Positions 1 through 64,000 of a stretch of DNA of 64,000 bases are shown here, one piece after another; within the stretch, counting starts at the first letter, position 1; each line of letters begins with the position of its first letter. This DNA is from an uncultured Clostridia bacterium. Lineage in GTDB: Bacteria > Bacillota > Clostridia > Oscillospirales > UBA644. Under the pieces are notes generated by a model. It made no database searches. It had not been told where the DNA came from and was given only the letters and a program-made list of their open reading frames with translations. Made by a program: the position numbers and the translations under genes. Location of the stretch: NCBI GenBank assembly GCA_948443805.1, contig CAOJUB010000001.1:241487-305486 (forward strand), in the 5' to 3' direction.

Positions 1-806
1 TTTTCCGCAATATTTTTATGAATCAGCAGTGATTCTGCGGCGTTGCAGACCGAAGGGCGCTGTGTTTTTGCATTGTAGACGATTTCGGTCGCCATGCTGA
101 AGTCACAGCCGTCATCGGCGTAAATGTGGCAGTTCCCGGTTCCGGTTTCAATCACGCTGACCGTTGCATTTTCTACGACCGTCCGGATCAGCCCGGCGCC
201 GCCGCGGGGAATCAGCACATCAACGTAGCGGTTCAGTTTCATGAGCTGCTGCGCCGTTTCGCGGGATGTATCGGTGACCAGCTGTACGGCGTTCGGCGTA
301 ACCGATGTCCGTTCCAGCGCTTTCTGAATGGTTTTGGTAATGGCGATGTTGGAGTGGATGGCTTCTTTTCCTCCCCGCAGAATAACGGCGTTTCCTGTTT
401 TCAGGCAGAGCGCCGCGCAGTCTGCCGTAACGTTCGGGCGGGATTCATAAATAATGGCAATGACCCCGATCGGAACGCGCATTTTCCCGATTTGCAGACC
501 GTTTTCCATTCTCCTCATGTCCCGGATTTCTCCCACCGGCGATTTCAGCGCCGCAACTTCCCGCACGCCCTGTGCGATCTGGTGGATTCGTTCTTCGGTG
601 AGCAGCAGGCGGTCGATCATGATTTCCCTGATCCCGTTTTCCTGCGCTGCGAGGATATCCTTTTGATTTTCCGCTAAAATTTCTTCGCTGTTTTCTTCCA
701 GCGCGTCGGCCATAGCGGAAAGCGCGAGATTAATCTCTGTTTGGCTGAGGCGCGCGGCGGTCCGTGCCGCTGCTTTTGCCTTTTGTCCCATGATTTCCAG
801 TGACAT
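1..806 (-). CDS. proA: Glutamate-5-semialdehyde dehydrogenase (gamma-glutamyl phosphate reductase), C-terminus cut by window edge
   Basis: Reverse-strand translation MSLEIMGQKAKAAARTAARLSQTEINLALSAMADALEENSEEILAEN...GVIAIIYESRPNVTADCAALCLKTGNAVILRGGKEAIHSN is typical ProA. Start overlaps the proB stop (TAATG). Confidence 0.95.
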   Translation of the reverse strand, partial: MSLEIMGQKAKAAARTAARLSQTEINLALSAMADALEENSEEILAENQKDILAAQENGIREIMIDRLLLTEERIHQIAQGVREVAALKSPVGEIRDMRRMENGLQIGKMRVPIGVIAIIYESRPNVTADCAALCLKTGNAVILRGGKEAIHSNIAITKTIQKALERTSVTPNAVQLVTDTSRETAQQLMKLNRYVDVLIPRGGAGLIRTVVENATVSVIETGTGNCHIYADDGCDFSMATEIVYNAKTQRPSVCNAAESLLIHKNIAE

Positions 807-1594
807 TATGCCTGCTCCTTTGCTGTCTTTTTTGCCTTGAAATAGGTGCCGATCCCAGGTTTTCCTTCCAGAAAATCATAGATGATTTCCGGATTTTCTC
901 CGCTTCCTATGTACATGGGGATTCCCTGTTCAGTAGCAATCGCGGCTGCTTTTACCTTGGTTGACATGCCGCCTGTTCCTTTGTTGGAACCGGGTGCGCC
1001 GGCAATCCGGCGGATATGGTCGGTAATTTCTTCTACGGTATGGATTTTTTCTGCATTTGGATTTTCTCTCGGATCTCCGTCATAAAGCGCATCGATATCG
1101 GTCAGCAGAATCAGAAGATCGGCGGCGATACATTCGGCGACAATGGCCGACAGCGTATCGTTATCGCCGAATTTGATTTCTTCGACCTCGACTGAGTCGT
1201 TTTCATTAACAATGGGAATACATCCGTAGCCAAGCAGGGCGTTGAAGGTGTTGATTACGTTGTTTCTCCGCTCTTCGCGGGAGGTGACGTCTTTGGTCAG
1301 CAGGATTTGCCCGACCTGACATCCGTAATCGGCGAACAGCCGGCTGTAAATGCTCATCAGTTCGCTTTGCCCGACTGCGGCAATCGCCTGTTTTTTCGGG
1401 GTTTCTTCCGGTTTTTGAGGGAGATTCATTTTTGCCGCACCGACCGCCATCGCGCCGGAGGAGACCAGGATGATTTCGTGTCCCTGGTTTTTCAGGTCGG
1501 AAAGTACGCGGATATATTTTTCGATCAGCCGAAGGTTGAGTTTTCCGGTTTTGTGGGTTAAGGTTGAAGAACCGATTTTGATAATGATACGCAT
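806..1594 (-). CDS. proB: Glutamate 5-kinase (short form without PUA domain)
   Basis: MRIIIKIGSSTLTHKTGKLN...LVSSGAMAVGAAKM...FGDNDTLSAIVAECIAADLLILLTDIDALYDGDP...GTGGMSTKVKAAAIA; adjacent to proA. Confidence 0.96.
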   Translation of the reverse strand: MRIIIKIGSSTLTHKTGKLNLRLIEKYIRVLSDLKNQGHEIILVSSGAMAVGAAKMNLPQKPEETPKKQAIAAVGQSELMSIYSRLFADYGCQVGQILLTKDVTSREERRNNVINTFNALLGYGCIPIVNENDSVEVEEIKFGDNDTLSAIVAECIAADLLILLTDIDALYDGDPRENPNAEKIHTVEEITDHIRRIAGAPGSNKGTGGMSTKVKAAAIATEQGIPMYIGSGENPEIIYDFLEGKPGIGTYFKAKKTAKEQA

Positions 1595-1609
1595 GTTTTT
1601 CCGTCTTTC

Positions 1610-2506
1610 TTATTTTTGTCTGTAATAATAGCCGCCGTTATGCAGGGTTTCAAAAGAAAACCCCATGCCTTTCAGGCGTCCGATCGTATTTTCAAGCGAA
1701 GCGATGGTGTTTGAAAAATCGTGCATGAGAATCAGCGCTGTTTTATATTCTCCGCTCAGCCTTTTCCGTGCGCCGGAAACAATATTTTCGGTTGCTGCTG
1801 CGGCGGTTGTCGCCGAATTCCAGTCTTCGGAATCGACATTCCAGTCGGCTACCATGATGTTCCGTTTCTCAAATTCATCCATAATTTCATCAAAGATCGC
1901 GCCGTCGCCTCCGTACTGCTGGCAAAACTGCCAGGCCGAATAGGTGCCTCCGGGAAGACGGGCGATTTCCGGCTTCTTTCCGGTTTTTTCCTCAATCAGC
2001 GCCGAGGCTTTGTCAAAGTCGGCGAAAAAAGCGTCCTTGCTCTGATACAGATCGGAATAAACATGGTTATAAGCATGGATCGCAATTGTATGTCCCTCAT
2101 CGGCCATCCGCTGCAGCGCTTGAAGCGAGGCCAGGTTGTCCAGCTTGGAGGCAACGACGAAAAAGGTTGCCTTGATATCATATTGTTTGAGAATATCGAG
2201 GATTTTCAGCGTGTTGGTCGACGGGCCATCGTCAAAGGTCAGAAAGGCGGTTTTTTCCGTCCGGTACCGCGCCATTTCCTCCAGATACTCTTTTTTTACC
2301 GTCAGGGTTTCCTTTTCGGGGGAAAGTTCGGCGATTTTTTGTTCCAGTTCGCCGATTTCCGCTTCATATCCTTTTTGGATTTCCGCTAGGTTTTCCGCAT
2401 CGGCAAGATATTTTTTTGCGGCGTCTTTTTGGTTTATTCCGGCAAAACCGAATACAACGGCCAGAAGCAGACCCAGAAAGGTAATGACCAGACAAAGAAT
2501 TTTCAT
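1610..2506 (-). CDS. Membrane-anchored polysaccharide deacetylase (NodB fold) with coiled-coil stalk
   Basis: N-terminal TM helix, heptad-like stalk, then TAFLTFDDGPSTNTLKILDIL and HAYNHVYS motifs of polysaccharide deacetylases. Confidence 0.88.
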   Translation of the reverse strand: MKILCLVITFLGLLLAVVFGFAGINQKDAAKKYLADAENLAEIQKGYEAEIGELEQKIAELSPEKETLTVKKEYLEEMARYRTEKTAFLTFDDGPSTNTLKILDILKQYDIKATFFVVASKLDNLASLQALQRMADEGHTIAIHAYNHVYSDLYQSKDAFFADFDKASALIEEKTGKKPEIARLPGGTYSAWQFCQQYGGDGAIFDEIMDEFEKRNIMVADWNVDSEDWNSATTAAAATENIVSGARKRLSGEYKTALILMHDFSNTIASLENTIGRLKGMGFSFETLHNGGYYYRQK

Positions 2507-2519
2507 TGGTCGATCCTCC

Positions 2520-2804
2520 TTATGAAAGTTCGGCGATCTTTTGTTTGAGACCGTCGATTTCCGAAATCAATGTCTGATAGGCTTCGTTTTTTGTTTCCTG
2601 GAGATGCTTTGCGTTTTCTTTTGCCGTTTCCGCCGCCTGGTAGGTCTCTGCCGCTTTGTTTTTTTCGGCTGAGGCGAAGAAAAAGGAAACCACAGCCGCC
2701 GAAGCGATCAGAACGGCGCAAACTGCCGTAATCAGAAAAAACAGAAATCCTGAACGGAATCGCCGCATATGTTCGGTCGGACCCGCGCTGTATTTTCTTG
2801 CCAT
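2520..2804 (-). CDS. Small single-TM coiled-coil membrane protein
   Basis: 94 aa with one strong TM segment (FLFFLITAVCAVLIASAAVVSFFF) and a charged coiled-coil tail; 13 bp from the deacetylase on the same strand. Confidence 0.65.
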   Translation of the reverse strand: MARKYSAGPTEHMRRFRSGFLFFLITAVCAVLIASAAVVSFFFASAEKNKAAETYQAAETAKENAKHLQETKNEAYQTLISEIDGLKQKIAELS

Positions 2805-2984
2805 GTTAATTCCTCCGGTTGATGTGTTGGGTTCAGGCCGTCCTTTTTTCCGGATCGTATTCTGAAAAAAAAAGAAGACGCAGCCCGGAAAGTCTTTTTC
2901 TGTCAGACTTTCTGTGTATAGTATATCACATTTTTATCGCTATTTCAAGCAAATTTTTACCGAAAATCCGACAAAAATCCAACG

Positions 2985-3821
2985 TTAAGCCAACGCGGTC
3001 TGCGTTGCCTGCCGCATAAAATCAATCCCTTTCTGGGCGTCTTGCAGCGGCGTGCTGTCGGGGGAAACATCCTGTTCAACAATCAGCCACTCTACCTGAC
3101 ATTCTTCCGCGGCGCGGAGAATCCCGGGCATGTCCTGGCAGCCCTGGCCGACAGGCCGGAATTCAAACCCTTCGGTATAGGCTTTTGTCCGCTGTTTTCC
3201 GTCCCGCATATAGTAAACTTTTTCCGGATCGGCGTCGGGTAGAATCGCATAGTCCTTGAGGTGGATCAGTTTGGCTCTGCCTTTGTATTTCCGGATATAT
3301 TCAACGGGGTCTTCTCCGGATACCTTGATCCAGCATACGTCAAGTTCCGGATTCAGCTCCGGTATTTTTTCGAACATATAATCGAGCCCGTACCGGCCTT
3401 TATAATTTTGGAATTCTCCGTCGTGGTTATGATAGAAAAGCTGAATGCCCAGTTCTTCTTTAAGCTTTAACCCGGTTTCCCGGTATTGCTCAAGGCGTTC
3501 TTCATAATGTTCTCCGTTCGGCGCGTATTCCTCCGGTTCGTAGGGAATGACCGAATAGCGGCAGCCGATTCCCTGGAACATATCCGCCCAGAAATCAAAT
3601 TCGTTGATCCAGGTGTTGATTCCCTGGTGGCTTGACACCGCCTGTAATCCCAGCCGGTCAAGCGCGTCTTTTATTTTTTCCGCAGGCTGGTCGTAAAAAC
3701 CGCAGAATTCAACGCCGTCATATCCCATCTGTGCCACCTGCTCCAGTGTTCCGTAAAAATCTTTCTCCATTTCGTTGCGCAGCGAATACAGCTGCATCGC
3801 GACCGGTTTGGCGCTCTTCAT
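2985..3821 (-). CDS. Sugar phosphate isomerase/epimerase (xylose isomerase-like TIM barrel)
   Basis: MKSAKPVAMQLYSLRNEMEKDFYGTLEQVAQMGYDGVEFCGFY...LFYHNHDGEF...DVCWIKVSGEDPVEYIRKYKGRAKLIHLKDY. Confidence 0.85.
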   Translation of the reverse strand: MKSAKPVAMQLYSLRNEMEKDFYGTLEQVAQMGYDGVEFCGFYDQPAEKIKDALDRLGLQAVSSHQGINTWINEFDFWADMFQGIGCRYSVIPYEPEEYAPNGEHYEERLEQYRETGLKLKEELGIQLFYHNHDGEFQNYKGRYGLDYMFEKIPELNPELDVCWIKVSGEDPVEYIRKYKGRAKLIHLKDYAILPDADPEKVYYMRDGKQRTKAYTEGFEFRPVGQGCQDMPGILRAAEECQVEWLIVEQDVSPDSTPLQDAQKGIDFMRQATQTALA

Positions 3822-3952
3822 ATTCTATTCCTCCCAATATCTTTCGTCTCTTATTTCCTATTTCCTTATTTTAACTGAATATGCCGGGAAAGTCAAGAGG
3901 AAAAAGACGGGTTAATTTGAAAAAAAATCAAATATTTTTCCTTCTTTAAAGA

Positions 3953-3981
3953 TTGACAATTTTTCTTTGGTAATATATAAT
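3953..3981 (+). promoter_or_regulatory. Sigma-A-type promoter for lepA
   Basis: TTGACA - 17 bp - TATAAT upstream of lepA. Confidence 0.75.
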
Positions 3982-4037
3982 AAAGATTATGAATGTTCAG
4001 GGCGGTTTTCCGCCTGAAAACCGAAAAGGAGCCTTTA

Positions 4038-5831
4038 ATGGAAAATATCCGAAATTTTTGTATCATCGCCCATATCGATCACGGAAAGTCTACCCTCTGT
4101 GACCGGATTCTGGAATATACCGACACGGTTGCAACCCGGGATATGGAGGAGCAGCTGCTGGATAATATGGATTTGGAGAAAGAACGGGGCATTACGATAA
4201 AAGCCCGGGCGGTTAAGCTCCATTATAAAGCAAGCAACGGCAATGATTATATTTTTAACTTGATTGATACGCCGGGACACGTCGATTTTAATTATGAGGT
4301 CTCCCGGTCTCTGGTCGCCTGCGACGGCGCGATTCTGGTTGTCGACGCTTCGCAGGGAATTGAGGCGCAGACATTGGCGAATACCTATCTGGCCATTGAA
4401 AATAATCTGGAAATCGTTCCCGTCATCAATAAAATCGATCTGCCCAATGCCGATCCGCCAAGGGTTATTAAAGAAATTGAAGATATTATCGGGATTCCCG
4501 CCGAGGATGCGCCGCTGGTTTCGGCCAAGGCCGGAATCAATATCGAACAGGTTCTCGAACAGGTTGTTGCCATGATCCCCGCGCCGAAAAAGGGGGGCGA
4601 CCGTCTCCGCGCGCTGATTTTTGATTCGGTTTATGATTCTTACCGGGGCGTAATCGTCTATGTCCGTCTGTTCGGCGGAAAAGTCCGCGCCGGCGACCGG
4701 ATTCGCATGATGGCGACCGGGGCGGAGTTTGATGTTGTTGAGGTCGGTTATCTCCGGCCTTTCGGTTACGAGGCCGCGCCGGAAATCTGCGACGGGGAAG
4801 TCGGCTATATTATGGCGAGCATCAAAACCGTCCGGGATACCCGTGTCGGCGATACGGTCACGCTGGCTTCGGCGCCGGCGGAAGAACCGCTGCCGGGCTA
4901 TAAAAAGGTAAATCCCATGGTCTTTTCCGGTATTTATCCTGCCGACGGTTCGAAATACGGCGATTTGCGGGACGCTTTGGAGAAATTACAGCTCAATGAC
5001 GCTTCGCTTACTTTTGAGGCAGAAAATTCAACCGCTCTCGGTTTCGGTTTCCGCTGCGGATTTCTGGGGCTTTTGCATATGGAAATTGTGCAGGAACGGA
5101 TTGAACGGGAATATAATCTGGATATTATTACCACCGCGCCGAGCGTGGTTTACCGGATCACCAAAACCGACGGCGAGGTTGTTTATATTGACAATCCTTC
5201 GGCTTATCCCTCGCAGGGGGAGATTCAGAAATCGGAAGAACCGTTTGTCAATGCGGATATCATTACCCCTTCGGAATATACCGGCGCGGTGATGGATCTT
5301 TGCCAGGAACGGCGGGGAACATTTAAAAATATGCAGTATATCGATGAAAACCGGGTGAATATTCATTACGATCTTCCGCTGAATGAAATAATTTATGACT
5401 TTTTCGATGCGCTCAAATCCCGCACGAAGGGATATGCTTCTTTTGATTATGAATTTAAGGGATATGTGCCGGGCGAACTGGTAAAGCTGGACATCCTTCT
5501 GAACGGAGAGGTTGTCGATGCGCTTTCCTTTATTGTCAACAGCGAACGGGCCTATTCCCGGGGGCGGCGGATTGCCGAAAAACTGAAAGAACACATTCCC
5601 CGCCAGCTGTTTGAAGTCCCGATTCAGGCCGCCGTCGGCGGAAAGGTGATTGCGCGGGAAACCGTTAAGGCCATGCGGAAAGACGTGCTGGCAAAATGTT
5701 ACGGCGGCGATATTACCCGGAAGAAAAAGCTTCTTGAAAAACAGAAGGAAGGAAAAAAGCGGATGCGTCAGCTGGGTTCCGTTTCGGTTCCGCAGGAGGC
5801 ATTTATGGCTGTACTGAAGCTGGATGAGTAG
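4038..5831 (+). CDS. lepA: Translation elongation factor 4 (LepA)
   Basis: [31 protein letters not shown]...[16 protein letters not shown]...[12 protein letters not shown]; full-length LepA domain order. Confidence 0.97.
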
Positions 5832-6933
5832 CGGCGGTTCCTCCTTGTCGCAGGGGGAAGGACTGCGCCGGGGCGTTTATCTGCATATTCCCTTTTGCGC
5901 TTCTAAATGCGGTTATTGCAATTTTTATTCCTGCGTTGCGGCGAGGTCGGTTCAGGAAACCTATGTTTCCGCTCTTTGCCGTGCGGTGGAGACAGCCGGT
6001 ACGGGGGAAGAAATCGCTACGGTTTATATCGGAGGCGGAACGCCTTCGGTTTTGCCGGAGGATGCGTTTGACCGAATCTTTTGTTCGCTCCGGCATGCGT
6101 TTGACTGTTCTCAGGCCGAGGAAATTACGGTGGAGTGTAATCCGGACAGTGCGGATGAGAATTTTTTTCAGCGGCTGAAGCATGCCGGCGTGAACCGGAT
6201 CAGTATGGGCTGTCAGTCGTTTGTTGAGGAAGAACTGCAGCAGCTTGGCCGCCGGCATACGGCCGCGGATGCCCGTCGGGCTTTTCGGGCGGCAAGAAAC
6301 GCAGGGTTTGACAATATTTCTTTGGATCTGATGCTGGCAATTCCTTTACAGACGAAAGAAAGCCTGACACGGTCTCTTCAGGCTGTTGCTGAACTTTCGC
6401 CGGAACATCTTTCAGCTTATCTTCTTAAAATCGAGGAAGGCACGCCTTTTTCTCGCAGACCGATCTTGCCGGACGATGATTTGGCCGCAGATTTGTATTT
6501 GCTGGCCTCTGAATTTCTTTCCTGTAAAGGTTATGAACATTACGAGGTGTCGAATTTTGCCAGAAAAGGGTTCCGGGCAAAACACAATTCCGCCTATTGG
6601 CAGGGCCGGGAATATTATGCATTCGGCCCGGGTTCCTATGGCTATCTCTGCGGCGAGCGGTTTTTCTGGGAGGCTGATCTTTCCCGGTTTTTATCGGGAA
6701 CACCCCGAAGAATTATAGAGGAACGGCTGTCGGCGGAGGATATCCGCAGGGAAAAACGGATACTTTCTCTTCGGACGTCGGATGGCGTAAAGGTCGATGG
6801 CTTGACATATGAACAGGCCGCCTACCTGAACGGATTGATTCCTTCGGGGCTGGTCAAAGCTTCGGACGGCCGGTTTTCCCTTACGCCTTCCGGTTTTTTG
6901 GTTTCCAATGAAATTCTCTCACATCTTTTTTAA
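5824..6933 (+). CDS. hemW: Radical SAM HemW-like protein (coproporphyrinogen III oxidase family)
   Basis: [20 protein letters not shown] (CxxxCxxC), YIGGGTPS, lepA-hemW neighbourhood. Confidence 0.92.
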
Positions 6934-7001
6934 ATCAGAACGGTAAAACGGTTTTTTTGATCATTTTTATGCCGCTTACAGGCGGCGGAATGGAGTTTAT
7001 G

Positions 7002-8801
7002 ATGTTTGTTATTTCCCAAAACAGAGACAGTGATTATTCAATTATTCTTCGCCGGAACGCTTCCCCTTCCGAAAAAACGGCGATGAAGGAACTGAAAAAA
7101 TATCTTTTTCAGATTTCCGGCGCGATGCTCCCCCATTATACCGAAGGGTATTCCGAAGCGGCGCATGAGATCGTTCTCGGTTATACCAGCCGCGGCGGTT
7201 ATACCGAAGAGGATATCCGGGAACTGGGTGAGGAAGGATTTTTGATTAAAAATGAAGCGGAGAAGATTTTTATTCTCGGCAGCTCTGTCCGCGGGGTTCT
7301 TTACGGCGTTTATACCTTCCTTGAAAAAATTCTCGGCTGCCGTTTTTATACCAATGATTTTGAGAAAATTCCGAGAAAAGAAACGCTTGCTCTGGAAAAC
7401 TTCTGCCTGAAGGAAACGCCGGTTTTTGAATACCGGAATTCCTACTGGTTTCCGGTTACCGATGAAAAGATCAGCGCAAAACTGAAGATCAACGGCTGTC
7501 ATGGCAGAGAGATTTCTCCGGAATATGGCGGCGGAATTGTCTATGTCGGCGGTTTTGAACACACCATCGGCTGGCTGAGCGGGCAGTGTCCCGAAGGGGA
7601 ACGCGCCTGGACGCAGCCCTGTCTGTGTGATGAAAAAGTGTATCAGACCGTTATCGGCAATATCCGGAAAAAGCTGGAGCAGCATCCCGACGCCCGCCTG
7701 GTGTCGATTACACAGAACGACGGAACCACCGGCGCATGCCAGTGCGAAAAATGCCGGAAGATCAACGAACCTGCCGGCAGTGATATGGGTACGATGCTTT
7801 CTTTTGTCAACCGCATTGCAGACGAACTCGGGCCGGAATATCCGAACCTGAAATTCGATACCTTCGCTTACCGCTCGACCCGCCGTCCGCCCAAAGGCAT
7901 TGTTCCCCGCGATAATGTGATTATCCGGCTGTGTTCGATTGAATGTTGTTTTCGCCATCCGATTGAAGAATGTTCCGAAACGCCGGGACATCCGGAACTG
8001 ACCGATAAATTTTCCGACGATCTGTTGGCCTGGTCGAAATTGGCGAAAAATCTGTATGTATGGAATTATACCACCGACTTTACGAATTTCCCGGTTCTTT
8101 ATCCGAATTTTGCAGCGCTGCGTAAAGATGCGGCCTTTTTTGCCCGCCACGGCGCGCAGGGGCTTTTTGAGCAGGGAAATTATGCTTCGCCGAACGGGGA
8201 GTTCGGAGAACTGCGGGGCTATCTTCTTGCACGGCTTCTCTGGGATCCGTATATGAGCCAGGAAACCTATGAAAATTACATAAAGGAGTTTCTTTCCGAT
8301 TATTATGGCCGGGGCGGAAAGGCGGTCGGCGAATATTTGCTCGCGGCGCATCAGCATTCCGAAGATTCTCATTTCGGTATTTATTTTGATAATCCGACGC
8401 TTTATGTCTATAATCACGATTGTCCGACAAGATTGGAAGGCGCCTATGATTTTGCCGCAAAGGGTGACGAACTCTTTGACCGGGCGGAAAAAGAGGCCGA
8501 GAACGATATCGTTCTTGCGCATATCCGCCGCAGCCGGATTCAGTTGATTGATTATAAGCTGTTTATCTGCCGAGATCATATAAATGAATTAGAACAGCAG
8601 CCGGGAAATGAGGAGAAAATTGCGGAACTCAAAGCCGAAATTGTTTCTCTGAACCGTAAGATTTTTGAATATATGCGGAAATATGGGATTACGCATAACT
8701 GCGAATTTCATCCGATGGAAGAGGTTTCCGAACCGGATTTCAGCGGCGTCAGTTTCCTCTGGCGGACCGATGATGAATTGGAAGCCGACGGGAAGAAATA
8801 A
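7002..8801 (+). CDS. DUF4838 domain-containing (glycoside hydrolase-like) protein
   Basis: N-terminal GH67N/GH20b-like region (KELKKYLFQISGAMLPHY...SSVRGVLYGVYTFLEKILGCRFYT), then VSITQNDGTTGACQCEKCRKIN and a C-terminal barrel typical of DUF4838. Confidence 0.8.
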   Translation: MFVISQNRDSDYSIILRRNASPSEKTAMKELKKYLFQISGAMLPHYTEGYSEAAHEIVLGYTSRGGYTEEDIRELGEEGFLIKNEAEKIFILGSSVRGVLYGVYTFLEKILGCRFYTNDFEKIPRKETLALENFCLKETPVFEYRNSYWFPVTDEKISAKLKINGCHGREISPEYGGGIVYVGGFEHTIGWLSGQCPEGERAWTQPCLCDEKVYQTVIGNIRKKLEQHPDARLVSITQNDGTTGACQCEKCRKINEPAGSDMGTMLSFVNRIADELGPEYPNLKFDTFAYRSTRRPPKGIVPRDNVIIRLCSIECCFRHPIEECSETPGHPELTDKFSDDLLAWSKLAKNLYVWNYTTDFTNFPVLYPNFAALRKDAAFFARHGAQGLFEQGNYASPNGEFGELRGYLLARLLWDPYMSQETYENYIKEFLSDYYGRGGKAVGEYLLAAHQHSEDSHFGIYFDNPTLYVYNHDCPTRLEGAYDFAAKGDELFDRAEKEAENDIVLAHIRRSRIQLIDYKLFICRDHINELEQQPGNEEKIAELKAEIVSLNRKIFEYMRKYGITHNCEFHPMEEVSEPDFSGVSFLWRTDDELEADGKK

Positions 8802-8817
8802 AAGTATAATTGGGCTG

Positions 8818-8855
8818 GGAAGAAGTTCTGTCAAAGCAGAACTTCTTCCAATTTT
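8818..8855 (+). terminator. Intrinsic terminator
   Basis: GGAAGAAGTTCTG-TCAAAG-CAGAACTTCTTCC, 13-bp perfect stem followed by AATTTT. Confidence 0.7.
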
Positions 8856-8884
8856 AAAGAAATTGTTAACTATCGAAATAAGAC

Positions 8885-8913
8885 TTGACAAATGGGTCTG
8901 TTTGCTGTATAAT
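8885..8913 (+). promoter_or_regulatory. Consensus promoter of tRNA-Gly
   Basis: TTGACA - 17 bp - TATAAT, ending 18 bp before the tRNA. Confidence 0.85.
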
Positions 8914-8930
8914 GATAGCGTTCTTGATTT

Positions 8931-9004
8931 GCGGGTGTAGTTCAGTGGTAGAACCCTAGCCTTCCAAGCTAGTTGTGTGGGTTCGATTCCCATCACCCGC
9001 TCCA
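8931..9004 (+). tRNA. tRNA-Gly (anticodon TCC)
   Basis: GCGGGTGTAGTTCAGTGGTAGAACCCTAGCCTTCCAAGCTAG...GGTTCGATTCCCATCACCCGCTCCA; acceptor GCGGGTG/CACCCGC, anticodon loop CTTCCAA, encoded CCA. Confidence 0.97.
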
Positions 9005-9010
9005 AAAAAA

Positions 9011-9040
9011 GAAACAACGAGAAACCGTTGTTTCTTTTAT
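9011..9040 (+). terminator. Intrinsic terminator after tRNA-Gly
   Basis: GAAACAACG-AGAAAC-CGTTGTTTC then TTTTATTTTTT. Confidence 0.85.
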
Positions 9041-9234
9041 TTTTTATTGTAATTTCAATATTTTTAAACCCTCTGTTTTCTCAAAAAAGAAAAATATTTT
9101 CTTGAAAATGGGAATGATTTGTGCCAAAAACAAACGTTTTGTGCCACGAAAATGTGCCACGGAATCGGTCTTTGAACCGGTGAGAAATTTTTTATAAAAT
9201 GATGTGCCGTTGTTTTTTGAAAGGGACAGGTAGT

Positions 9235-10155
9235 ATGATGAAAAATATCATGTTAGGCAAAACGGAACTGTCGGTGCCGCAAATAGCGATCGGTTGTATG
9301 CGGATGAGCCGACTTACCGTGAGTGAAGCGGAGAAATACATAAACACTGCGCTTGAAAACGGCGCGAATTTTTTTGACCATGCAGATATCTACGGCGGCG
9401 GAAGCAGCGAGGAAATTTTCGCTAAGGCCGTTAAGATGTCTCCCGCCGTTCGCCAAAAACTGATTCTACAGTCAAAGTGCGGAATAAGAAGCGGCAGGTA
9501 CGATTTTTCTAAGGAACATATCGTTTCCTCTGTCGATGGAATTTTAAAGAGGCTGAAAACCGATTATCTTGATGTTTTGCTGCTGCACCGTCCCGATACG
9601 TTGGTTGAACCCGAAGAAGTGGCGGAAGCCTTTGATAAGCTTTATCGTGAGGGCAAGGTTCGTCATTTCGGCGTTTCCAATCATAATCCGATGCAGATGA
9701 TGTTGCTTGAAAAATATCTGAATCAAAAAATTGCGGCAAATCAGCTTCAGTTCAGCATAACCAATTCAACCATGATAACGGCGGGGTTTCATGTGAATAT
9801 GGAAGATGCCGCCGCCGTCAACCGCGACGGCAGCGTGCTGGATTTCTGCCGTCTTCACGATATCACCATACAGCCCTGGTCGCCCTTTCAGTACGGATTT
9901 TTTGAGGGCGTTTTTATAGGCAGTGAGAAATACCCGGCGCTGAATGAAACGCTGAATGAAATCGCAGGAAAATACGGCGTTTCTCCGATAACCGTTTCGC
10001 TCGCCTGGATTCTTCGCCATCCGGCAAAAATGCAGCCGGTAATCGGTACGATGAACGAGGGAAGACTGAAGGAATGTTTGAAAGCCGCAGATATCACTCT
10101 CACACGAGAGGAATGGTATCAGATCTATCTTTCCGCCGGGAATGAGCTGCCGTAA
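9235..10155 (+). CDS. Aldo/keto reductase family oxidoreductase
   Basis: MLGKTELSVPQIAIGCMRMSRL...NFFDHADIYGGGSSEEIF...YLDVLLLHRPDTLVEPEEVAEAFDKLYREGKVRHFGVSNHNPMQM. Confidence 0.93.
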   Translation: MMKNIMLGKTELSVPQIAIGCMRMSRLTVSEAEKYINTALENGANFFDHADIYGGGSSEEIFAKAVKMSPAVRQKLILQSKCGIRSGRYDFSKEHIVSSVDGILKRLKTDYLDVLLLHRPDTLVEPEEVAEAFDKLYREGKVRHFGVSNHNPMQMMLLEKYLNQKIAANQLQFSITNSTMITAGFHVNMEDAAAVNRDGSVLDFCRLHDITIQPWSPFQYGFFEGVFIGSEKYPALNETLNEIAGKYGVSPITVSLAWILRHPAKMQPVIGTMNEGRLKECLKAADITLTREEWYQIYLSAGNELP

Positions 10156-10271
10156 GCAGATTGTTCGGCGGCAGACGGGCCGGTTTCAGCCGTTACGGCG
10201 GTGAAACTCGGTTTTCTGATTTTTGCATTTTCTGTACGGCTGCTCATTGAATCGTCATCGTATCTATGGAA

Positions 10272-10307
10272 AGGGCGCTCCCGGTTACGGGAGCGCCCTG
10301 TTTTTTT
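10272..10307 (+). terminator. Intrinsic terminator
   Basis: AGGGCGCTCCCG-GTTA-CGGGAGCGCCCT then GTTTTTTT. Confidence 0.88.
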
Positions 10308-10347
10308 CTTTTATGCCGAGACCGGGGGAAGATTCGTTCCGGTATGT

Positions 10348-12954
10348 TTATTGGATTTCTTCTACCGTGAGGTTTTTCGGAATGTCGCAGCGTTTTGAAT
10401 TGCATGCAAGGGTCGTTTCTGCGCTGCCTGAAAGGTCTTCCGTTACGTAATCACCTTCAATCGCTGCGAAATCTTTGGCGGATTCAATCAGATTTCCGGT
10501 GAACAGGATATGGCCGCCGTCTGCGGCGATGTGGTTTTCCGGAACCGAGTAAAAGAGATTGGCGCCAACGGAAAGATTCCCTCCGGACACGGTAAAGGCC
10601 GCTGAAACCGGGCTACGGAACACCGACGTCTGAATCTCTGCTTTTCCGGCGTTCATGGCCCAATAGGTTTTTTCGCCTTCTTCTCCGGAAAATACGGTGT
10701 TGGCAACAACGACCGTGCCGCTGTTCGATTTTTCTGTTGTCAGGCAGCTTCCGGCCTGTGCTTTGAGGGTGATATGCAGGTTGGAAAGCAGCGCCGTTGT
10801 GGTATTTTCAATGGTTACAGCGCTTTCCACACCGGAAAGAAACAGCCCTGCGGCTGCTGCTGTCGGCTTCCCGGAATTTGACGTGGTCTGTCCCGAAAGG
10901 GAAAGGCCGGTTTGCGCCAATGATACGGAATTGGAAAACATCCGGAGATTTTCTCCGCCGTAGCTGTAGATTGCCGTTTGCGTGTTTGGATTTTGTCCGT
11001 CCTGCGGCAGGAAATTGCAGTTTTTTATCAGGATATCCGAAGAGTTGATTGCCGCAACGCCGAACTGGGAAACCTGAGCCGTGCAGTTTTTTATCATTGC
11101 GCCGGTATGATTTTCCAGATAAATGCCGCCTCCGAAACCGGATATTTCGGTGTTTTTCAGCCGGAAACCGGAAGAATCTCTGCCGACCCGGACGGCATAG
11201 TCAGGATATCCGTCCATGTCTTCCGCCGATTGGCAGACTAGTTTGATTCCGGTAATCTGCGAGCCTTTTTCTGCGAGAATTGCTGCCGATTTCTCCGCAT
11301 CGGCATTACGGAAAGAGAATACGGTAGCATAAGCGGAACCGTTTCCCTGTCCTACGCCGCAGAGCGCAACATTCGGTTTTAATTGAACGGCTTCCGGATC
11401 GAAATAGTATTCGCCTTCCTGAATCAGAACCACGCCGCCTTTGGCTCCGAGCGAGTCGATGGCGCTTTGCAGCGCTGCATTGTTGCTTTCCGCATCGGCC
11501 GACAGACCGAAGTCTTTGGCGTAAACGGCGCTGGCGGCTGCCGGCGCCGTTCTGTCAAGGAAGGAAAAATCTTCGGTTTTCTGCGGCGTCAGCGCGATTT
11601 CTTCCTGGCTGCTCTGCGCAAAGAAGTAGTCGGCGTTGGCGTAGGGGTCGCTGGCAAAGCGGTTGTTATAGAAAACGCCCAGCGCCGGGTTTTCAAAAAC
11701 GCCGACGATTTCTTGATTCGAAAAGGTGTTGTTCATGGCTGCCACAACGCCGTCGGTCAGATGAAAGGCGCCCTTTCTCCAGCTGGAAACCGTACAGTTG
11801 GCAAAGGACATGTCGCCGGTTCCGGCAGAGACAAAACATTCATAGGTTCGGTTCGGAAAAGTGCAGGTGTTAAAACAGATCTGCGTTTTGAAATTTTCTC
11901 CCGCGCGGACAATACTGGAATCCATCAATCCGGTCGAGCGCAGGTCGGAAAGATTGACCGCCATGCCGCCCTGGCCGAGACTTTCCACCGAAAAGACTTC
12001 AACGTTGTTGGCGGTGAAAAGCGAGGTAACCGAGAGAAGCCCCGGGGATTGCTGCGGAATGTTTGCCGCGATTCCTTTTCTTGCCGTGTCAATTTCTATA
12101 TTATAAAGCTGGGCGTCGGCAATATCGCCGAAAGCCATGGCGGTCAGATTTTCGGTAAGAAAGTCCGACACGCTGTTTGCGTCATAGTTTTCTTTTTTGT
12201 CTTTGGGTTTGTTGCTCCAGTATTTGGGGCTGATTTTTATCTTTTCCATGCGGAGCAGCCCACTGCAGCGGTCGATTTGAATGCCGGTTTGCAGGGCGGT
12301 GATATAAAGGTTTTCCAGCAGGGCGGAATCGCAGGATTCCTCTCCCAGCAAAATAGCCCGGTAACTGTTGACCAGTTCAAGATCGGTAAGCGAAACCGCT
12401 TCGGTTCCGTTCTGGGCGATGGTAAACGGATATTCCCGGATTTCGTTCGTATTCTGCGCCTGATATTGAATGGAAAGGCCGGAGATTCCCGCGCGGTTGC
12501 CGAGTGTGATCGCCGGGCTTTGCCGGAGGGCTTCGGTATCGGCAAGGATCAGCCGGGTTTTGGCGCCGGTTGGATTTTTTGCCGTAGGCGAGGTGAAGTC
12601 TCCCTTCAGCGTTACCTGGTCAGGTATGTGCAGCGGTGCCGTTATTTTGTAGCTGCCGCAGGGAATATATACGGTTCCTCCGCCGGCCTGTCCGGCTTTG
12701 TCTAGCGTCTTCTGGATGGCTGCGGTATCATCGCTTTTTCCGTTGGCCTTTGCGCCGTTTGCCGAAACGAAAAAGTTTGCGGCGAAGAATTCTTCCGAAT
12801 CGATTTCTTTCAGAAACACCGTGTTCCCGTCGGTCATTTCAATTCCTTTCCGTCCCGGAATTGTTTCCAGCGCCGGACTGCCGCAGGAGGAGAAAAACAT
12901 CATGACGGCAAGCAGGCAAGCCGCTGAACAGATTCTTTTTTTCACGTGGATCAC
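10348..12954 (-). CDS. Right-handed parallel beta-helix (pectate_lyase_3-like, duplicated) lipoprotein
   Basis: Lipoprotein signal ending FFSSC|G; two blocks of ADDTAAIQKTLDKAGQAGGGTVYIPCGSY / SNNAALQSAIDSLGAKGGVVLIQEGEYYF followed by beta-helix-like repeats. Confidence 0.8.
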   Translation of the reverse strand: MIHVKKRICSAACLLAVMMFFSSCGSPALETIPGRKGIEMTDGNTVFLKEIDSEEFFAANFFVSANGAKANGKSDDTAAIQKTLDKAGQAGGGTVYIPCGSYKITAPLHIPDQVTLKGDFTSPTAKNPTGAKTRLILADTEALRQSPAITLGNRAGISGLSIQYQAQNTNEIREYPFTIAQNGTEAVSLTDLELVNSYRAILLGEESCDSALLENLYITALQTGIQIDRCSGLLRMEKIKISPKYWSNKPKDKKENYDANSVSDFLTENLTAMAFGDIADAQLYNIEIDTARKGIAANIPQQSPGLLSVTSLFTANNVEVFSVESLGQGGMAVNLSDLRSTGLMDSSIVRAGENFKTQICFNTCTFPNRTYECFVSAGTGDMSFANCTVSSWRKGAFHLTDGVVAAMNNTFSNQEIVGVFENPALGVFYNNRFASDPYANADYFFAQSSQEEIALTPQKTEDFSFLDRTAPAAASAVYAKDFGLSADAESNNAALQSAIDSLGAKGGVVLIQEGEYYFDPEAVQLKPNVALCGVGQGNGSAYATVFSFRNADAEKSAAILAEKGSQITGIKLVCQSAEDMDGYPDYAVRVGRDSSGFRLKNTEISGFGGGIYLENHTGAMIKNCTAQVSQFGVAAINSSDILIKNCNFLPQDGQNPNTQTAIYSYGGENLRMFSNSVSLAQTGLSLSGQTTSNSGKPTAAAAGLFLSGVESAVTIENTTTALLSNLHITLKAQAGSCLTTEKSNSGTVVVANTVFSGEEGEKTYWAMNAGKAEIQTSVFRSPVSAAFTVSGGNLSVGANLFYSVPENHIAADGGHILFTGNLIESAKDFAAIEGDYVTEDLSGSAETTLACNSKRCDIPKNLTVEEIQ

Positions 12955-12987
12955 CCTTTCCGCCGCCGAAAAGCAGCCTGTTTTAAA

Positions 12988-14259
12988 TCAGAGAACAAAA
13001 TCGAATTCAAAATCGTACATACTTACCGTATCGCCTTCCTGAATTCCCGCCTGGCGGAGTTTGTCGATAATTCCGGAAACTTTGAGCACTTTCTGGAAAT
13101 ACTGCAGGGATTCATAGTCGTCAAAATTGATTCCGCGCATCAGTTTCAGCAGCCAATCGCCTTCCACAATATAAAGATGATCGTATTTTTGTACGGTAAC
13201 GTCTTCCGCCTTCGGGATCTCTTTGGGAATGTCTTCGTATTCGCTTTCATAAACTTTAACGGGCGGAAGGTCTTTGATTCTTCCGTAAATGCCGTAAAGA
13301 AGTTCTTTCATTCCCGTGCGGGTCGCCGCGGAAATTTCGTAATAGGCAATCCCCTTTTCTTCAAGATAACGCCGGAAAGCCTGCGCCTGCTCCGGCTCTG
13401 TCAGAAGGTCGGCCTTGTTTCCGGCAACAACCTGCGGACAGGAGGCCAGCAGGGGAGAAAAGGCCGTCAGTTCTTTGTTGATGGTTTCAAAATCCTCGAT
13501 GGGGTTTCTTCCCTCACAGCCCGAAACGTCAACGATATGCAGCAGCAGCCGGCAGCGTTCGATATGCCGGAGAAATTCGTGTCCCAGCCCGAGTCCGTCG
13601 GATGCGCCCTCGATAATGCCGGGGATATCCGCCATGACAAAAGACTGCTCGGCGTCGAGGCTGACCACACCGAGGCTCGGCGTCAAAGTGGTAAAATGAT
13701 AGTTGGCAATTTTCGGCCGTGCGCCGCTGACCGAAGAAAGCAGGGTTGATTTTCCGACATTCGGAAAACCGATCAGGCCGACGTCGGCGATCAGTTTCAG
13801 TTCCAGGATGACTTCCCGCTCTTCGCCGGGAATCCCCGGCCGTGCAAAACGGGGGCACTGCCTTGTCGGCGTTGCAAAGTGCCGGTTTCCCCAGCCGCCT
13901 TTGCCGCCTTTTGCCAGAATAAACGGTTCATCGTCGCTCATGTCTTTGATGATTTTTCCGCTTTCAGCGTCTTTGATGACCGTTCCCTTCGGCACTTTGA
14001 TAATCAGGTCTTCGCCACTTTTTCCGTACATTTTTCCGCCTTTGCCGTTTTCCCCATTCGGGGCGAGGAATTTATGCTTGAAGCGCAGATCGGCAAGGGT
14101 ATTCAGATTTTCCGCCGTGACAAAAACAATATCGCCGCCTTTGCCGCCGTCACCGCCATCGGGACCTCCCGCAGGCACATATTTTTCCCGGCGGAAAGAG
14201 ATCGCTCCGTCTCCTCCGTTTCCGGCTTTGACATATAATTTTGTACTGTCTGCAAACAT
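12988..14259 (-). CDS. obgE: GTPase ObgE/CgtA
   Basis: MFADSTKLYVKAGNGGDGAISFRREKYVPAGGPDGGDGGKGGDIVF...GFPNVGKSTLLSSVSGARPKIANYHFTTLTPSLGVV; OCT domain at the C-terminus. Confidence 0.98.
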   Translation of the reverse strand: MFADSTKLYVKAGNGGDGAISFRREKYVPAGGPDGGDGGKGGDIVFVTAENLNTLADLRFKHKFLAPNGENGKGGKMYGKSGEDLIIKVPKGTVIKDAESGKIIKDMSDDEPFILAKGGKGGWGNRHFATPTRQCPRFARPGIPGEEREVILELKLIADVGLIGFPNVGKSTLLSSVSGARPKIANYHFTTLTPSLGVVSLDAEQSFVMADIPGIIEGASDGLGLGHEFLRHIERCRLLLHIVDVSGCEGRNPIEDFETINKELTAFSPLLASCPQVVAGNKADLLTEPEQAQAFRRYLEEKGIAYYEISAATRTGMKELLYGIYGRIKDLPPVKVYESEYEDIPKEIPKAEDVTVQKYDHLYIVEGDWLLKLMRGINFDDYESLQYFQKVLKVSGIIDKLRQAGIQEGDTVSMYDFEFDFVL

Positions 14260-14293
14260 CTTGCGCTGTTCCTTTCTTTGTTTTGTTTCGGAT

Positions 14294-14340
14294 AAAAAAA
14301 CAGCCTGCCGGCTCTTCGGTTGGAAAAGCCCGCAAGCTGT
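14294..14340 (-). terminator. Intrinsic terminator or attenuator between rpmA and obgE
   Basis: On the minus strand, ACAGCTTGCGGGC...GCCGGCAGGCTGT followed by TTTTTTT. Confidence 0.7.
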
Positions 14341-14364
14341 AAACGTCGCTGGGTGATCCGGAAA

Positions 14365-14619
14365 CTAATCAGCTAAAACCCGTACTCTTTTTCTGTTTCC
14401 TGCAAAGCGTTCGAACTTTACCGTTCCGTCAACCAAAGCAAACAGAGTGTCGTCGGAGCCTTTGCCCACGTTTTCACCGGGATGAACGTTCGTCCCTCTC
14501 TGTCTGACCAGAATGTTTCCGGCAAGAACAAACTGTCCGTCGGATTTTTTCACGCCGAGCCGTTTGGATTCGGAATCTCTACCGTTTTTGGTTGAGCCGA
14601 CACCTTTCTTATGAGCCAT
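14365..14619 (-). CDS. rpmA: 50S ribosomal protein L27
   Basis: [70 protein letters not shown]. Confidence 0.98.
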
Positions 14620-14636
14620 TTATAGCACCTCCCCGA

Positions 14637-14948
14637 TTATACTGAAATTTTCGATACGACAACCTTTGTATAGGGCTGTCTGTGACCTTTGCGTCTGCGG
14701 TAGCCTTTTTTCGGTTTCATTTTGAAAACACGGATTTTTTTGCCTTTTCCGTTTTTCTCTACAACCGCTTCTACCTTTGCGCCTGCAATATAGGGGGCGC
14801 CTGTTGTTACGGAACTGTCTGCGGAAACCAGCAATACCTGATCAAACGTCACGGTGGCTTTCGGCTCTGCATCGAGTTTTTCGATAAAGAGCACATCGCC
14901 CTCGGAAGCTTTGTACTGCTTTCCGCCGGTTACGAAAATTGCGTACAT
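14637..14948 (-). CDS. rplU: 50S ribosomal protein L21
   Basis: [25 protein letters not shown]...[30 protein letters not shown]. Confidence 0.97.
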
Positions 14949-15027
14949 GTTGTTATCCCTCAATCTGTTAAGTCTCGCTATGAAGGTTTTCCGGATGTTC
15001 CGGAAATTTAAACCTTTTCTATGCGGC
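14949..15027 (-). ncRNA. Candidate L21-type ribosomal leader (cis-regulatory RNA)
   Basis: Between the promoter and rplU: compact hairpin AAGGTTTAAATTTCCGG-AACAT-CCGGAAAACCTT; position matches known Firmicutes L21 leaders. Not checked against a covariance model. Confidence 0.5.
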
Positions 15028-15033
15028 TCTCTG

Positions 15034-15062
15034 ATTATACCATAATTTTTCTGTCAAGTCAA
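15034..15062 (-). promoter_or_regulatory. Promoter of rplU-rpmA-obgE
   Basis: Minus strand TTGACT - 17 bp - TATAAT. Confidence 0.8.
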
Positions 15063-15269
15063 CGGAAAAAGAGGAAAATCACAGAAAATTTGCTTTTTTC
15101 TGTTCTTTCCCGTTAATCCGGGGCGAATTTTTAGCTGCCGGAACCGGTCGGAAAGAAGGCCTCTGTCGGTATTTTTTGCCTGCGGACAGCGATTTTATAC
15201 TTTTTCAGGTTTATTTGTTTAATTTTTTTTGACAAAAGGGTAAAAAATGAATCCTTCCTGAAATTGCAC

Positions 15270-15298
15270 TTGACAAATCGGCTTCCTGCTGATATAAT
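15270..15298 (+). promoter_or_regulatory. Promoter of the surface protein gene at 15410
   Basis: TTGACA - 17 bp - TATAAT. Confidence 0.82.
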
Positions 15299-15409
15299 GA
15301 TACTTGAAAAGAAGTGCGCGTTTTTTACGGGCACGTTTTTCTCTCATAACAATATAGTATGCGGCGTTTTGCCGTGCTATTTGTTTATTTCGTGTAGGAG
15401 GGTAAAAAA

Positions 15410-16537
15410 ATGAAAAAAGTTTTTGCGCTTGTCATTGCGCTGAGTCTGATCTGCGCGATGGCGGTTACGTCTTCTGCTGCGGTTCCGCTGGACGATTTTG
15501 CGGTAACGAGAGTTTCCACCGTTCCGACGATCGATGGCAGTTTTGACGCTGCAGAAGGATGGGGTTCCCCCATTATTGAAGTAACAGGTCAGGAAATGTA
15601 TGACTATGCAACTTCTTCTGCTGACAAAAGATATCTTCCCTGGGCTGTTATGGAAGAAAACTATGTCAACAGAACCGATGGTTCGGTGGAAGCTATGCAG
15701 GGTATCACCATGAAAGTGTATGCTAAATGGGATGACGCCAATCTGTATTTCTGTTATGTGGTAGAAGGTCTGAAAGATTTCTATCCGAATACGGTCGGCG
15801 TATGGTACGGCAACAGCATTCAGCTGACCCTTGGCCAGGATGACAGACAGGCAAACTGGACCGATAAGGCCAACGACCCGGATAAAGACGGTATTTATGT
15901 CGGCGGTTATGTCGGAAACGAATACACCATTGCGCCGGCTACCGGTAAAACAAGAGCCACCGTTACGCAGGGTAAATTCGGTTCTTCTTCCGCTTCTCTG
16001 AGAGGCGCACAGATTGTTGCGGTTGGTAACCCGAATCTTCAGGTTTACGAAATGGCTCTGCCGTTTGACAAAGTTGGCATTTCTCCGGAAAGCAACAAGA
16101 AAATTCCGTTTGCTACTGCTTTGAATATCAATATCGGTCCGGATGTTATCGAACGCAGCCCCGAAACTGATAAACCGTATCCGAACTACAACGGTTTCCA
16201 GATCGGACAGGGTATTTTCGATCAGATGAAAGAAGATATCTGGGAATCTCTGAATCTGGTTCTGACCGGTGAAAAAGGTTCTGTCGGCAGCGTTACCGAC
16301 ACCCAGACTCCGTCGGGCGACAATAATAATCCTTCCGGCGGCAATAATTCGACCGATGGCACCTATTCTGATTCCAATAATTCTTCCGGAACTTCCAATC
16401 CTGGTTCTTCCAACGGATCTTCAAACGGTTCTTCGAGCAAGCCGAACACCGATTCTGCCGATACGTTTGACGCTGTTTTCTGCGGTCTTGCCGCAGTAGC
16501 TGCTCTTGGCGCTCTGGTTGTTATCAAAAAGAAATAA
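15410..16537 (+). CDS. Secreted, C-terminally anchored surface protein with CBM9/DOMON-like sugar-binding domain
   Basis: Signal peptide MKKVFALVIALSLICAMAVTSSAA; TIDGSFDAAEGWG...VYAKWDDANLYFCYVVEG; Ser/Asn/Gly linker; terminal hydrophobic segment plus KKK. Confidence 0.75.
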   Translation: MKKVFALVIALSLICAMAVTSSAAVPLDDFAVTRVSTVPTIDGSFDAAEGWGSPIIEVTGQEMYDYATSSADKRYLPWAVMEENYVNRTDGSVEAMQGITMKVYAKWDDANLYFCYVVEGLKDFYPNTVGVWYGNSIQLTLGQDDRQANWTDKANDPDKDGIYVGGYVGNEYTIAPATGKTRATVTQGKFGSSSASLRGAQIVAVGNPNLQVYEMALPFDKVGISPESNKKIPFATALNINIGPDVIERSPETDKPYPNYNGFQIGQGIFDQMKEDIWESLNLVLTGEKGSVGSVTDTQTPSGDNNNPSGGNNSTDGTYSDSNNSSGTSNPGSSNGSSNGSSSKPNTDSADTFDAVFCGLAAVAALGALVVIKKK

Positions 16538-16560
16538 GTCCTTTTCCGGACTTTGTTTTT

Positions 16561-16591
16561 GCGGAACTCCATTCGGAGTTCCGCTTTTTTT
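16561..16591 (+). terminator. Intrinsic terminator
   Basis: GCGGAACTCC-ATTC-GGAGTTCCGC then TTTTTTT. Confidence 0.9.
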
Positions 16592-16786
16592 GTTTCGTTC
16601 TGTTTTTTTTTGAAAAAAGAAGGGTTTTGGAAAAAAGTTTTCATAAATGTCCTTGATTTCTTGATTTTATAATAGTATAATAGGTACGATAAAAAATTCC
16701 CTTGAAAATGAGAAAAAAGAAAAATCCGCGTTTCGCTTCGGCGGCGCGGGGACGGAGATCTCTCCGTTGCGGAAAGAGGTTTTTCT

Positions 16787-17836
16787 ATGAAAAAAAATGT
16801 AGCGATCGTCGGTTTCGGCGGAATGGGCGGATGGCATTCCGAATACATTCTGAAAAGCGACGTGGTAAATCTGGCCGGCATTTATGATATTTCGGAAGAG
16901 AGAATGGAATATGCCCGTCAAAAGGGGATTCGTACCTACGCTTCTCTGGAAGAAGTTCTGCGCGATCCTGCGGTTGATATTGTTCTCTGCGCAACACCGA
17001 ATCATGTTCATCCGGAAATTGTGATTCAGGCTCTTCAGGCAGGAAAAAATACCATCAGCGAGAAACCGGTTTGCCTGAACAGTTCGTCTCTGGCGGATAT
17101 GATCGCCGCCTCGGAAAAAAGCGGCAAGCTGTTTACGGTTCATCAGAACCGGCGTTGGGACGGCGATTTCCTGGCAATGAAGAAGATTTATGACAACGGT
17201 ATACTAGGCGATATTTTTAATATCGAATCCCGGGTGCAGGGTTCTCACGGAATTCCCGGAGACTGGCGGGCGAAGAAGGAATACGGCGGTGGCATGATGC
17301 TGGACTGGGGCGTACATCTGATTGACCAGGCCTTTCAGATGATCAAAGAAAAGGCCGTTCAGATTTATGCGAGGATGGATCATGTGACGAACTATGAAGT
17401 TGACGACGGTTTTAAAATGGAAATTCTGTTTGAATCCGGAAAACGCTATTTCGTAGAGGTCGGGACAAGCAATTTTATCACCATGCCGCGGTGGTATATG
17501 CAGGGAGAAAACGGTACGGCGATGATGCCTGGCTGGAAAGTTTCCGAAGGCAAGATTGTCTGCTGCGAAAACTGGAAGCAGGAAAACGTGATACCGGTTA
17601 AAACCGCAGCCGGGCTGACTAAAACGATGGCGCCCCGTGATAAGGATACCGTCCGGACGCATGACATGCAGGAGATTCCTTCTGACGTGCATGATTTTTA
17701 CCGGAATTTCTGCAAAGCGATTGACGGGGAAGAACCGCAGCTGATTACTCATCCGCAGATCATGCGGGTAATGAAGGCAATGGAAGCAGCGTTTCTTTCC
17801 GACCGTACGGGAAAACCGGTTGATTTTGAAAAATAA
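16787..17836 (+). CDS. Gfo/Idh/MocA family oxidoreductase
   Basis: VAIVGFGGMGGWHSEYI...VDIVLCATPNHVHPEIVIQALQAGKNTISEKPVCLNSS; DWGVHLIDQ. Confidence 0.93.
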   Translation: MKKNVAIVGFGGMGGWHSEYILKSDVVNLAGIYDISEERMEYARQKGIRTYASLEEVLRDPAVDIVLCATPNHVHPEIVIQALQAGKNTISEKPVCLNSSSLADMIAASEKSGKLFTVHQNRRWDGDFLAMKKIYDNGILGDIFNIESRVQGSHGIPGDWRAKKEYGGGMMLDWGVHLIDQAFQMIKEKAVQIYARMDHVTNYEVDDGFKMEILFESGKRYFVEVGTSNFITMPRWYMQGENGTAMMPGWKVSEGKIVCCENWKQENVIPVKTAAGLTKTMAPRDKDTVRTHDMQEIPSDVHDFYRNFCKAIDGEEPQLITHPQIMRVMKAMEAAFLSDRTGKPVDFEK

Positions 17837-17853
17837 AAGAAAGAAAAACAGTT

Positions 17854-17883
17854 CCGCCCGGTATTGTGACCGGGCGGATTTTT
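17854..17883 (+). terminator. Intrinsic terminator
   Basis: CCGCCCGGT-ATTGTG-ACCGGGCGG then ATTTTT. Confidence 0.85.
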
Positions 17884-17922
17884 CCGTTGCAAAAAAGTTG
17901 AAAAGAGTTCAATGCTTTCCTC

Positions 17923-17951
17923 TTGACACGGCTGTGGGATGGTGTTAAACT
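17923..17951 (+). promoter_or_regulatory. Promoter of the Mrp-like operon
   Basis: TTGACA - 17 bp - TAAACT. Confidence 0.7.
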
Positions 17952-18090
17952 ATAGGACGAAATGTTCAGACGCTATATTTAATAGGAAGACTGTTTTTTC
18001 TGTTCCCTACAAAAAACGTTTTTCTTTTTTGTATTTTTATCAGGAAGCGGACGGCCTGAACAGGATTTTGAAAAATCGGAGGCGCTTTTT

Positions 18091-18546
18091 TTGTTTTTGA
18101 TGCTTTTTTCGGTTTGGCTCATACTGAACGGAAAGATTACGCTTGAAATTTGTCTGTTCGGGGTGGCTGTTTGCTCGGTGATTTATTTTGCAGCCTGCCG
18201 CGTTACCGGTTTTTCAGTGAAAAAAGACTGGTTTTTTATTCGCCGGATTCCTTATGGCATTGCGTATGCCGCCGTTCTTTTCTGGGAGATTGTCAAAGCG
18301 AACTGTGCGGTGGTCCGGGTGATTCTTTCCGGCCGGAAGCCGGACCCGGCGATTGTTGTTTTTTCCGTGCCGTTACAGACCGAATGGGCCAAGGTTCTTT
18401 TAGCCAATGCGATCACGCTTACGCCGGGGACCATAACTGTTTCGGTCGAAGGCGACCGGTTTCGGGTTCATGCTCTTTGTTCCGATTTTGCTGACGGAAT
18501 TGATTCGTCGGTTTTTGTTTCCCTTCTGAAAAAGATGGAAAAATAG
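18091..18546 (+). CDS. mrpE: Na+/H+ antiporter subunit E (MrpE/MnhE; MbhA-like)
   Basis: TTG start after GGAGG; ANAITLTPGTITVSVEGDRFRVHAL is typical of MrpE. Confidence 0.88.
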   Translation: MFLMLFSVWLILNGKITLEICLFGVAVCSVIYFAACRVTGFSVKKDWFFIRRIPYGIAYAAVLFWEIVKANCAVVRVILSGRKPDPAIVVFSVPLQTEWAKVLLANAITLTPGTITVSVEGDRFRVHALCSDFADGIDSSVFVSLLKKMEK

Positions 18547-18595
18547 CGGCCCTTTGTTTATTTTTATTTGAAACCTGCCTGAAAGGATTGTTATT

Positions 18596-18928
18596 ATGGC
18601 GTCGGTTGACCTTGCTTATTCTGTGTTGTTGGTTTGCGTTCTTGTTTTTCTTGGCTGCGGAATTGTCGCCGCGATTATCCGTTCGGTAATCGGACCGCGT
18701 ATCGCCGACCGGATCATTGCCGTCAATATGGCGGGGACATTGACGGTGATTTGCCTGGCGGTTTTGTCTGTTTTGTTTAATCAGGGATATCTTGCCGATG
18801 TCTGCCTGATTTATGTGCTGATCAGTTTCCTTGCTGTGGTTATTTTCACCAAAGTGTTTATTACCGTTTATTATGATAAACAAAAGAAAACTTCGTCGGT
18901 TGAAAAGGAGAGGGAACATCATGATTGA
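18596..18928 (+). CDS. mrpF: Antiporter subunit F (MrpF/MnhF; MbhB-like)
   Basis: Three TM segments with RSVIGPRIADRIIAVNMAGTLTVICL. Confidence 0.88.
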   Translation: MASVDLAYSVLLVCVLVFLGCGIVAAIIRSVIGPRIADRIIAVNMAGTLTVICLAVLSVLFNQGYLADVCLIYVLISFLAVVIFTKVFITVYYDKQKKTSSVEKEREHHD

Positions 18929-19265
18929 GTGGTTTCGTTTCGGCGTGAGCGCTGCTTTGATACTCGGCGGTGTGTTTTTTATCTTCTGCGGAATTTTCGG
19001 GGTTTTCCGGTTTGATTTTGTTCTGAACCGGATTCATTCTTCCGCCATCTGCGATACGCTCGGTTTATCGCTTGTTTTGGCCGGACTGATTGTCATCCGG
19101 GGTTTTGGCTGGGATAGCTTAAAACTGTTTCTGGTAATTTTGTTTTTATGGTTTACCAGCCCGATTTCCGGCCATCTGATTGGCAAACTGGAATATTCCA
19201 CCAATGAAAATCTTGCCGCGCACTGTTCTCTGCCGGAGGAAAAAAACGGGGGAGATTCGGAATAG
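18921..19265 (+). CDS. mrpG: Antiporter subunit G (MrpG/MnhG; MbhC-like)
   Basis: GGVFFIFCGIFGVFRFDFVLNRIHSSAICDTLGLSLVLAGLI...SPISGHLIGKLEY; overlaps the mrpF stop. Confidence 0.88.
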   Translation: MIEWFRFGVSAALILGGVFFIFCGIFGVFRFDFVLNRIHSSAICDTLGLSLVLAGLIVIRGFGWDSLKLFLVILFLWFTSPISGHLIGKLEYSTNENLAAHCSLPEEKNGGDSE

Positions 19266-19300
19266 AAAATTTTCCGGCAAAAGAAAGGACCTTCTGTACG

Positions 19301-19570
19301 ATGGAAATTTTTAGAATTATTCTTCTGGTAACGCTGGTCGTTTGCGCGCTTTCGGCAAGCTTTTCCAAAAATATTTTAACGTCGATTGTTATTTTTATGT
19401 CCTACAGCCTTGTGATGTCAATTATCTGGGCGATTTTGCAGTCGCCGGATCTGGCAATTACCGAGGCCGCGGTCGGTGCCGGCGTTACGAGCGTGTTATT
19501 TTTTATTACGCTGAAAAAAATTCGCCTGATCAGTACCGGGAAAAAGGAGACGCCGCATGAAAAAGAATAA
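19301..19570 (+). CDS. DUF4040 / MbhD-like subunit (equivalent to part of the MrpA C-terminus)
   Basis: 89 aa; SIVIFMSYSLVMSIIWAILQSPDLAITEAAVGAGVTSVLFFITLKKI. Confidence 0.82.
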   Translation: MEIFRIILLVTLVVCALSASFSKNILTSIVIFMSYSLVMSIIWAILQSPDLAITEAAVGAGVTSVLFFITLKKIRLISTGKKETPHEKE

Positions 19571-20492
19571 ATTTTCCCGCTTTTTCCGTTGGATCGAAGG
19601 CGGCCAAAAAGATAGTCTGGAACAGAAGATCGATACCGGTGCGGAGATTCGGGACGGAGCGGTTCCCCCCTCTTCCCGGGAAAAACTGTATGCGCTTTTG
19701 GAGGCTGTTCCGGAAAACCGTAAAAAAATGGAGAATATGGAAATCCGTTCGTTTAACCGGCTGTATCAGGTTCTCTGCGTTCTGGTCTGCGTAATTTTTA
19801 TCTCTGTTTTGCTGCTGACCGTTTCCTATCTTCCCCGTTTTGGCGGCGATCATAATCCGGATAACAATGAAGTTGCACAGCGTTATATTGAAAACGGCGT
19901 TGCCGAAACCGGAGCCGTGAACCTGGTTGCAGGGATGATCCTTGATTACCGGGCGTTTGACACGCTCGGCGAAAGCTGCGTGCTGTTTACGGCTGTGACC
20001 TGCGTGTTTGTTCTGATGAAAAGCCTTTCTTCCGAACGGACAATTCCGCTGACAAAAGATATTATGTATGATATGTCGAACGATGTAATTCTGCATCAGG
20101 TTGTCACGTTTCTCTTTCCGGTCATTATGCTGTTCGGCGTTTATATCCTGCTGAACGGACATCTCGGGCCGGGCGGTGGGTTCGCCGGCGGCGCGGTGAT
20201 GGGGGCGGGGCTGATGCTGTATTCCCTTGCCTTCGGGGAAGAGAAAACCGAGCGGCTGTTCAATGAGAGAACCTTTCAGGTCGTCAGCACCTGTGCGCTG
20301 TCTTTTTATTGTCTGTCAAAAAGCTACTCTTTCTTTACCGGCGCAAATCATCTGGAAAATATTATTCCCAAAGGCATTGCCGGAAATATTCTGAGCGGCG
20401 GTCTGATTCTTCCGCTGAATATCTGCGTTGGGCTTGTCGTTGCCTGTACGATGTACGGATTTTATACGCTTTTCAGAAAAGGCGGCATTTGA
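19557..20492 (+). CDS. MbhE-like plus MnhB-domain fusion subunit
   Basis: N-terminal TM and VAQRYIENGVAETGAVNLVAGMILDYRAFDTLGE, then FPVIMLFGVYILLNGHLGPGGGFAGGAVMGAGLMLY (MnhB). Confidence 0.85.
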   Translation: MKKNKFSRFFRWIEGGQKDSLEQKIDTGAEIRDGAVPPSSREKLYALLEAVPENRKKMENMEIRSFNRLYQVLCVLVCVIFISVLLLTVSYLPRFGGDHNPDNNEVAQRYIENGVAETGAVNLVAGMILDYRAFDTLGESCVLFTAVTCVFVLMKSLSSERTIPLTKDIMYDMSNDVILHQVVTFLFPVIMLFGVYILLNGHLGPGGGFAGGAVMGAGLMLYSLAFGEEKTERLFNERTFQVVSTCALSFYCLSKSYSFFTGANHLENIIPKGIAGNILSGGLILPLNICVGLVVACTMYGFYTLFRKGGI

Positions 20493-20520
20493 TGCGGAAA
20501 CCGGGAAAGGAATGGAGATT

Positions 20521-20901
20521 ATGCTGAATAATCTGGCTGTCAATTATGAAGAAGCGGTGGCAATGATTCTTTTTGGAATCGGTTTTTGCACGCTTTTGTT
20601 TCACCGGAATCTGGTGAAAAAAATTATCGGGCTGAATATTATGGACACCGCCGTTTATTTGTTCCTCGCTTCGATGGGGTATATTGAGGGGCGCCGGTCG
20701 CCGATTGCCGACCCTTCTGTCCCGGCTTCGGTCTCGGCGTTTATCAATCCGATTCCCAGCGGTTTGGTGCTGACGGGGATTGTGGTTTCGGTTAGTGTTA
20801 CAGCCATTATGCTGGCGCTGACGATCAAGCTGTATAAACGCTATCATACGTTGAATCTGGACGAAATTTATATGTTTGCAAAAAATGAAGATATCGGCTG
20901 A
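20521..20901 (+). CDS. mrpC: Antiporter subunit C (MrpC/NuoK-like; MbhG-like)
   Basis: ILFGIGFCTLLFHRNLVKKIIGLNIMDTAVYLFLAS...DPSVPASVSAFINPIPSGLVLTGIVVSVSVTAIMLAL. Confidence 0.88.
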   Translation: MLNNLAVNYEEAVAMILFGIGFCTLLFHRNLVKKIIGLNIMDTAVYLFLASMGYIEGRRSPIADPSVPASVSAFINPIPSGLVLTGIVVSVSVTAIMLALTIKLYKRYHTLNLDEIYMFAKNEDIG

Positions 20902-20939
20902 TTCGCCGGCGATTCTTTGTTGGAAAGGCGCTGTCTCTC

Positions 20940-22436
20940 ATGATGGATTTTATTCAAAATTTTCCGTTTTTTTCTATTGTTATGTCGCTGTTTTTCGCCG
21001 TGCTTTCCTCTGTGTTAAAACCGAAATTCGGCGAGTGGCTGGCCGTTTTTTCGATTGCCCTTTCTACGTTTTTCTCTCTCTCGGTTCTTTTTTATACCCT
21101 TACTACTGGAGAAAGTTTCACGTATATGATGGGGCATTTCCCTGCGCCGTGGGGAAATGAGATCCGGGGCGGCGTGCTGGAAGGGCTTGCCGCGACGGTT
21201 TTTGATTTTGTCCTTCTGTTTTCTTTTCTCGGCGGCCGTTCCCGAAGGAAGGAAGATATCCCGGAAGAAAAAACAAAGTATTATTTTGTGATGATAAACT
21301 TAATCCAGGCGGCCCTTCTGGCGCTGGTTTATACCAACGACCTCTTTACCGGCTATGTGTTTATTGAAATCTGCACATTGGCTTCCTGCGGCCTGCTGAT
21401 GATCCGGAATGTAGGGAGAACCACACTGGCGACGATTCGGTATTTGATTTTCAATCTGTTGGGTTCCGGTCTTTTTCTAATCGGTATTAGCCTTCTTTAC
21501 GATATTACCGGGCATTTGCTGATGGAAAATATCAAAACCGAGGTTGCTTCCATTGTTTCAGGCGGGCAGTATCTGCAGCCGCTTTTGGTTACCGTTTCTT
21601 TGATTTTGATCGGCCTTGCCATTAAGAGCGGTCTGTTTCCTTTTCATTTTTGGATGCCGGATACCTACGGTTATGCGACGACCTCTTCTGCGGCAATTCT
21701 GTCGGGATTGGTTTCTAAAGCCTATATTTTTCTCGGAATCAAAGTGATTTTCCGGGTAATTGGTTTTGATGTTGTCGCTTCAACGCATATTTTGAACGTT
21801 CTTTTTATTTTCGGCCTTGCCGGAATCATCGTCGGATCGCTGAGCGCAATCCGCGAAAACAATATCAACCGGATGATCGCCTTTTCCTCTGCCGCGCAGA
21901 TCGGTTATATTTTTGTCGGGATCGGCACGGGAACCATGGCCGGGATGGTCGCCGCGATTTTCCAGATTTTTGTTCATGCCGTGACTAAACCCATGCTGTT
22001 TATCAGCGCGTCTCGTTTGGTTGATGTTTCGGGCGGAAAAAAACAGTTTTCGTATCTGCAGGGTTCTGCGCACCGGAATCGGCTCGCGGGATTTGCCTTT
22101 ACCGTCGGGGCGATGTCGATGGTCGGAATTCCTCTTTTCGGTGGATTTGCCGCGAAAGTTGCATTTGCTACGGCCGCCGTCGGCGACAGCAAGCGGATGA
22201 TTCCCACGATTCTTGTTCTGGCAATCAGTACAGTTTTGAATACGATTTATTTCCTTCGCACGGTAATGCGGATTTATATGCCGGCTGAAACCGCCGGGAA
22301 CCCGGTTGCTCGGAGTGGTAACCGCTGGCCGTTTATTTTTGCCGTTACGGGGTTCGCCGCCGTCAATATCTTATTGGGCGTGTGCCCCGGTCCGGTTCTG
22401 GATTTGATTGAAAAAGGCCTTTCGATGTTTGGATAA
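20940..22436 (+). CDS. Proton-conducting transporter subunit 1 (MrpD/NuoN-like)
   Basis: Many TM segments; VFIEICTLASCGLL and AIKSGLFPFHFWMPDTYGYATTSSAAILSGLVSKAYIFLGIKV. Confidence 0.9.
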   Translation: MMDFIQNFPFFSIVMSLFFAVLSSVLKPKFGEWLAVFSIALSTFFSLSVLFYTLTTGESFTYMMGHFPAPWGNEIRGGVLEGLAATVFDFVLLFSFLGGRSRRKEDIPEEKTKYYFVMINLIQAALLALVYTNDLFTGYVFIEICTLASCGLLMIRNVGRTTLATIRYLIFNLLGSGLFLIGISLLYDITGHLLMENIKTEVASIVSGGQYLQPLLVTVSLILIGLAIKSGLFPFHFWMPDTYGYATTSSAAILSGLVSKAYIFLGIKVIFRVIGFDVVASTHILNVLFIFGLAGIIVGSLSAIRENNINRMIAFSSAAQIGYIFVGIGTGTMAGMVAAIFQIFVHAVTKPMLFISASRLVDVSGGKKQFSYLQGSAHRNRLAGFAFTVGAMSMVGIPLFGGFAAKVAFATAAVGDSKRMIPTILVLAISTVLNTIYFLRTVMRIYMPAETAGNPVARSGNRWPFIFAVTGFAAVNILLGVCPGPVLDLIEKGLSMFG

Positions 22437-22473
22437 GGCATCGTTTTTATTTCGTTGTAAAGGAGGTATGGCT

Positions 22474-23898
22474 TTGCCTGCCCTTTCTGTTTTGATTCCG
22501 GCTGTTTCGGGAACAGCTTTGCTGTTTGCAGAAAAATGGAACCGGAAAAAACTCCGGGGGATGACCCTTCTGTCGTTTGTTTTGTCGGTCATTTGCTGCG
22601 CCGGTACGTTTTTTTTCGGGAAAGAAATACGATTTCCTGAATTTGCTGGCGGTTTGTCTCTTTGTTTTTCTCCCGACGGCGTTTCTTTCTTTTTTGCAGC
22701 CGCTGCCTGTCTTGTTTTTCTGATGTGTTGCCTGTTTTCTTTTGAATATATGAAAAAAGAGGAAAAAGAAGCTTCTTTTTACGGATTTATGCTGCTTTCT
22801 TTTTCCGGTTTCCTCGGTATGACTTTTTCCGGGAATCTTTTTTCGTCCTATGTTTTTTTTGAAATGATTACGCTCTGTTCTTTCCCTTTGGTGCTGCATG
22901 AAAGAACCAAAGAAGCGCTTTTTGGCGGAAAAAAATATTTGTTTTATTCGATCGGCGGTTCGCTGGCTGCGCTTTTCGGCGTTTTTCTTCTGTCATTTTG
23001 CGGGGTTTCCGATTTCTCTGCCGGGACTGAGGTTTCCGCATCGCCTTTAACGGTTACCGGCATTTTCCTCTGCGTTGTCGGATTCGGAGCGAAAGCCGGG
23101 ATGTTCCCGATGCAGTCATGGCTGCCGTCGGCGCATCCGGTGGCACCTGCGCCGGCTTCCGCGCTGCTTTCCGGCATCCTTACCAAAGCGGGTATTTTTA
23201 TGATTGTCCGGATTCTGTTTTTTTGCGGAGGTTCACTCATTCAAGGCACCTGGGCGCAATATTGGCTGCTTGCGCTTGCTTTGCTGACGGTATTGACCGG
23301 TTCGGTTTTGGCGCTCAAGGAGCAGGATATAAAAAAACGCCTGGCATTTTCTACCGTCAGCCAGACGTCGTATATTCTGCTGGGTTTTCTTTCTTTTACG
23401 CCGGCCGGTCTTATCGGCGGTTTCCTTCATGTGATTCTGCACTGTCTGGCAAAAACGGCGCTGTTTCTTTGTGCCGGCGCGGTTATTTATCAGACCGATA
23501 CCCGGGATGTTTCTTTGTTCGACGGTTTGGGAAAGAAAATGCCGGTAACGATGGGCGCGTTTACCCTGGCTTCTTTGGCGTTAATCGGTATCCCCCCGAC
23601 GGTAGGCTTTTCAAGCAAGTGGTATCTTGCTTCGGGCGCGCTTTCCGGCGGGTTGTACGGGTGGGGTGTCGCTGTTCCTGTTATTCTTCTTATCAGCGCT
23701 GTTTTCACTGCGGGATATTTACTTCCGGTTTCGGTCCGGAGTTTTTTTGCCGGCGCGACTGCTGACGCAAAGGAAAAAAGAAGGGAAGCTTCACCGCTGA
23801 TGACGGTGCCTCTGGGTGTTCTTAGTGTTCTGACATTGATTGCCGGCCTTTTTTCGGGGGTATTATCCGGATGGATTGCCGGATGTTTCGGTCTGTAA
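22474..23898 (+). CDS. Proton-conducting transporter subunit 2 (MrpD/NuoM-like)
   Basis: TTG start 7 nt after AGGAGG; FFEMITLCSFPLVL; GAKAGMFPMQSWLPSAHPVAPAPASALLSGILTKAGIF. Confidence 0.88.
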   Translation: MPALSVLIPAVSGTALLFAEKWNRKKLRGMTLLSFVLSVICCAGTFFFGKEIRFPEFAGGLSLCFSPDGVSFFFAAAACLVFLMCCLFSFEYMKKEEKEASFYGFMLLSFSGFLGMTFSGNLFSSYVFFEMITLCSFPLVLHERTKEALFGGKKYLFYSIGGSLAALFGVFLLSFCGVSDFSAGTEVSASPLTVTGIFLCVVGFGAKAGMFPMQSWLPSAHPVAPAPASALLSGILTKAGIFMIVRILFFCGGSLIQGTWAQYWLLALALLTVLTGSVLALKEQDIKKRLAFSTVSQTSYILLGFLSFTPAGLIGGFLHVILHCLAKTALFLCAGAVIYQTDTRDVSLFDGLGKKMPVTMGAFTLASLALIGIPPTVGFSSKWYLASGALSGGLYGWGVAVPVILLISAVFTAGYLLPVSVRSFFAGATADAKEKRREASPLMTVPLGVLSVLTLIAGLFSGVLSGWIAGCFGL

Positions 23899-23914
23899 TT
23901 TTGGAGAGATGTTC

Positions 23915-25372
23915 ATGAATCTGTTTTTTTATTTGTTTGTTATTCTTTTTCCGGTTGCCGGCGGGCTGGCAGTTTATTTTCTTCGGGGAAGAAAAGAACG
24001 CTATCAGAAAATTGCTGTTTTGTCGGTTGCGCTGCTGACTTCTGCGGCTGTTTGGGCGCTGTTGTTTTTGCCGGCAGAAAAAATGGTGCTTTTTGATCTG
24101 GGGCGGGGGATTTCCATTGCTTTCGGCATGGACGGACCGAGCCGGATTTTCTGCGGTCTGATTTCTCTGCTCTGGCCGGGTGCTGTTTATTATGCATTCG
24201 GATATATGGCACACGAAAACCGCCGGAATATGTTTTATTGTTTTTATTTGATTTCTTATGGCGTAACGCTGGGGATTGCTCTTGCGGCGAATATGATGAC
24301 GATGTATCTGTTTTATGAAATGATTACTCTCGTTACCTTCCCGCTGGTTCTTTTTCCGATGACCAAGGAAGCGCAGCGGGCAAGCCGGAAATATCTGTAT
24401 TTTTCTTTGTCCGGTTCGGCGATGGCCTTTATCGGTCTGATTTTCCTTTTGCTCTGCGGCGGCGGAACCGATTTCGTTTACGGCGGAATTCTCGGCGGAC
24501 AAACGGTTTTTTCCAGAGAGGTTCTGCTTGCTGTTTATTTCCTGACCTTTTGCGGTTTCGGCGTAAAAAGCGCGGTTTTCCCCTTTCATTCCTGGCTTCC
24601 GTCGGCTTCAGTGGCGCCCACGCCTGTCACGGCGCTGCTGCATGCCGTTGCGGTGGTTAAATCCGGTGTATTTGCCCTGATCCGGTTGACCTATTACAGT
24701 TTCGGTTCGGATTTTATCCGGGGAACCTGGGTACAGTATGCGGCTGTCGTGATGGCGCTGTTTACAATTCTTTACGGTTCGTCGATGGCGCTGAAACGTT
24801 CGCATTTCAAACGCCGGCTTGCCTATTCCACCGCTTCCAATCTGTCTTATATTGTTTTTGCGCTGTTGTTATTGTCGCCGGAGGGGCTGGCTGCCGCATT
24901 TCTTCATTTTTTGTTTCATGCCGTCACCAAAATTACTGCTTTTTTCTGCGCGGGAAGCGTACTTCACAGCACCGGCAGGGAATATGTGTTTGAACTTGAC
25001 GGCCTTGGGAAAAAGATGCCGGTTACCTTTGCCGGTTTTACCGTTTCTGCGCTGTCGCTTGCCGGAATCCCGGTTTTTTGCGGTTTTTTCAGTAAATGGA
25101 ATATCTGTCAGGCTGCCTTTGCCTGCGGTGATTGGCTTTCGGTTGCCGGCGTTGCTGTGCTGCTTATTTCCGCGCTTCTGACAACCGTTTATATGTTTAC
25201 CGTTTTTCTCCGTGCGTTTTTCTCGCCCTTCCGGGAAGGAAGTGTTCCGGTAAAGGAATCCTGCCGCCAGATGCTGATTCCCATTGTGGGTTATGCTGCG
25301 GCGATTCTTCTTCTCGGCATTTTTTCAAAACCGTTTTATGATTTGATTTTCCGGTTGATTTTTCATTCCTGA
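23915..25372 (+). CDS. Proton-conducting transporter subunit 3 (MrpD/NuoM-like)
   Basis: FYEMITLVTFPLVLFPMTKEAQRASRKYL; GVKSAVFPFHSWLPSASVAPTPVTALLHAVAVVKSGVF. Confidence 0.88.
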   Translation: MNLFFYLFVILFPVAGGLAVYFLRGRKERYQKIAVLSVALLTSAAVWALLFLPAEKMVLFDLGRGISIAFGMDGPSRIFCGLISLLWPGAVYYAFGYMAHENRRNMFYCFYLISYGVTLGIALAANMMTMYLFYEMITLVTFPLVLFPMTKEAQRASRKYLYFSLSGSAMAFIGLIFLLLCGGGTDFVYGGILGGQTVFSREVLLAVYFLTFCGFGVKSAVFPFHSWLPSASVAPTPVTALLHAVAVVKSGVFALIRLTYYSFGSDFIRGTWVQYAAVVMALFTILYGSSMALKRSHFKRRLAYSTASNLSYIVFALLLLSPEGLAAAFLHFLFHAVTKITAFFCAGSVLHSTGREYVFELDGLGKKMPVTFAGFTVSALSLAGIPVFCGFFSKWNICQAAFACGDWLSVAGVAVLLISALLTTVYMFTVFLRAFFSPFREGSVPVKESCRQMLIPIVGYAAAILLLGIFSKPFYDLIFRLIFHS

Positions 25373-25387
25373 GAAAGGAAACCCATT

Positions 25388-27436
25388 ATGGAAATATTTT
25401 GGATTTTGTTATTTTTGCTTTCGCCGGTTGTATTCGGCTTTTTTGCCTGGGGGTGCGGAAAAAAGAACCCTGCGGTTTCGCAGATGGTTGCGATTGGCGG
25501 CACGGCGGTTTCGGCGGTGCTTTCGGTTGTCTTGCTTTTTCTGTTCCGTGACGGAACAGAAATTGTTGCCGGCCCGTTTCTCGGCGATGCGTTTTCTTTT
25601 TCTTTCGGTCGGTTTCGGGGAATTTATTGCGCGGTGATTTCTTTCGGATGGCTGCTTGCCGGGCTGTTCAGTGTGCAGTATTTTCAGAAACACGGCAATA
25701 AAAGCCGGTTTTGGTTTTTTTATCTGCTGACTCTGACCGGAACGCTTGGCGTTTTTTTCGCAGGCGATCTGGTTACGCTTTTTGTCTTTTTTGAACTGAT
25801 GTCGTTTTCTTCGTTTGTCTGGGTAATCCATGACGAAAATACTTCTGCTTTTCGCGCTTCCCGAACATATATGACAGTAACGGTAATCAGCGGGATGTGT
25901 CTGCTAATGGGCTTGTTTTTGTTGTATCATGCGCTGGGTACGCTTTCTGTTTCCGCATTGCCTGCGGCTTTGCTGGTTTCTTCCCGGCAGCATTTGCTTT
26001 TCCCTGCGGGGATTTTTCTGCTGATTGGCTTCGGGGCGAAAGCCGGCGCTTTCCCTTTGCATATCTGGCTTCCGAAAGCTCATTCGGTTTCTCCGGCGCC
26101 TGCAAGCGCACTGCTTTCCGGGCTTTTGACCAAAGCGGGGATTTTTGGTTTGTTCCTGATGACAGTTTCGCTATTCCGCGGGGATTTTTACTGGGGATAT
26201 ACGTTGATGATTCTTGGTTATATTACCATGCTTCTCGGCGGCGTCCGGGGTATTTTCTCCTGTCAGCTGAAAGAAACCTTGGCCTGGTCTTCGGTTTCTC
26301 AGCTTGGATTTATTCTGATCGGCTGTTCGCTTGTCGGTCTGATGGGGGAGCATGGAGGCATGGCGGCAAGCGGAACGGTTCTTTATATGCTGAACCATTC
26401 TACGGTGAAAATCGTTTTGTTTCTCTGCGCCGGGGTTGTGGTCGCCAATTTGAACAAGCTTGATCTGAACGAGATTAAGGGGATCGGGCGCGGACATCCG
26501 TTTTTTATGCTGTTGTTTCTGTTCGGCGCATGCAGTCTTTGCGGTATTCCTCCGTTTGCCGGCTATACCGGAAAAACACTGCTTCATGAATCGATTCTTG
26601 AATACGGGGAACTGGCTGCTTCACAAGGGGTTTTCTTCCCGACGAAAGCGGCGGAAATTTTGTTTTTGATCGGCGGCGGTTGTACCGTTGCTTATATGGC
26701 GAAACTTTTTGCCGTTCTGTTTCTTGATCTTCCGCCGGAAAAGCAGATTGAAAAACGGCGGCTGATGACGCCTCTTTCGTTCAGCTCTATTGCGCTTCCC
26801 GCGGCGGCGCTTCTTATCTTCGGTTTGTTTTCTTCCCAAACGCTGGGGCTTGCGGTTTCGTGCCTCCCGTTTTTTTCTGTGGATTTTCATGAAAATGTCA
26901 ATTTCTTTTCCCTGGAAAATCTCAGCGGCGCCATGATTTCTGCGGCAATCGGCGCATTGGTTTATTTTCTCGTGATTCGGAATATACTGTATCGGAAGAC
27001 CGAAACAGGGAAAAAATATCTTGCCCTGTGGCCGGAATGGCTGGATTTGGAAACCGTTTTTTATTGGCCGGTAGGCCGGTCGCTCGGTTTTTTGCTGACA
27101 GCTGTCTGCCGGATTGTGTATTCTTTGCCGGATTGGATTGTTTTGTTTTTCAGCAAGGTTTTCTTTTCTCCATCCAAACCGAAAGAAACAGCCGAATCCG
27201 GCGATTCGCTTGCCCATCTTGTAGGGTCGGTCGCGGACGGGGTCTTATCTTTCAGTGACCGGCATATCCGTCATCAGAACCCGAGAAAGCGGGATTTGGA
27301 ATTGCGGCTTGCCCGCGTTCATTCGGCCTTTTCCAATACGACGAGACGGATTATTTTGAATTTTTCGTTTGCTTTGCTGATGGCCTGTATCGGCATTTGC
27401 CTGACGTTGATTTATATTTTATTTTTTAGCCGCTGA
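25388..27436 (+). CDS. Proton-conducting transporter subunit 4 (complex I subunit 5/NuoL-HyfB-like, long C-terminus)
   Basis: 682 aa; FFELMSFSSFVWVIHDENTSAFRASRTYM; GAKAGAFPLHIWLPKAHSVSPAPASALLSGLLTKAGIF; C-terminal amphipathic and TM segments. Confidence 0.88.
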   Translation: MEIFWILLFLLSPVVFGFFAWGCGKKNPAVSQMVAIGGTAVSAVLSVVLLFLFRDGTEIVAGPFLGDAFSFSFGRFRGIYCAVISFGWLLAGLFSVQYFQKHGNKSRFWFFYLLTLTGTLGVFFAGDLVTLFVFFELMSFSSFVWVIHDENTSAFRASRTYMTVTVISGMCLLMGLFLLYHALGTLSVSALPAALLVSSRQHLLFPAGIFLLIGFGAKAGAFPLHIWLPKAHSVSPAPASALLSGLLTKAGIFGLFLMTVSLFRGDFYWGYTLMILGYITMLLGGVRGIFSCQLKETLAWSSVSQLGFILIGCSLVGLMGEHGGMAASGTVLYMLNHSTVKIVLFLCAGVVVANLNKLDLNEIKGIGRGHPFFMLLFLFGACSLCGIPPFAGYTGKTLLHESILEYGELAASQGVFFPTKAAEILFLIGGGCTVAYMAKLFAVLFLDLPPEKQIEKRRLMTPLSFSSIALPAAALLIFGLFSSQTLGLAVSCLPFFSVDFHENVNFFSLENLSGAMISAAIGALVYFLVIRNILYRKTETGKKYLALWPEWLDLETVFYWPVGRSLGFLLTAVCRIVYSLPDWIVLFFSKVFFSPSKPKETAESGDSLAHLVGSVADGVLSFSDRHIRHQNPRKRDLELRLARVHSAFSNTTRRIILNFSFALLMACIGICLTLIYILFFSR

Positions 27437-27464
27437 TTGGCAGGAGAAAAGGAGGAGGCCGGCG

Positions 27465-28448
27465 ATGGCGTGGTACGGATGGGTATTGATCGGTTTTTCT
27501 GCTTTTTTTCTGATCGGTTTCATTTTCTGGGTCGGTTTCTTTTTTCGGGTGATTTTTGTGCGGATACGGAAACTTGACCGGCGGTTTGATTTCGAAAAAA
27601 TGCAGCAGGTGCATTTCGGCCGTTATGCCGGTACGGCGTTGCCGCTTCTCCGGAAAATGCGCGCCGCTTCCTGTGATGAGGTTTCGGTTCAGAGTCAGGA
27701 CGGACTGGCGCTTTTCGGCAGATTCTATCCGGTTGCTGATCCGAAAGGCGTGTTCCTTTTGGTTCATGGTTACCGCAGCTGCGGTTTTTATGATTTTTGC
27801 GGTGTTTTTTCTTTTTTGCAGCAGGAGGGCTATTCTATTCTGCTGATCGACCAGCGCTCGCACGGAAAAAGCGAGGGACGGTATATCGGTTATGGCGCTT
27901 TGGAACGGGACGATTGTCTGCGCTGGGTCAAGTGGATTTCTCTTCGCTACCCGTCTCTTCCTGTTTTTTTATACGGCGTTTCGATGGGTTGCGCTACAGT
28001 GCTGATGGCAAGCGGCCTTCCGCTTCCCGAAACGGTTCATGGCATTGTTGCCGACTGCGGATATACCAAACCGGACGCTATTTTTCGAAAAGTCGCCGAA
28101 GAAAATCTTCGGATTCCCCGCGTATTTCACCGGTCGCTGTTGTTTTTTACCAACCATTTGTGCCGTTTGTTTGCCGGTTATTCACCGGAGGCGTTTTCTA
28201 CGGTTGACGCGCTGAAAACCAATCGGCTGCCGGTTTTATTTATTCACGGAAAGGCCGACCGGTTTGTTCCCTGCCGCATGACCGAAGAAAATTACCGGTG
28301 CTGTATGGCGGAAAAAGAATTATTTCTTCCGGAAAAGGCCGGCCATGCGATGAGTATGTTTGCCGAATCGGAGCATTACCGTTCTCGGTTGAAGGCGTTT
28401 GCCGAAAGATACGGCGGCAGTAAAAAAAGAGGACTCCGAAGCAGTTGA
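27465..28448 (+). CDS. Alpha/beta hydrolase (S33-like), N-terminally membrane anchored
   Basis: N-terminal TM; FLLVHGYRSCGFYDF...LLIDQRSHGKSEGRYIGYG...LYGVSMGCATVLM...VLFIHGKADRFVP...KAGHAMS. Confidence 0.9.
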   Translation: MAWYGWVLIGFSAFFLIGFIFWVGFFFRVIFVRIRKLDRRFDFEKMQQVHFGRYAGTALPLLRKMRAASCDEVSVQSQDGLALFGRFYPVADPKGVFLLVHGYRSCGFYDFCGVFSFLQQEGYSILLIDQRSHGKSEGRYIGYGALERDDCLRWVKWISLRYPSLPVFLYGVSMGCATVLMASGLPLPETVHGIVADCGYTKPDAIFRKVAEENLRIPRVFHRSLLFFTNHLCRLFAGYSPEAFSTVDALKTNRLPVLFIHGKADRFVPCRMTEENYRCCMAEKELFLPEKAGHAMSMFAESEHYRSRLKAFAERYGGSKKRGLRSS

Positions 28449-28469
28449 GGGGTTCATTTTATTATAGAA

Positions 28470-28506
28470 AAAAGATGACGGAATAATTTTCCCGTCATCT
28501 TTTTTG
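28470..28506. terminator. Bidirectional intrinsic terminator between convergent genes
   Basis: AAAAAAGATGACGG...CCGTCATCTTTTTT. Confidence 0.88.
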
Positions 28507-28529
28507 TCAAGGTTATCCCCTTTTTCTTC

Positions 28530-29501
28530 CTATTCTGCATAACTGTAGAGGGTTCCTGCGCCGGTGAATTTGCCAAACAGATAGAGATTGGACGCCGATT
28601 CGGTCAGAATCAGAATCCGGCCGTTCCGGAAGGCAATTTCCTCTGCCATCGGCGGCGCTTTGACCGTCTTGACAAGGCTGGTTTCATCCAGCCAGATCAG
28701 CGGAACCTGCGTCCCGAGCCATTCGGTTGTTCCGGTTTTTTCGCAGGCCTTTTCCAGATCGTAGAAGTAGAGGTTTGAAGAAGCCAGCGCATAAGAAGTC
28801 GAAAGAACCATTTTTTTGTCGTCTGTAAAGCATATTCCCTGTACAAGCCCTCTCGTGGAGATTGCGCCGACAGGGATCGGGTCTATGCCGAAGGGCGCGT
28901 TTTCTGACAGCTGAAAGACGGCGGCGATCGCCTTGTTTTCATCGCCGCAGGGGGTGGTCAAACGCTGATTTGGCGGCGTTTCATAATTTCCCTGTCGGTA
29001 AAAGGCGCCGGTGATCAAAAAGCCGTTTTGGATCTGGCAATAGGCCGGATTTAGCCCAGTTTTCACACTGCCGAGCTGCCGCACACTTTCTTTTCCTGCC
29101 AAGACCTCGTCAAGCGGGAAAACGTCAAGGCCTTCGTCTCCGGTGATATAAAGAAAATTCTGCGAATGCGAAAGACCGCCGGTATGCCCGGTGTAGTCGG
29201 TTCCGTCCTGATTTTTCAGCAGAACGGCTTTGGTTGTTTGGCCGTCTTTTATAACATAGACCCGGGAGGCTTTTTGGTTATTCATATATCCGCAGGTCAG
29301 AAAGATGTTTTGCTCTTCCATTTTGTCGAGCCCCTGCGGAACAAAACCTTCTGAAAGGCCGGGAATCGGGAATTCCTTTTGTGCATTTTGAAAAAAATCC
29401 TGATAAAAGATTCGGGTTGCAGGGGAAAGTGCGAGGAGAATTACCGCAATTATCAGCAGAAAAATCCCAGCTGCAATTCCTATTTTTTTAATTATTTTCA
29501 T
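28530..29501 (-). CDS. Hypothetical TM-anchored protein, beta-propeller-like
   Basis: N-terminal TM helix; FVPQGLDKMEEQNIFLTCGYMNNQKASRVYVIK; repeated strand-turn pattern. Confidence 0.6.
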   Translation of the reverse strand: MKIIKKIGIAAGIFLLIIAVILLALSPATRIFYQDFFQNAQKEFPIPGLSEGFVPQGLDKMEEQNIFLTCGYMNNQKASRVYVIKDGQTTKAVLLKNQDGTDYTGHTGGLSHSQNFLYITGDEGLDVFPLDEVLAGKESVRQLGSVKTGLNPAYCQIQNGFLITGAFYRQGNYETPPNQRLTTPCGDENKAIAAVFQLSENAPFGIDPIPVGAISTRGLVQGICFTDDKKMVLSTSYALASSNLYFYDLEKACEKTGTTEWLGTQVPLIWLDETSLVKTVKAPPMAEEIAFRNGRILILTESASNLYLFGKFTGAGTLYSYAE

Positions 29502-31446
29502 GAATCAGTCCGGCTCTTTTTTGCTGTTCCGGTTTTCCGAATTCTTCCAGTTCGGTGGAAAGCGTTTCCCATTCGTCCATTGCCGCCGTTAGAAGAGCTT
29601 CGTTTTTTTCTATGGTCTGCTGAATTTCAGCGACCCGGATATGATCGGAAAAGATTTCCGGTTTTTCCAGTTCTTTTGTCAGCGCTGCCGTTTCCTCTTC
29701 CCAGGCGGCGATATCCTTTTCCAGTTTTGCGATACGCCGTTCTTTTTTCCCTTTTTCTTTTAACGGCGTGGTGAAGCTTTTTTTCAGTTGTTTTTCCGTT
29801 TTTTTCTCGGATGCGGTTGGCTGGGGCTGCACGGCGCTCTTTTTCTTTTCCTCATATTCTGTATAGCCATAGGGGAGGAATGTTGCGCCGTTTTCTTCAA
29901 AAACAATCAGCCGGTCGGCCAGTTTGTTAACGAAATACCGGTCGTGGGAAACAAAAATCAGCGTTCCCTCATAGGCCGCGAGAATATTTTCCAGGGTTTC
30001 TTTTCCGACAATATCCATATGGTTTGTCGGCTCGTCCAGAATCAGCAGATTCGGCCGGCGCTTGAAGATTCGGCAGAGCGCTAAGCGTACTTTTTCTCCT
30101 CCCGAAAGGTTGTCCACGGTTTTGAAAACGTCGTCTCCCGTGAACTGGAACGCGCCGAGCGCTTTTCTTGCTTCGGTCTGGCTCAATCCCGGAAATTCGT
30201 CCCAGAAATAATCCAGAAGCGTTTTATTTGAGGTGATCTGCGCCATTTGCTGGTCGAAGTATCCGGGCTGTACCCGAAGCCCGTAAGCATAGCTGCCGGA
30301 AAGGGGGGAGAGTTTTCCCGTCAGCGTCTTTAACAGTGTTGATTTCCCCGTTCCGTTTGCGCCGATAATGGCTAGTTTCTGCCCGCGGAACAATTCAAAA
30401 TCAAGCGTTGCCAGCGGCTGTTCCGGCTGATAACCGACGGCAAGCTTGGTTGCCTGAAGCACTGTTTTGACACTTTCTTCTTTAGGCTGAAAATCGGCGT
30501 GGAAAGTCTTCAGGTCATATTTGTTGGGCGCATCGATAATTTGCATATGTTCAATTTGCTTCATTTTGGAAAAAGCCATGGAGGCTTTTGTCGGTTTATA
30601 TTTGAACCGTTCTACAATCCGGTTAAGCCGTTCGATTTCTTTGCGCTGGGCTTCATGGTCTTTGAGCTGCTTTTCATAATTTTCCCGTTTCCGGCGGGTA
30701 AAATCGGTAAAATTGCCCGGGTATCGTGTGGTAACGCCGTATTCGATCTCATAAACAACGTTAACGGTTTTATCCAGAAACATCCGGTCATGCGAAACGA
30801 TGACCATGGATTTTTTATAATTTTTCAGATACTCTTCCAGCCATTCGACGGTTTGCACGTCAAGATGATTGGTCGGTTCATCGAGCAGAAGGATGTCCGG
30901 TTTACTCAGCAGCAGTTTAATGAGGGCTATTTTTGTCCGCTGCCCTCCGGAGAAATCTGAAAGCGGTTTTTGCTTGTCTTCTTCCGTGAAACCGAATTTT
31001 TTGATTGCCGTTTCATATTCCTTTTTATAGGAATACCCGCCGAGGAATTCAAACCGGTCCATCATGTCCGAATAGGCGGCGACGGTCTCTTTACTGCTGT
31101 CGGTATGCAGTTTTTCCGCGGTTTGGCTGATTTTTTGTTCCAGATCCAGCAGAGTCTGGTAAACTTTTTTGATTTCGTCTATCATCCGCACCGTATTGTC
31201 GGTAAAGGCGATCTGTTCGAGATAACCGACGACTGGATTGCCGCTTTTTGTCACCGCTAATTTTCCCTCGCCGGTTCCTTCCGAAAGGGTGATTTGATTG
31301 GTCAGCACTCTCAGCAGCGTGGTTTTCCCACAGCCGTTTCGGCCAACGATCGCGATTTTTTCTTTCTCCCGAATTTCAAAATTGATTTCTTCCAGAACGG
31401 TATCGGCTCCGTAACTAACCGAACCGTTGACAATCTGATAAAACAT
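29488..31446 (-). CDS. ABC-F family ATP-binding cassette protein
   Basis: Two ABC domains (IVGRNGCGKTTLL / IIGANGTGKSTLL; LSDFSGGQRTKIALIKLLL / NLSGGEKVRLALCRI), no TM, C-terminal coiled coil. Confidence 0.94.
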   Translation of the reverse strand: MFYQIVNGSVSYGADTVLEEINFEIREKEKIAIVGRNGCGKTTLLRVLTNQITLSEGTGEGKLAVTKSGNPVVGYLEQIAFTDNTVRMIDEIKKVYQTLLDLEQKISQTAEKLHTDSSKETVAAYSDMMDRFEFLGGYSYKKEYETAIKKFGFTEEDKQKPLSDFSGGQRTKIALIKLLLSKPDILLLDEPTNHLDVQTVEWLEEYLKNYKKSMVIVSHDRMFLDKTVNVVYEIEYGVTTRYPGNFTDFTRRKRENYEKQLKDHEAQRKEIERLNRIVERFKYKPTKASMAFSKMKQIEHMQIIDAPNKYDLKTFHADFQPKEESVKTVLQATKLAVGYQPEQPLATLDFELFRGQKLAIIGANGTGKSTLLKTLTGKLSPLSGSYAYGLRVQPGYFDQQMAQITSNKTLLDYFWDEFPGLSQTEARKALGAFQFTGDDVFKTVDNLSGGEKVRLALCRIFKRRPNLLILDEPTNHMDIVGKETLENILAAYEGTLIFVSHDRYFVNKLADRLIVFEENGATFLPYGYTEYEEKKKSAVQPQPTASEKKTEKQLKKSFTTPLKEKGKKERRIAKLEKDIAAWEEETAALTKELEKPEIFSDHIRVAEIQQTIEKNEALLTAAMDEWETLSTELEEFGKPEQQKRAGLIHENN

Positions 31447-31584
31447 TTTCTTCTCCGATTTTTTTGACGATATGATAATTTAAAAAAGATGCTTGCAGTT
31501 TTCTTTATTATATGCTATAATGTTCCAAAAGTCAAGTCTGCCGGCTTGCAAGCCGGGGCAAAATCTGGCTTTTGGAGAAAGAAA

Positions 31585-32742
31585 ATGACGTTTTTACTGG
31601 TTCTGATCTATCTTTCCTTTATCAGCCTGGGGTTGCCGGACTCGCTGCTTGGCAGCGCATGGCCGGTCATGTATGCCGATTTTTCAGCGCCGATCTCTTT
31701 TGCCGGCGCGATTGCTATGACGGTTTCGGTCGGGACGGTGGTGTCCAGTTTTTGGAGTTCTCGGCTGATTTCCTGGTTCGGTACAGCGAAGGTCACCGCT
31801 GTCAGCGTGGCGATGACAGGGCTTTCCCTGATCGGTTTTTCGTTCGCAGGACAAATCTGGCTGCTCTTTTTATTTGCCGTTCCTTTGGGGTTTGGCGCCG
31901 GTTCGGTTGATGCGGCCTTAAATAATTTTGTTGCGCTGCATTATAAGGCGAAGCATATGAACTGGCTGCACTGCTTCTGGGGGATCGGCGCGACTGCCGG
32001 TCCGGTGGTGATGGCTTTTTGGATCTCGGCCGGCAGCTGGCGCGGCGGTTACGGAACGGTCGCCCTGATTCAGTGTCTGCTCGCCGCGGTTCTGTTTGCA
32101 ACATTGCCTGCCTGGAAAAAGGTATCTTCTTTGCCCGGCGGGGCGGAAGAAAAACCGTTTCGGCATATCCCAGCGAATCAGATTCTGCAAATTCCGCTTG
32201 CCAAGCCGATGTTTGTTTCTCTTTTTTGCTATTGTGCGGTTGAAACCACCGTTGGTTTGTGGAGTGCGAGTTTTTCTTCGGTTCTTTACGGTGTTTCTCA
32301 GAAAATTGCCGCTTCCTATGCCGCCGCTTTTTATTTCGGCATTACGGCGGGGCGTGCGGCTGCCGGATTTCTTTCGGTAAAATGGGGCAATTTTCAGATG
32401 ATCCGTCTCGGTCAGGCGCTGATCGGCGCCGGGCTTCTGTTTTTGCTGGTTCCGGTTGGGCTTTGGCGGATTCCGGTGGGGTTGGTTCTGATTGGGCTTG
32501 GCTGTGCGCCGATTTATCCGGCGATGCTGCACCAGACGCCGAAAACATTCGGTGAAGAAAATTCGCAGGCTATGATGGGGATTCAGATGGCGAGCGCGTA
32601 TATCGGTTCTTCTCTGATGCCGCCGGTTTTCGGTTTTTTGTCTTCTTTTTTCAGTATGCGCCTTTTTCCTTTCTTTGTTGCGGTGGCGCTTCTTCTGATG
32701 ACGTTTTGCACCGAAATTGTCCGCCGCCGGACAGCAACTTGA
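31585..32742 (+). CDS. MFS transporter
   Basis: About 12 hydrophobic segments; ISLGLPDSLLGSAWPVMYADF...GFGAGSVDAALNNFVALHYKAKHMNWLHCFWGIGATAGP. Confidence 0.9.
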   Translation: MTFLLVLIYLSFISLGLPDSLLGSAWPVMYADFSAPISFAGAIAMTVSVGTVVSSFWSSRLISWFGTAKVTAVSVAMTGLSLIGFSFAGQIWLLFLFAVPLGFGAGSVDAALNNFVALHYKAKHMNWLHCFWGIGATAGPVVMAFWISAGSWRGGYGTVALIQCLLAAVLFATLPAWKKVSSLPGGAEEKPFRHIPANQILQIPLAKPMFVSLFCYCAVETTVGLWSASFSSVLYGVSQKIAASYAAAFYFGITAGRAAAGFLSVKWGNFQMIRLGQALIGAGLLFLLVPVGLWRIPVGLVLIGLGCAPIYPAMLHQTPKTFGEENSQAMMGIQMASAYIGSSLMPPVFGFLSSFFSMRLFPFFVAVALLLMTFCTEIVRRRTAT

Positions 32743-32767
32743 CATTTTTATACAGGAATGGTATAAT
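32739..32767 (+). promoter_or_regulatory. Promoter at the head of the repeat element upstream of the fucO-like gene
   Basis: TTGACA - 17 bp - TATAAT. Confidence 0.75.
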
Positions 32768-32990
32768 AAAAAACAGCAAGCTGTTCTTATGAAAAAAGCG
32801 TTTCAACCATCCGGTTGAAAATCCGTTCCGGATGCCCGCTTTTTTCTGGTGCGAAATTCATGTGGTATCATATACGCAGAATGTCTTGCAGCGCAAAACT
32901 TTGCGGCTTTGCCTCAGGAATGAATCACCGCATAAAAATGCCTCTGCAAGCATTTTTGCTTATAATAATCAAGAACAGCAAGCTTTTTCT
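32761..32990 (+). repeat. Interspersed modular repeat, copy 1 (hairpin, three-helix cloverleaf type I, GGTGCGAAATTCATG block, inverted-repeat tail)
   Basis: Shares AACAGCAAGCTGTTCTT, GTTTCAACC-N4-GGTTGAAAATCCG-N3-CGGAT, CGCTTTTTTCTGGTGCGAAATTC, ATACGCAGAA and GGCTTTGCC with 40.80-41.28 kb. Confidence 0.85.
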
Positions 32991-33061
32991 CTGGGGTTGG
33001 TATATTCCGGAAATTTCCGGAAATGATGGCAATAGAAATTAAAGAAAAAGGAGAGATTCCT

Positions 33062-34210
33062 ATGGCAAACAGATTTGTACTCAACGAAACTTCTTATCAC
33101 GGCGCCGGGGCGATCGGTTCGATTCCCGACGAGATCAAAGCCCGGGGCTTTCAGAAGGTTTTTGTCGCCTCTGATCCGGATCTGATCAAATTCGGCGTGA
33201 CGAAAAAAGTGACGGATCTTCTGGAACAGGCCGGGATTTCCTATGAACTGTTTTCTGAGATCAAGGCGAACCCCACAATCGCCAATGTCAAAGCCGGCGT
33301 TTCTGCTTTTCAGGCCTGCGGTGCGGACTGTATTGTGGCTATTGGCGGCGGTTCGTCGATGGATACGGCGAAGGCTGTTGGCATTATTGTAACCAACCCG
33401 GAATTTGCCGATGTCGTCAGTCTGGAAGGGGTTGCGCCGACAAAAAATCCGGCTGTGCCGATTATTGCAGTCCCCACTACCGCCGGAACGGCTGCGGAAG
33501 TTACCATTAACTATGTTATTACCGATGAAGAAAAAAACCGGAAAATGGTTTGCGTGGATGTTCATGATATTCCGGTCATCGCCGTGGTGGATCCCGATAT
33601 GATGGCGACGATGCCCAAAGGTCTTACCGCCGCGACCGGTATGGATGCGCTTACACACGCGATTGAGGGTTATATTACAAAAGGGGCTTGGGCTCTTTCG
33701 GATATGTTCCATTTGGAGGCCATCCGGATCATTGCCAAAAATCTTCGCGGCGCGGTCGCCAATACGCCGGAAGGGCGCGAAGGCATGGCTCTCGGTCAGT
33801 ATGTCGCCGGTATGGGCTTTTCCAATGTCGGGCTGGGTATCGTTCATTCAATGGCGCATCCGCTCGGCGCGCTCTATGATACGCCGCATGGCGTAGCTAA
33901 TGCGATTATTCTGCCGACGGTGATGGAATACAATGCGCCGGAAACCGGGGATAAATATAAATATATCGCGCAGGCTATGGGGGTAGAAGGAACCGAGGCC
34001 ATGTCGGTGGAAGAATACCGGAAAGCCGCAGTCGATGCTGTCAGACAGCTTTCTGCCGACGTCGGTATTCCGGCCGATCTGAAAGAAATCGTCAAGGAAG
34101 AGGATATTCCTTTCCTTTCCCAGTCGGCGTACGACGATGCCTGCCGTCCGGGGAATCCGAGAGATACCAGTGTAGAAGAGATTTCCGAGCTGTATCGTTC
34201 TCTTCTGTAA
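33062..34210 (+). CDS. fucO: Iron-containing alcohol dehydrogenase, lactaldehyde reductase-like
   Basis: MANRFVLNETSYHGAGAIGSIPDEIKARGFQKVFVASDPDLIKFGV...AIGGGSSMDTAKAVGII...GLGIVHSMAHPLGALYDTPHGVANAI. Confidence 0.85.
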   Translation: MANRFVLNETSYHGAGAIGSIPDEIKARGFQKVFVASDPDLIKFGVTKKVTDLLEQAGISYELFSEIKANPTIANVKAGVSAFQACGADCIVAIGGGSSMDTAKAVGIIVTNPEFADVVSLEGVAPTKNPAVPIIAVPTTAGTAAEVTINYVITDEEKNRKMVCVDVHDIPVIAVVDPDMMATMPKGLTAATGMDALTHAIEGYITKGAWALSDMFHLEAIRIIAKNLRGAVANTPEGREGMALGQYVAGMGFSNVGLGIVHSMAHPLGALYDTPHGVANAIILPTVMEYNAPETGDKYKYIAQAMGVEGTEAMSVEEYRKAAVDAVRQLSADVGIPADLKEIVKEEDIPFLSQSAYDDACRPGNPRDTSVEEISELYRSLL

Positions 34211-34243
34211 AAAAAATTTGATTTTTTAATGGTTTGAAGAAAG

Positions 34244-34274
34244 TCCGCCGCAAAGAACAGCGGCGGATTTTTTA
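34244..34274 (+). terminator. Intrinsic terminator
   Basis: TCCGCCGC-AAAGAACA-GCGGCGGA then TTTTTT. Confidence 0.88.
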
Positions 34275-34397
34275 TTATAAATATTTAGGTTTCTTTGTTT
34301 TGTAACATAAAAATTCGGAAAAATTCATGTTTTTGTGTTACCCTTAATCATCAAATAGTTTTCTATAAAAGATATGATTTTGAAACGGGGTGTTTTT

Positions 34398-35315
34398 TTG
34401 TTTACCGCCGATTCGATAAAAAAAGATTTGGCTTCTTCACGCCGTAAAAAAGTGATTCTTGACAGTGATGCGTTTAATGAAATCGACGATCAGTATGCCA
34501 TCGTTCATCTTTTGACTTCACCTGGCCAGTGCGACTTGCTGGGGATTTGTGCTACGCCTTATTTGAATGACCGGAGCGTTTCGGCTGCGGACGGGGAAAG
34601 AAAAAGCTATGATGAGATTGTTAAGCTTTTATCCTTGACGTGTGAAAATACGGAATTGCCGGTTCTGCACGGCTCGGCAAATTTTTTATCCGACCGTTAT
34701 ACGCCAGAACCTTCTGAAGCGGCCGATTGGATGATTCAGACCGTCAAGAAATATCCGGAGGAACCGGTTTATATTGTGGCGCTGGGGGCAATCACCAATG
34801 TGGCATCGGCTTTTTTGAAAGCGCCGGAGATTCGCGAAAATACGGTTGTTATCTGGCTTGGCGCCAACCTTCCCGAAGTGGGAAAAAATATCGATGAATT
34901 TAATCTTCGTGAAGATATTTCGGCCGGTCAGGTATTGTTTGACAGCGGCGCGGTCATTGTTCTTCTGCCGATGGCAGTGACGGCGAATGTGTATATCGCG
35001 CAGACCGAAATGAAAGATTTTCTGCAGCGGTCTTCGCTTCCGGTTTGTTCTTATCTGCATGAGGAATGGTGCGGCTATATGGGGGAAGAGGCGCACGGAA
35101 AGGTGATCTGGGATCTTGCCGGGTCGGGCGCTGCCGCTGTTCCCGGATGTTGCCGTTTTGAGATTCTTCCCACCCCTGCGCTCGGTGATGATTCCGAATA
35201 TGTGCGGCGGGAAACCGAAAACCAGATGCTGATGCTCCGCGAAATCGACGCGCCGCGTATTTTTTCTGATTTATTCGGTAAAATGGAACAGGCGGTCCGG
35301 AGGTATTCCAAATAG
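34398..35315 (+). CDS. Nucleoside hydrolase family protein (paralog 1)
   Basis: KKVILDSDAFNEIDDQYAIVHLL...VYIVALGAITNVASAFLKAPEI...VVIWLGANLPEVGKNIDEFNLREDISAGQVLFDSG. Confidence 0.85.
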   Translation: MFTADSIKKDLASSRRKKVILDSDAFNEIDDQYAIVHLLTSPGQCDLLGICATPYLNDRSVSAADGERKSYDEIVKLLSLTCENTELPVLHGSANFLSDRYTPEPSEAADWMIQTVKKYPEEPVYIVALGAITNVASAFLKAPEIRENTVVIWLGANLPEVGKNIDEFNLREDISAGQVLFDSGAVIVLLPMAVTANVYIAQTEMKDFLQRSSLPVCSYLHEEWCGYMGEEAHGKVIWDLAGSGAAAVPGCCRFEILPTPALGDDSEYVRRETENQMLMLREIDAPRIFSDLFGKMEQAVRRYSK

Positions 35316-35342
35316 AAAGGCTGAAAAGAAAGGGTTTTTATT

Positions 35343-36260
35343 ATGTATTCGATAGAAAAAGTTCTGGCGGATCTTCGTTCGGAACGGAAGAAAAAGGTTA
35401 TTATTGATTCTGATACCTATAATGAAATCGATGATCAGTTTGCCATTGCGCATCTGATGCAGACGCAGGACCGGGTAGAGATTTGCGGTATGACTGCGGC
35501 GCCGTTTTATAATTGGCGAAGTGATTCGTTCGGCGATGGCGCGAGACGAAGCTTTGAAGAGATGATTAAGATCCGGTCGCTGGTCGATCCGTTTTCCGAA
35601 ATTCCGGTTCGGATGGGGTCGGCTTGCCAGATGCCGGATATCAGAACCGCAGTTTCGTCTCCGGCCGCAGATTTTATCATCGAGACGGCCAGAATGATGA
35701 CGGACGAACCGCTGTATCTTTTAGGTATCGGCGCGCCGACGAATATTGCATCGGCTTTGGTGAAAGCACCGGATATTATTGATAAAGTGGTTGTCGTCTG
35801 GCTTGGCGGCAATGAAGTGAAGCTGGAAAGCAATGCCGGAGAATTTAATATGGATCAGGATTTCAATGCAACGCGGGTTCTTTTTGAAAGCGATGTTGCG
35901 TTGGTGCAGTATCCTGCCAATTGCGTGACCTCCACGCTTTGGATCAACGAAAATACCATGCGGGAGGAACTGACGGCGGGAGAGAATCCGCTCTGCTCCT
36001 ATCTGCACCGTTTTTTCCTCTGGCTCAAGGGCGAAAAGGAAAATTACGGCCGGATTATCTGGGATATTGCCGGAAGCGGATGCTTTACCGTGCCGGAGGC
36101 TACGACCTTTTTGATTCAGGAAAAACCGGCGCTTCATCCGCAGGATTATACCTATGATTTTTCATCCTGCGGCGGAAAAAAGATGATATATGCCGATGCA
36201 ATTGATCCGCATGGTATTATCCGGGATATGTTTGAAAGGATCAAAAAGATCGGAAAATGA
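35343..36260 (+). CDS. Nucleoside hydrolase family protein (paralog 2)
   Basis: KKVIIDSDTYNEIDDQFAIAHLM...LYLLGIGAPTNIASALVKAPDIIDKVVVVWLGGNEVKLESNAGEFNMDQDFNATRVLFESD; collinear with paralog 1. Confidence 0.86.
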   Translation: MYSIEKVLADLRSERKKKVIIDSDTYNEIDDQFAIAHLMQTQDRVEICGMTAAPFYNWRSDSFGDGARRSFEEMIKIRSLVDPFSEIPVRMGSACQMPDIRTAVSSPAADFIIETARMMTDEPLYLLGIGAPTNIASALVKAPDIIDKVVVVWLGGNEVKLESNAGEFNMDQDFNATRVLFESDVALVQYPANCVTSTLWINENTMREELTAGENPLCSYLHRFFLWLKGEKENYGRIIWDIAGSGCFTVPEATTFLIQEKPALHPQDYTYDFSSCGGKKMIYADAIDPHGIIRDMFERIKKIGK

Positions 36261-36793
36261 AAACGCTGTTACATATTTGCTGTGCGCCCTGTTCGCTGAT
36301 GTGTATTGAATCTCTCCGCAAAGAGGGCCGGGAGGTTTCCGGATTCTGGTATAATCCGAATATTCATCCTTTTACCGAATACCGATCCCGCCGGGAAACG
36401 CTGAAAACCTATGCGGCGGAAATCGGTATGCCGCTGTTTTTGCGTGATGAATACGGCCTTCGTCATTTTCTTTCGTCTGTTTATCCTGCAATGGAAAATC
36501 GCTGCGCAACCTGTTATTCCCTGCGCCTTTTTGCATCTGCGGCTTTTGCGAAAGAGAACGGCTTTGATTCGTTTACCACATCGCTTCTGATCAGCCCGTA
36601 TCAGAATTTTGAGCAGATTCTTCAGACCGGCCGGCTTGCCGGCGATCAATACGGCGTCCGGTTTCTGGAACGGGATTTCCGGCCGCTTTTTCGTGAAGGA
36701 CAGCAGCGCGCAAGGGAAAAAGGGTTTTATATGCAGAAATACTGCGGCTGCATTTTCAGTGAAGAAGAACGGTATTGTAAAAAGAAAAAATAA
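36257..36793 (+). CDS. queH: Epoxyqueuosine reductase QueH
   Basis: MKTLLHICCAPCSLMCIESLR...FWYNPNIHPFTEYRSRRETLKTYA...RCATCYSLRLFASAAFAKENGFDSFTTSLLISPYQNFEQI...QKYCGCIFSEEER. Confidence 0.95.
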   Translation: MKTLLHICCAPCSLMCIESLRKEGREVSGFWYNPNIHPFTEYRSRRETLKTYAAEIGMPLFLRDEYGLRHFLSSVYPAMENRCATCYSLRLFASAAFAKENGFDSFTTSLLISPYQNFEQILQTGRLAGDQYGVRFLERDFRPLFREGQQRAREKGFYMQKYCGCIFSEEERYCKKKK

Positions 36794-36883
36794 TCATGAT
36801 ACATTTTTTTGCTTTTCTTGTTTATCAAGCTTTTGCCTGCAAAGGTAAAAAGCGTTTTATATAATTCTAAGGAGGAAAAACAC

Positions 36884-37561
36884 ATGCAGTACAAAATTGA
36901 AGGAACGCCGCTTCCTGTGGTAATCTGTAATCTTGCGGCGGGAGAAACAATGATTACCGAAAAGGGTTCGATGAGTTGGATGAGCCCGAACATGAAGATG
37001 GAAACGACCAGCAACGGCGGCGTCGGAAAGGCGATCGGCCGGATGTTTGCCGGCGAATCCTTTTTTCAGAATCGCTATACGGCGATGGGCGGCGCGGGAC
37101 TGATTGCATTTGCTTCGTCTTTCCCGGGTTCGATCATCCCGATGCAGATTACGCCGGATAAACCGATGATCGTACAGAAATCTGGTTTCCTTGCCAGTGA
37201 ATCGACGGTGGAACTGTCGGTTTTCTTTCAGAAAAAAATCGCCTCCGGATTTTTCGGCGGCGAGGGTTTTATCATGCAGAAACTCAGCGGTTCAGGGCTG
37301 GCTTTTCTGGAAATTGACGGCCATGTTATGGAATATACGCTGGAAGCGGGGCAGGAAATTATTGTGGATACCGGTTATCTTGCTGCGATGGACGCGACCT
37401 GCAGTGTAGAAGTCCGGACGGTTCCCGGCCTGAAGAATATGTTTTTTGGCGGAGAAGGATTCTTTAACACGGCGGTAAAAGGCCCCGGTAAAGTTTATTT
37501 GCAGACCATGCCGATTAGTTCTGTTGCCGGCGCGATCAGCGGTGTTTTGCCGAGGAAATAA
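36884..37561 (+). CDS. TIGR00266/AIM24 family protein
   Basis: MITEKGSMSWMSPNMKMETTSNGGVGKAIGRMFAGESFFQNRYTAMGGAGLIAFASSFPGSIIPMQI...FFGGEGFIMQKLSGSGLAFLEIDG. Confidence 0.9.
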   Translation: MQYKIEGTPLPVVICNLAAGETMITEKGSMSWMSPNMKMETTSNGGVGKAIGRMFAGESFFQNRYTAMGGAGLIAFASSFPGSIIPMQITPDKPMIVQKSGFLASESTVELSVFFQKKIASGFFGGEGFIMQKLSGSGLAFLEIDGHVMEYTLEAGQEIIVDTGYLAAMDATCSVEVRTVPGLKNMFFGGEGFFNTAVKGPGKVYLQTMPISSVAGAISGVLPRK

Positions 37562-37592
37562 AGTTCTGTTTGCAATCAGCAGATTGTTTTTG

Positions 37593-37632
37593 CAGGAAGC
37601 GAGGGGTGTCTCTTCGCTTCCTGCTTTTTTTG
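37593..37632 (+). terminator. Intrinsic terminator
   Basis: GCAGGAAGCGA...TCGCTTCCTGC then TTTTTTT. Confidence 0.88.
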
Positions 37633-37790
37633 AAAAAAGACGCTTTTTCGGTTCGGGTTTTTCCGATGTTTAAAAATGCTTTTTCAGGGCATAGTATGAT
37701 TGTAAAAATCCGGCGTTTTTGCCAGGGACGAAAGCTGGGTGGGTTCTTTCCCTTCCGTGCCGGAAAAAGAAGAAAGTAGGGGGAAAAACG

Positions 37791-37988
37791 ATGATACGGG
37801 GGATTCATAAAAATATTATAACCATTACCGATACCGGAAGCGATATTTTTGAAGAAGCTATTTTTATTTTAAAACCGCAGAAAAAAGTTTTTGGTCGGCG
37901 GGCGCTGAAGCGGGAAGCCCTGCGCATTATGAATGAAAAAAGTAATGTATTTCTTCGAAAAGACGGTTCTTTTGGTTCCGAGCCTTAA
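37791..37988 (+). CDS. Small hypothetical protein (65 aa)
   Basis: ATG after AGGGGGA; MIRGIHKNIITITDTGSDIFEEAIFILKPQKKVFGRRALKREALRIMNEKSNVFLRKDGSFGSEP. Confidence 0.6.
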   Translation: MIRGIHKNIITITDTGSDIFEEAIFILKPQKKVFGRRALKREALRIMNEKSNVFLRKDGSFGSEP

Positions 37989-38602
37989 TTTTGTTTAGTT
38001 TGCACAAAGCAAAATTCTTTAATCTTCGGTCTTCTTTGTCTGAATCGGTTGTTTATAGCTTTACAATGGGGATTTTCGGTATACATTGACCGGTTGTTGA
38101 AAAGTCTGTTGAAAACGTTCAAAACCATTGAAATGAAGGGTTTTAGAATATTAAAGGACATTGCTTGACAAAATTTATATGCAATTTGTAAAGGGAATTA
38201 CTTGCTTTAATAATTATTGATATAGTAATAAAAATAAGGTTTTTGTCTGTTTGCGGACAACTTTGTTTTTTAGATAAAAATGCTTTACAAAAATGAAATT
38301 TTGTATCTCCTTGTCGAAATCTTTTGTTTGTCTGTTGATAACTCTGTTGATAACGTTCAAAACCCCCTATTTTTGAGGGGTTTTAAGGTGATTTTTTCCT
38401 TTTTCGGGGTTTTCGTTTCAAAAAATTCACTTTTTAGACTTCTTCAAATATAGGGGGTTTTGGCAAAAAAACAGAAATTTGTGCAATTTGACTACTTGAC
38501 AAAACGGCTCCTTTCATTTTTCGTTTTTCTCGTTATTTTCTCTGACAAAACCGATGAAAAACAGGGGATTTTTTTGTCTGACCCGGTTCTCCTTTTTTCT
38601 TT

Positions 38603-39046
38603 TCAGGAGGCGCGGAACGGTTTTGCCGGTTCATTTTCGATATCTTCAAAATAGCGGATCATAAGAAAAATCCGCACTTTTCCGTCTTTGGCTGCCGTAA
38701 TGTTAAAGCTATGCGTACCGGAAGCGATTTCGCGCAGCAGTGTTTGTTCTTCTTCGCTTGAAATTTCAAAAAAATCGGTATACAGTTCAATACGGGATTC
38801 CCATTGTTCGCAGTCGATAGTTGCTTGAATCGTTCCCTGATGACGCTGTGCGTAATCGTTCAGCTTTTGCAGCAGACTTTCAAATGTTTGCTTGTCTTCT
38901 TTAACAATCATTTTTTCTGTTTTCAGGTGATTCTGCGCATCGTCTTGGAGCAGGTTAGCCAACTGATCCATTTCGCGGAGCATTGCTTTTTTTTCTTCTT
39001 CTGTACGTTCTTTTTGATAATCGCCTTGATAAATTTTTGTTTTCAA
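38603..39046 (-). CDS. Hypothetical acidic/helical protein
   Basis: TTG start 8-9 nt after GGAGG; (M)KTKIYQGDYQKERTEEEKKAMLREMDQLANLL...; own promoter upstream. Confidence 0.6.
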   Translation of the reverse strand: MKTKIYQGDYQKERTEEEKKAMLREMDQLANLLQDDAQNHLKTEKMIVKEDKQTFESLLQKLNDYAQRHQGTIQATIDCEQWESRIELYTDFFEISSEEEQTLLREIASGTHSFNITAAKDGKVRIFLMIRYFEDIENEPAKPFRAS

Positions 39047-39236
39047 GGTAGAAACCTCCCTGTATAAAATTATTGAAAGCATTGCAACTGTGGTTGAAAT
39101 GCTGATTTTTCTATTTCAGGGGCGAAACCGAATCTTCCGGAATGAAGTTGTTTATCCGGTATTGTCCGAAGTGAGAAAGAAAAGACACTTTTTGCCTTAC
39201 ACTTTTTTAATCACAATCAGTGATTTATTTATCTCT

Positions 39237-39265
39237 ATTATATCGCATATCGTGTAGTATGTCAA
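39237..39265 (-). promoter_or_regulatory. Promoter of the 38603-39046 gene
   Basis: Minus strand TTGACA - 17 bp - TATAAT. Confidence 0.78.
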
Positions 39266-39374
39266 TGCCGGAATCGGTCAATTTTTTGATTTTTTTGTAA
39301 ATTTTTTATTTTCAATAGTTCGGTGGTTTTTGCCGGATAAGGTTTCGGGGCCTATTTTATGTCGGCTGCATAAA

Positions 39375-39411
39375 ACTGTCCCCCGCCTGAATCAGGCGGG
39401 GGACAGTACAA
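39375..39411 (-). terminator. Strong hairpin downstream of the DUF3737 gene, terminator-like
   Basis: ACTGTCCCCCGCCTGA-A-TCAGGCGGGGGACAGT, 16-bp perfect inverted repeat; TTTTA follows on the minus strand. Confidence 0.75.
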
Positions 39412-39546
39412 AAACAGTTTTCCGTTCAAAAAAAGAATGCTGAATTTCTGTGATAAATATGGTAGGATCAGCGGTATGGGACACCTTGGTTTCGCTTTTT
39501 TCTGTATGTACTTTTTCTTGGTTTGCTTTCGGCGGGCGAATATTTT

Positions 39547-40395
39547 CTATGCGCAGCAGCTCTTCTTCACCTGAATTTTGCCTTTTGCTTCAGGAATATC
39601 CATGATGATCTCACCGACTTCCGGTGCGCAGATTCGGCCGGAGAGCGGATTTTTTATGCTGATAACCGGCGTTATAATGGTGGCTTCGACTTCCGAACGC
39701 TCAAAGCAAAGATCGGTATGGATCATCTGGCAATGGATGAGTTTCAGATTTTTACAGTAGCAAAGCGGCTGAGTGCCGATGATTTTGCAGTTTTCAAAGG
39801 TGATGTTTTCGCTGTACCATGCCAGATATTCTCCTTTTATGGTGCTGTTTCTGATGGTGACATTCTTCGCATGCCAGAAAGCGTCTTTGGTATCGAAGGT
39901 ACAGTTTTCAAAGACAGAATCTGTGATATATTGAAACGAATATTTCCCCTTCATCTGTACCTCCTGAAAGTTCAGATGACTGGAACGCATCATAAAATAT
40001 TCGCTCTCTGCGGTACAGTTTTTCATGTTGACGGTTTGCACGGACCAGCCGAATTCCGGGGAGATGATATCGCAGTCTCGTATACTGACTTCTGCGCATT
40101 CTCGCAGGGCTTTGATTCCGTACAGTTTTGTATCTGTAATTGTGATGTTTCTGGAATACCACAGAGCCGCGCGGCAAAGTTCTGTCATTTCTGAATGCAG
40201 GATATTCAGATTTTCGTCATGCCAGAAAGGATAGCGGAGATTAAAAAAACAATTGTCAACGGTGAGATTTCGGCCTTCTTTAAACGCGCTTTCTCCGTTT
40301 GCCGGACCATCAAAAGTACAGTTTTTTACAAGAATGTCCATCAGGCCGTACAGTGCCCGTTCTTCATCAAAAATTTGGTCGGTGATTGTTGTCAT
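39547..40395 (-). CDS. DUF3737 family protein (right-handed beta-helix)
   Basis: MTTITDQIFDEERALYGLMDILVKNCTFDGPANGESAFKEGRNLTVDNCFFNLRYPFWHDENLNILHSEMTELCRAALWYSRNITITDTKL. Confidence 0.9.
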   Translation of the reverse strand: MTTITDQIFDEERALYGLMDILVKNCTFDGPANGESAFKEGRNLTVDNCFFNLRYPFWHDENLNILHSEMTELCRAALWYSRNITITDTKLYGIKALRECAEVSIRDCDIISPEFGWSVQTVNMKNCTAESEYFMMRSSHLNFQEVQMKGKYSFQYITDSVFENCTFDTKDAFWHAKNVTIRNSTIKGEYLAWYSENITFENCKIIGTQPLCYCKNLKLIHCQMIHTDLCFERSEVEATIITPVISIKNPLSGRICAPEVGEIIMDIPEAKGKIQVKKSCCA

Positions 40396-40396
40396 G

Positions 40397-40645
40397 TCAT
40401 TTCTCCTTTCCTCTTGTTTCAGGCTTTTTTTGTATGGTATAGATGAAATAATCCAGGCAGTCAATTTGTTTCTGTTTTTTATGAATTCCGTTCAGCAGAG
40501 ACCGCCGGTGTTGTTCCAGAAGTTTTAGGCCTTCGTCGGTTTTTCCGTTTTTGACGCTATTGATAAACATGTCAATGGTTTTATTATCACATCCTGCGTC
40601 CTGCAGCGTCTGAATAAATGTTTCCTTATTTTGGTTCGCATACAT
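40397..40645 (-). CDS. Small conserved-looking hypothetical protein
   Basis: 82 aa MYANQNKETFIQTLQDAGCDNKTIDMFINSVKNGKTDEGLKLLEQHRRSLLNGIHKKQKQIDCLDYFIYTIQ; directly upstream of DUF3737. Confidence 0.65.
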   Translation of the reverse strand: MYANQNKETFIQTLQDAGCDNKTIDMFINSVKNGKTDEGLKLLEQHRRSLLNGIHKKQKQIDCLDYFIYTIQKKPETRGKEK

Positions 40646-40779
40646 AGATAATCCCCTTTTTTATGGCCGGGCGCTTTGGCTTGCCGGGCTTAACTTTTTA
40701 AGCGTTTTTGTTGATTTATTTATAGTATATCATAGATCTTCCTATATAGCAAATACTTATATGTAATAATGATCCATGC

Positions 40780-40808
40780 TTGAAAGTTATGGATTGTTGT
40801 GGTATAAT
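40780..40808 (+). promoter_or_regulatory. Promoter at the head of the repeat array
   Basis: TTGAAA - 17 bp - TATAAT, immediately followed by AAAGAACAACAAGTTGTTCTT. Confidence 0.65.
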
Positions 40809-41278
40809 AAAGAACAACAAGTTGTTCTTGGGAAAAACATCTTTCGGCTATCCAGCCGAACAGCGCGTTGTGCTGCCGGTGTTTTTCCGGTGCGAAATTC
40901 ATGGTATAATATACGCAGAAAGCCTTGCATAGCAAGACTTTGTGGCTTTGCCACTCCGTGCGGAGCACGGCTGCGATATTGAATCATGTCGCAAAGAACG
41001 CCAATGCAAACACTATTTGCATGCAAGCAAACATTTTTGCTTCATGGTATAAAAAGAACAGTAAACTGTTCTTGGAAAAAAACGTTTCAACCGTTCGGTT
41101 GAAAATCCGTTTCGGATAACCGCTTTTTTCTGGTGCGAAAATTCGGGGATAGAAAAAGAACAACACCTTTCGGCTATCCAGCCGAACAGCGCGCTGCGCC
41201 GCCGGTGTTTTTCCGGTGCAAAATTCATGGAAAGAAAAAGAACAACAAGCTGTTCTTTAGAACAGTAAACTGTTCTTA
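40801..41278 (+). repeat. Interspersed modular repeat array (three further cloverleaf copies, several AAGAACA..TGTTCTT hairpins)
   Basis: Cloverleaf type II at 40833-40886, type I at 41076-41129, type II at 41159-41212, each followed by (C/T)GGTGC(G/A)AAATTC or close variant. Confidence 0.85.
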
Positions 41279-41313
41279 TAAAAATTCAAGAGATAATAAA
41301 TGGAGGAAAATTG

Positions 41314-42207
41314 ATGGAACTCAGAGTTTTACAGTATTTTCTCGCCGTGACAAGAGAACAGAGTATTTCGGGGGCGGCTGCGTCTCTCTACCTTTCACAG
41401 CCGACGCTTTCCCGGCAGTTGAAGGAACTGGAGGAGGAACTCGGCAAGCAGCTGATAATTCGCGGCAACCGCCGTGTTACGCTGACCGAAGAAGGAATGA
41501 TTCTTCGCAAAAGGGCGGAAGAAATTCTGGAACTTGTTCAAAAGGCAGAAGAGGAAATCTCCAGAGCAGAGGAGACAGTTGCCGGCGAGATTACCGTTGG
41601 TGCGGGAGAAACCGACGGTATGCGGTTTTTGGTCAAGGCCATGCACTCGTTGCAGCAAGAATATCCGCTGGTACATTTCCATGTTTTCAGCGGCGATAAA
41701 GCAACGATTATCGAACAATTGGACCGGGGCCTGATTGATTTTGGCCTTGTTTTCGGTGCTGTTGATGAGGCCAGGTATGAGGAAATTACCATTCCCTATC
41801 AAGATACCTGGGGTGTTTTTATGCGCCGGGATTCTCCTCTAGCAGAAAAAGCAACAATTACGGCGGAAGATTTGATGGATAAACCGCTGATTTTTTCCCG
41901 GCAGGCGTTTCGGAATCAGGAATTCCGGAAATTTTTTCCCTGCGGCCAGGAGTCGTTGAATATTGTCGCTACTTATAATTTGCTGTTTAATGGTTCGCTG
42001 ATGGTAGAGGAGGGCATGGGGTATGCCGTCAGTTTTGATAAAATTATCAATCTGTCGGGCAACCGGGCGCTGTGTTTCCGGCCGTTGGAACCGTCGTTGA
42101 AGGCCAATATGCATGTTATTTGGAAAAAATATCAGGTGATTACCAAAGCGGCGGAAAAGTTTCTCCGAAAATTGCAGGAGAATCTTGAAAGCGCTGCCGA
42201 ATCGTGA
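41314..42207 (+). CDS. LysR family transcriptional regulator
   Basis: MELRVLQYFLAVTREQSISGAAASLYLSQPTLSRQLKELEEELGKQLIIRGNRRVTLTEEG plus substrate-binding domain. Confidence 0.95.
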   Translation: MELRVLQYFLAVTREQSISGAAASLYLSQPTLSRQLKELEEELGKQLIIRGNRRVTLTEEGMILRKRAEEILELVQKAEEEISRAEETVAGEITVGAGETDGMRFLVKAMHSLQQEYPLVHFHVFSGDKATIIEQLDRGLIDFGLVFGAVDEARYEEITIPYQDTWGVFMRRDSPLAEKATITAEDLMDKPLIFSRQAFRNQEFRKFFPCGQESLNIVATYNLLFNGSLMVEEGMGYAVSFDKIINLSGNRALCFRPLEPSLKANMHVIWKKYQVITKAAEKFLRKLQENLESAAES

Positions 42208-42326
42208 TTTTCAATTTTCAAAAGTTTTTCGAACAGCCGGCTGCTTTTCTTATCTGGTTTATCCTTTGTATCCGTTTTTTTTGTAAAAGATTTTTTGGTT
42301 ACAGAGAAATTGCGGCGGAAAAATTC

Positions 42327-42370
42327 AGACAAAAGAACCGGGAAGCATTCGCTTCCCGGTTCTTTTGTCT
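42327..42370. terminator. Bidirectional terminator hairpin between LysR and GH20 genes
   Basis: AGACAAAAGAACCGGGAAGC-ATTC-GCTTCCCGGTTCTTTTGTCT, 20-bp perfect stem. Confidence 0.9.
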
Positions 42371-44170
42371 TTATTCTTTGCCCAGTTCTACAATTTCATT
42401 GATGAATTTCTCAATCAGATTGATCTGGGAAATCTTGTTTTCTCTGAGCCATGCCGTTTTGTATTCCGCCATCCATTCGGAGAAGTCTTTTTTGAGCAAG
42501 TCGCGGTCAATATCTCCGACATGATTGATCATCATAACTTCGCGGTTCATCAGCTGAATTGCTCTTGCCGCGAGTTTCAGGTCTTCGATCCGGTCGTCGC
42601 CGGAAGCGCTGATCCGGTCGAGCGTTTTAAGGATTTCTTCGCATTTTTCAATGTTTTCCGTGGCCTTTTTCGGGTCAACTTCAAAGGTTGTGGTTCGGCC
42701 TTCAACGGTATTGGCGCTGAACCAGTAGACAAAATGCATCCAGTCGCAGGTTCTTTCTGCCCGGCCGAGCTCAATGATACAACGGATGATATTTTCTTCC
42801 TTGCTGTCGTACAGCAGATCGCTTGCCGCGCGTTCAAAATCTTCGTCCAGGTTGTTTTGTGCGGTCCAGCCTCTTTCTGCTCCGATCACCATGCCGTATT
42901 TTTCCGCATTCCACGGGCAGATATTGCCGAAATCGCCCCAGTTGGTGTTCAGAATGCCGACAGCACCGTTTTCATGGCCGTATTTTGCCATATTGGAAAT
43001 ATTGTCAAAAGAACGGTCGATTTCTTCGATAAAACGGTTCCAGGAAGAGGTTCCGGGGCAGACGATCTGCGCCAGACCGCTTTTGGCAAAGGTTTTGACA
43101 TTTTCTTCATTTGGTTCTTTTTCATAACACCAGTTGAGCATAACGGTGTCTTTGGGCAGCTCATTCATTTTTTCCTGATGGTTCAGGACGATATCGCCCC
43201 ACATCTGAACGGTTTTTCCGTGCGCTTTTACCCGGTCGATAATTTTTTTGAGGAATTTGAAGTATTCTTCTCCGCTGTCTTTTCCGGCGTTTCTTCCCCG
43301 GCAGAGATCAAAAGTTTCGTCGCAGCAGATATTGAATTTTTCGCTCCGGAAGAGAGGAACATACTGATCGATCAGGCTGCCGACCAGAGCGATGCTCTCT
43401 TCATTGGAGACGTCAATGGTGTGATGCCCCATTTTTTCAAGCCAGTAAACCTGGGTCGGTTTATAATTTTCATATTCGCAGAGGTGTTTGTATTTCTCAC
43501 TCTGGAGCAGATTGTAAAGATGGCCGAAGGTAGAAAGAGATGGGACAAGTTCGATAAAATGGTTGTAGCAGAAGTCGTCCAGGTCAAGGATTTCTTCGGC
43601 GGTGAGCAGATCATGCTTGGTTACAATGCCTTCCAGTTCAACAAAATCAAAGGCGTCTTCTACATAGAGCTGCAATTGATTGATTTTATAAAAAGAAAGT
43701 TCCTCTGCAATTTTTTTCAGCATGGAAAGCGTGGGGACTCTTCCCCGGGTAACATCGTGGTAAAATCCTCTTTCTTTGAAATCCGGCTCGTCTTCAATGG
43801 TTACTTCCGGTAATGCGGCCGGATATTCCCGGAGAATTTGCCGCAGGGTCTGAATTGCATAGAAAGCGCCGGCGCCGCTGGCTGCGTTGATATCGGCACG
43901 GTTTTCGCTGATGGTCAGCGTGTAGGCGTCGCTTTGTTCGTTTTTATGCGATATGTAAATACCCTTTTCTTCTTTTTTTGCAAAGACTTCCGCAGATAAA
44001 TTTTTTACAGCTACCGGTGTTTTTATGTTTTCAACAATTTCGTTTTTCAGGGTAACGGCATGACGGGTCAGTCTCTGGTCGCATCCGTCGCAGAGAAAAA
44101 TCGAAATATCGCTAAGAGAGAGCGTTTTTTCTCCCTGCCGGATTTTTTTCGGAATCGGTATCAGTTTCAT
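42371..44170 (-). CDS. Family 20 glycoside hydrolase (beta-N-acetylhexosaminidase-like)
   Basis: Gb domain (AYTLTISENRADINAASGAGAFYAIQTLRQIL) and catalytic barrel (PDFKERGFYHDVTRGRVPTLSMLKKIAEELSFYKINQLQLYVEDAF...FNICCDETFDL). Confidence 0.88.
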   Translation of the reverse strand: MKLIPIPKKIRQGEKTLSLSDISIFLCDGCDQRLTRHAVTLKNEIVENIKTPVAVKNLSAEVFAKKEEKGIYISHKNEQSDAYTLTISENRADINAASGAGAFYAIQTLRQILREYPAALPEVTIEDEPDFKERGFYHDVTRGRVPTLSMLKKIAEELSFYKINQLQLYVEDAFDFVELEGIVTKHDLLTAEEILDLDDFCYNHFIELVPSLSTFGHLYNLLQSEKYKHLCEYENYKPTQVYWLEKMGHHTIDVSNEESIALVGSLIDQYVPLFRSEKFNICCDETFDLCRGRNAGKDSGEEYFKFLKKIIDRVKAHGKTVQMWGDIVLNHQEKMNELPKDTVMLNWCYEKEPNEENVKTFAKSGLAQIVCPGTSSWNRFIEEIDRSFDNISNMAKYGHENGAVGILNTNWGDFGNICPWNAEKYGMVIGAERGWTAQNNLDEDFERAASDLLYDSKEENIIRCIIELGRAERTCDWMHFVYWFSANTVEGRTTTFEVDPKKATENIEKCEEILKTLDRISASGDDRIEDLKLAARAIQLMNREVMMINHVGDIDRDLLKKDFSEWMAEYKTAWLRENKISQINLIEKFINEIVELGKE

Positions 44171-44285
44171 ATGCTATCTCCTTTATTTCTGTTTTCTTTT
44201 CCCTGAGGACAAGATGTCCTTGTGGACAAGCGGTCCTTGTGGACGGGCGGTCGCAGTGCGGCCGCCCGTATTTTTGCTTTTTTGT

Positions 44286-45983
44286 TTATTCGGTCAGCGG
44301 TTCTCCGCTGATAGCGGGGTCGCCGAACGGCTCGGTAAAGCCAAGCATTTTTGCGATGACTTTGGGAATCGCCGTGTTGTCTACGGTAGCTCCGTTGAAT
44401 ATTTCGGTTCCGAGGCCGTAACCGATTACCGGAACGTCCGCGCCGGTATGTTTGCCTCCTGAGGTAAACTGGTAAGTTCCCATCTTGGTCAGGCCGCCGG
44501 TTTCATGGTCGGCTGTAATAATCATCATCGTGTCGGGGTGATACATGGCGAATTCCATGAATTTGATAATTGCCATGTTTCCTCTCGCCATCGCCCAGTA
44601 AGTTTCGTTTCTCATGCTCTGGTGAGAATTTTTATCGATGTGCGCTTCTTCATACATCATGAAAAAGCCTTTTTCGTTATCCGCCGTGAGGGAGGAAAGC
44701 GTATTTTCTATCGTGGTCAGGAAATAGTTGTCGCCAAAGCCGCAGCGGAGAATATCGATGGTTCCGTCGGCGAGCATCTGATCCTGCATGGTTTTGATGT
44801 CTTCTGCCATTCCTCTGTCCAGAACATGGGCGGAGAATGCGGACGGCGTTGCGCCGGTTTGTGTATCGGTGGAAAGAACGGCGGTTTTGTATCCGAGGCC
44901 ATGCGCCAGTTCGGAAAGATTGGTCAGAACCGTTTTACCGTCCGGCGCCAGGCCAACGTAATGGTTGTTGGTTTTATAACCGGTAGCGAGCGCTGTTCCG
45001 CCTGCCGCGCTGTCGGTTACTTCATTGTCTGCCGAACGGGTTTTTGCTAAGCCTTGGTTGGGGAAACGGTATCCGGCGAAGGTGTGTTGCATAAGGATAT
45101 ATTCGTTTTCCACCAGAGGCAGGTTGCTTCCGAGCAGTTTCGGATGATTCTGCCCCATACCGTCGCCGATAAAGTAAATGAAATTTTTCGGTGTTTCCGG
45201 TGTGGGTTCTTCCACGATCCCCTCGTCCGGGATATCGATTTCTGCCGCTTCATTTCCGGCAATCAGCGTATTGACAAAGTAATAGGCCGCACCGGCGATA
45301 AGGAAATCCTTACCGGAAAGGAGGACGTCTTCCTCATTTGCCGAAATCCCGAATTTCATCCCTGTCAATTCGCTGTTGTTATATTCTTTTGCAATCACTC
45401 TGGACGTGCTGCCGATGACAATTTCACTGCCGGTGTCTTCGGTTGCATCAGTGATAACGGTAAGCCGCGTTCCGGTCAGTTTTTCAATTTCATCATTAAT
45501 ATAATCTGCCGCATTTTCCGCAAGCTGATTCGGAAGGTCAACGCCTTTGAATTTGTCGGCATCCAGCAGAATATTTCCATTCCGATTTGTTTTGTCGTAT
45601 AGTGACAGCGTTGTGGCCGGGATAACGATTTTATATTCTGTGATCGGCTTTCCTTCCAGCGTCAGGCTGGCAGGCAGAACGATTTCTTCTCCGATCCGAA
45701 CGCCGGTCAGCGACCACTTGGCAAGGTATCTTTTGAGCAGAACCGCATCGGTGCTGTTGAATTTTTGGTCATTATTGATATCTGCGGCGTTTTCCGCAAA
45801 AGTTTTAATCTCCCATTTCGCCAGTTTTCTTGCCATGAGAACTGCGTCGGTCGAGTTGATTTTTCCATCGACGTTCACATCTCCGTAACGCGGAACAACG
45901 GGTGTTTCTGTTTCCGCAGAAACAGGAATGGCGAAGAGGGAAACCAGCATGGCTAAAATTAAGATGAGAGCTGTTTTTTTCAT
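44286..45983 (-). CDS. Secreted alkaline phosphatase with N-terminal dockerin
   Basis: Signal peptide; GDVNVDGKINSTDAVLMARKLAKW...ADINNDQKFNSTDAVLLKRYLAKW dockerin; IYFIGDGMGQNHPKLLGS...TDSAAGGTALATGYKT...ITADHETGGL alkaline phosphatase motifs. Confidence 0.9.
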   Translation of the reverse strand: MKKTALILILAMLVSLFAIPVSAETETPVVPRYGDVNVDGKINSTDAVLMARKLAKWEIKTFAENAADINNDQKFNSTDAVLLKRYLAKWSLTGVRIGEEIVLPASLTLEGKPITEYKIVIPATTLSLYDKTNRNGNILLDADKFKGVDLPNQLAENAADYINDEIEKLTGTRLTVITDATEDTGSEIVIGSTSRVIAKEYNNSELTGMKFGISANEEDVLLSGKDFLIAGAAYYFVNTLIAGNEAAEIDIPDEGIVEEPTPETPKNFIYFIGDGMGQNHPKLLGSNLPLVENEYILMQHTFAGYRFPNQGLAKTRSADNEVTDSAAGGTALATGYKTNNHYVGLAPDGKTVLTNLSELAHGLGYKTAVLSTDTQTGATPSAFSAHVLDRGMAEDIKTMQDQMLADGTIDILRCGFGDNYFLTTIENTLSSLTADNEKGFFMMYEEAHIDKNSHQSMRNETYWAMARGNMAIIKFMEFAMYHPDTMMIITADHETGGLTKMGTYQFTSGGKHTGADVPVIGYGLGTEIFNGATVDNTAIPKVIAKMLGFTEPFGDPAISGEPLTE

Positions 45984-46062
45984 TTTTTCCTCCTTAGTGT
46001 CGGTAACGACAACATGAAAACGCATCTTTTCCGGTTGGGAATCTGCGTTTTTTACTCAGGGT

Positions 46063-46488
46063 TTATTCTTCCTGAGCTGTTTCTTTTTTTGAAAAAACAG
46101 TTTTTGCTTTTTCTATGAGATCCGGCGCTTTTTCGATGACTTTGTCGAAGGCCGACGTTGCAGACTGATCGATCGGAATCAGCGACACGCCTTTTTCCGG
46201 GGAAACAACAAGAAATGCGATGGGGACAATCGATACGCCTGCGCCGCTTCCGCCTCCGAAACAAAGGTTGTCCGGCGTCGGACCTTCGTTGGTCCGGTGC
46301 GCTTTGGTTGCAAAATCCGAGCCGCCCGAAGCAAATCCAAAATTGACTTTTGACACCGGAAGAATGGTTGTTCCGTCAGGTGCCGTGATCGGATCACCGA
46401 TAATGGTATTCACGTCAACCATTTCTTTTAATTCCTTCATTGCTGTCGCCATAACCCCCTGAAGAGGATGGTTTTCTCTTCCGCTCAT
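46063..46488 (-). CDS. ytfJ: GerW/YtfJ family sporulation protein
   Basis: VDVNTIIGDPITAPDGTTILPVSKVNFGFASGGSDF...CFGGGSGAGVSIVPIAFLVV. Confidence 0.93.
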   Translation of the reverse strand: MSGRENHPLQGVMATAMKELKEMVDVNTIIGDPITAPDGTTILPVSKVNFGFASGGSDFATKAHRTNEGPTPDNLCFGGGSGAGVSIVPIAFLVVSPEKGVSLIPIDQSATSAFDKVIEKAPDLIEKAKTVFSKKETAQEE

Positions 46489-46590
46489 AGGATATCTCCT
46501 TTCGTATTGGTTTGAATAAATTTGAAACGTTTCTATCTAAAATCCGTTCAGGATTTTATTCAAAAATAAGGCATGGTAAAACGGAACGCT

Positions 46591-47253
46591 TTATTGTTCT
46601 TTTTTTCTGTTCCGGAGAATATACGATACGATCGCCGCCGCGCATACCAGCAGATGAACCGGCCGGATGGAAAAGGAAACGCGGGCATTATAGGACGTTT
46701 TCTGCCGGAGAAAGTCGGGGACAATGTTTATCTCGGCCTGTTTGAGCACGCCGGTATGATACAGCAGTCCCAGCAGGGGATACAGCGCAGAATTGATTTT
46801 TCCGTATTCCATAGCGATATCGTAGGCGTCGCCGCCGATTCTGACGTCGGCGAAAAATTCGTCTATTTTGATTTTTGACACTGCTTTGCGGAAAATCAGT
46901 TTGAGAATGGCAAGGTAGTCGAAAAAAGTAAGCCCGTCAACGGTTTTTTCAAAAAAACTTTTTTCTTCCGGTTCGTTTTGTTCTTTTTCTTCTTCTTTTT
47001 TTTCTGGCTTGTTTGTCTTTTTCTCTGGGTCTGTTTTGGGGGTTTGGGGTTTATTTTTCCGTGCTTGTTTTTTTCCGAGAGAAAAGAATAGATACCGAAA
47101 CCGGAAACAAAATTTTTCTTCTTGGTACAAAAGGGTCAGTTTTGCTTTAAAAACGGAAAGAAGAAGCGCTGCCGCCAGAAGAAACAGAAGGAATCCCAGC
47201 AGCGAAAGCAGCAGGATACCGGTTATTTTAAGAATTGTCAGCAGGATTGTCAT
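46591..47253 (-). CDS. DUF2953 (YtfI-like) membrane protein
   Basis: N-terminal TM, charged linker, ADVRIGGDAYDIAMEYGKINSALYPLLGLL; neighbour of ytfJ. Confidence 0.85.
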   Translation of the reverse strand: MTILLTILKITGILLLSLLGFLLFLLAAALLLSVFKAKLTLLYQEEKFCFRFRYLFFSLGKKQARKNKPQTPKTDPEKKTNKPEKKEEEKEQNEPEEKSFFEKTVDGLTFFDYLAILKLIFRKAVSKIKIDEFFADVRIGGDAYDIAMEYGKINSALYPLLGLLYHTGVLKQAEINIVPDFLRQKTSYNARVSFSIRPVHLLVCAAAIVSYILRNRKKEQ

Positions 47254-47791
47254 TTTCCTCATCCTTTGCCGGAAGCAGCGTCTCTGGGAGAGGCAGATCA
47301 TCAAGGCTGTCAAGGCCGAAGACCGCGAGAAACTTTTCGGTCGTTACATAGGACATCGGCCTCCCGGGAAGATCCAGTTTTCCGTTTTCCCGAAGCAGGT
47401 TTTTTTCCACCAAGCTTTCAACAATTTCACTGGAGGGAATTCCTCGGATCTGCGCGATATAGGTTTTGGTTACCGGCGCATTGTAGGCTGCAATGGAAAG
47501 AACTTCAAGCGCCGCAGGCGATAAATAGGGACTTTTTCTTGATTTGAGGAACCTTGCCACCGCTTCGCCCAGAATGATTTTGGTTCCGACGGTATAATTC
47601 CCGTTTTTTTCAATCAGGGAAAGGCCGCTTTCTTCCCTAGCATACCGTTCGGATAACATCGAAAGATATTTTTTTGTTTCGGCGCCGTCAAGCTGCAGGT
47701 ATTCCCGTATCTTTTCCTCCGGAACCGGTTCAGGCGAGGCAAACAACATGGCTTCGATCAGCGCTATGGGATTATAATCAGATATCGGCAT
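47228..47791 (-). CDS. scpB: Segregation and condensation protein B
   Basis: ALIEAMLFASPEPVPEEKIREYL...SRKSPYLSPAALEVLSIAAYNAPVTKTYIAQIRGIPSSEIVESLVEKNLL. Confidence 0.96.
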   Translation of the reverse strand: MPISDYNPIALIEAMLFASPEPVPEEKIREYLQLDGAETKKYLSMLSERYAREESGLSLIEKNGNYTVGTKIILGEAVARFLKSRKSPYLSPAALEVLSIAAYNAPVTKTYIAQIRGIPSSEIVESLVEKNLLRENGKLDLPGRPMSYVTTEKFLAVFGLDSLDDLPLPETLLPAKDEENDNPADNS

Positions 47792-48512
47792 CCGGCACCT
47801 CGTTTTCCCTTTTTTTCCGGTTGAGTATGATTTCGGTTTTATTTTGTTCTTCGATCACATCTACCCGACCGCTTCGGATCAGTTCCAGCAAGGCAAGAAA
47901 TGTGGCGACGATTTCGGAACGGTCTCTGTTTTTCTGAAACAGATTTTTCATATTGGTCCGGCCTGTCCGGAACAGGTTTTTTAAAACGAACAGTACTTTG
48001 CTTGCTACCGTTACAAACCTTGTTCCGACCAGTTTTTTGAAGGCCGATACAGGAACCGGTTTTTTCCGTTCGTTCCGTTCGATTACGCGGTGGTATGCCG
48101 CAAGCAGGTTTTTTTCTCCGGGAAAACCGTCGTAAACCGGCGGAAGCCCTTCGGGAAGGGTTTCCCGGAAAAAGAGAAGGTTGCCCACATAACGGTTTTT
48201 GAGAAATTCCGCGGCTTTTTTATGCTTGGCATATTCCTGCAGCATGGCTTCCAACAGGGCTTTCGGGTCTTCTTCTTCCTCTTCTTGGCGGGGAAGAAGC
48301 GAACAGGATTTGACATACATTAGCCGGGACGCCATTTCCAGGAAATCCGCCGCCAGATCGAGATTGTATTTCTCTGCTGTTTCAATATAGGCCATATATT
48401 GCTGGGTCAGCAGGGAGATTTCAATATCGTAAATATCAATTTTATGTTTTTCGATTAAACGGAGCAGCAGATCCATCGGCCCCTCGAAAACTTCAAGTTT
48501 AAAACTGAGCAA
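47778..48512 (-). CDS. scpA: Segregation and condensation protein A
   Basis: LEVFEGPMDLLLRLIEKHKIDIYDIEISLLTQQYMAYIE...LAADFLEMASRLMYVKSCSLLP. Confidence 0.96.
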   Translation of the reverse strand: MLSFKLEVFEGPMDLLLRLIEKHKIDIYDIEISLLTQQYMAYIETAEKYNLDLAADFLEMASRLMYVKSCSLLPRQEEEEEDPKALLEAMLQEYAKHKKAAEFLKNRYVGNLLFFRETLPEGLPPVYDGFPGEKNLLAAYHRVIERNERKKPVPVSAFKKLVGTRFVTVASKVLFVLKNLFRTGRTNMKNLFQKNRDRSEIVATFLALLELIRSGRVDVIEEQNKTEIILNRKKRENEVPDADI

Positions 48513-48541
48513 GGTTTCCGTCTCCTTGAAAAACTAATTTT

Positions 48542-49228
48542 TTAAAAGAAAATTCCTGCTAGCATCATGCCCGCCCAGTTCAGAAAAGTCAGCACCGGAA
48601 TTCGGATGATTTGCAGCAGATCGATACTTGTTAGGTTGGAAAGAACAATCAGCCCCAGAAGAATATAAAAGGAATATTGTTCGATCCGCTGATATTTCAG
48701 TTTTGCATTGTAGGGCAGGAGTTCGCCGAGTATCCGGGAGCCGTCAAGCGGCGGCAGGGGAATCAGGTTGAAAACGCCGAGACCGGTGCTGATGACCGCG
48801 AGCACATAGAAGAAAAAGGCCACGTTGGCAAGAATCTCATTGGTCGGAAAGGCGAAATTCAGCAGATAGTAAAAAAAGAAGCCGAATAGCGCCAGAATAA
48901 AGTTGGATAACGGGCCGGCCGCCGCCGTGATAATGGTTCCGGCTTTTGCATGCCGGAAGCGGTACGGGTTGATTATCACCGGTTTTGCCCAGCCGAAGCC
49001 GAACAGCATTAGCATGACCGCGCCGGAAATATCGAGGTGCCGCAGCGGATTCAGTGAAATTCTGCCCTGCGTCTTTGCCGTGTCGTCCCCGCAGACCCAG
49101 GCGGCAAGCCCATGGCTTAATTCATGAACCGACAGCGTGCACACCACGGCAATTGCGGAAAAAAGAAACGCCAGAATCCGCAGCGACCAGGGCGTGTTCG
49201 GCATGCCGAAAAGATAACTGAAAATCAT
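48542..49228 (-). CDS. Site-2 protease (M50) family protein
   Basis: [38 protein letters not shown]...[18 protein letters not shown] (HExxH and LDG). Confidence 0.93.
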
Positions 49229-49255
49229 AGAAGCACCAACCTTTTCTGCGGTTTT

Positions 49256-49858
49256 TTAAAATCTGGCGATCACGGCGGCAATCACGGTATCGGCCATTCC
49301 GCTGCGGGCCAGCAGCCCTGCGGCGATCGTTGCAGCCAGGGGGAGATATTCTTTGAATGTTTCCCATTTGTTTTTTAATTTCTCCGGGAGCAGACAGGCC
49401 ACGAGATTTCCGCCGGGCAGACCGGGGAGGGGACAGAGCGAGAAAATTCCCCCGGATACCAGAGCGGTTGCCAGCGCAAGCAGAAAACTCCGGAGAATAA
49501 TGACCGTTGTTGCTGCATATAACATAACGCAGCCCCAACCCGCCAGCAGCCCGAAAAGAGGAACGGAAACCGCGATAAGAAAGGTTTTGAATCTGGAGTC
49601 GGTCGGTTTTCCGGCGGAAATGAAGGCTGTTCCGAAAAGCAGATAAAGCGTTGCAAGGATCCCTTTCCGGAGAGTAAACAGTCGGATCGGATGAAAGGAA
49701 AGATCTGCTTCTTTTTCCCGGAGAAGAAGTGCTGCGCCTGCCTGAACGGCGGCGAAAAGATAGGCGGCGAAAAGGAATCCCGCCGCGGTAAAAAACAGGG
49801 TTTGCCAGAAATCGGCAGCGGTATACAGTTTCGGATTCATAAAATAGTCGAGAAGCAT
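49256..49858 (-). CDS. Degenerate M50-like membrane protein without catalytic motifs
   Basis: Multi-TM; FSLCPLPGLPGGNLVACLLPEKLKNKW resembles the [26 protein letters not shown] region of the neighbouring S2P. Confidence 0.6.
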   Translation of the reverse strand: MLLDYFMNPKLYTAADFWQTLFFTAAGFLFAAYLFAAVQAGAALLLREKEADLSFHPIRLFTLRKGILATLYLLFGTAFISAGKPTDSRFKTFLIAVSVPLFGLLAGWGCVMLYAATTVIILRSFLLALATALVSGGIFSLCPLPGLPGGNLVACLLPEKLKNKWETFKEYLPLAATIAAGLLARSGMADTVIAAVIARF

Positions 49859-50183
49859 TGGTTTCCGCCTTTCCGAATTCCTGTTTTTTTTTGAGTTTCC
49901 ACCGTTTTGATTCTTTGGCGAAACGCTGTTGGAATACCTTAATATTATACATCATTTTTCCCCAATTGTAAAGTGTAAAAATCAAACTGCCATAATTTTT
50001 TTGCAAATAGGGGAAAAGAAAAAAACTCTTCTATTTCCCCGTTGACTTTTCCGGGAAAATAGTGTATGATGATAAACGGAATCCCGCTGTTTTTCCCTTG
50101 GCGGTTTCCGGAAGAAAGCCGGGGTGCCGATGGAAAAGTGTAAAAGAAAGTGTCGAAAAGAAAGGAAAGAAAACAGGTTGACT

Positions 50184-51014
50184 ATGGAAGTGTTTTTGAT
50201 TTGTTTCTGCGCGCTGTTTCTTTTGTTTCTTTCATACTGCATGATTGTTTCCAATATTCTGACCGTTTCGGAGATTGCAGTGGAAAGCGAACGGCTTCCC
50301 GCCAGTTTTGACGGGTATCGGATTGTGCTGCTGACCGATCTTCATGATAAAAATTTCGGCCGTGACAACCGGCGGTTGATTGAGCGGGTGAAGACGCTGT
50401 CTCCGGATGTGATTTTATTCGGCGGCGATATGCATGAGACCTTGGATGACCGGGCGTTTTGCCGCCTGATTGAAGCGCTTTCCGGTATTGCACCGGTTTA
50501 TTCTTCGGAAGGAAACCATGATGCGTATTATCATCTTCGTTCCGATTATGCCGGATATTGTAAAAAAACCGAGGCCAGCGGGATGCGCAATTTGAATGGC
50601 CGGGTATTTCTGGAGAGCGCCGCCGGAGAAAAAATCGCATTGACCGGCATCAGCTATCATGCGTATACAAAAGACTGCCTTTCTTTCGATGAAGATTTTT
50701 TTAACCTGTTGCTTTTGCATAATCCGTTCTGTTTTGACGAGTTGTCTCAAAAACCGGATTTGATGCTGTCGGGACATGTGCACGGCGGTTTTGTCCGGCT
50801 TCCTCTGATCGGCGGCGTATTTGCGCCCGGCGCAGGCGTTTCTTTTCTGAAGCGGTTTTCCCGGGAGTTCTTTTTCCCCAAATATACCAAAGGGGTATAC
50901 GGCGATGAAACCGGCCGCCTTGTTGTTTCTCAGGGGCTGGGGCTGACCGCCCGTTTCCCGGTTCGGGTGATTCCGCCTGAAATTATCTGCGTGACGCTTC
51001 ACCGACCGTCGTGA
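50184..51014 (+). CDS. Membrane-anchored metallophosphoesterase
   Basis: RIVLLTDLHDKNFG...DVILFGGDMHE...SSEGNHDAYY...LMLSGHVHGGFVRLPLIGG. Confidence 0.93.
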   Translation: MEVFLICFCALFLLFLSYCMIVSNILTVSEIAVESERLPASFDGYRIVLLTDLHDKNFGRDNRRLIERVKTLSPDVILFGGDMHETLDDRAFCRLIEALSGIAPVYSSEGNHDAYYHLRSDYAGYCKKTEASGMRNLNGRVFLESAAGEKIALTGISYHAYTKDCLSFDEDFFNLLLLHNPFCFDELSQKPDLMLSGHVHGGFVRLPLIGGVFAPGAGVSFLKRFSREFFFPKYTKGVYGDETGRLVVSQGLGLTARFPVRVIPPEIICVTLHRPS

Positions 51015-51144
51015 CGTTTTTATCTTTGTCGTAAGTGTTAAATTTTTCCGAAAAATGAGGCTTGACTCTTGCAAAAGAGGTCTGGTTGTGGTAAAATAAA
51101 CGCAGTATGTTATTGATTCCATAGTTCGGGAGGGGTGTTACGTT

Positions 51145-51399
51145 ATGAATATCATGATTATCGCATTGTCTATTGCTTTGATTGTTTTCTCGGTGATTCT
51201 TGTCGCCGTTATTCTTTTCCAGTCGAACCGTTCGGCCAATATGTCGGGAGCCGTTGCCGGCGCCGGCGCTGCCAACAACAATTTTTACGGCAAGAATAAG
51301 GGAATGACCCGTGAAATGCTGATGAAAAGGCTGACGGTTGTTTTCTCTATTCTGTTTGTTCTGATTGTTCTGGTTCTGAATATTCTGGAACTGATGTAA
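51145..51399 (+). CDS. secG: Preprotein translocase subunit SecG
   Basis: Two TM helices, VAVILFQSNRSANMSGAVAGAGAANNNFYGKNKGMTREMLMKRLTVVFSILF. Confidence 0.9.
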   Translation: MNIMIIALSIALIVFSVILVAVILFQSNRSANMSGAVAGAGAANNNFYGKNKGMTREMLMKRLTVVFSILFVLIVLVLNILELM

Positions 51400-51423
51400 T
51401 TGAATTGATACAAAAAGAATAAA

Positions 51424-51455
51424 AAAAAGCGCTTTCTTTGAAGAAAGCGCTTTTC
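51424..51455 (+). terminator. Intrinsic terminator of secG
   Basis: AAAAGCGCTTTCTT-TG-AAGAAAGCGCTTTT; a second 14-bp hairpin GAGGGACAAAATCC...GGATTTTGTCCCTC follows at 51465-51497. Confidence 0.85.
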
Positions 51456-51566
51456 ATTTTTTATGAGGGACAAAATCCTTTACGGATTTTGTCCCTCACC
51501 GGTTCATTTTTTATTGCGTTATCGGTCGGGCTGTGATCGTCTTCAGAATAGGATTATACCTTACTA

Positions 51567-54030
51567 TCAGGACGCCTTCACGCCGATCGGATAGGGCAGA
51601 TTCGTCCATTTCGCCAGATAGCGGGCGAGAACCACGCTTTTGGCTGAGGAAATATTGCCGTCGTTGTTGAAATCGGCGGCGACTTTGTTGAAATTGTCGC
51701 TCATCACCCATTTTGCTAAGTAGCGGGAGGTCAGAACCTTGTCTTTTGAAGTAACCCGTTCATCGCCGTCCACATCGCCCCAGACAAAGGACTGCGTGCC
51801 GACCGTCGCAAAAACGACTTTTGAAGCCAGGAATGACCGAACATTTTCCGGCATCTGGATCACTTTCCATTCCGCCTCTGTGCCGGCATAGTGAATCTCA
51901 CTCAACGCATCGCAGCCAGTGAAAGCATTTTCCCCGATTTTAGCTACATTCAAAGGAATTACAACATTCGTCAACGAGGTGCAGCCGGAAAACGCATTGT
52001 TTCCGATTGCGGTTATGCTGTCAGGAAGAACTAACATAGACAGCGAAGCGCAGTCTTGAAAAGCGGAATCTCCGATTGCCGTTACTTTCACTCCGTTGAT
52101 CTCCGACGGAATCATGACATTGGCGGAAGAACCGGTATATTTTGTAACCGTTCCGGCGGTTTCGCCAAATTGATAATCAGCAGGGTTCGAAGAAACAAAC
52201 ACGACCTTCGGGGTCAGGAATTCCCAATCATCTGCGACCATCTCAATCGCTTGCCAATTTTCCTCCGTGCCGGAATAAAATACTGTATTTAAAGAAGAGC
52301 AACCGAAAAAAGCAGGATAGATAGCAAGTGCCGTGCCTGTTGCCTCAAAATCCCCAATACGCGTCACGCTGGCAGGAATTGTTACATTTGTTAGAGAGGT
52401 GCAATTGCTAAAAGTATATTCTCTGATTACCGTCACACTTGACGGAACTGTATAAGAATTTGCCTTTTTCCCTGCGGGATAAGAAATTAAAGTTTTTTTA
52501 TCTTTGGAAAAAAGTACGCCATCGACAGAAGTATAACTCTTGTTGGATTCAGAAACTTTGATTTCTGTCAATGAGGTGCAGTTGAAAAAAGCTTCTGACT
52601 GGATTGTCGTCACACTGTCCGGAATTGTCACGTTTGTCAACGATGTACAGCCTTCAAAAGCCATCCACCCAATTGTCGTCACGCTGTCCGGAATCGTAAC
52701 GCTTGTCAACGAAGTGCAACCGTAAAAAGTATAATCCCCGATTCCCGTCACTTTTACGCCGTAGATCTCTTCCGGGATAACGACCTCAGCCTCAGAACCG
52801 ATATAATCTGTAATTGTTCCGGTTGCTACATCAAATATAAAATCAGATTGGAGAAAAGAAAGAAAGCTTACTTTCGGAGTCAAAAAATCACGGTCATCTG
52901 TTGACATCGAAATTGATTGCCAAGCTTCTTCTGTTCCGGCATAGTATATCGTTAAATAGAAATTGCCCCAAAAAGCGGAATTCCTGATTGTCGTCACACT
53001 GTCTGGAATAGCCACTTGTGTCAACGAGGCGCAATTTCCAAAAGCATTAGCCCCAAGTTCCGTCACACCATTTGGAATCGTCACACTCGTCAGCGAGGTG
53101 CAGCTTAAAAAAGCAGAAGACCCGATTTCGGTCGCACTGTCTGGAATCGTTACGCTTGTCAGCGAGCTGCAATCGGAAAACGCGGAATCCCCGATTGTCG
53201 TCACACTATTCGGAATTGTTATGCTTGTCAACGAGGTACAGCCTCCAAAAGCCCACCAATTGTTGTCACACTGTCAGGAATCGTGACGCTTGTCAACGAA
53301 GTACAACTAAAAAAAGCATTTTCCCTGATTGTCGTCACACTATCCGGAATCGAATAACTTCCGGATTTCCCGCTGGGGAAATAAACGAGTTCTTTTTTAT
53401 CTTTCGTGAAAAGTACACCATCGATAGAAGAATAAGCGGTATTTTTTTTCCGCCACATTGATTTCTGTCAGTGAGGAGCATCGGGTAAAAGCATAATCGT
53501 CGATTGTCGTCACACTATTCGGAATCGTTACGCTCGTCAGCGAGGTGCAACTAAAAAAAAGCACTTTCCCTGATTCTCGTCACATTGTCCGGAATCGTTA
53601 CGCTTGTCAACGAGGTGCAATCGTAAAAAGCAGATTTCCCGATTTCCGTTACACTGTTCGGAATTGTTATGCTTGTCAGCGAGGTGCAACCATTAAAAGC
53701 AGAATACTTGATTTCCGTTACACTGTCCGGAATCGTTACGCTTGTCAGCGAGGTGCAACCTTCAAAAGCAGAATCCCCGATTGTTGTCACCTTTACGCCG
53801 TTAATCTCTTCCGGGATAACGACCTCAGCCGCAGAACCGATATATTCTTCAATTGTTCCGGTTGCTGCGTGAAACCGGAAATCCGAAGCTGGCGTTGCCT
53901 CAGAAACCGTTTCTATAGCCGCTGTGGGAAGTTCAACGGTCGGCAGCAAACCGATCATCAGCGCTGTAACCAACACCATGGCGAAAAAAGACAAGCTTTT
54001 TCGTCTCCAATTTTTCAATATTTTCCCCAT
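51567..54030 (-). pseudogene. BspA-like leucine-rich-repeat surface protein with C-terminal dockerin, split across three reading frames
   Basis: ORFs 54030-53551 (signal peptide and LRRs), 53458-53228 and 53231-51567 (LRRs and dockerin WGDVDGDERVTSKDKVLTSRYLAKW...) are collinear parts of one repeat protein joined by +1/+1/-1 shifts. Confidence 0.85.
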
Positions 54031-54049
54031 TTTTATGGTCCTTTTCTTC

Positions 54050-54499
54050 TTATTTGCCAGTGGAGCCGAATCCGCCTTCTCCCCGGTCGGTTTCTTCTAA
54101 GGTTTCGGCTTCGGTAAATTCGGCTGTCAGATAGGGGGTAATGACCAGCTGGGCAACGCGCTCTCGGTTTGCGATTTGCTGCGGCTGATCGGAATGATTA
54201 TGGAGTACGACCATGATTTCTCCCCGGTAGTCGCTGTCGATTACCCCGACTTTATTGGCGGGCGCTAAGCCGCGCTTGCAGGCAATCCCGCTTCTGGCAT
54301 AGACCAGCCCTGCGTAACCGTCGGGGATTTCGATTGAAAGTCCGGTCGGGATAAAGGCGGTTTGGTGCGGCTCGATGACGACGGCGGCATCCTCCGTGCA
54401 GGCATACAGATCGGCGCCGGCGGCAAAGGGCGTTGCATAGGCGGGCATGATAGCTTCGGGCTTTAATTTTTTTATTTTTACCGGTATTTTTTGATTCAT
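54050..54499 (-). CDS. dut: dUTP diphosphatase
   Basis: AGADLYACTEDAAVVIEPHQTAFIPTGLSIEIPDGYAGLVYARSGIACKRGL...GVIDSDYRGEI...RGEGGFGSTGK. Confidence 0.97.
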   Translation of the reverse strand: MNQKIPVKIKKLKPEAIMPAYATPFAAGADLYACTEDAAVVIEPHQTAFIPTGLSIEIPDGYAGLVYARSGIACKRGLAPANKVGVIDSDYRGEIMVVLHNHSDQPQQIANRERVAQLVITPYLTAEFTEAETLEETDRGEGGFGSTGK

Positions 54500-54527
54500 T
54501 GTTCATTTCCTTTCCTATTTTTTATTT

Positions 54528-55091
54528 TTATGCGTCTTCAATGTTTCCGCTGCCCATTTTTCTTTCCCAGACGCCGGGAAGAAGAACCCCTTTTTGTTCT
54601 GCCAGCGATTTTTTTACATCAAGGATTCTTTGATTCGCCGAGCCCCGGAACAGCAGCGCCGGGTTTTTTTGTTCTTCGATAAATTTTCCGTCCACCAGCA
54701 CGTCGATTTGAGAGAGGAGAGCCGTTGCTGTTTCCGGATTCCCGACTCTTCCGGGGAGTAAATCTCTGTCAAGGTCAAAGCCTGTATAGCACCAGATGTC
54801 TTTTTGCGGATATTGTTTTTGGAATTCTTTGACCAGATGCAGCAGCCCTTCCTGATTTTCCGGTTCGAAAGGTTCTCCGCCCAAAAGGGAGAGCCCGGCG
54901 ATATAATCGTGACGGAGAGCGGAAAGAATTTCTTCTTCGGTCTGTTCGGTAAATTCAGCGCCGTAGGCAAAGTCCCAGGCTTCCCGGTTGAAACAGTTTT
55001 TGCAGTGATGCCGGCATCCGCTGACAAACAGGGAGACCCGGACGCCCGGTCCGTTAGCGATATCGTTTTTTTTGATGGCCGCGTAATTCAA
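54528..55091 (-). CDS. nrdG: Anaerobic ribonucleoside-triphosphate reductase activating protein
   Basis: TTG start after AAGGAGG; NYAAIKKNDIANGPGVRVSLFVSGCRHHCKNCFNREAWDF...SLLGGEPFEPEN. Confidence 0.95.
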   Translation of the reverse strand: MNYAAIKKNDIANGPGVRVSLFVSGCRHHCKNCFNREAWDFAYGAEFTEQTEEEILSALRHDYIAGLSLLGGEPFEPENQEGLLHLVKEFQKQYPQKDIWCYTGFDLDRDLLPGRVGNPETATALLSQIDVLVDGKFIEEQKNPALLFRGSANQRILDVKKSLAEQKGVLLPGVWERKMGSGNIEDA

Positions 55092-55173
55092 TGCGGTGTT
55101 CCTCCTTTTTAAAGCGGCGGGGAGTATTTTTGATTCGGAACGGGGCGCTTTTGCGCCCCGTTTTTTTGTCGGA

Positions 55174-57351
55174 TCAGAGATGCAGAACGCGCTCTTTGAT
55201 TTCCTGGGTTCGGCCCTGGTTCCAGAACTGGGTTCCGATATAACCGCAGGTTCTTCTGGCAACGTTCATGGTGTTTTGGTCGGTGTTGCCGCAGTTCGGG
55301 CATCGCCAGACCAGTTTTCCGTCTTCGTCTTCGTTGATTTCAATCTCGCCGTCGTAGCCGCAGTGCTGGCAATAGTCGCTTTTGGTGTTCAGCTCGGCGT
55401 ACATGATGTTATCGTAAATGAACTTCATTACCGAAAGAACCGCGTCAAGATTGTTCTGCATATTCGGAACTTCAACATAGGAGATGGCGCCGCCGGGAGA
55501 AAGCGCTTGGAATTTTGCTTCCAGCGTCAGTTTCTCAAACGCGTCCATTTCTTCGGTAACATGCACGTGATAGCTGTTGGTAATGTAGTTTTTGTCGGTA
55601 ACGCCCTTCACGATACCGAAACGCTGCTGCAGGCATTTTGCAAATTTGTAGGTGGTGCTTTCAAGCGGCGTTCCGTAAAGCGAGTAGTCGATGTTCTCGG
55701 CGGCTTTCCATTTAGCCGTATATTCGTTGAGCTTTTTCATGATGTCCAGGCCGAGTTTTTCGCCTTCCGGTTCGGTAAGTTTTTTGCCGTTCAGGCTGTA
55801 AACGCATTCCCAGAGACCGGCATAGCCAAGGGAAAGGGTGGAATAACCGCCGTGGAGATATTGGTCTATTTTTTCTCCTTTTTTCAGGCGGAGCAGCGCG
55901 CCGTACTGCCAGAGAATCGGCGCGGCGTCGGAATAGGTTCCGGTCAGCCGTTCATGGCGGCACTGCAGCGCCCGGTGGCAGATTTCCATCCGTTCGTCGA
56001 AAATTTCCCAGAACTTATCAATATCTTTGTTGGCGGAAAGGCCGATATCGACCAGATTGACCGTAACAACGCCCTGGTTGAACCGTCCGTAATATTTCGG
56101 TTTGCCTTCTTCGTCGACATACGGTGTGAGGAAGCTTCGGCAGCCCATACAGGTATAGCAATGGCCGTCGCCGTTCTTGTCGATTTTGTTCTGCAGCATG
56201 ATTTTTTCGGAAATATAGTCGGGAACCATCCGTTTTGCCGTGCATTTGGCTGCGAGTTTCGTCAGATAAAAATAGGGGCTGTCTTCTTTGATATTATCTT
56301 CTTCCAGCACATAAATCAGTTTGGGGAAAGCGGGGGTAATCCATACTCCCTTTTCATTTTTTACGCCCTGGTAGCGCTGTTTGAGGGTTTCTTCAATAAT
56401 CAGCGCAAGGTCGCTTTTTTCCTGCGGATTTTTTGCTTCGTTCAGATACATGAACACGGTGACGAAAGGCGCCTGTCCGTTGGTCGTCATAAGGGTAACG
56501 ACCTGATACTGGATCATCTGCACGCCGTTTTTAACTTCCTCGCGCAGCCGTTTTTCGGTAATCTTGGCGATCTTTTCTTCGGAAATATCTTCGCCGATTT
56601 GCGCCATTTCTTCTTCGACCTGTTTTCTGATTTTCTTTCGGCTGATGTCAACGAATGGAGCCAGATGCGTCAGGCTGATGCTCTGGCCGCCGTACTGGCA
56701 GGAAGCCACTTGGGCGATAATCTGCGTAGCGATATTGCAGGCGGTAGAGAAACTGTGCGGTTTTTCGATCATGGTTCCGCTGATGACGGTTCCGTTTTGC
56801 AGCATGTCCTCCAGATTAACCAGATCGCAGTTGTGCATATGCTGGGCAAAATAGTCTGCGTCATGGAAATGGAGGATTCCCTGTTCATGAGCGGTGACAA
56901 TGTCGTTCGGCAGCAGGATTCTTTTGGTGATGTCTTTGCTGACTTCGCCGGCCATATAGTCGCGCTGTACGCTGTTGACCGTCGGATTTTTATTGGAATT
57001 TTCCTGCTTGACTTCTTCGTTGTTGCATTCAATCAGGCTCAGAATCTGATCGTCGGTGGTGTTGGATTTCCGGACGAGCGCGCGGTTGTAGCGGTAGGTG
57101 ATATACCGTCTGGCAACGTCGAAAGCTCTCTGGTTCATGATCTGATCTTCGACCATGTCCTGGATTTCTTCAACGGTGAGCGCGCGGTTGATATTCAGCG
57201 CGGCGCTTTCCACGTCTTCGGCAATCCGTTTGATTTGAACTTTGGACATTCTTGCGCTGGGAACAACGCTGTCGTTGGCTTTGGTTACGGCAACAACAAT
57301 TTTTTCGGGGTCGAAAATAACTTCTGTTCCGCTCCGTTTAATGATTTTCAT
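55174..57351 (-). CDS. nrdD: Anaerobic ribonucleoside-triphosphate reductase
   Basis: ATP-cone, YMAGEVSKDITKRILLPNDIVTAHEQGILHFHDADYFAQHMHNCDLVNL, C-terminal Zn site (CQHCGYDGEI...WRCPNCG) and TCGYIG glycyl-radical site. Confidence 0.97.
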   Translation of the reverse strand: MKIIKRSGTEVIFDPEKIVVAVTKANDSVVPSARMSKVQIKRIAEDVESAALNINRALTVEEIQDMVEDQIMNQRAFDVARRYITYRYNRALVRKSNTTDDQILSLIECNNEEVKQENSNKNPTVNSVQRDYMAGEVSKDITKRILLPNDIVTAHEQGILHFHDADYFAQHMHNCDLVNLEDMLQNGTVISGTMIEKPHSFSTACNIATQIIAQVASCQYGGQSISLTHLAPFVDISRKKIRKQVEEEMAQIGEDISEEKIAKITEKRLREEVKNGVQMIQYQVVTLMTTNGQAPFVTVFMYLNEAKNPQEKSDLALIIEETLKQRYQGVKNEKGVWITPAFPKLIYVLEEDNIKEDSPYFYLTKLAAKCTAKRMVPDYISEKIMLQNKIDKNGDGHCYTCMGCRSFLTPYVDEEGKPKYYGRFNQGVVTVNLVDIGLSANKDIDKFWEIFDERMEICHRALQCRHERLTGTYSDAAPILWQYGALLRLKKGEKIDQYLHGGYSTLSLGYAGLWECVYSLNGKKLTEPEGEKLGLDIMKKLNEYTAKWKAAENIDYSLYGTPLESTTYKFAKCLQQRFGIVKGVTDKNYITNSYHVHVTEEMDAFEKLTLEAKFQALSPGGAISYVEVPNMQNNLDAVLSVMKFIYDNIMYAELNTKSDYCQHCGYDGEIEINEDEDGKLVWRCPNCGNTDQNTMNVARRTCGYIGTQFWNQGRTQEIKERVLHL

Positions 57352-57488
57352 GATTCTCCTCCTGATTTCAAAATCTATATTTTGTATTTTTTCTTTTTTG
57401 CAGAAATTTGTTGCAGAGGACGTTTTTTGTTCGTAACTCGGCGGTGATTCCGCAGATTCCTTCTTTTGTGCAAAGTGCCAGTGCTTTT

Positions 57489-57517
57489 ATTATAACAAGA
57501 TATTGTATGTTTGTCAA
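57489..57517 (-). promoter_or_regulatory. Promoter of nrdDG
   Basis: Minus strand TTGACA - 17 bp - TATAAT. Confidence 0.8.
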
Positions 57518-57540
57518 GGGGTTTTTACAAGATATTGAAT
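57493..57540. promoter_or_regulatory. Pair of NrdR-box-like 16-mers
   Basis: TAACAAGATATTGTAT (57493-57508) and TTACAAGATATTGAAT (57525-57540), 32 bp apart, on the nrdD promoter. Confidence 0.6.
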
Positions 57541-57614
57541 ATTTTTTCTGTTTTTCTTTTTTCTTTCTGAATGGAGAGCGTTTTCTGGACAGGGAGCAGA
57601 TCGTTTTCGGCAGG

Positions 57615-57651
57615 GAAAAAAGTGCGCAGCCGGTTTCCCGGGCTGCGCACT
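57615..57651 (-). terminator. Intrinsic terminator of the helicase gene
   Basis: Minus strand AGTGCGCAGCC...GGCTGCGCACT then TTTTTTCCC. Confidence 0.8.
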
Positions 57652-57688
57652 ATATCTTGTGTTGACAGCAAGCTATGTCATTTACTTT

Positions 57689-59845
57689 TTACGGTTCTTT
57701 TTGCAGTTTTGCCCGGAAGGTGATTGTCCTCGGGGTTGACAGGCCGTCGAATTGGATCAGGTAGGCGGATTTTTCCGGGTCGGTTCCGGTAATGGTCCCT
57801 ACGCCGAACACGCTGTGCCGGATCCGGTCTCCGGGCGAAAATTCCGGAAGTCTTTCGGCTGCGGCCATGCACCGGTTGTTCCAGACGATTTGTTCTTTGG
57901 CTTCGGCAATCAGACTGTCGGCCGGTTTCTGATCGCAGCAGAGATTTTGGTCGCCGATGTCGAAAATAAACCGGGAGGGATAACGAAATGATCCGTCGAA
58001 GTTCCGGCCTTCCGCATCGGAGATCATCAAGCTTTTTTCCGCCCGCGTCAAGGCGACGAAGGCAAGCCGGCGTTCTTCTTCCATTGCCTGCATTGTGTCG
58101 GTTTTTTTAGCGGGGAACATCCCCTCGCTCATTCCGCCCAGGAAAACATAGGGGAATTCCAGCCCTTTTGCGGTATGAACAGTCATCAGCCGAACCTTTT
58201 CTCCGCTGCCGTCGGCATCGCTGTTGGTAAACAGCGCGACATGGCGCAGATAGTCCTCCGGCGTGCTTTCTTCTCCGCAGGAAATTTCGTATTCGTAGAC
58301 CGATTGTTTGAGTTCCGCCAGATTATCCAGCCGTTCCTGACTCCCTTCTGTCCGGAGCATCCGTTCATATCCGCTTTTGTTGAGCAGGGCGGAAAGGAGT
58401 TCGGAACACTGCGCGTGGGCGGCGCTTTCCGAAAAGGTTTCGATAAGCGAAACAAAAGCAGCGGCTTTCGTTCCTTTCAGCAGATCATGTTCCAGATTGC
58501 GGCAGAGCGATTCGTAAAGCGAGCAGCGGTTTTCCGCCGCGTATTCCTGCAAAAACTGCATCCGCCGCTTGCCGAGGTTCCGTTTGGGAAGATTTGCGAT
58601 CCGGAGAAAGGAGAGATCATCCCGGTAAACGACCATCCGCAGATAGGAAAGCGCGTCTTTGATTTCTGCGCGGCCGAAAAACTGAACGCCGCTGTAAATG
58701 GTGTAGGGGATTTTTTCCCGGAGGAAGATTTCCTCCAGGTTCCGGGTGATATAATGCGCCCGGTAAAGAATGGTGATGTCTTTGGGCGAAACGCCTTTTT
58801 CGCTGAGCACCTGGATTTGGCGAGCGATCCATTCCGCTTCTTTTTCGGCTGTTTTTGCATGGTGCCAGACGACGGTTTCTCCGTCGGGAAGGATTGGCAG
58901 AAGTTCCTTGCGGATCCGAACTTTATTTTGACCGATCAATGCATTTGCCGCCGCGAGAATCTGCGGGGTGGAACGGTAGTTTTTCATCATCATGATGGTT
59001 TTTGTCGGGGGGAATGCCTGGTCGAAATCCAGCAGGTAGCGGACGTTTGCTCCCCGCCAGGTATAGATTGTCTGGTCGGGGTCGCCGACAACAAAAAGGT
59101 TTTTATGGTAACCGCACAAAACCTCCATGAGCCGGTACTGCAATTCGTCTATATCCTGAAATTCGTCGATCATGATATATTCCAGGCGTTTCTGCCATTT
59201 CAGGCGGATGTCTTCGTTTTGATCGAAGATATAGAGAGAAAACAGGATTAAATCGTTATAGTCCAATCCGAAACATTTTTTTTCCTGATAGAGGTAGCCG
59301 TAAAAAATAATATCCGAAGGGTCGGTTGCTTCCTGATATTTTTTGAAAAGCTCTTCCTGCGACATTGCGATCATATCGAGATAATAATCGGGCTGTGTTT
59401 TGTTTTTTCGGATTTCAATCATGTCCCGCGCTTTGCTGTACGTCATGTTCCGGAGAGTCAGGTTCCGTTCTTCATAAATGATTTTCAGCATAGAGTCGAT
59501 ATCGGCGTTGTCCAGAACCAGAAAATTTTTCGGATACTGCACGGCATGGCTGTCTTCCTGCAGAACAGAAACGCAGAAGCCGTGAAACGTGTTGATATAG
59601 CCGGTGTCGTTGTCTCCTGTCAGCTGGTGAATCCTTCGCCTCATTTCGCCGGCGGATTTATTGGTAAAGGTGACGCAGAGAATGTTTCCGGGAAGAACCC
59701 CGATTTCTTCAACCAGATAAGCGAAACGGTGGGAGAGCGCGCGGGTTTTTCCCGAACCGGCTCCGGCAATTACCCGGACGAACCCTTCGGTTTCGGTTAC
59801 GGCCTGCTTTTGTTCGTCGTTTAATCCTTCTAAAATATGCGGCAT
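57689..59845 (-). CDS. ATP-dependent helicase, UvrD/PcrA/Rep family
   Basis: GLNDEQKQAVTETEGFVRVIAGAGSGKTRALSHRFAYLV...VGDPDQTIYTWRGANVRYLLDF...VRLMTVHTAKGLEFPYVFLGGMSEGMFP. Confidence 0.94.
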   Translation of the reverse strand: MPHILEGLNDEQKQAVTETEGFVRVIAGAGSGKTRALSHRFAYLVEEIGVLPGNILCVTFTNKSAGEMRRRIHQLTGDNDTGYINTFHGFCVSVLQEDSHAVQYPKNFLVLDNADIDSMLKIIYEERNLTLRNMTYSKARDMIEIRKNKTQPDYYLDMIAMSQEELFKKYQEATDPSDIIFYGYLYQEKKCFGLDYNDLILFSLYIFDQNEDIRLKWQKRLEYIMIDEFQDIDELQYRLMEVLCGYHKNLFVVGDPDQTIYTWRGANVRYLLDFDQAFPPTKTIMMMKNYRSTPQILAAANALIGQNKVRIRKELLPILPDGETVVWHHAKTAEKEAEWIARQIQVLSEKGVSPKDITILYRAHYITRNLEEIFLREKIPYTIYSGVQFFGRAEIKDALSYLRMVVYRDDLSFLRIANLPKRNLGKRRMQFLQEYAAENRCSLYESLCRNLEHDLLKGTKAAAFVSLIETFSESAAHAQCSELLSALLNKSGYERMLRTEGSQERLDNLAELKQSVYEYEISCGEESTPEDYLRHVALFTNSDADGSGEKVRLMTVHTAKGLEFPYVFLGGMSEGMFPAKKTDTMQAMEEERRLAFVALTRAEKSLMISDAEGRNFDGSFRYPSRFIFDIGDQNLCCDQKPADSLIAEAKEQIVWNNRCMAAAERLPEFSPGDRIRHSVFGVGTITGTDPEKSAYLIQFDGLSTPRTITFRAKLQKEP

Positions 59846-59869
59846 GTCAATGGCCGTTCCTTTCCTGAT

Positions 59870-60376
59870 TTATTGGATTGATTTTCCGTAATAATCTACC
59901 TGAATGACCGTTCCGTCGGGGTAGGTCTCGGTGGATGATTTGATTTTTTCGGTAAAGCCGTAGTGTTCGTAGATTTTCCTGTTTTTTTCTTCTGCGGGTT
60001 CTACGCCGAGCGTTGCCTTTTCAAATCCCTTTCGGCGGAGATCCTTGAGCATGAATTGGAAAAGTTTTGAAAAGTAGCCTTTTCCCTGATATTCTTCCAC
60101 GGTTCGGAATGCATACAGATACGCCGTTTTCTCTCCGATCAGCCGGTCGCTGTTTGGAAACGCCTCGGGTCTGACTGCGGCGGTCGCCTCGCAGATGATG
60201 GCGCCGTTGAGGATTCCGTAATAGGACAGGATGGCGCCTTTTTTGAAATTTTCTAAAAATTGCCTTTTCCATAGGATCCAGTTCTGCCGGTCGTCGGCAT
60301 TTCGCTCGATTTCTTCGTCCCATTTCCGGTTCATTTCTTCCGGGGTGGCAATTTTGCAGAGATAGCTATTCGGCAT
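59870..60376 (-). CDS. GNAT family N-acetyltransferase
   Basis: VEEYQGKGYFSKLFQFMLKDLRRKGFEKATLGVEPAEEKNRKIYEHYGF. Confidence 0.88.
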   Translation of the reverse strand: MPNSYLCKIATPEEMNRKWDEEIERNADDRQNWILWKRQFLENFKKGAILSYYGILNGAIICEATAAVRPEAFPNSDRLIGEKTAYLYAFRTVEEYQGKGYFSKLFQFMLKDLRRKGFEKATLGVEPAEEKNRKIYEHYGFTEKIKSSTETYPDGTVIQVDYYGKSIQ

Positions 60377-60408
60377 TATTGTTTCTCCTGTTTCGGACAT
60401 CTTGCTTA

Positions 60409-60714
60409 TCAGTTTTGTCCATCCGTTTTTTTTGTTTTTTTGCTGAAACCGTATAGGAGGAAGCATAACAGCAGAATGGTTATTCCTGCATATACGGTAC
60501 TTTCTGTCGTCATTTCAGGAAATTGATCGTGTTTTAAAATATAGGTAATGAAAGCGTTGGGCAAATTGACAAAATAAGAGACGAACAAATTGTTTCCCGA
60601 TAACCGGAAGGCTACGGCAAATCCGATGCCGACGGCAAAAAGAAGCAGGAGATTTTCAAATGTTCTGATGCTATATTTTGCGGGACAATTTGTTAAATTC
60701 TCTATAATCCACAC
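60409..60714 (-). CDS. Small hypothetical membrane protein
   Basis: 101 aa with about 3 hydrophobic segments. Confidence 0.45.
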   Translation of the reverse strand: MWIIENLTNCPAKYSIRTFENLLLLFAVGIGFAVAFRLSGNNLFVSYFVNLPNAFITYILKHDQFPEMTTESTVYAGITILLLCFLLYGFSKKTKKTDGQN

Positions 60715-60771
60715 ATTGTTTCATACAATCCAGGAATGATAGAGGTTGCTAATATTTGTAATGCTGTAGCG

Positions 60772-61323
60772 CTATCTATAATTGCATGTCCAACCATTTA
60801 AACTCTTTTTGTATTTCCAACACTGAATTGCTTGATCTAAACTTTTATCTTTATTATCATGAAAGAAATCTCGGATATAAGTATTGTATTCAAATTGTTT
60901 ATCAATGGTTGTTTTATTCTTTTTTTTATCTTCTAATATCTGATAATAAGCATCTATTGAGTTCTGATAGGTTTTCCCAGCATGACTTTTTAACCATTTC
61001 TGAAATGCGACATTAAATGAAAAATTATTTCCTATTTGTTCTTTATAAAATGCTCTGTGCTTTTCAGAACAAACAAAATTTTCTTCTATTATTGTATCAG
61101 GGGTTATATCCTGGGCAACTTTCGTTTTTTTGGCCGTATGAATTTTATAAGTTTTTTTCCCGGTGTCTAAAAAGGTGGCAATTCTTTCTGTCAGTTCTGA
61201 CTTCCTACCTGTTATTTGCAAATCGTTCTTTCTGCAAAAAGTAATTAATTCTTCTTTTAAGTAATAATATTCTTTAAATGTTTTACCATCTAAATTATTA
61301 TCTAAATTAGGTCTTTCACTCAT
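60772..61323 (-). CDS. SAP-domain / DUF6434-like protein
   Basis: LKEELITFCRKNDLQITGRKSELTERIATFLDTG (SAP-like), then NFVCSEKHRAFYKEQIGNNFSFNVAFQKWLKSHAGKTYQNSIDAYYQI. Confidence 0.7.
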   Translation of the reverse strand: MSERPNLDNNLDGKTFKEYYYLKEELITFCRKNDLQITGRKSELTERIATFLDTGKKTYKIHTAKKTKVAQDITPDTIIEENFVCSEKHRAFYKEQIGNNFSFNVAFQKWLKSHAGKTYQNSIDAYYQILEDKKKNKTTIDKQFEYNTYIRDFFHDNKDKSLDQAIQCWKYKKSLNGWTCNYR

Positions 61324-61787
61324 ACGATCACTTTCCTGAATTGAAATTTACCGTTCCAGACGAACGAGCGTTTCCGTTGTACCCTCTTCGAATTTTTTTG
61401 CCCCGGTAACCTGGAATCCATGCCGTTTATAAAAAGAAACAGCCCAGCGTTCTTTTCTAATGCCCATAAAAATTGCGCGTCCATTTTTTTTATTGCGTAA
61501 TCCAGCAGTTTTGAACCGATTCCGTTTCCCTGAAGGACGGGCTCCACAAATAATTTTTTCACTTCCCGGTTTTCGACATGAATAAAGCCTTTTACCACGC
61601 CGTCGTCATAAACCCGGAGGCTGTCAAGCGCGTTTCGGTATTTCCCGGTTTGTCCGGAAACCTGAAGTTCTCGGAAATAAAACACGTCATTCTGAAATAT
61701 CGGATAAAAATTCAGCCGGTAGTTGAATATTTCGATTTCCGTAATCCTGGCTAAATCAATCTTTTTTGCCGGTCTGATATGGTTCAT
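61320..61787 (-). pseudogene. GNAT N-acetyltransferase with C-terminal frameshift in an A8 tract
   Basis: Frame 1: NHIRPAKKIDLARITEIEIFNYRLNF...FVEPVLQGNGIGSKLLDYAIKK; another frame then continues NGRAIFMGIRKERWAVSFYKRHGFQVTGAKKFEEGTTETLVRLER*. Confidence 0.75.
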
Positions 61788-61872
61788 TTATTCATCCTCA
61801 TAACTCTGATTCATTTATTTGGGTTGCTTCGGGACAGAGGGCGTTTTGCTTTTTGTGTGTTTTTTTGTTTGT

Positions 61873-62505
61873 TTAGTCGGTAAGACCGGATACTGTCTGA
61901 CAAGCCGGGATTGATTCTTGGGACAATTTTTTCTGCATAACCTTTACATATTTTAAATCCGCAACTTCAAGGAAACCGTTTTGTTTATACATTTTCGCAG
62001 TTCCGTGATATTGGTACGGAAACTCCTTATCTCCAAACGGATATGCCTCTACATAATTGTATTCGTCCCGTACCGCGTCTTCACATACCTGATGAAGTAG
62101 TTTTTGCGCGACACCTTGTCCCCGATATTTCGGAGCGATCAAAAAACAAAAAATTGATTTCACTTTTTCATTTGTTTCGTTATTTTTGTAACCGACTTTC
62201 CGGAACATTTCTGTCACATATTTATATTGTTCTCTGTCATTAGCATTACACCAGCCGACGATTGTATTTCCTGAATAGGCAAGATATCCTTGCATTTTCC
62301 CTGTCTGAATGAATTCAACAGCCTTTTCTCTGCGTTCTTTTGGGTCTGTCCATTTTTCCTGTGTTTCCGGATCTAAATATCCTTCCAAACAGTAGCAGAA
62401 TGCCCATTCTCCATGATCTTCAAATGCAATTTTGTCAAAAAACAGCAACCAGTCTTCGCAGAGCTCCGGGGCTAACGGCCGGATCGTAAATTCCAATTCT
62501 TTCAT
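61873..62505 (-). CDS. GNAT family N-acetyltransferase
   Basis: IVGWCNANDREQYKYV...CFLIAPKYRGQGVAQKLLHQVCEDAVRDEYNYVEAYPF. Confidence 0.85.
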   Translation of the reverse strand: MKELEFTIRPLAPELCEDWLLFFDKIAFEDHGEWAFCYCLEGYLDPETQEKWTDPKERREKAVEFIQTGKMQGYLAYSGNTIVGWCNANDREQYKYVTEMFRKVGYKNNETNEKVKSIFCFLIAPKYRGQGVAQKLLHQVCEDAVRDEYNYVEAYPFGDKEFPYQYHGTAKMYKQNGFLEVADLKYVKVMQKKLSQESIPACQTVSGLTD

Positions 62506-62535
62506 CTCAAAAAAGTTCCTTTGACGTTTGATTTT

Positions 62536-63276
62536 TTATTTCGCTTTGTTTTTCTGCCGTTGTCTTAAAATTTCAAAGGCAAACACCGCCGAGGCTGCCG
62601 AAGCGGAGATGGAATTGCGGAAATCTCTTCCATAGGGGATAAAAACCCGGCTGTCGGCCGCGTCAAAAACGGTTTTAGACACGCCCCGCTTTTCACCGCC
62701 GATTGCAAGTAGTATTCCGCCGGTCAGGTCGGCCGAATAAAGAGAAACGGCGTCTCTTCTTTCAGCGCAGATGATTTTGATTCCGTGCTGTTTTGCTTTT
62801 TGCAGAAAGCCCGGCAGATTTTCGGTTTTTGCCGCTTTGATCCGTTCCGAAGCGCCGGCCGAGGAGCGGATGACCGTTCCCGCCGCCGACATCCAGTTTC
62901 GTTCCGGCAACAGCAGTCCGGTTGCTCCCGCCGCGTAAAGCGAACGGACCGCACAGCCGAAATTGTAGGGGTCTTCTATCCCTTCCAGTAATGCGATCAT
63001 CGGGTTTTCATCTTCGAAAAGCGCGTCTTCCGGGACGAATTTCCGTTCGCCCGCAAAGGCAAGGATTCCGCCGTGGGTTTTTCCCTGTGCGTTTTCTTCA
63101 AAAAACTTTTCCGATACAAAATTGGGTTTCAGCCCTTTTTCTTCCGCCAAGCGAAGAATATACCGGAGGTCTTTATCGGGTTTTCTTTCTCGTATATAAA
63201 TTTCGCTGATCTCTCTGGTTCCGGTTTCGAGAACCGCTTTTAAAGAAATTGCGCCTTCGATCGGTGACAGTTCCAT
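62536..63276 (-). CDS. TrmH/SpoU family rRNA 2'-O-methyltransferase
   Basis: ALLEGIEDPYNFGCAVRSLYAAGATGLLLPERNW...SSAGASERIKAAKTENL...LAIGGEKRGVSKTV...IPYGRDFRNSISASAASAVFAFEI. Confidence 0.93.
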   Translation of the reverse strand: MELSPIEGAISLKAVLETGTREISEIYIRERKPDKDLRYILRLAEEKGLKPNFVSEKFFEENAQGKTHGGILAFAGERKFVPEDALFEDENPMIALLEGIEDPYNFGCAVRSLYAAGATGLLLPERNWMSAAGTVIRSSAGASERIKAAKTENLPGFLQKAKQHGIKIICAERRDAVSLYSADLTGGILLAIGGEKRGVSKTVFDAADSRVFIPYGRDFRNSISASAASAVFAFEILRQRQKNKAK

Positions 63277-63424
63277 TCGGAGCTCCTTTGTTGCTGCCGG
63301 AGATTTTCCGGTTGTTGTTTTTTTCTATTTTATCATGAATCCCCTGTTTTTGTCAATAGGATTGACAGGATAAATAAAATATGCTATATTATATGGTAGA
63401 CAGTTGAGAAGGAGAGGGTTGTTT

Positions 63425-64000
63425 ATGACGGACTTGGAAAAAAGAATCGCATTTATTCTGGAAGCAGAAAAACTGAAGAATATTTATCGGCAGACTTATG
63501 TCATTCATGAAAACCGTACCGAAAACGATGCGGAGCATTCCTTTCATCTTGCGCTGATGGCTGCGCTTCTTTCCGATTATGCGAACGAACCGGTGGATTG
63601 CGTAAAGGTGATGAAGATGGTTCTGGTTCATGATATTGTGGAGATTGACGCCGGCGATACCTATTGTTATGACTCGAAAGGATATGAAGATAAAGCGGAG
63701 CGGGAAAACCGGGCGGCCGAAAGGATTTTCGGTTTGCTGCCGGATGAAGCCTGTTCGGAATACCGGTCTTTGTGGCAGGAATTTGAAGAGGGGAAAACGG
63801 CAGAGGCAAAATTTGCAAACGCGCTTGACCGGATTCAGCCTCTTTTGTTGAATTATGAAACGCAGGGACGTTCCTGGAAAGAGCATGGTATTTCCTATCA
63901 AAAACCGATCGAAAGGCTTTCGCCCGTAAAAGCCGGTTCGGAGAGATTATGGAAATATGGCAAAGCCATTCTGGCTCGAGCGTTGGAGGAAGGGTATTTG
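63425..64000 (+). CDS. HD domain-containing hydrolase, 3' end cut by window edge
   Basis: MTDLEKRIAFILEAEKLKNIYRQTYVIHENRTENDAEHSFHLALMAALLSDYANEPVDCVKVMKMVLVHDIVEIDAGDTYCYD (H..HD..D); not in the ORF track because it runs off the end. Confidence 0.92.
   Translation, partial: MTDLEKRIAFILEAEKLKNIYRQTYVIHENRTENDAEHSFHLALMAALLSDYANEPVDCVKVMKMVLVHDIVEIDAGDTYCYDSKGYEDKAERENRAAERIFGLLPDEACSEYRSLWQEFEEGKTAEAKFANALDRIQPLLLNYETQGRSWKEHGISYQKPIERLSPVKAGSERLWKYGKAILARALEEGYL

Follow-up and report, generated by a model that had tools for sequence, protein, structure and literature searches.

A lineage-specific family of cloverleaf-folding repeats with a strong statistical tie to sigma-A promoters in a Clostridia-type genome

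Repeats and genes in the window

The window, that is, the whole 64-kb stretch of DNA analysed (C1:241487-305486), belongs to a Clostridia-type host genome of 1.81 Mb in 35 contigs that is 98.9% complete. It carries four copies of a cloverleaf-forming repeat, A at one site and B, C and D in an array (Table 1), and the positions given for them in the original prediction are correct. The window also holds two adjoining nucleoside hydrolase genes followed by queH (34374-36260, +) and a gene for an alkaline phosphatase that carries a type I dockerin domain (44286-46025, -), an unusual combination that could be a cellulosome-type component.

The fold proposed for the copies, two hairpins (P2 and P3) closed by an outer stem (P1), is exact in A and B, whose RNA folds have z = -4.6 and z = -4.0, with 0/200 shuffles equally stable. 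It is reproduced less completely in the other two: the outer stem of D is shortened (z = -2.6), and the minimum-energy fold of C keeps P2 and P3 but loses the outer stem because of an A.C mismatch (z = -1.8). A small correction applies to P3 of copy D: CAGCGC-GCT-GCGCCG holds an A.C mismatch. The 54-bp core originally described is real, but it is just part of a unit of about 105 bp that also includes the -10-like TGGTATAATA, a 20-bp palindrome and a GGTGCRAAATTC tail.

Table 1. Positions of repeat modules, promoters and downstream genes in the window
Feature	Position	Strand	Remarks
Copy A promoter	32739..32767	+	TTGACA 32739-32744 in unique flank, 17-bp spacer, TATAAT 32762-32767 forming the first part of the repeat; 12/12 consensus matches
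Copy A 20-bp palindrome P0	32769..32788	+	AAAAACAGCAAGCTGTTCTT
Copy A type I cloverleaf	32791..32846	+	P1 10 bp (32791-32800/32837-32846), P2, P3
Copy A conserved tail	32848..32859	+	GGTGCGAAATTC
Degraded M3 copy 3' of copy A	32863..32955	+	TGGTATCATATACGCAG...; 32863-32913 aligned
Iron-containing alcohol dehydrogenase gene	33062..34210	+	Downstream of copy A, same strand
B-C-D array promoter	40780..40808	+	TTGAAA 40780-40785, 17-bp spacer, TATAAT 40803-40808
Copy B palindrome P0	40810..40829	+	AAGAACAACAAGTTGTTCTT
Copy B type II cloverleaf	40832..40887	+	
Copy B tail	40889..40900	+	GGTGCGAAATTC, then ATGGTATAATA
Module M3	40902..41043	+	TGGTATA on either side; cassette of unrelated sequence that folds as a four-way junction (three hairpins with 3-nt loops) followed by two more hairpins
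Copy C unit	41044..41146	+	ATGGTATAAA; P0 at 41054-41073, then a type I cloverleaf (about 41075-41130) and the tail
Copy D type II cloverleaf	41158..41213	+	Preceded by no complete P0; in tandem with C
Copy D tail	41215..41226	+	GGTGCAAAATTC
Two solo P0 palindromes closing the B-C-D array	41238..41278	+	
LysR-type regulator gene	41311..42207	+	Downstream of B-C-D array, same strand

A modular family found in one of the genomes searched

The host genome contains dozens of matches to copy A, and a covariance model made from 28 copies recovered about 45 copies at E < 1e-9 on many contigs, so that the further copies expected by the original prediction do exist. By crude ORF calls they lie mostly between ORFs. 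The unit reads ATGGTATAATA, P0, cloverleaf, tail GGTGCRAAATTC and then ATGGTATAATA again, P0 being a 20-bp palindrome of the form AAGAACAGC-AA-GCTGTTCTT. Units occur singly or as tandem repeats spaced about 105 bp apart (C7:50301/50405; C3:74683/74788/74892), some copies are degraded, and solo P0 palindromes end several arrays (8/40 by a strict pattern). The many near-identical, dispersed, intergenic copies are those of an interspersed repeat or MITE, and the composite of P0, cloverleaf, M3 modules, tandem units and solo P0 has the variable module number, fixed order and stable fold of a BOX-like repeat.

Some arrays depart from this plan. Three tandem units precede ispD (L127:3184-3497; C3:74683-74996), where the inner units have lost the -10 (TCGCAACA) and a promoter stands at the first unit only. 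In variant units (L112:1-72, at the start of C14, and L124:2540-2585) P0 and the GTGCAAAATTCATGG tail are separated by a simple hairpin in place of the cloverleaf, or the cloverleaf is absent.

Between copies B and C lies M3 (40902-41043), a module whose sequence is unrelated to the cloverleaf and which has 16 matches in the genome; its four-way junction with three 3-nt-loop hairpins has a fold z of -3.5. Family members include L097:2661-2801, L176:1501-1625, and L115:2285-2410 and 10401-10560. At least four subtypes (M3, M3b, M3c and M3d) differ in their stems while pairing is kept in 91% of cells, with double changes in 6 pairs.

In keeping with the original remark that no known family was recognised, a comparison of the 64-kb window with Rfam (4227 families, gathering cut-off) yielded a tRNA only, and nothing credible appeared in 40700-41320 at E <= 5. 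A search of related genomes had also been proposed, and here the outcome was negative: model R1 had no true match in 58 relatives, 19 of them of the same family, or in a further 396 genomes from the order, and model R2, which gave weight to the fold shared by types I-IV, had none in 98 relatives, its weak matches being terminators or chance. Phages and plasmids gave no blastn match to the cloverleaf repeat, and exact patterns matched sequences other than the element in genome and viral contig collections. The few weak matches elsewhere were discarded as coding sequence, ordinary terminators or chance. Finally, a search of the open-access literature returned no repeat family tied to promoters or start sites.

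The repeats begin at the -10 box

The position of the repeats at the promoter -10, which the original prediction had missed, is the main new finding. For each of the 26 array starts whose left flank is unique, we looked for a TTGACA-like hexamer upstream of the TATAAT in the element. With exactly 17 bp between the two, 20/26 flanks matched at four or more of six positions, 16/26 at five or more, and 7/26 held a perfect TTGACA; the background is about 1 per 26 (binomial P about 3e-22). Other spacings gave none (16 bp), one (18 bp) or between 0 and 4 flanks. The -35 lies outside the repeat and the TATAAT within its start, and the 26 flanks are otherwise unrelated, with one exception described below. 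The promoter at copy A is a perfect TTGACA-17-TATAAT with an extended -10. A few intact copies (L118, L105) have no visible promoter at their position.

M3 obeys the same rule. In unique flanks (L097, L099, L110 and L111) its start is likewise TGGTATAATA, preceded by a -35 at the 17-bp spacing, and at C4:102421-102574 it is flanked by TGGTATAATA on both sides. The exception among the flanks is a pair of loci that share a homologous promoter of 37 bp (34/37 identical, through TGGTATAATA), one followed by M3c and the other by a type II unit, which diverge exactly after TGGTATAATA. Many copies, a fixed junction behind -35 and -10, and unrelated cassettes at that same junction are matters of observation, and the cloverleaf repeats are a real, new, lineage-specific structured family whose tie to sigma-A promoters is unusual and strong statistically.

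Could the repeat bring its own extended -10, insert anywhere, and be kept only where a -35-like hexamer happens to lie, or is later acquired, 17 bp away? ATGG precedes TATAAT at nearly all copies and at few native promoters of the host genome, as such a history would have it, and other MITEs, such as Correia elements, carry promoters (PMC10969869). Yet seven perfect TTGACA hexamers and 16 of at least five matches among 26 flanks are excessive for capture from random sites, M3 has the same junction despite its different interior, and native TGGTATAATA promoters without an insert exist. We regard this account as highly doubtful. TGGTATAATA occurs 49 times in the genome, compared with 6 for the reversed pattern, and by inspection about a third of these occurrences are native promoters without an insert.

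At the other end of the repeat, an extended -10 is present in 14/40 copies, and 29/39 copies have a gene downstream on the same strand (P = 0.003, crude ORF calls). By Pfam, the downstream genes encode a PyrH-like kinase, IspD, MgtE, DegV, VanY, ApbE, a PALP enzyme, Fe-ADH and LysR, among others; these functions are unrelated, and a regulon or riboswitch with a common downstream function was rejected. A terminator scan picked out the P3 hairpin of copy B and also, when the antisense strand was read, P2 with a T-run after it; an intrinsic terminator on the sense strand of the cloverleaf is possible.

Conserved pairing and its causes

The original prediction distinguished two stem sequence types, and we found at least four (I, II, III and IV). 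Its central observation, that pairing is kept across types within one fixed geometry, was borne out: all four share P1 of 10 bp, P2 of 7 bp with a 4-nt loop and P3 of 5-6 bp with a 3-nt loop. Type III (L131:2810-2881) has P1 GAAGAATG.., P2 TTCGGTT-CTTC-AACCGAA and P3 CAACGT-TTT-GCGTTG, and type IV (L109:2782-2853) has P2 TTCGGTC-AAAA-GACCGAA and P3 CGGCAT-GCA-ATGCCG, so that they have the geometry of the other types in common with them but not the stem sequences. The type III region spans L131:2756-2881; that of type IV (L109:2767-2926) is a tandem array breaking off at a contig end (C17).

In the alignment of 28 copies, standard pairs fill 94.3% of cells; shifting the partner by 1-3 columns lowers this to 31-55%. 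Both sides are changed in 64 cells, compared with 17.7 in shuffles. Among 50 matches, whose alignment is fitted to the model, double changes affect 25/30 pairs, with 164 both-side cells as against 59 in shuffles. The cloverleaf structure is far beyond chance. Within type I, divergence is 8% at paired sites compared with 22% at unpaired ones, and compensated doubles number 31 where 8.75 are expected. Single-side changes give G.U about as frequently as A.C, with 17 against 14 in type I and 8 of each in type II.

These figures had been taken to point to selection on RNA or single-stranded DNA structure, which does not follow directly from covariation. Since G.U and A.C are equally frequent, there is no sense-strand RNA signature and the covariation is no proof of RNA function; RNA-specific selection acting through wobble pairs was set aside on this ground, and a sense RNA alone would not seem to account for the constraint on the stems. 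Moreover, template-switch repair of palindromes can yield the same pattern of paired changes (PMC8794818).

It may be, then, that template switching during replication perfects quasi-palindromes and makes paired changes in one step, with no selection for structure. This is a published mechanism, it agrees with equal numbers of G.U and A.C intermediates, and every module has simple short-loop hairpins. It is less expected to preserve stem lengths, 4-nt and 3-nt loops and the junction over four types with wholly different stems, or to make the long-range outer stem P1 covary as well, and it leaves the promoter position unexplained. It is a serious rival account of how the pairs change; we find it rather improbable.

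Alternatively, the cloverleaf could be a functional structured RNA, a cis-regulatory leader or sRNA family with its own promoters that is selected in many transcription units and binds a ligand or protein or attenuates transcription. The compensatory changes and lower divergence at paired sites in type I are what such a function would leave behind, the copies lie in sense orientation upstream of genes, and their good promoters imply transcription. Against it stand the lack of preference for G.U over A.C, the absence of a shared function among downstream genes, the occupation of the same position by unrelated cassettes, the confinement of copies to one genome, and the tandem and degraded copies; furthermore, P0 overlaps the expected start site, so its 5' arm would be partly untranscribed. 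This reading is not favoured, and we consider it unlikely.

Ends of the element and candidate enzymes

As judged by inspection, the repeat has no terminal inverted repeats: its left AAGAACAGC and right GAAATTCATG ends are not complementary. TGGTATAATA flanks many units on both sides, and the left and right -10 variants (for example TAGAAT/TAGAAT and TAAAAT/TAAAAT) agree slightly more often than when shuffled, a weak effect (P = 0.037).

The host genome gave 0 matches to the Y1 (HUH) transposase family PF01797, for which control genomes were positive, and 0 matches to the reverse transcriptase family PF00078; REP/RAYT mobility and a retro-mechanism driven by a resident enzyme were discarded accordingly. 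The tyrosine recombinase family (PF00589) is represented by a single full-length open frame and by a fragment at the end of a contig. The fragment (L218; C10:279-440, -), which has an internal stop, is the sole hint we found of a lost mobile element.

A non-autonomous element of IS200/IS605 type (PATE or REPIN-like), mobilised in single-stranded form by a Y1 transposase cutting after TGGTATAATA, would have subterminal hairpins and no inverted repeats, a fixed orientation behind a short target with the left target resembling the right end, and a conserved single-strand fold, all of which are seen here. No Y1 transposase is present in the 98.9% complete host genome, however, and an autonomous copy was not found, which makes this origin quite unlikely.

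Discussion

Our results lead us to regard copies A-D as, on balance, probably members of a lineage-specific, dispersed, non-autonomous BOX/MITE-like repeat that sits at sigma-A promoters in the form of TGGTATAATA-bounded cassettes. Several observations weigh against this reading: no empty site was found in the host genome, the only one of its genus analysed, terminal inverted repeats and Y1 or reverse transcriptase genes are absent, tyrosine recombinases amount to one full-length frame and one fragment, the agreement of left and right -10 variants is weak, a few intact copies have no visible promoter, and covariation above shuffles fits a functional RNA as well.

If the repeats are cassettes of this kind, folded non-coding sequences would insert in the sense direction into existing promoters, at the -10 box, leaving TGGTATAATA on either side. 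The event could be site-specific or target-specific at TGGTATAATA, which would be duplicated or reused, and a single-strand fold, of either a DNA strand or RNA, may be needed during copying. The promoter would be older than the insert. The native promoter might now transcribe P0 and the cloverleaf as a leader, and we think that the repeat is probably transcribed in this way. A second, extended -10 recreated at the right end may sustain expression of the gene, and antisense transcription may stop at P2 and the T-run. Most cloverleaf copies are probably neutral relics by now. More tentatively, one can imagine a system targeting the -10 of active sigma-A promoters, in which a recombinase puts unrelated folded cassettes (cloverleaf I-IV, M3 and solo palindromes) in sense-wise at TGGTATAATA, perhaps into the single-stranded -10 of open complexes; this is possible, but we would not call it likely.

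Small structured repeats are common in bacteria. What sets these apart is that arrays start on the -10 with the -35 outside at a fixed 17 bp, which suggests an insertion mechanism that reads promoters or is coupled to transcription. One lineage would in this way have acquired a folded leader before dozens of unrelated genes at once, and the effect of such a leader would be directly testable. The case is also a caution that a functional RNA need not lie behind strong covariation seen within one genome.

Among known systems, integrons hold tandem, unrelated cassettes behind a promoter, bounded by one short repeat (attC) whose single-strand fold is conserved over its sequence. The cloverleaf and M3 cassettes are likewise tandem, unrelated, placed behind a promoter and bounded by a short repeat, with fold conserved more than sequence, but they are without genes and scattered over the genome, and no integron integrase was identified among the two tyrosine recombinase matches. 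Correia elements and other promoter-carrying MITEs (PMC10969869) are also small, dispersed, close upstream of genes and a source of promoter sequence. Terminal inverted repeats and small target duplications are typical of MITEs, whereas the cloverleaf repeats have no inverted repeats and at most a putative duplication, and their -35 stands at a fixed 17 bp beyond the element. REPINs (REP-RAYT) and IS200/IS605 derivatives, which are thought to move as single-stranded DNA (PMC3116915), resemble our repeats in being palindromic, hairpin-forming and extragenic with a short left target, but the present host lacks a Y1/RAYT gene and its units are co-directional and tied to promoters.

BOX of Streptococcus pneumoniae (PMC3049150) is similar in many respects: its repeats are short (about 100 bp), intergenic and modular, with modules in tandem and strong folding as RNA; it is restricted to one lineage, has no transposase of its own and is transcribed with genes. 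The cloverleaf repeats differ from it in fold, and nothing similar to their sequence turned up in the genome, phage, plasmid and viral collections searched. Pneumococcal small repeats are mainly placed where little harm is done, and BOX, RUP and SPRITE occur more often than expected between convergent genes (PMC3049150); the cloverleaf repeats take up the opposite position, upstream of genes and at the -10 box.
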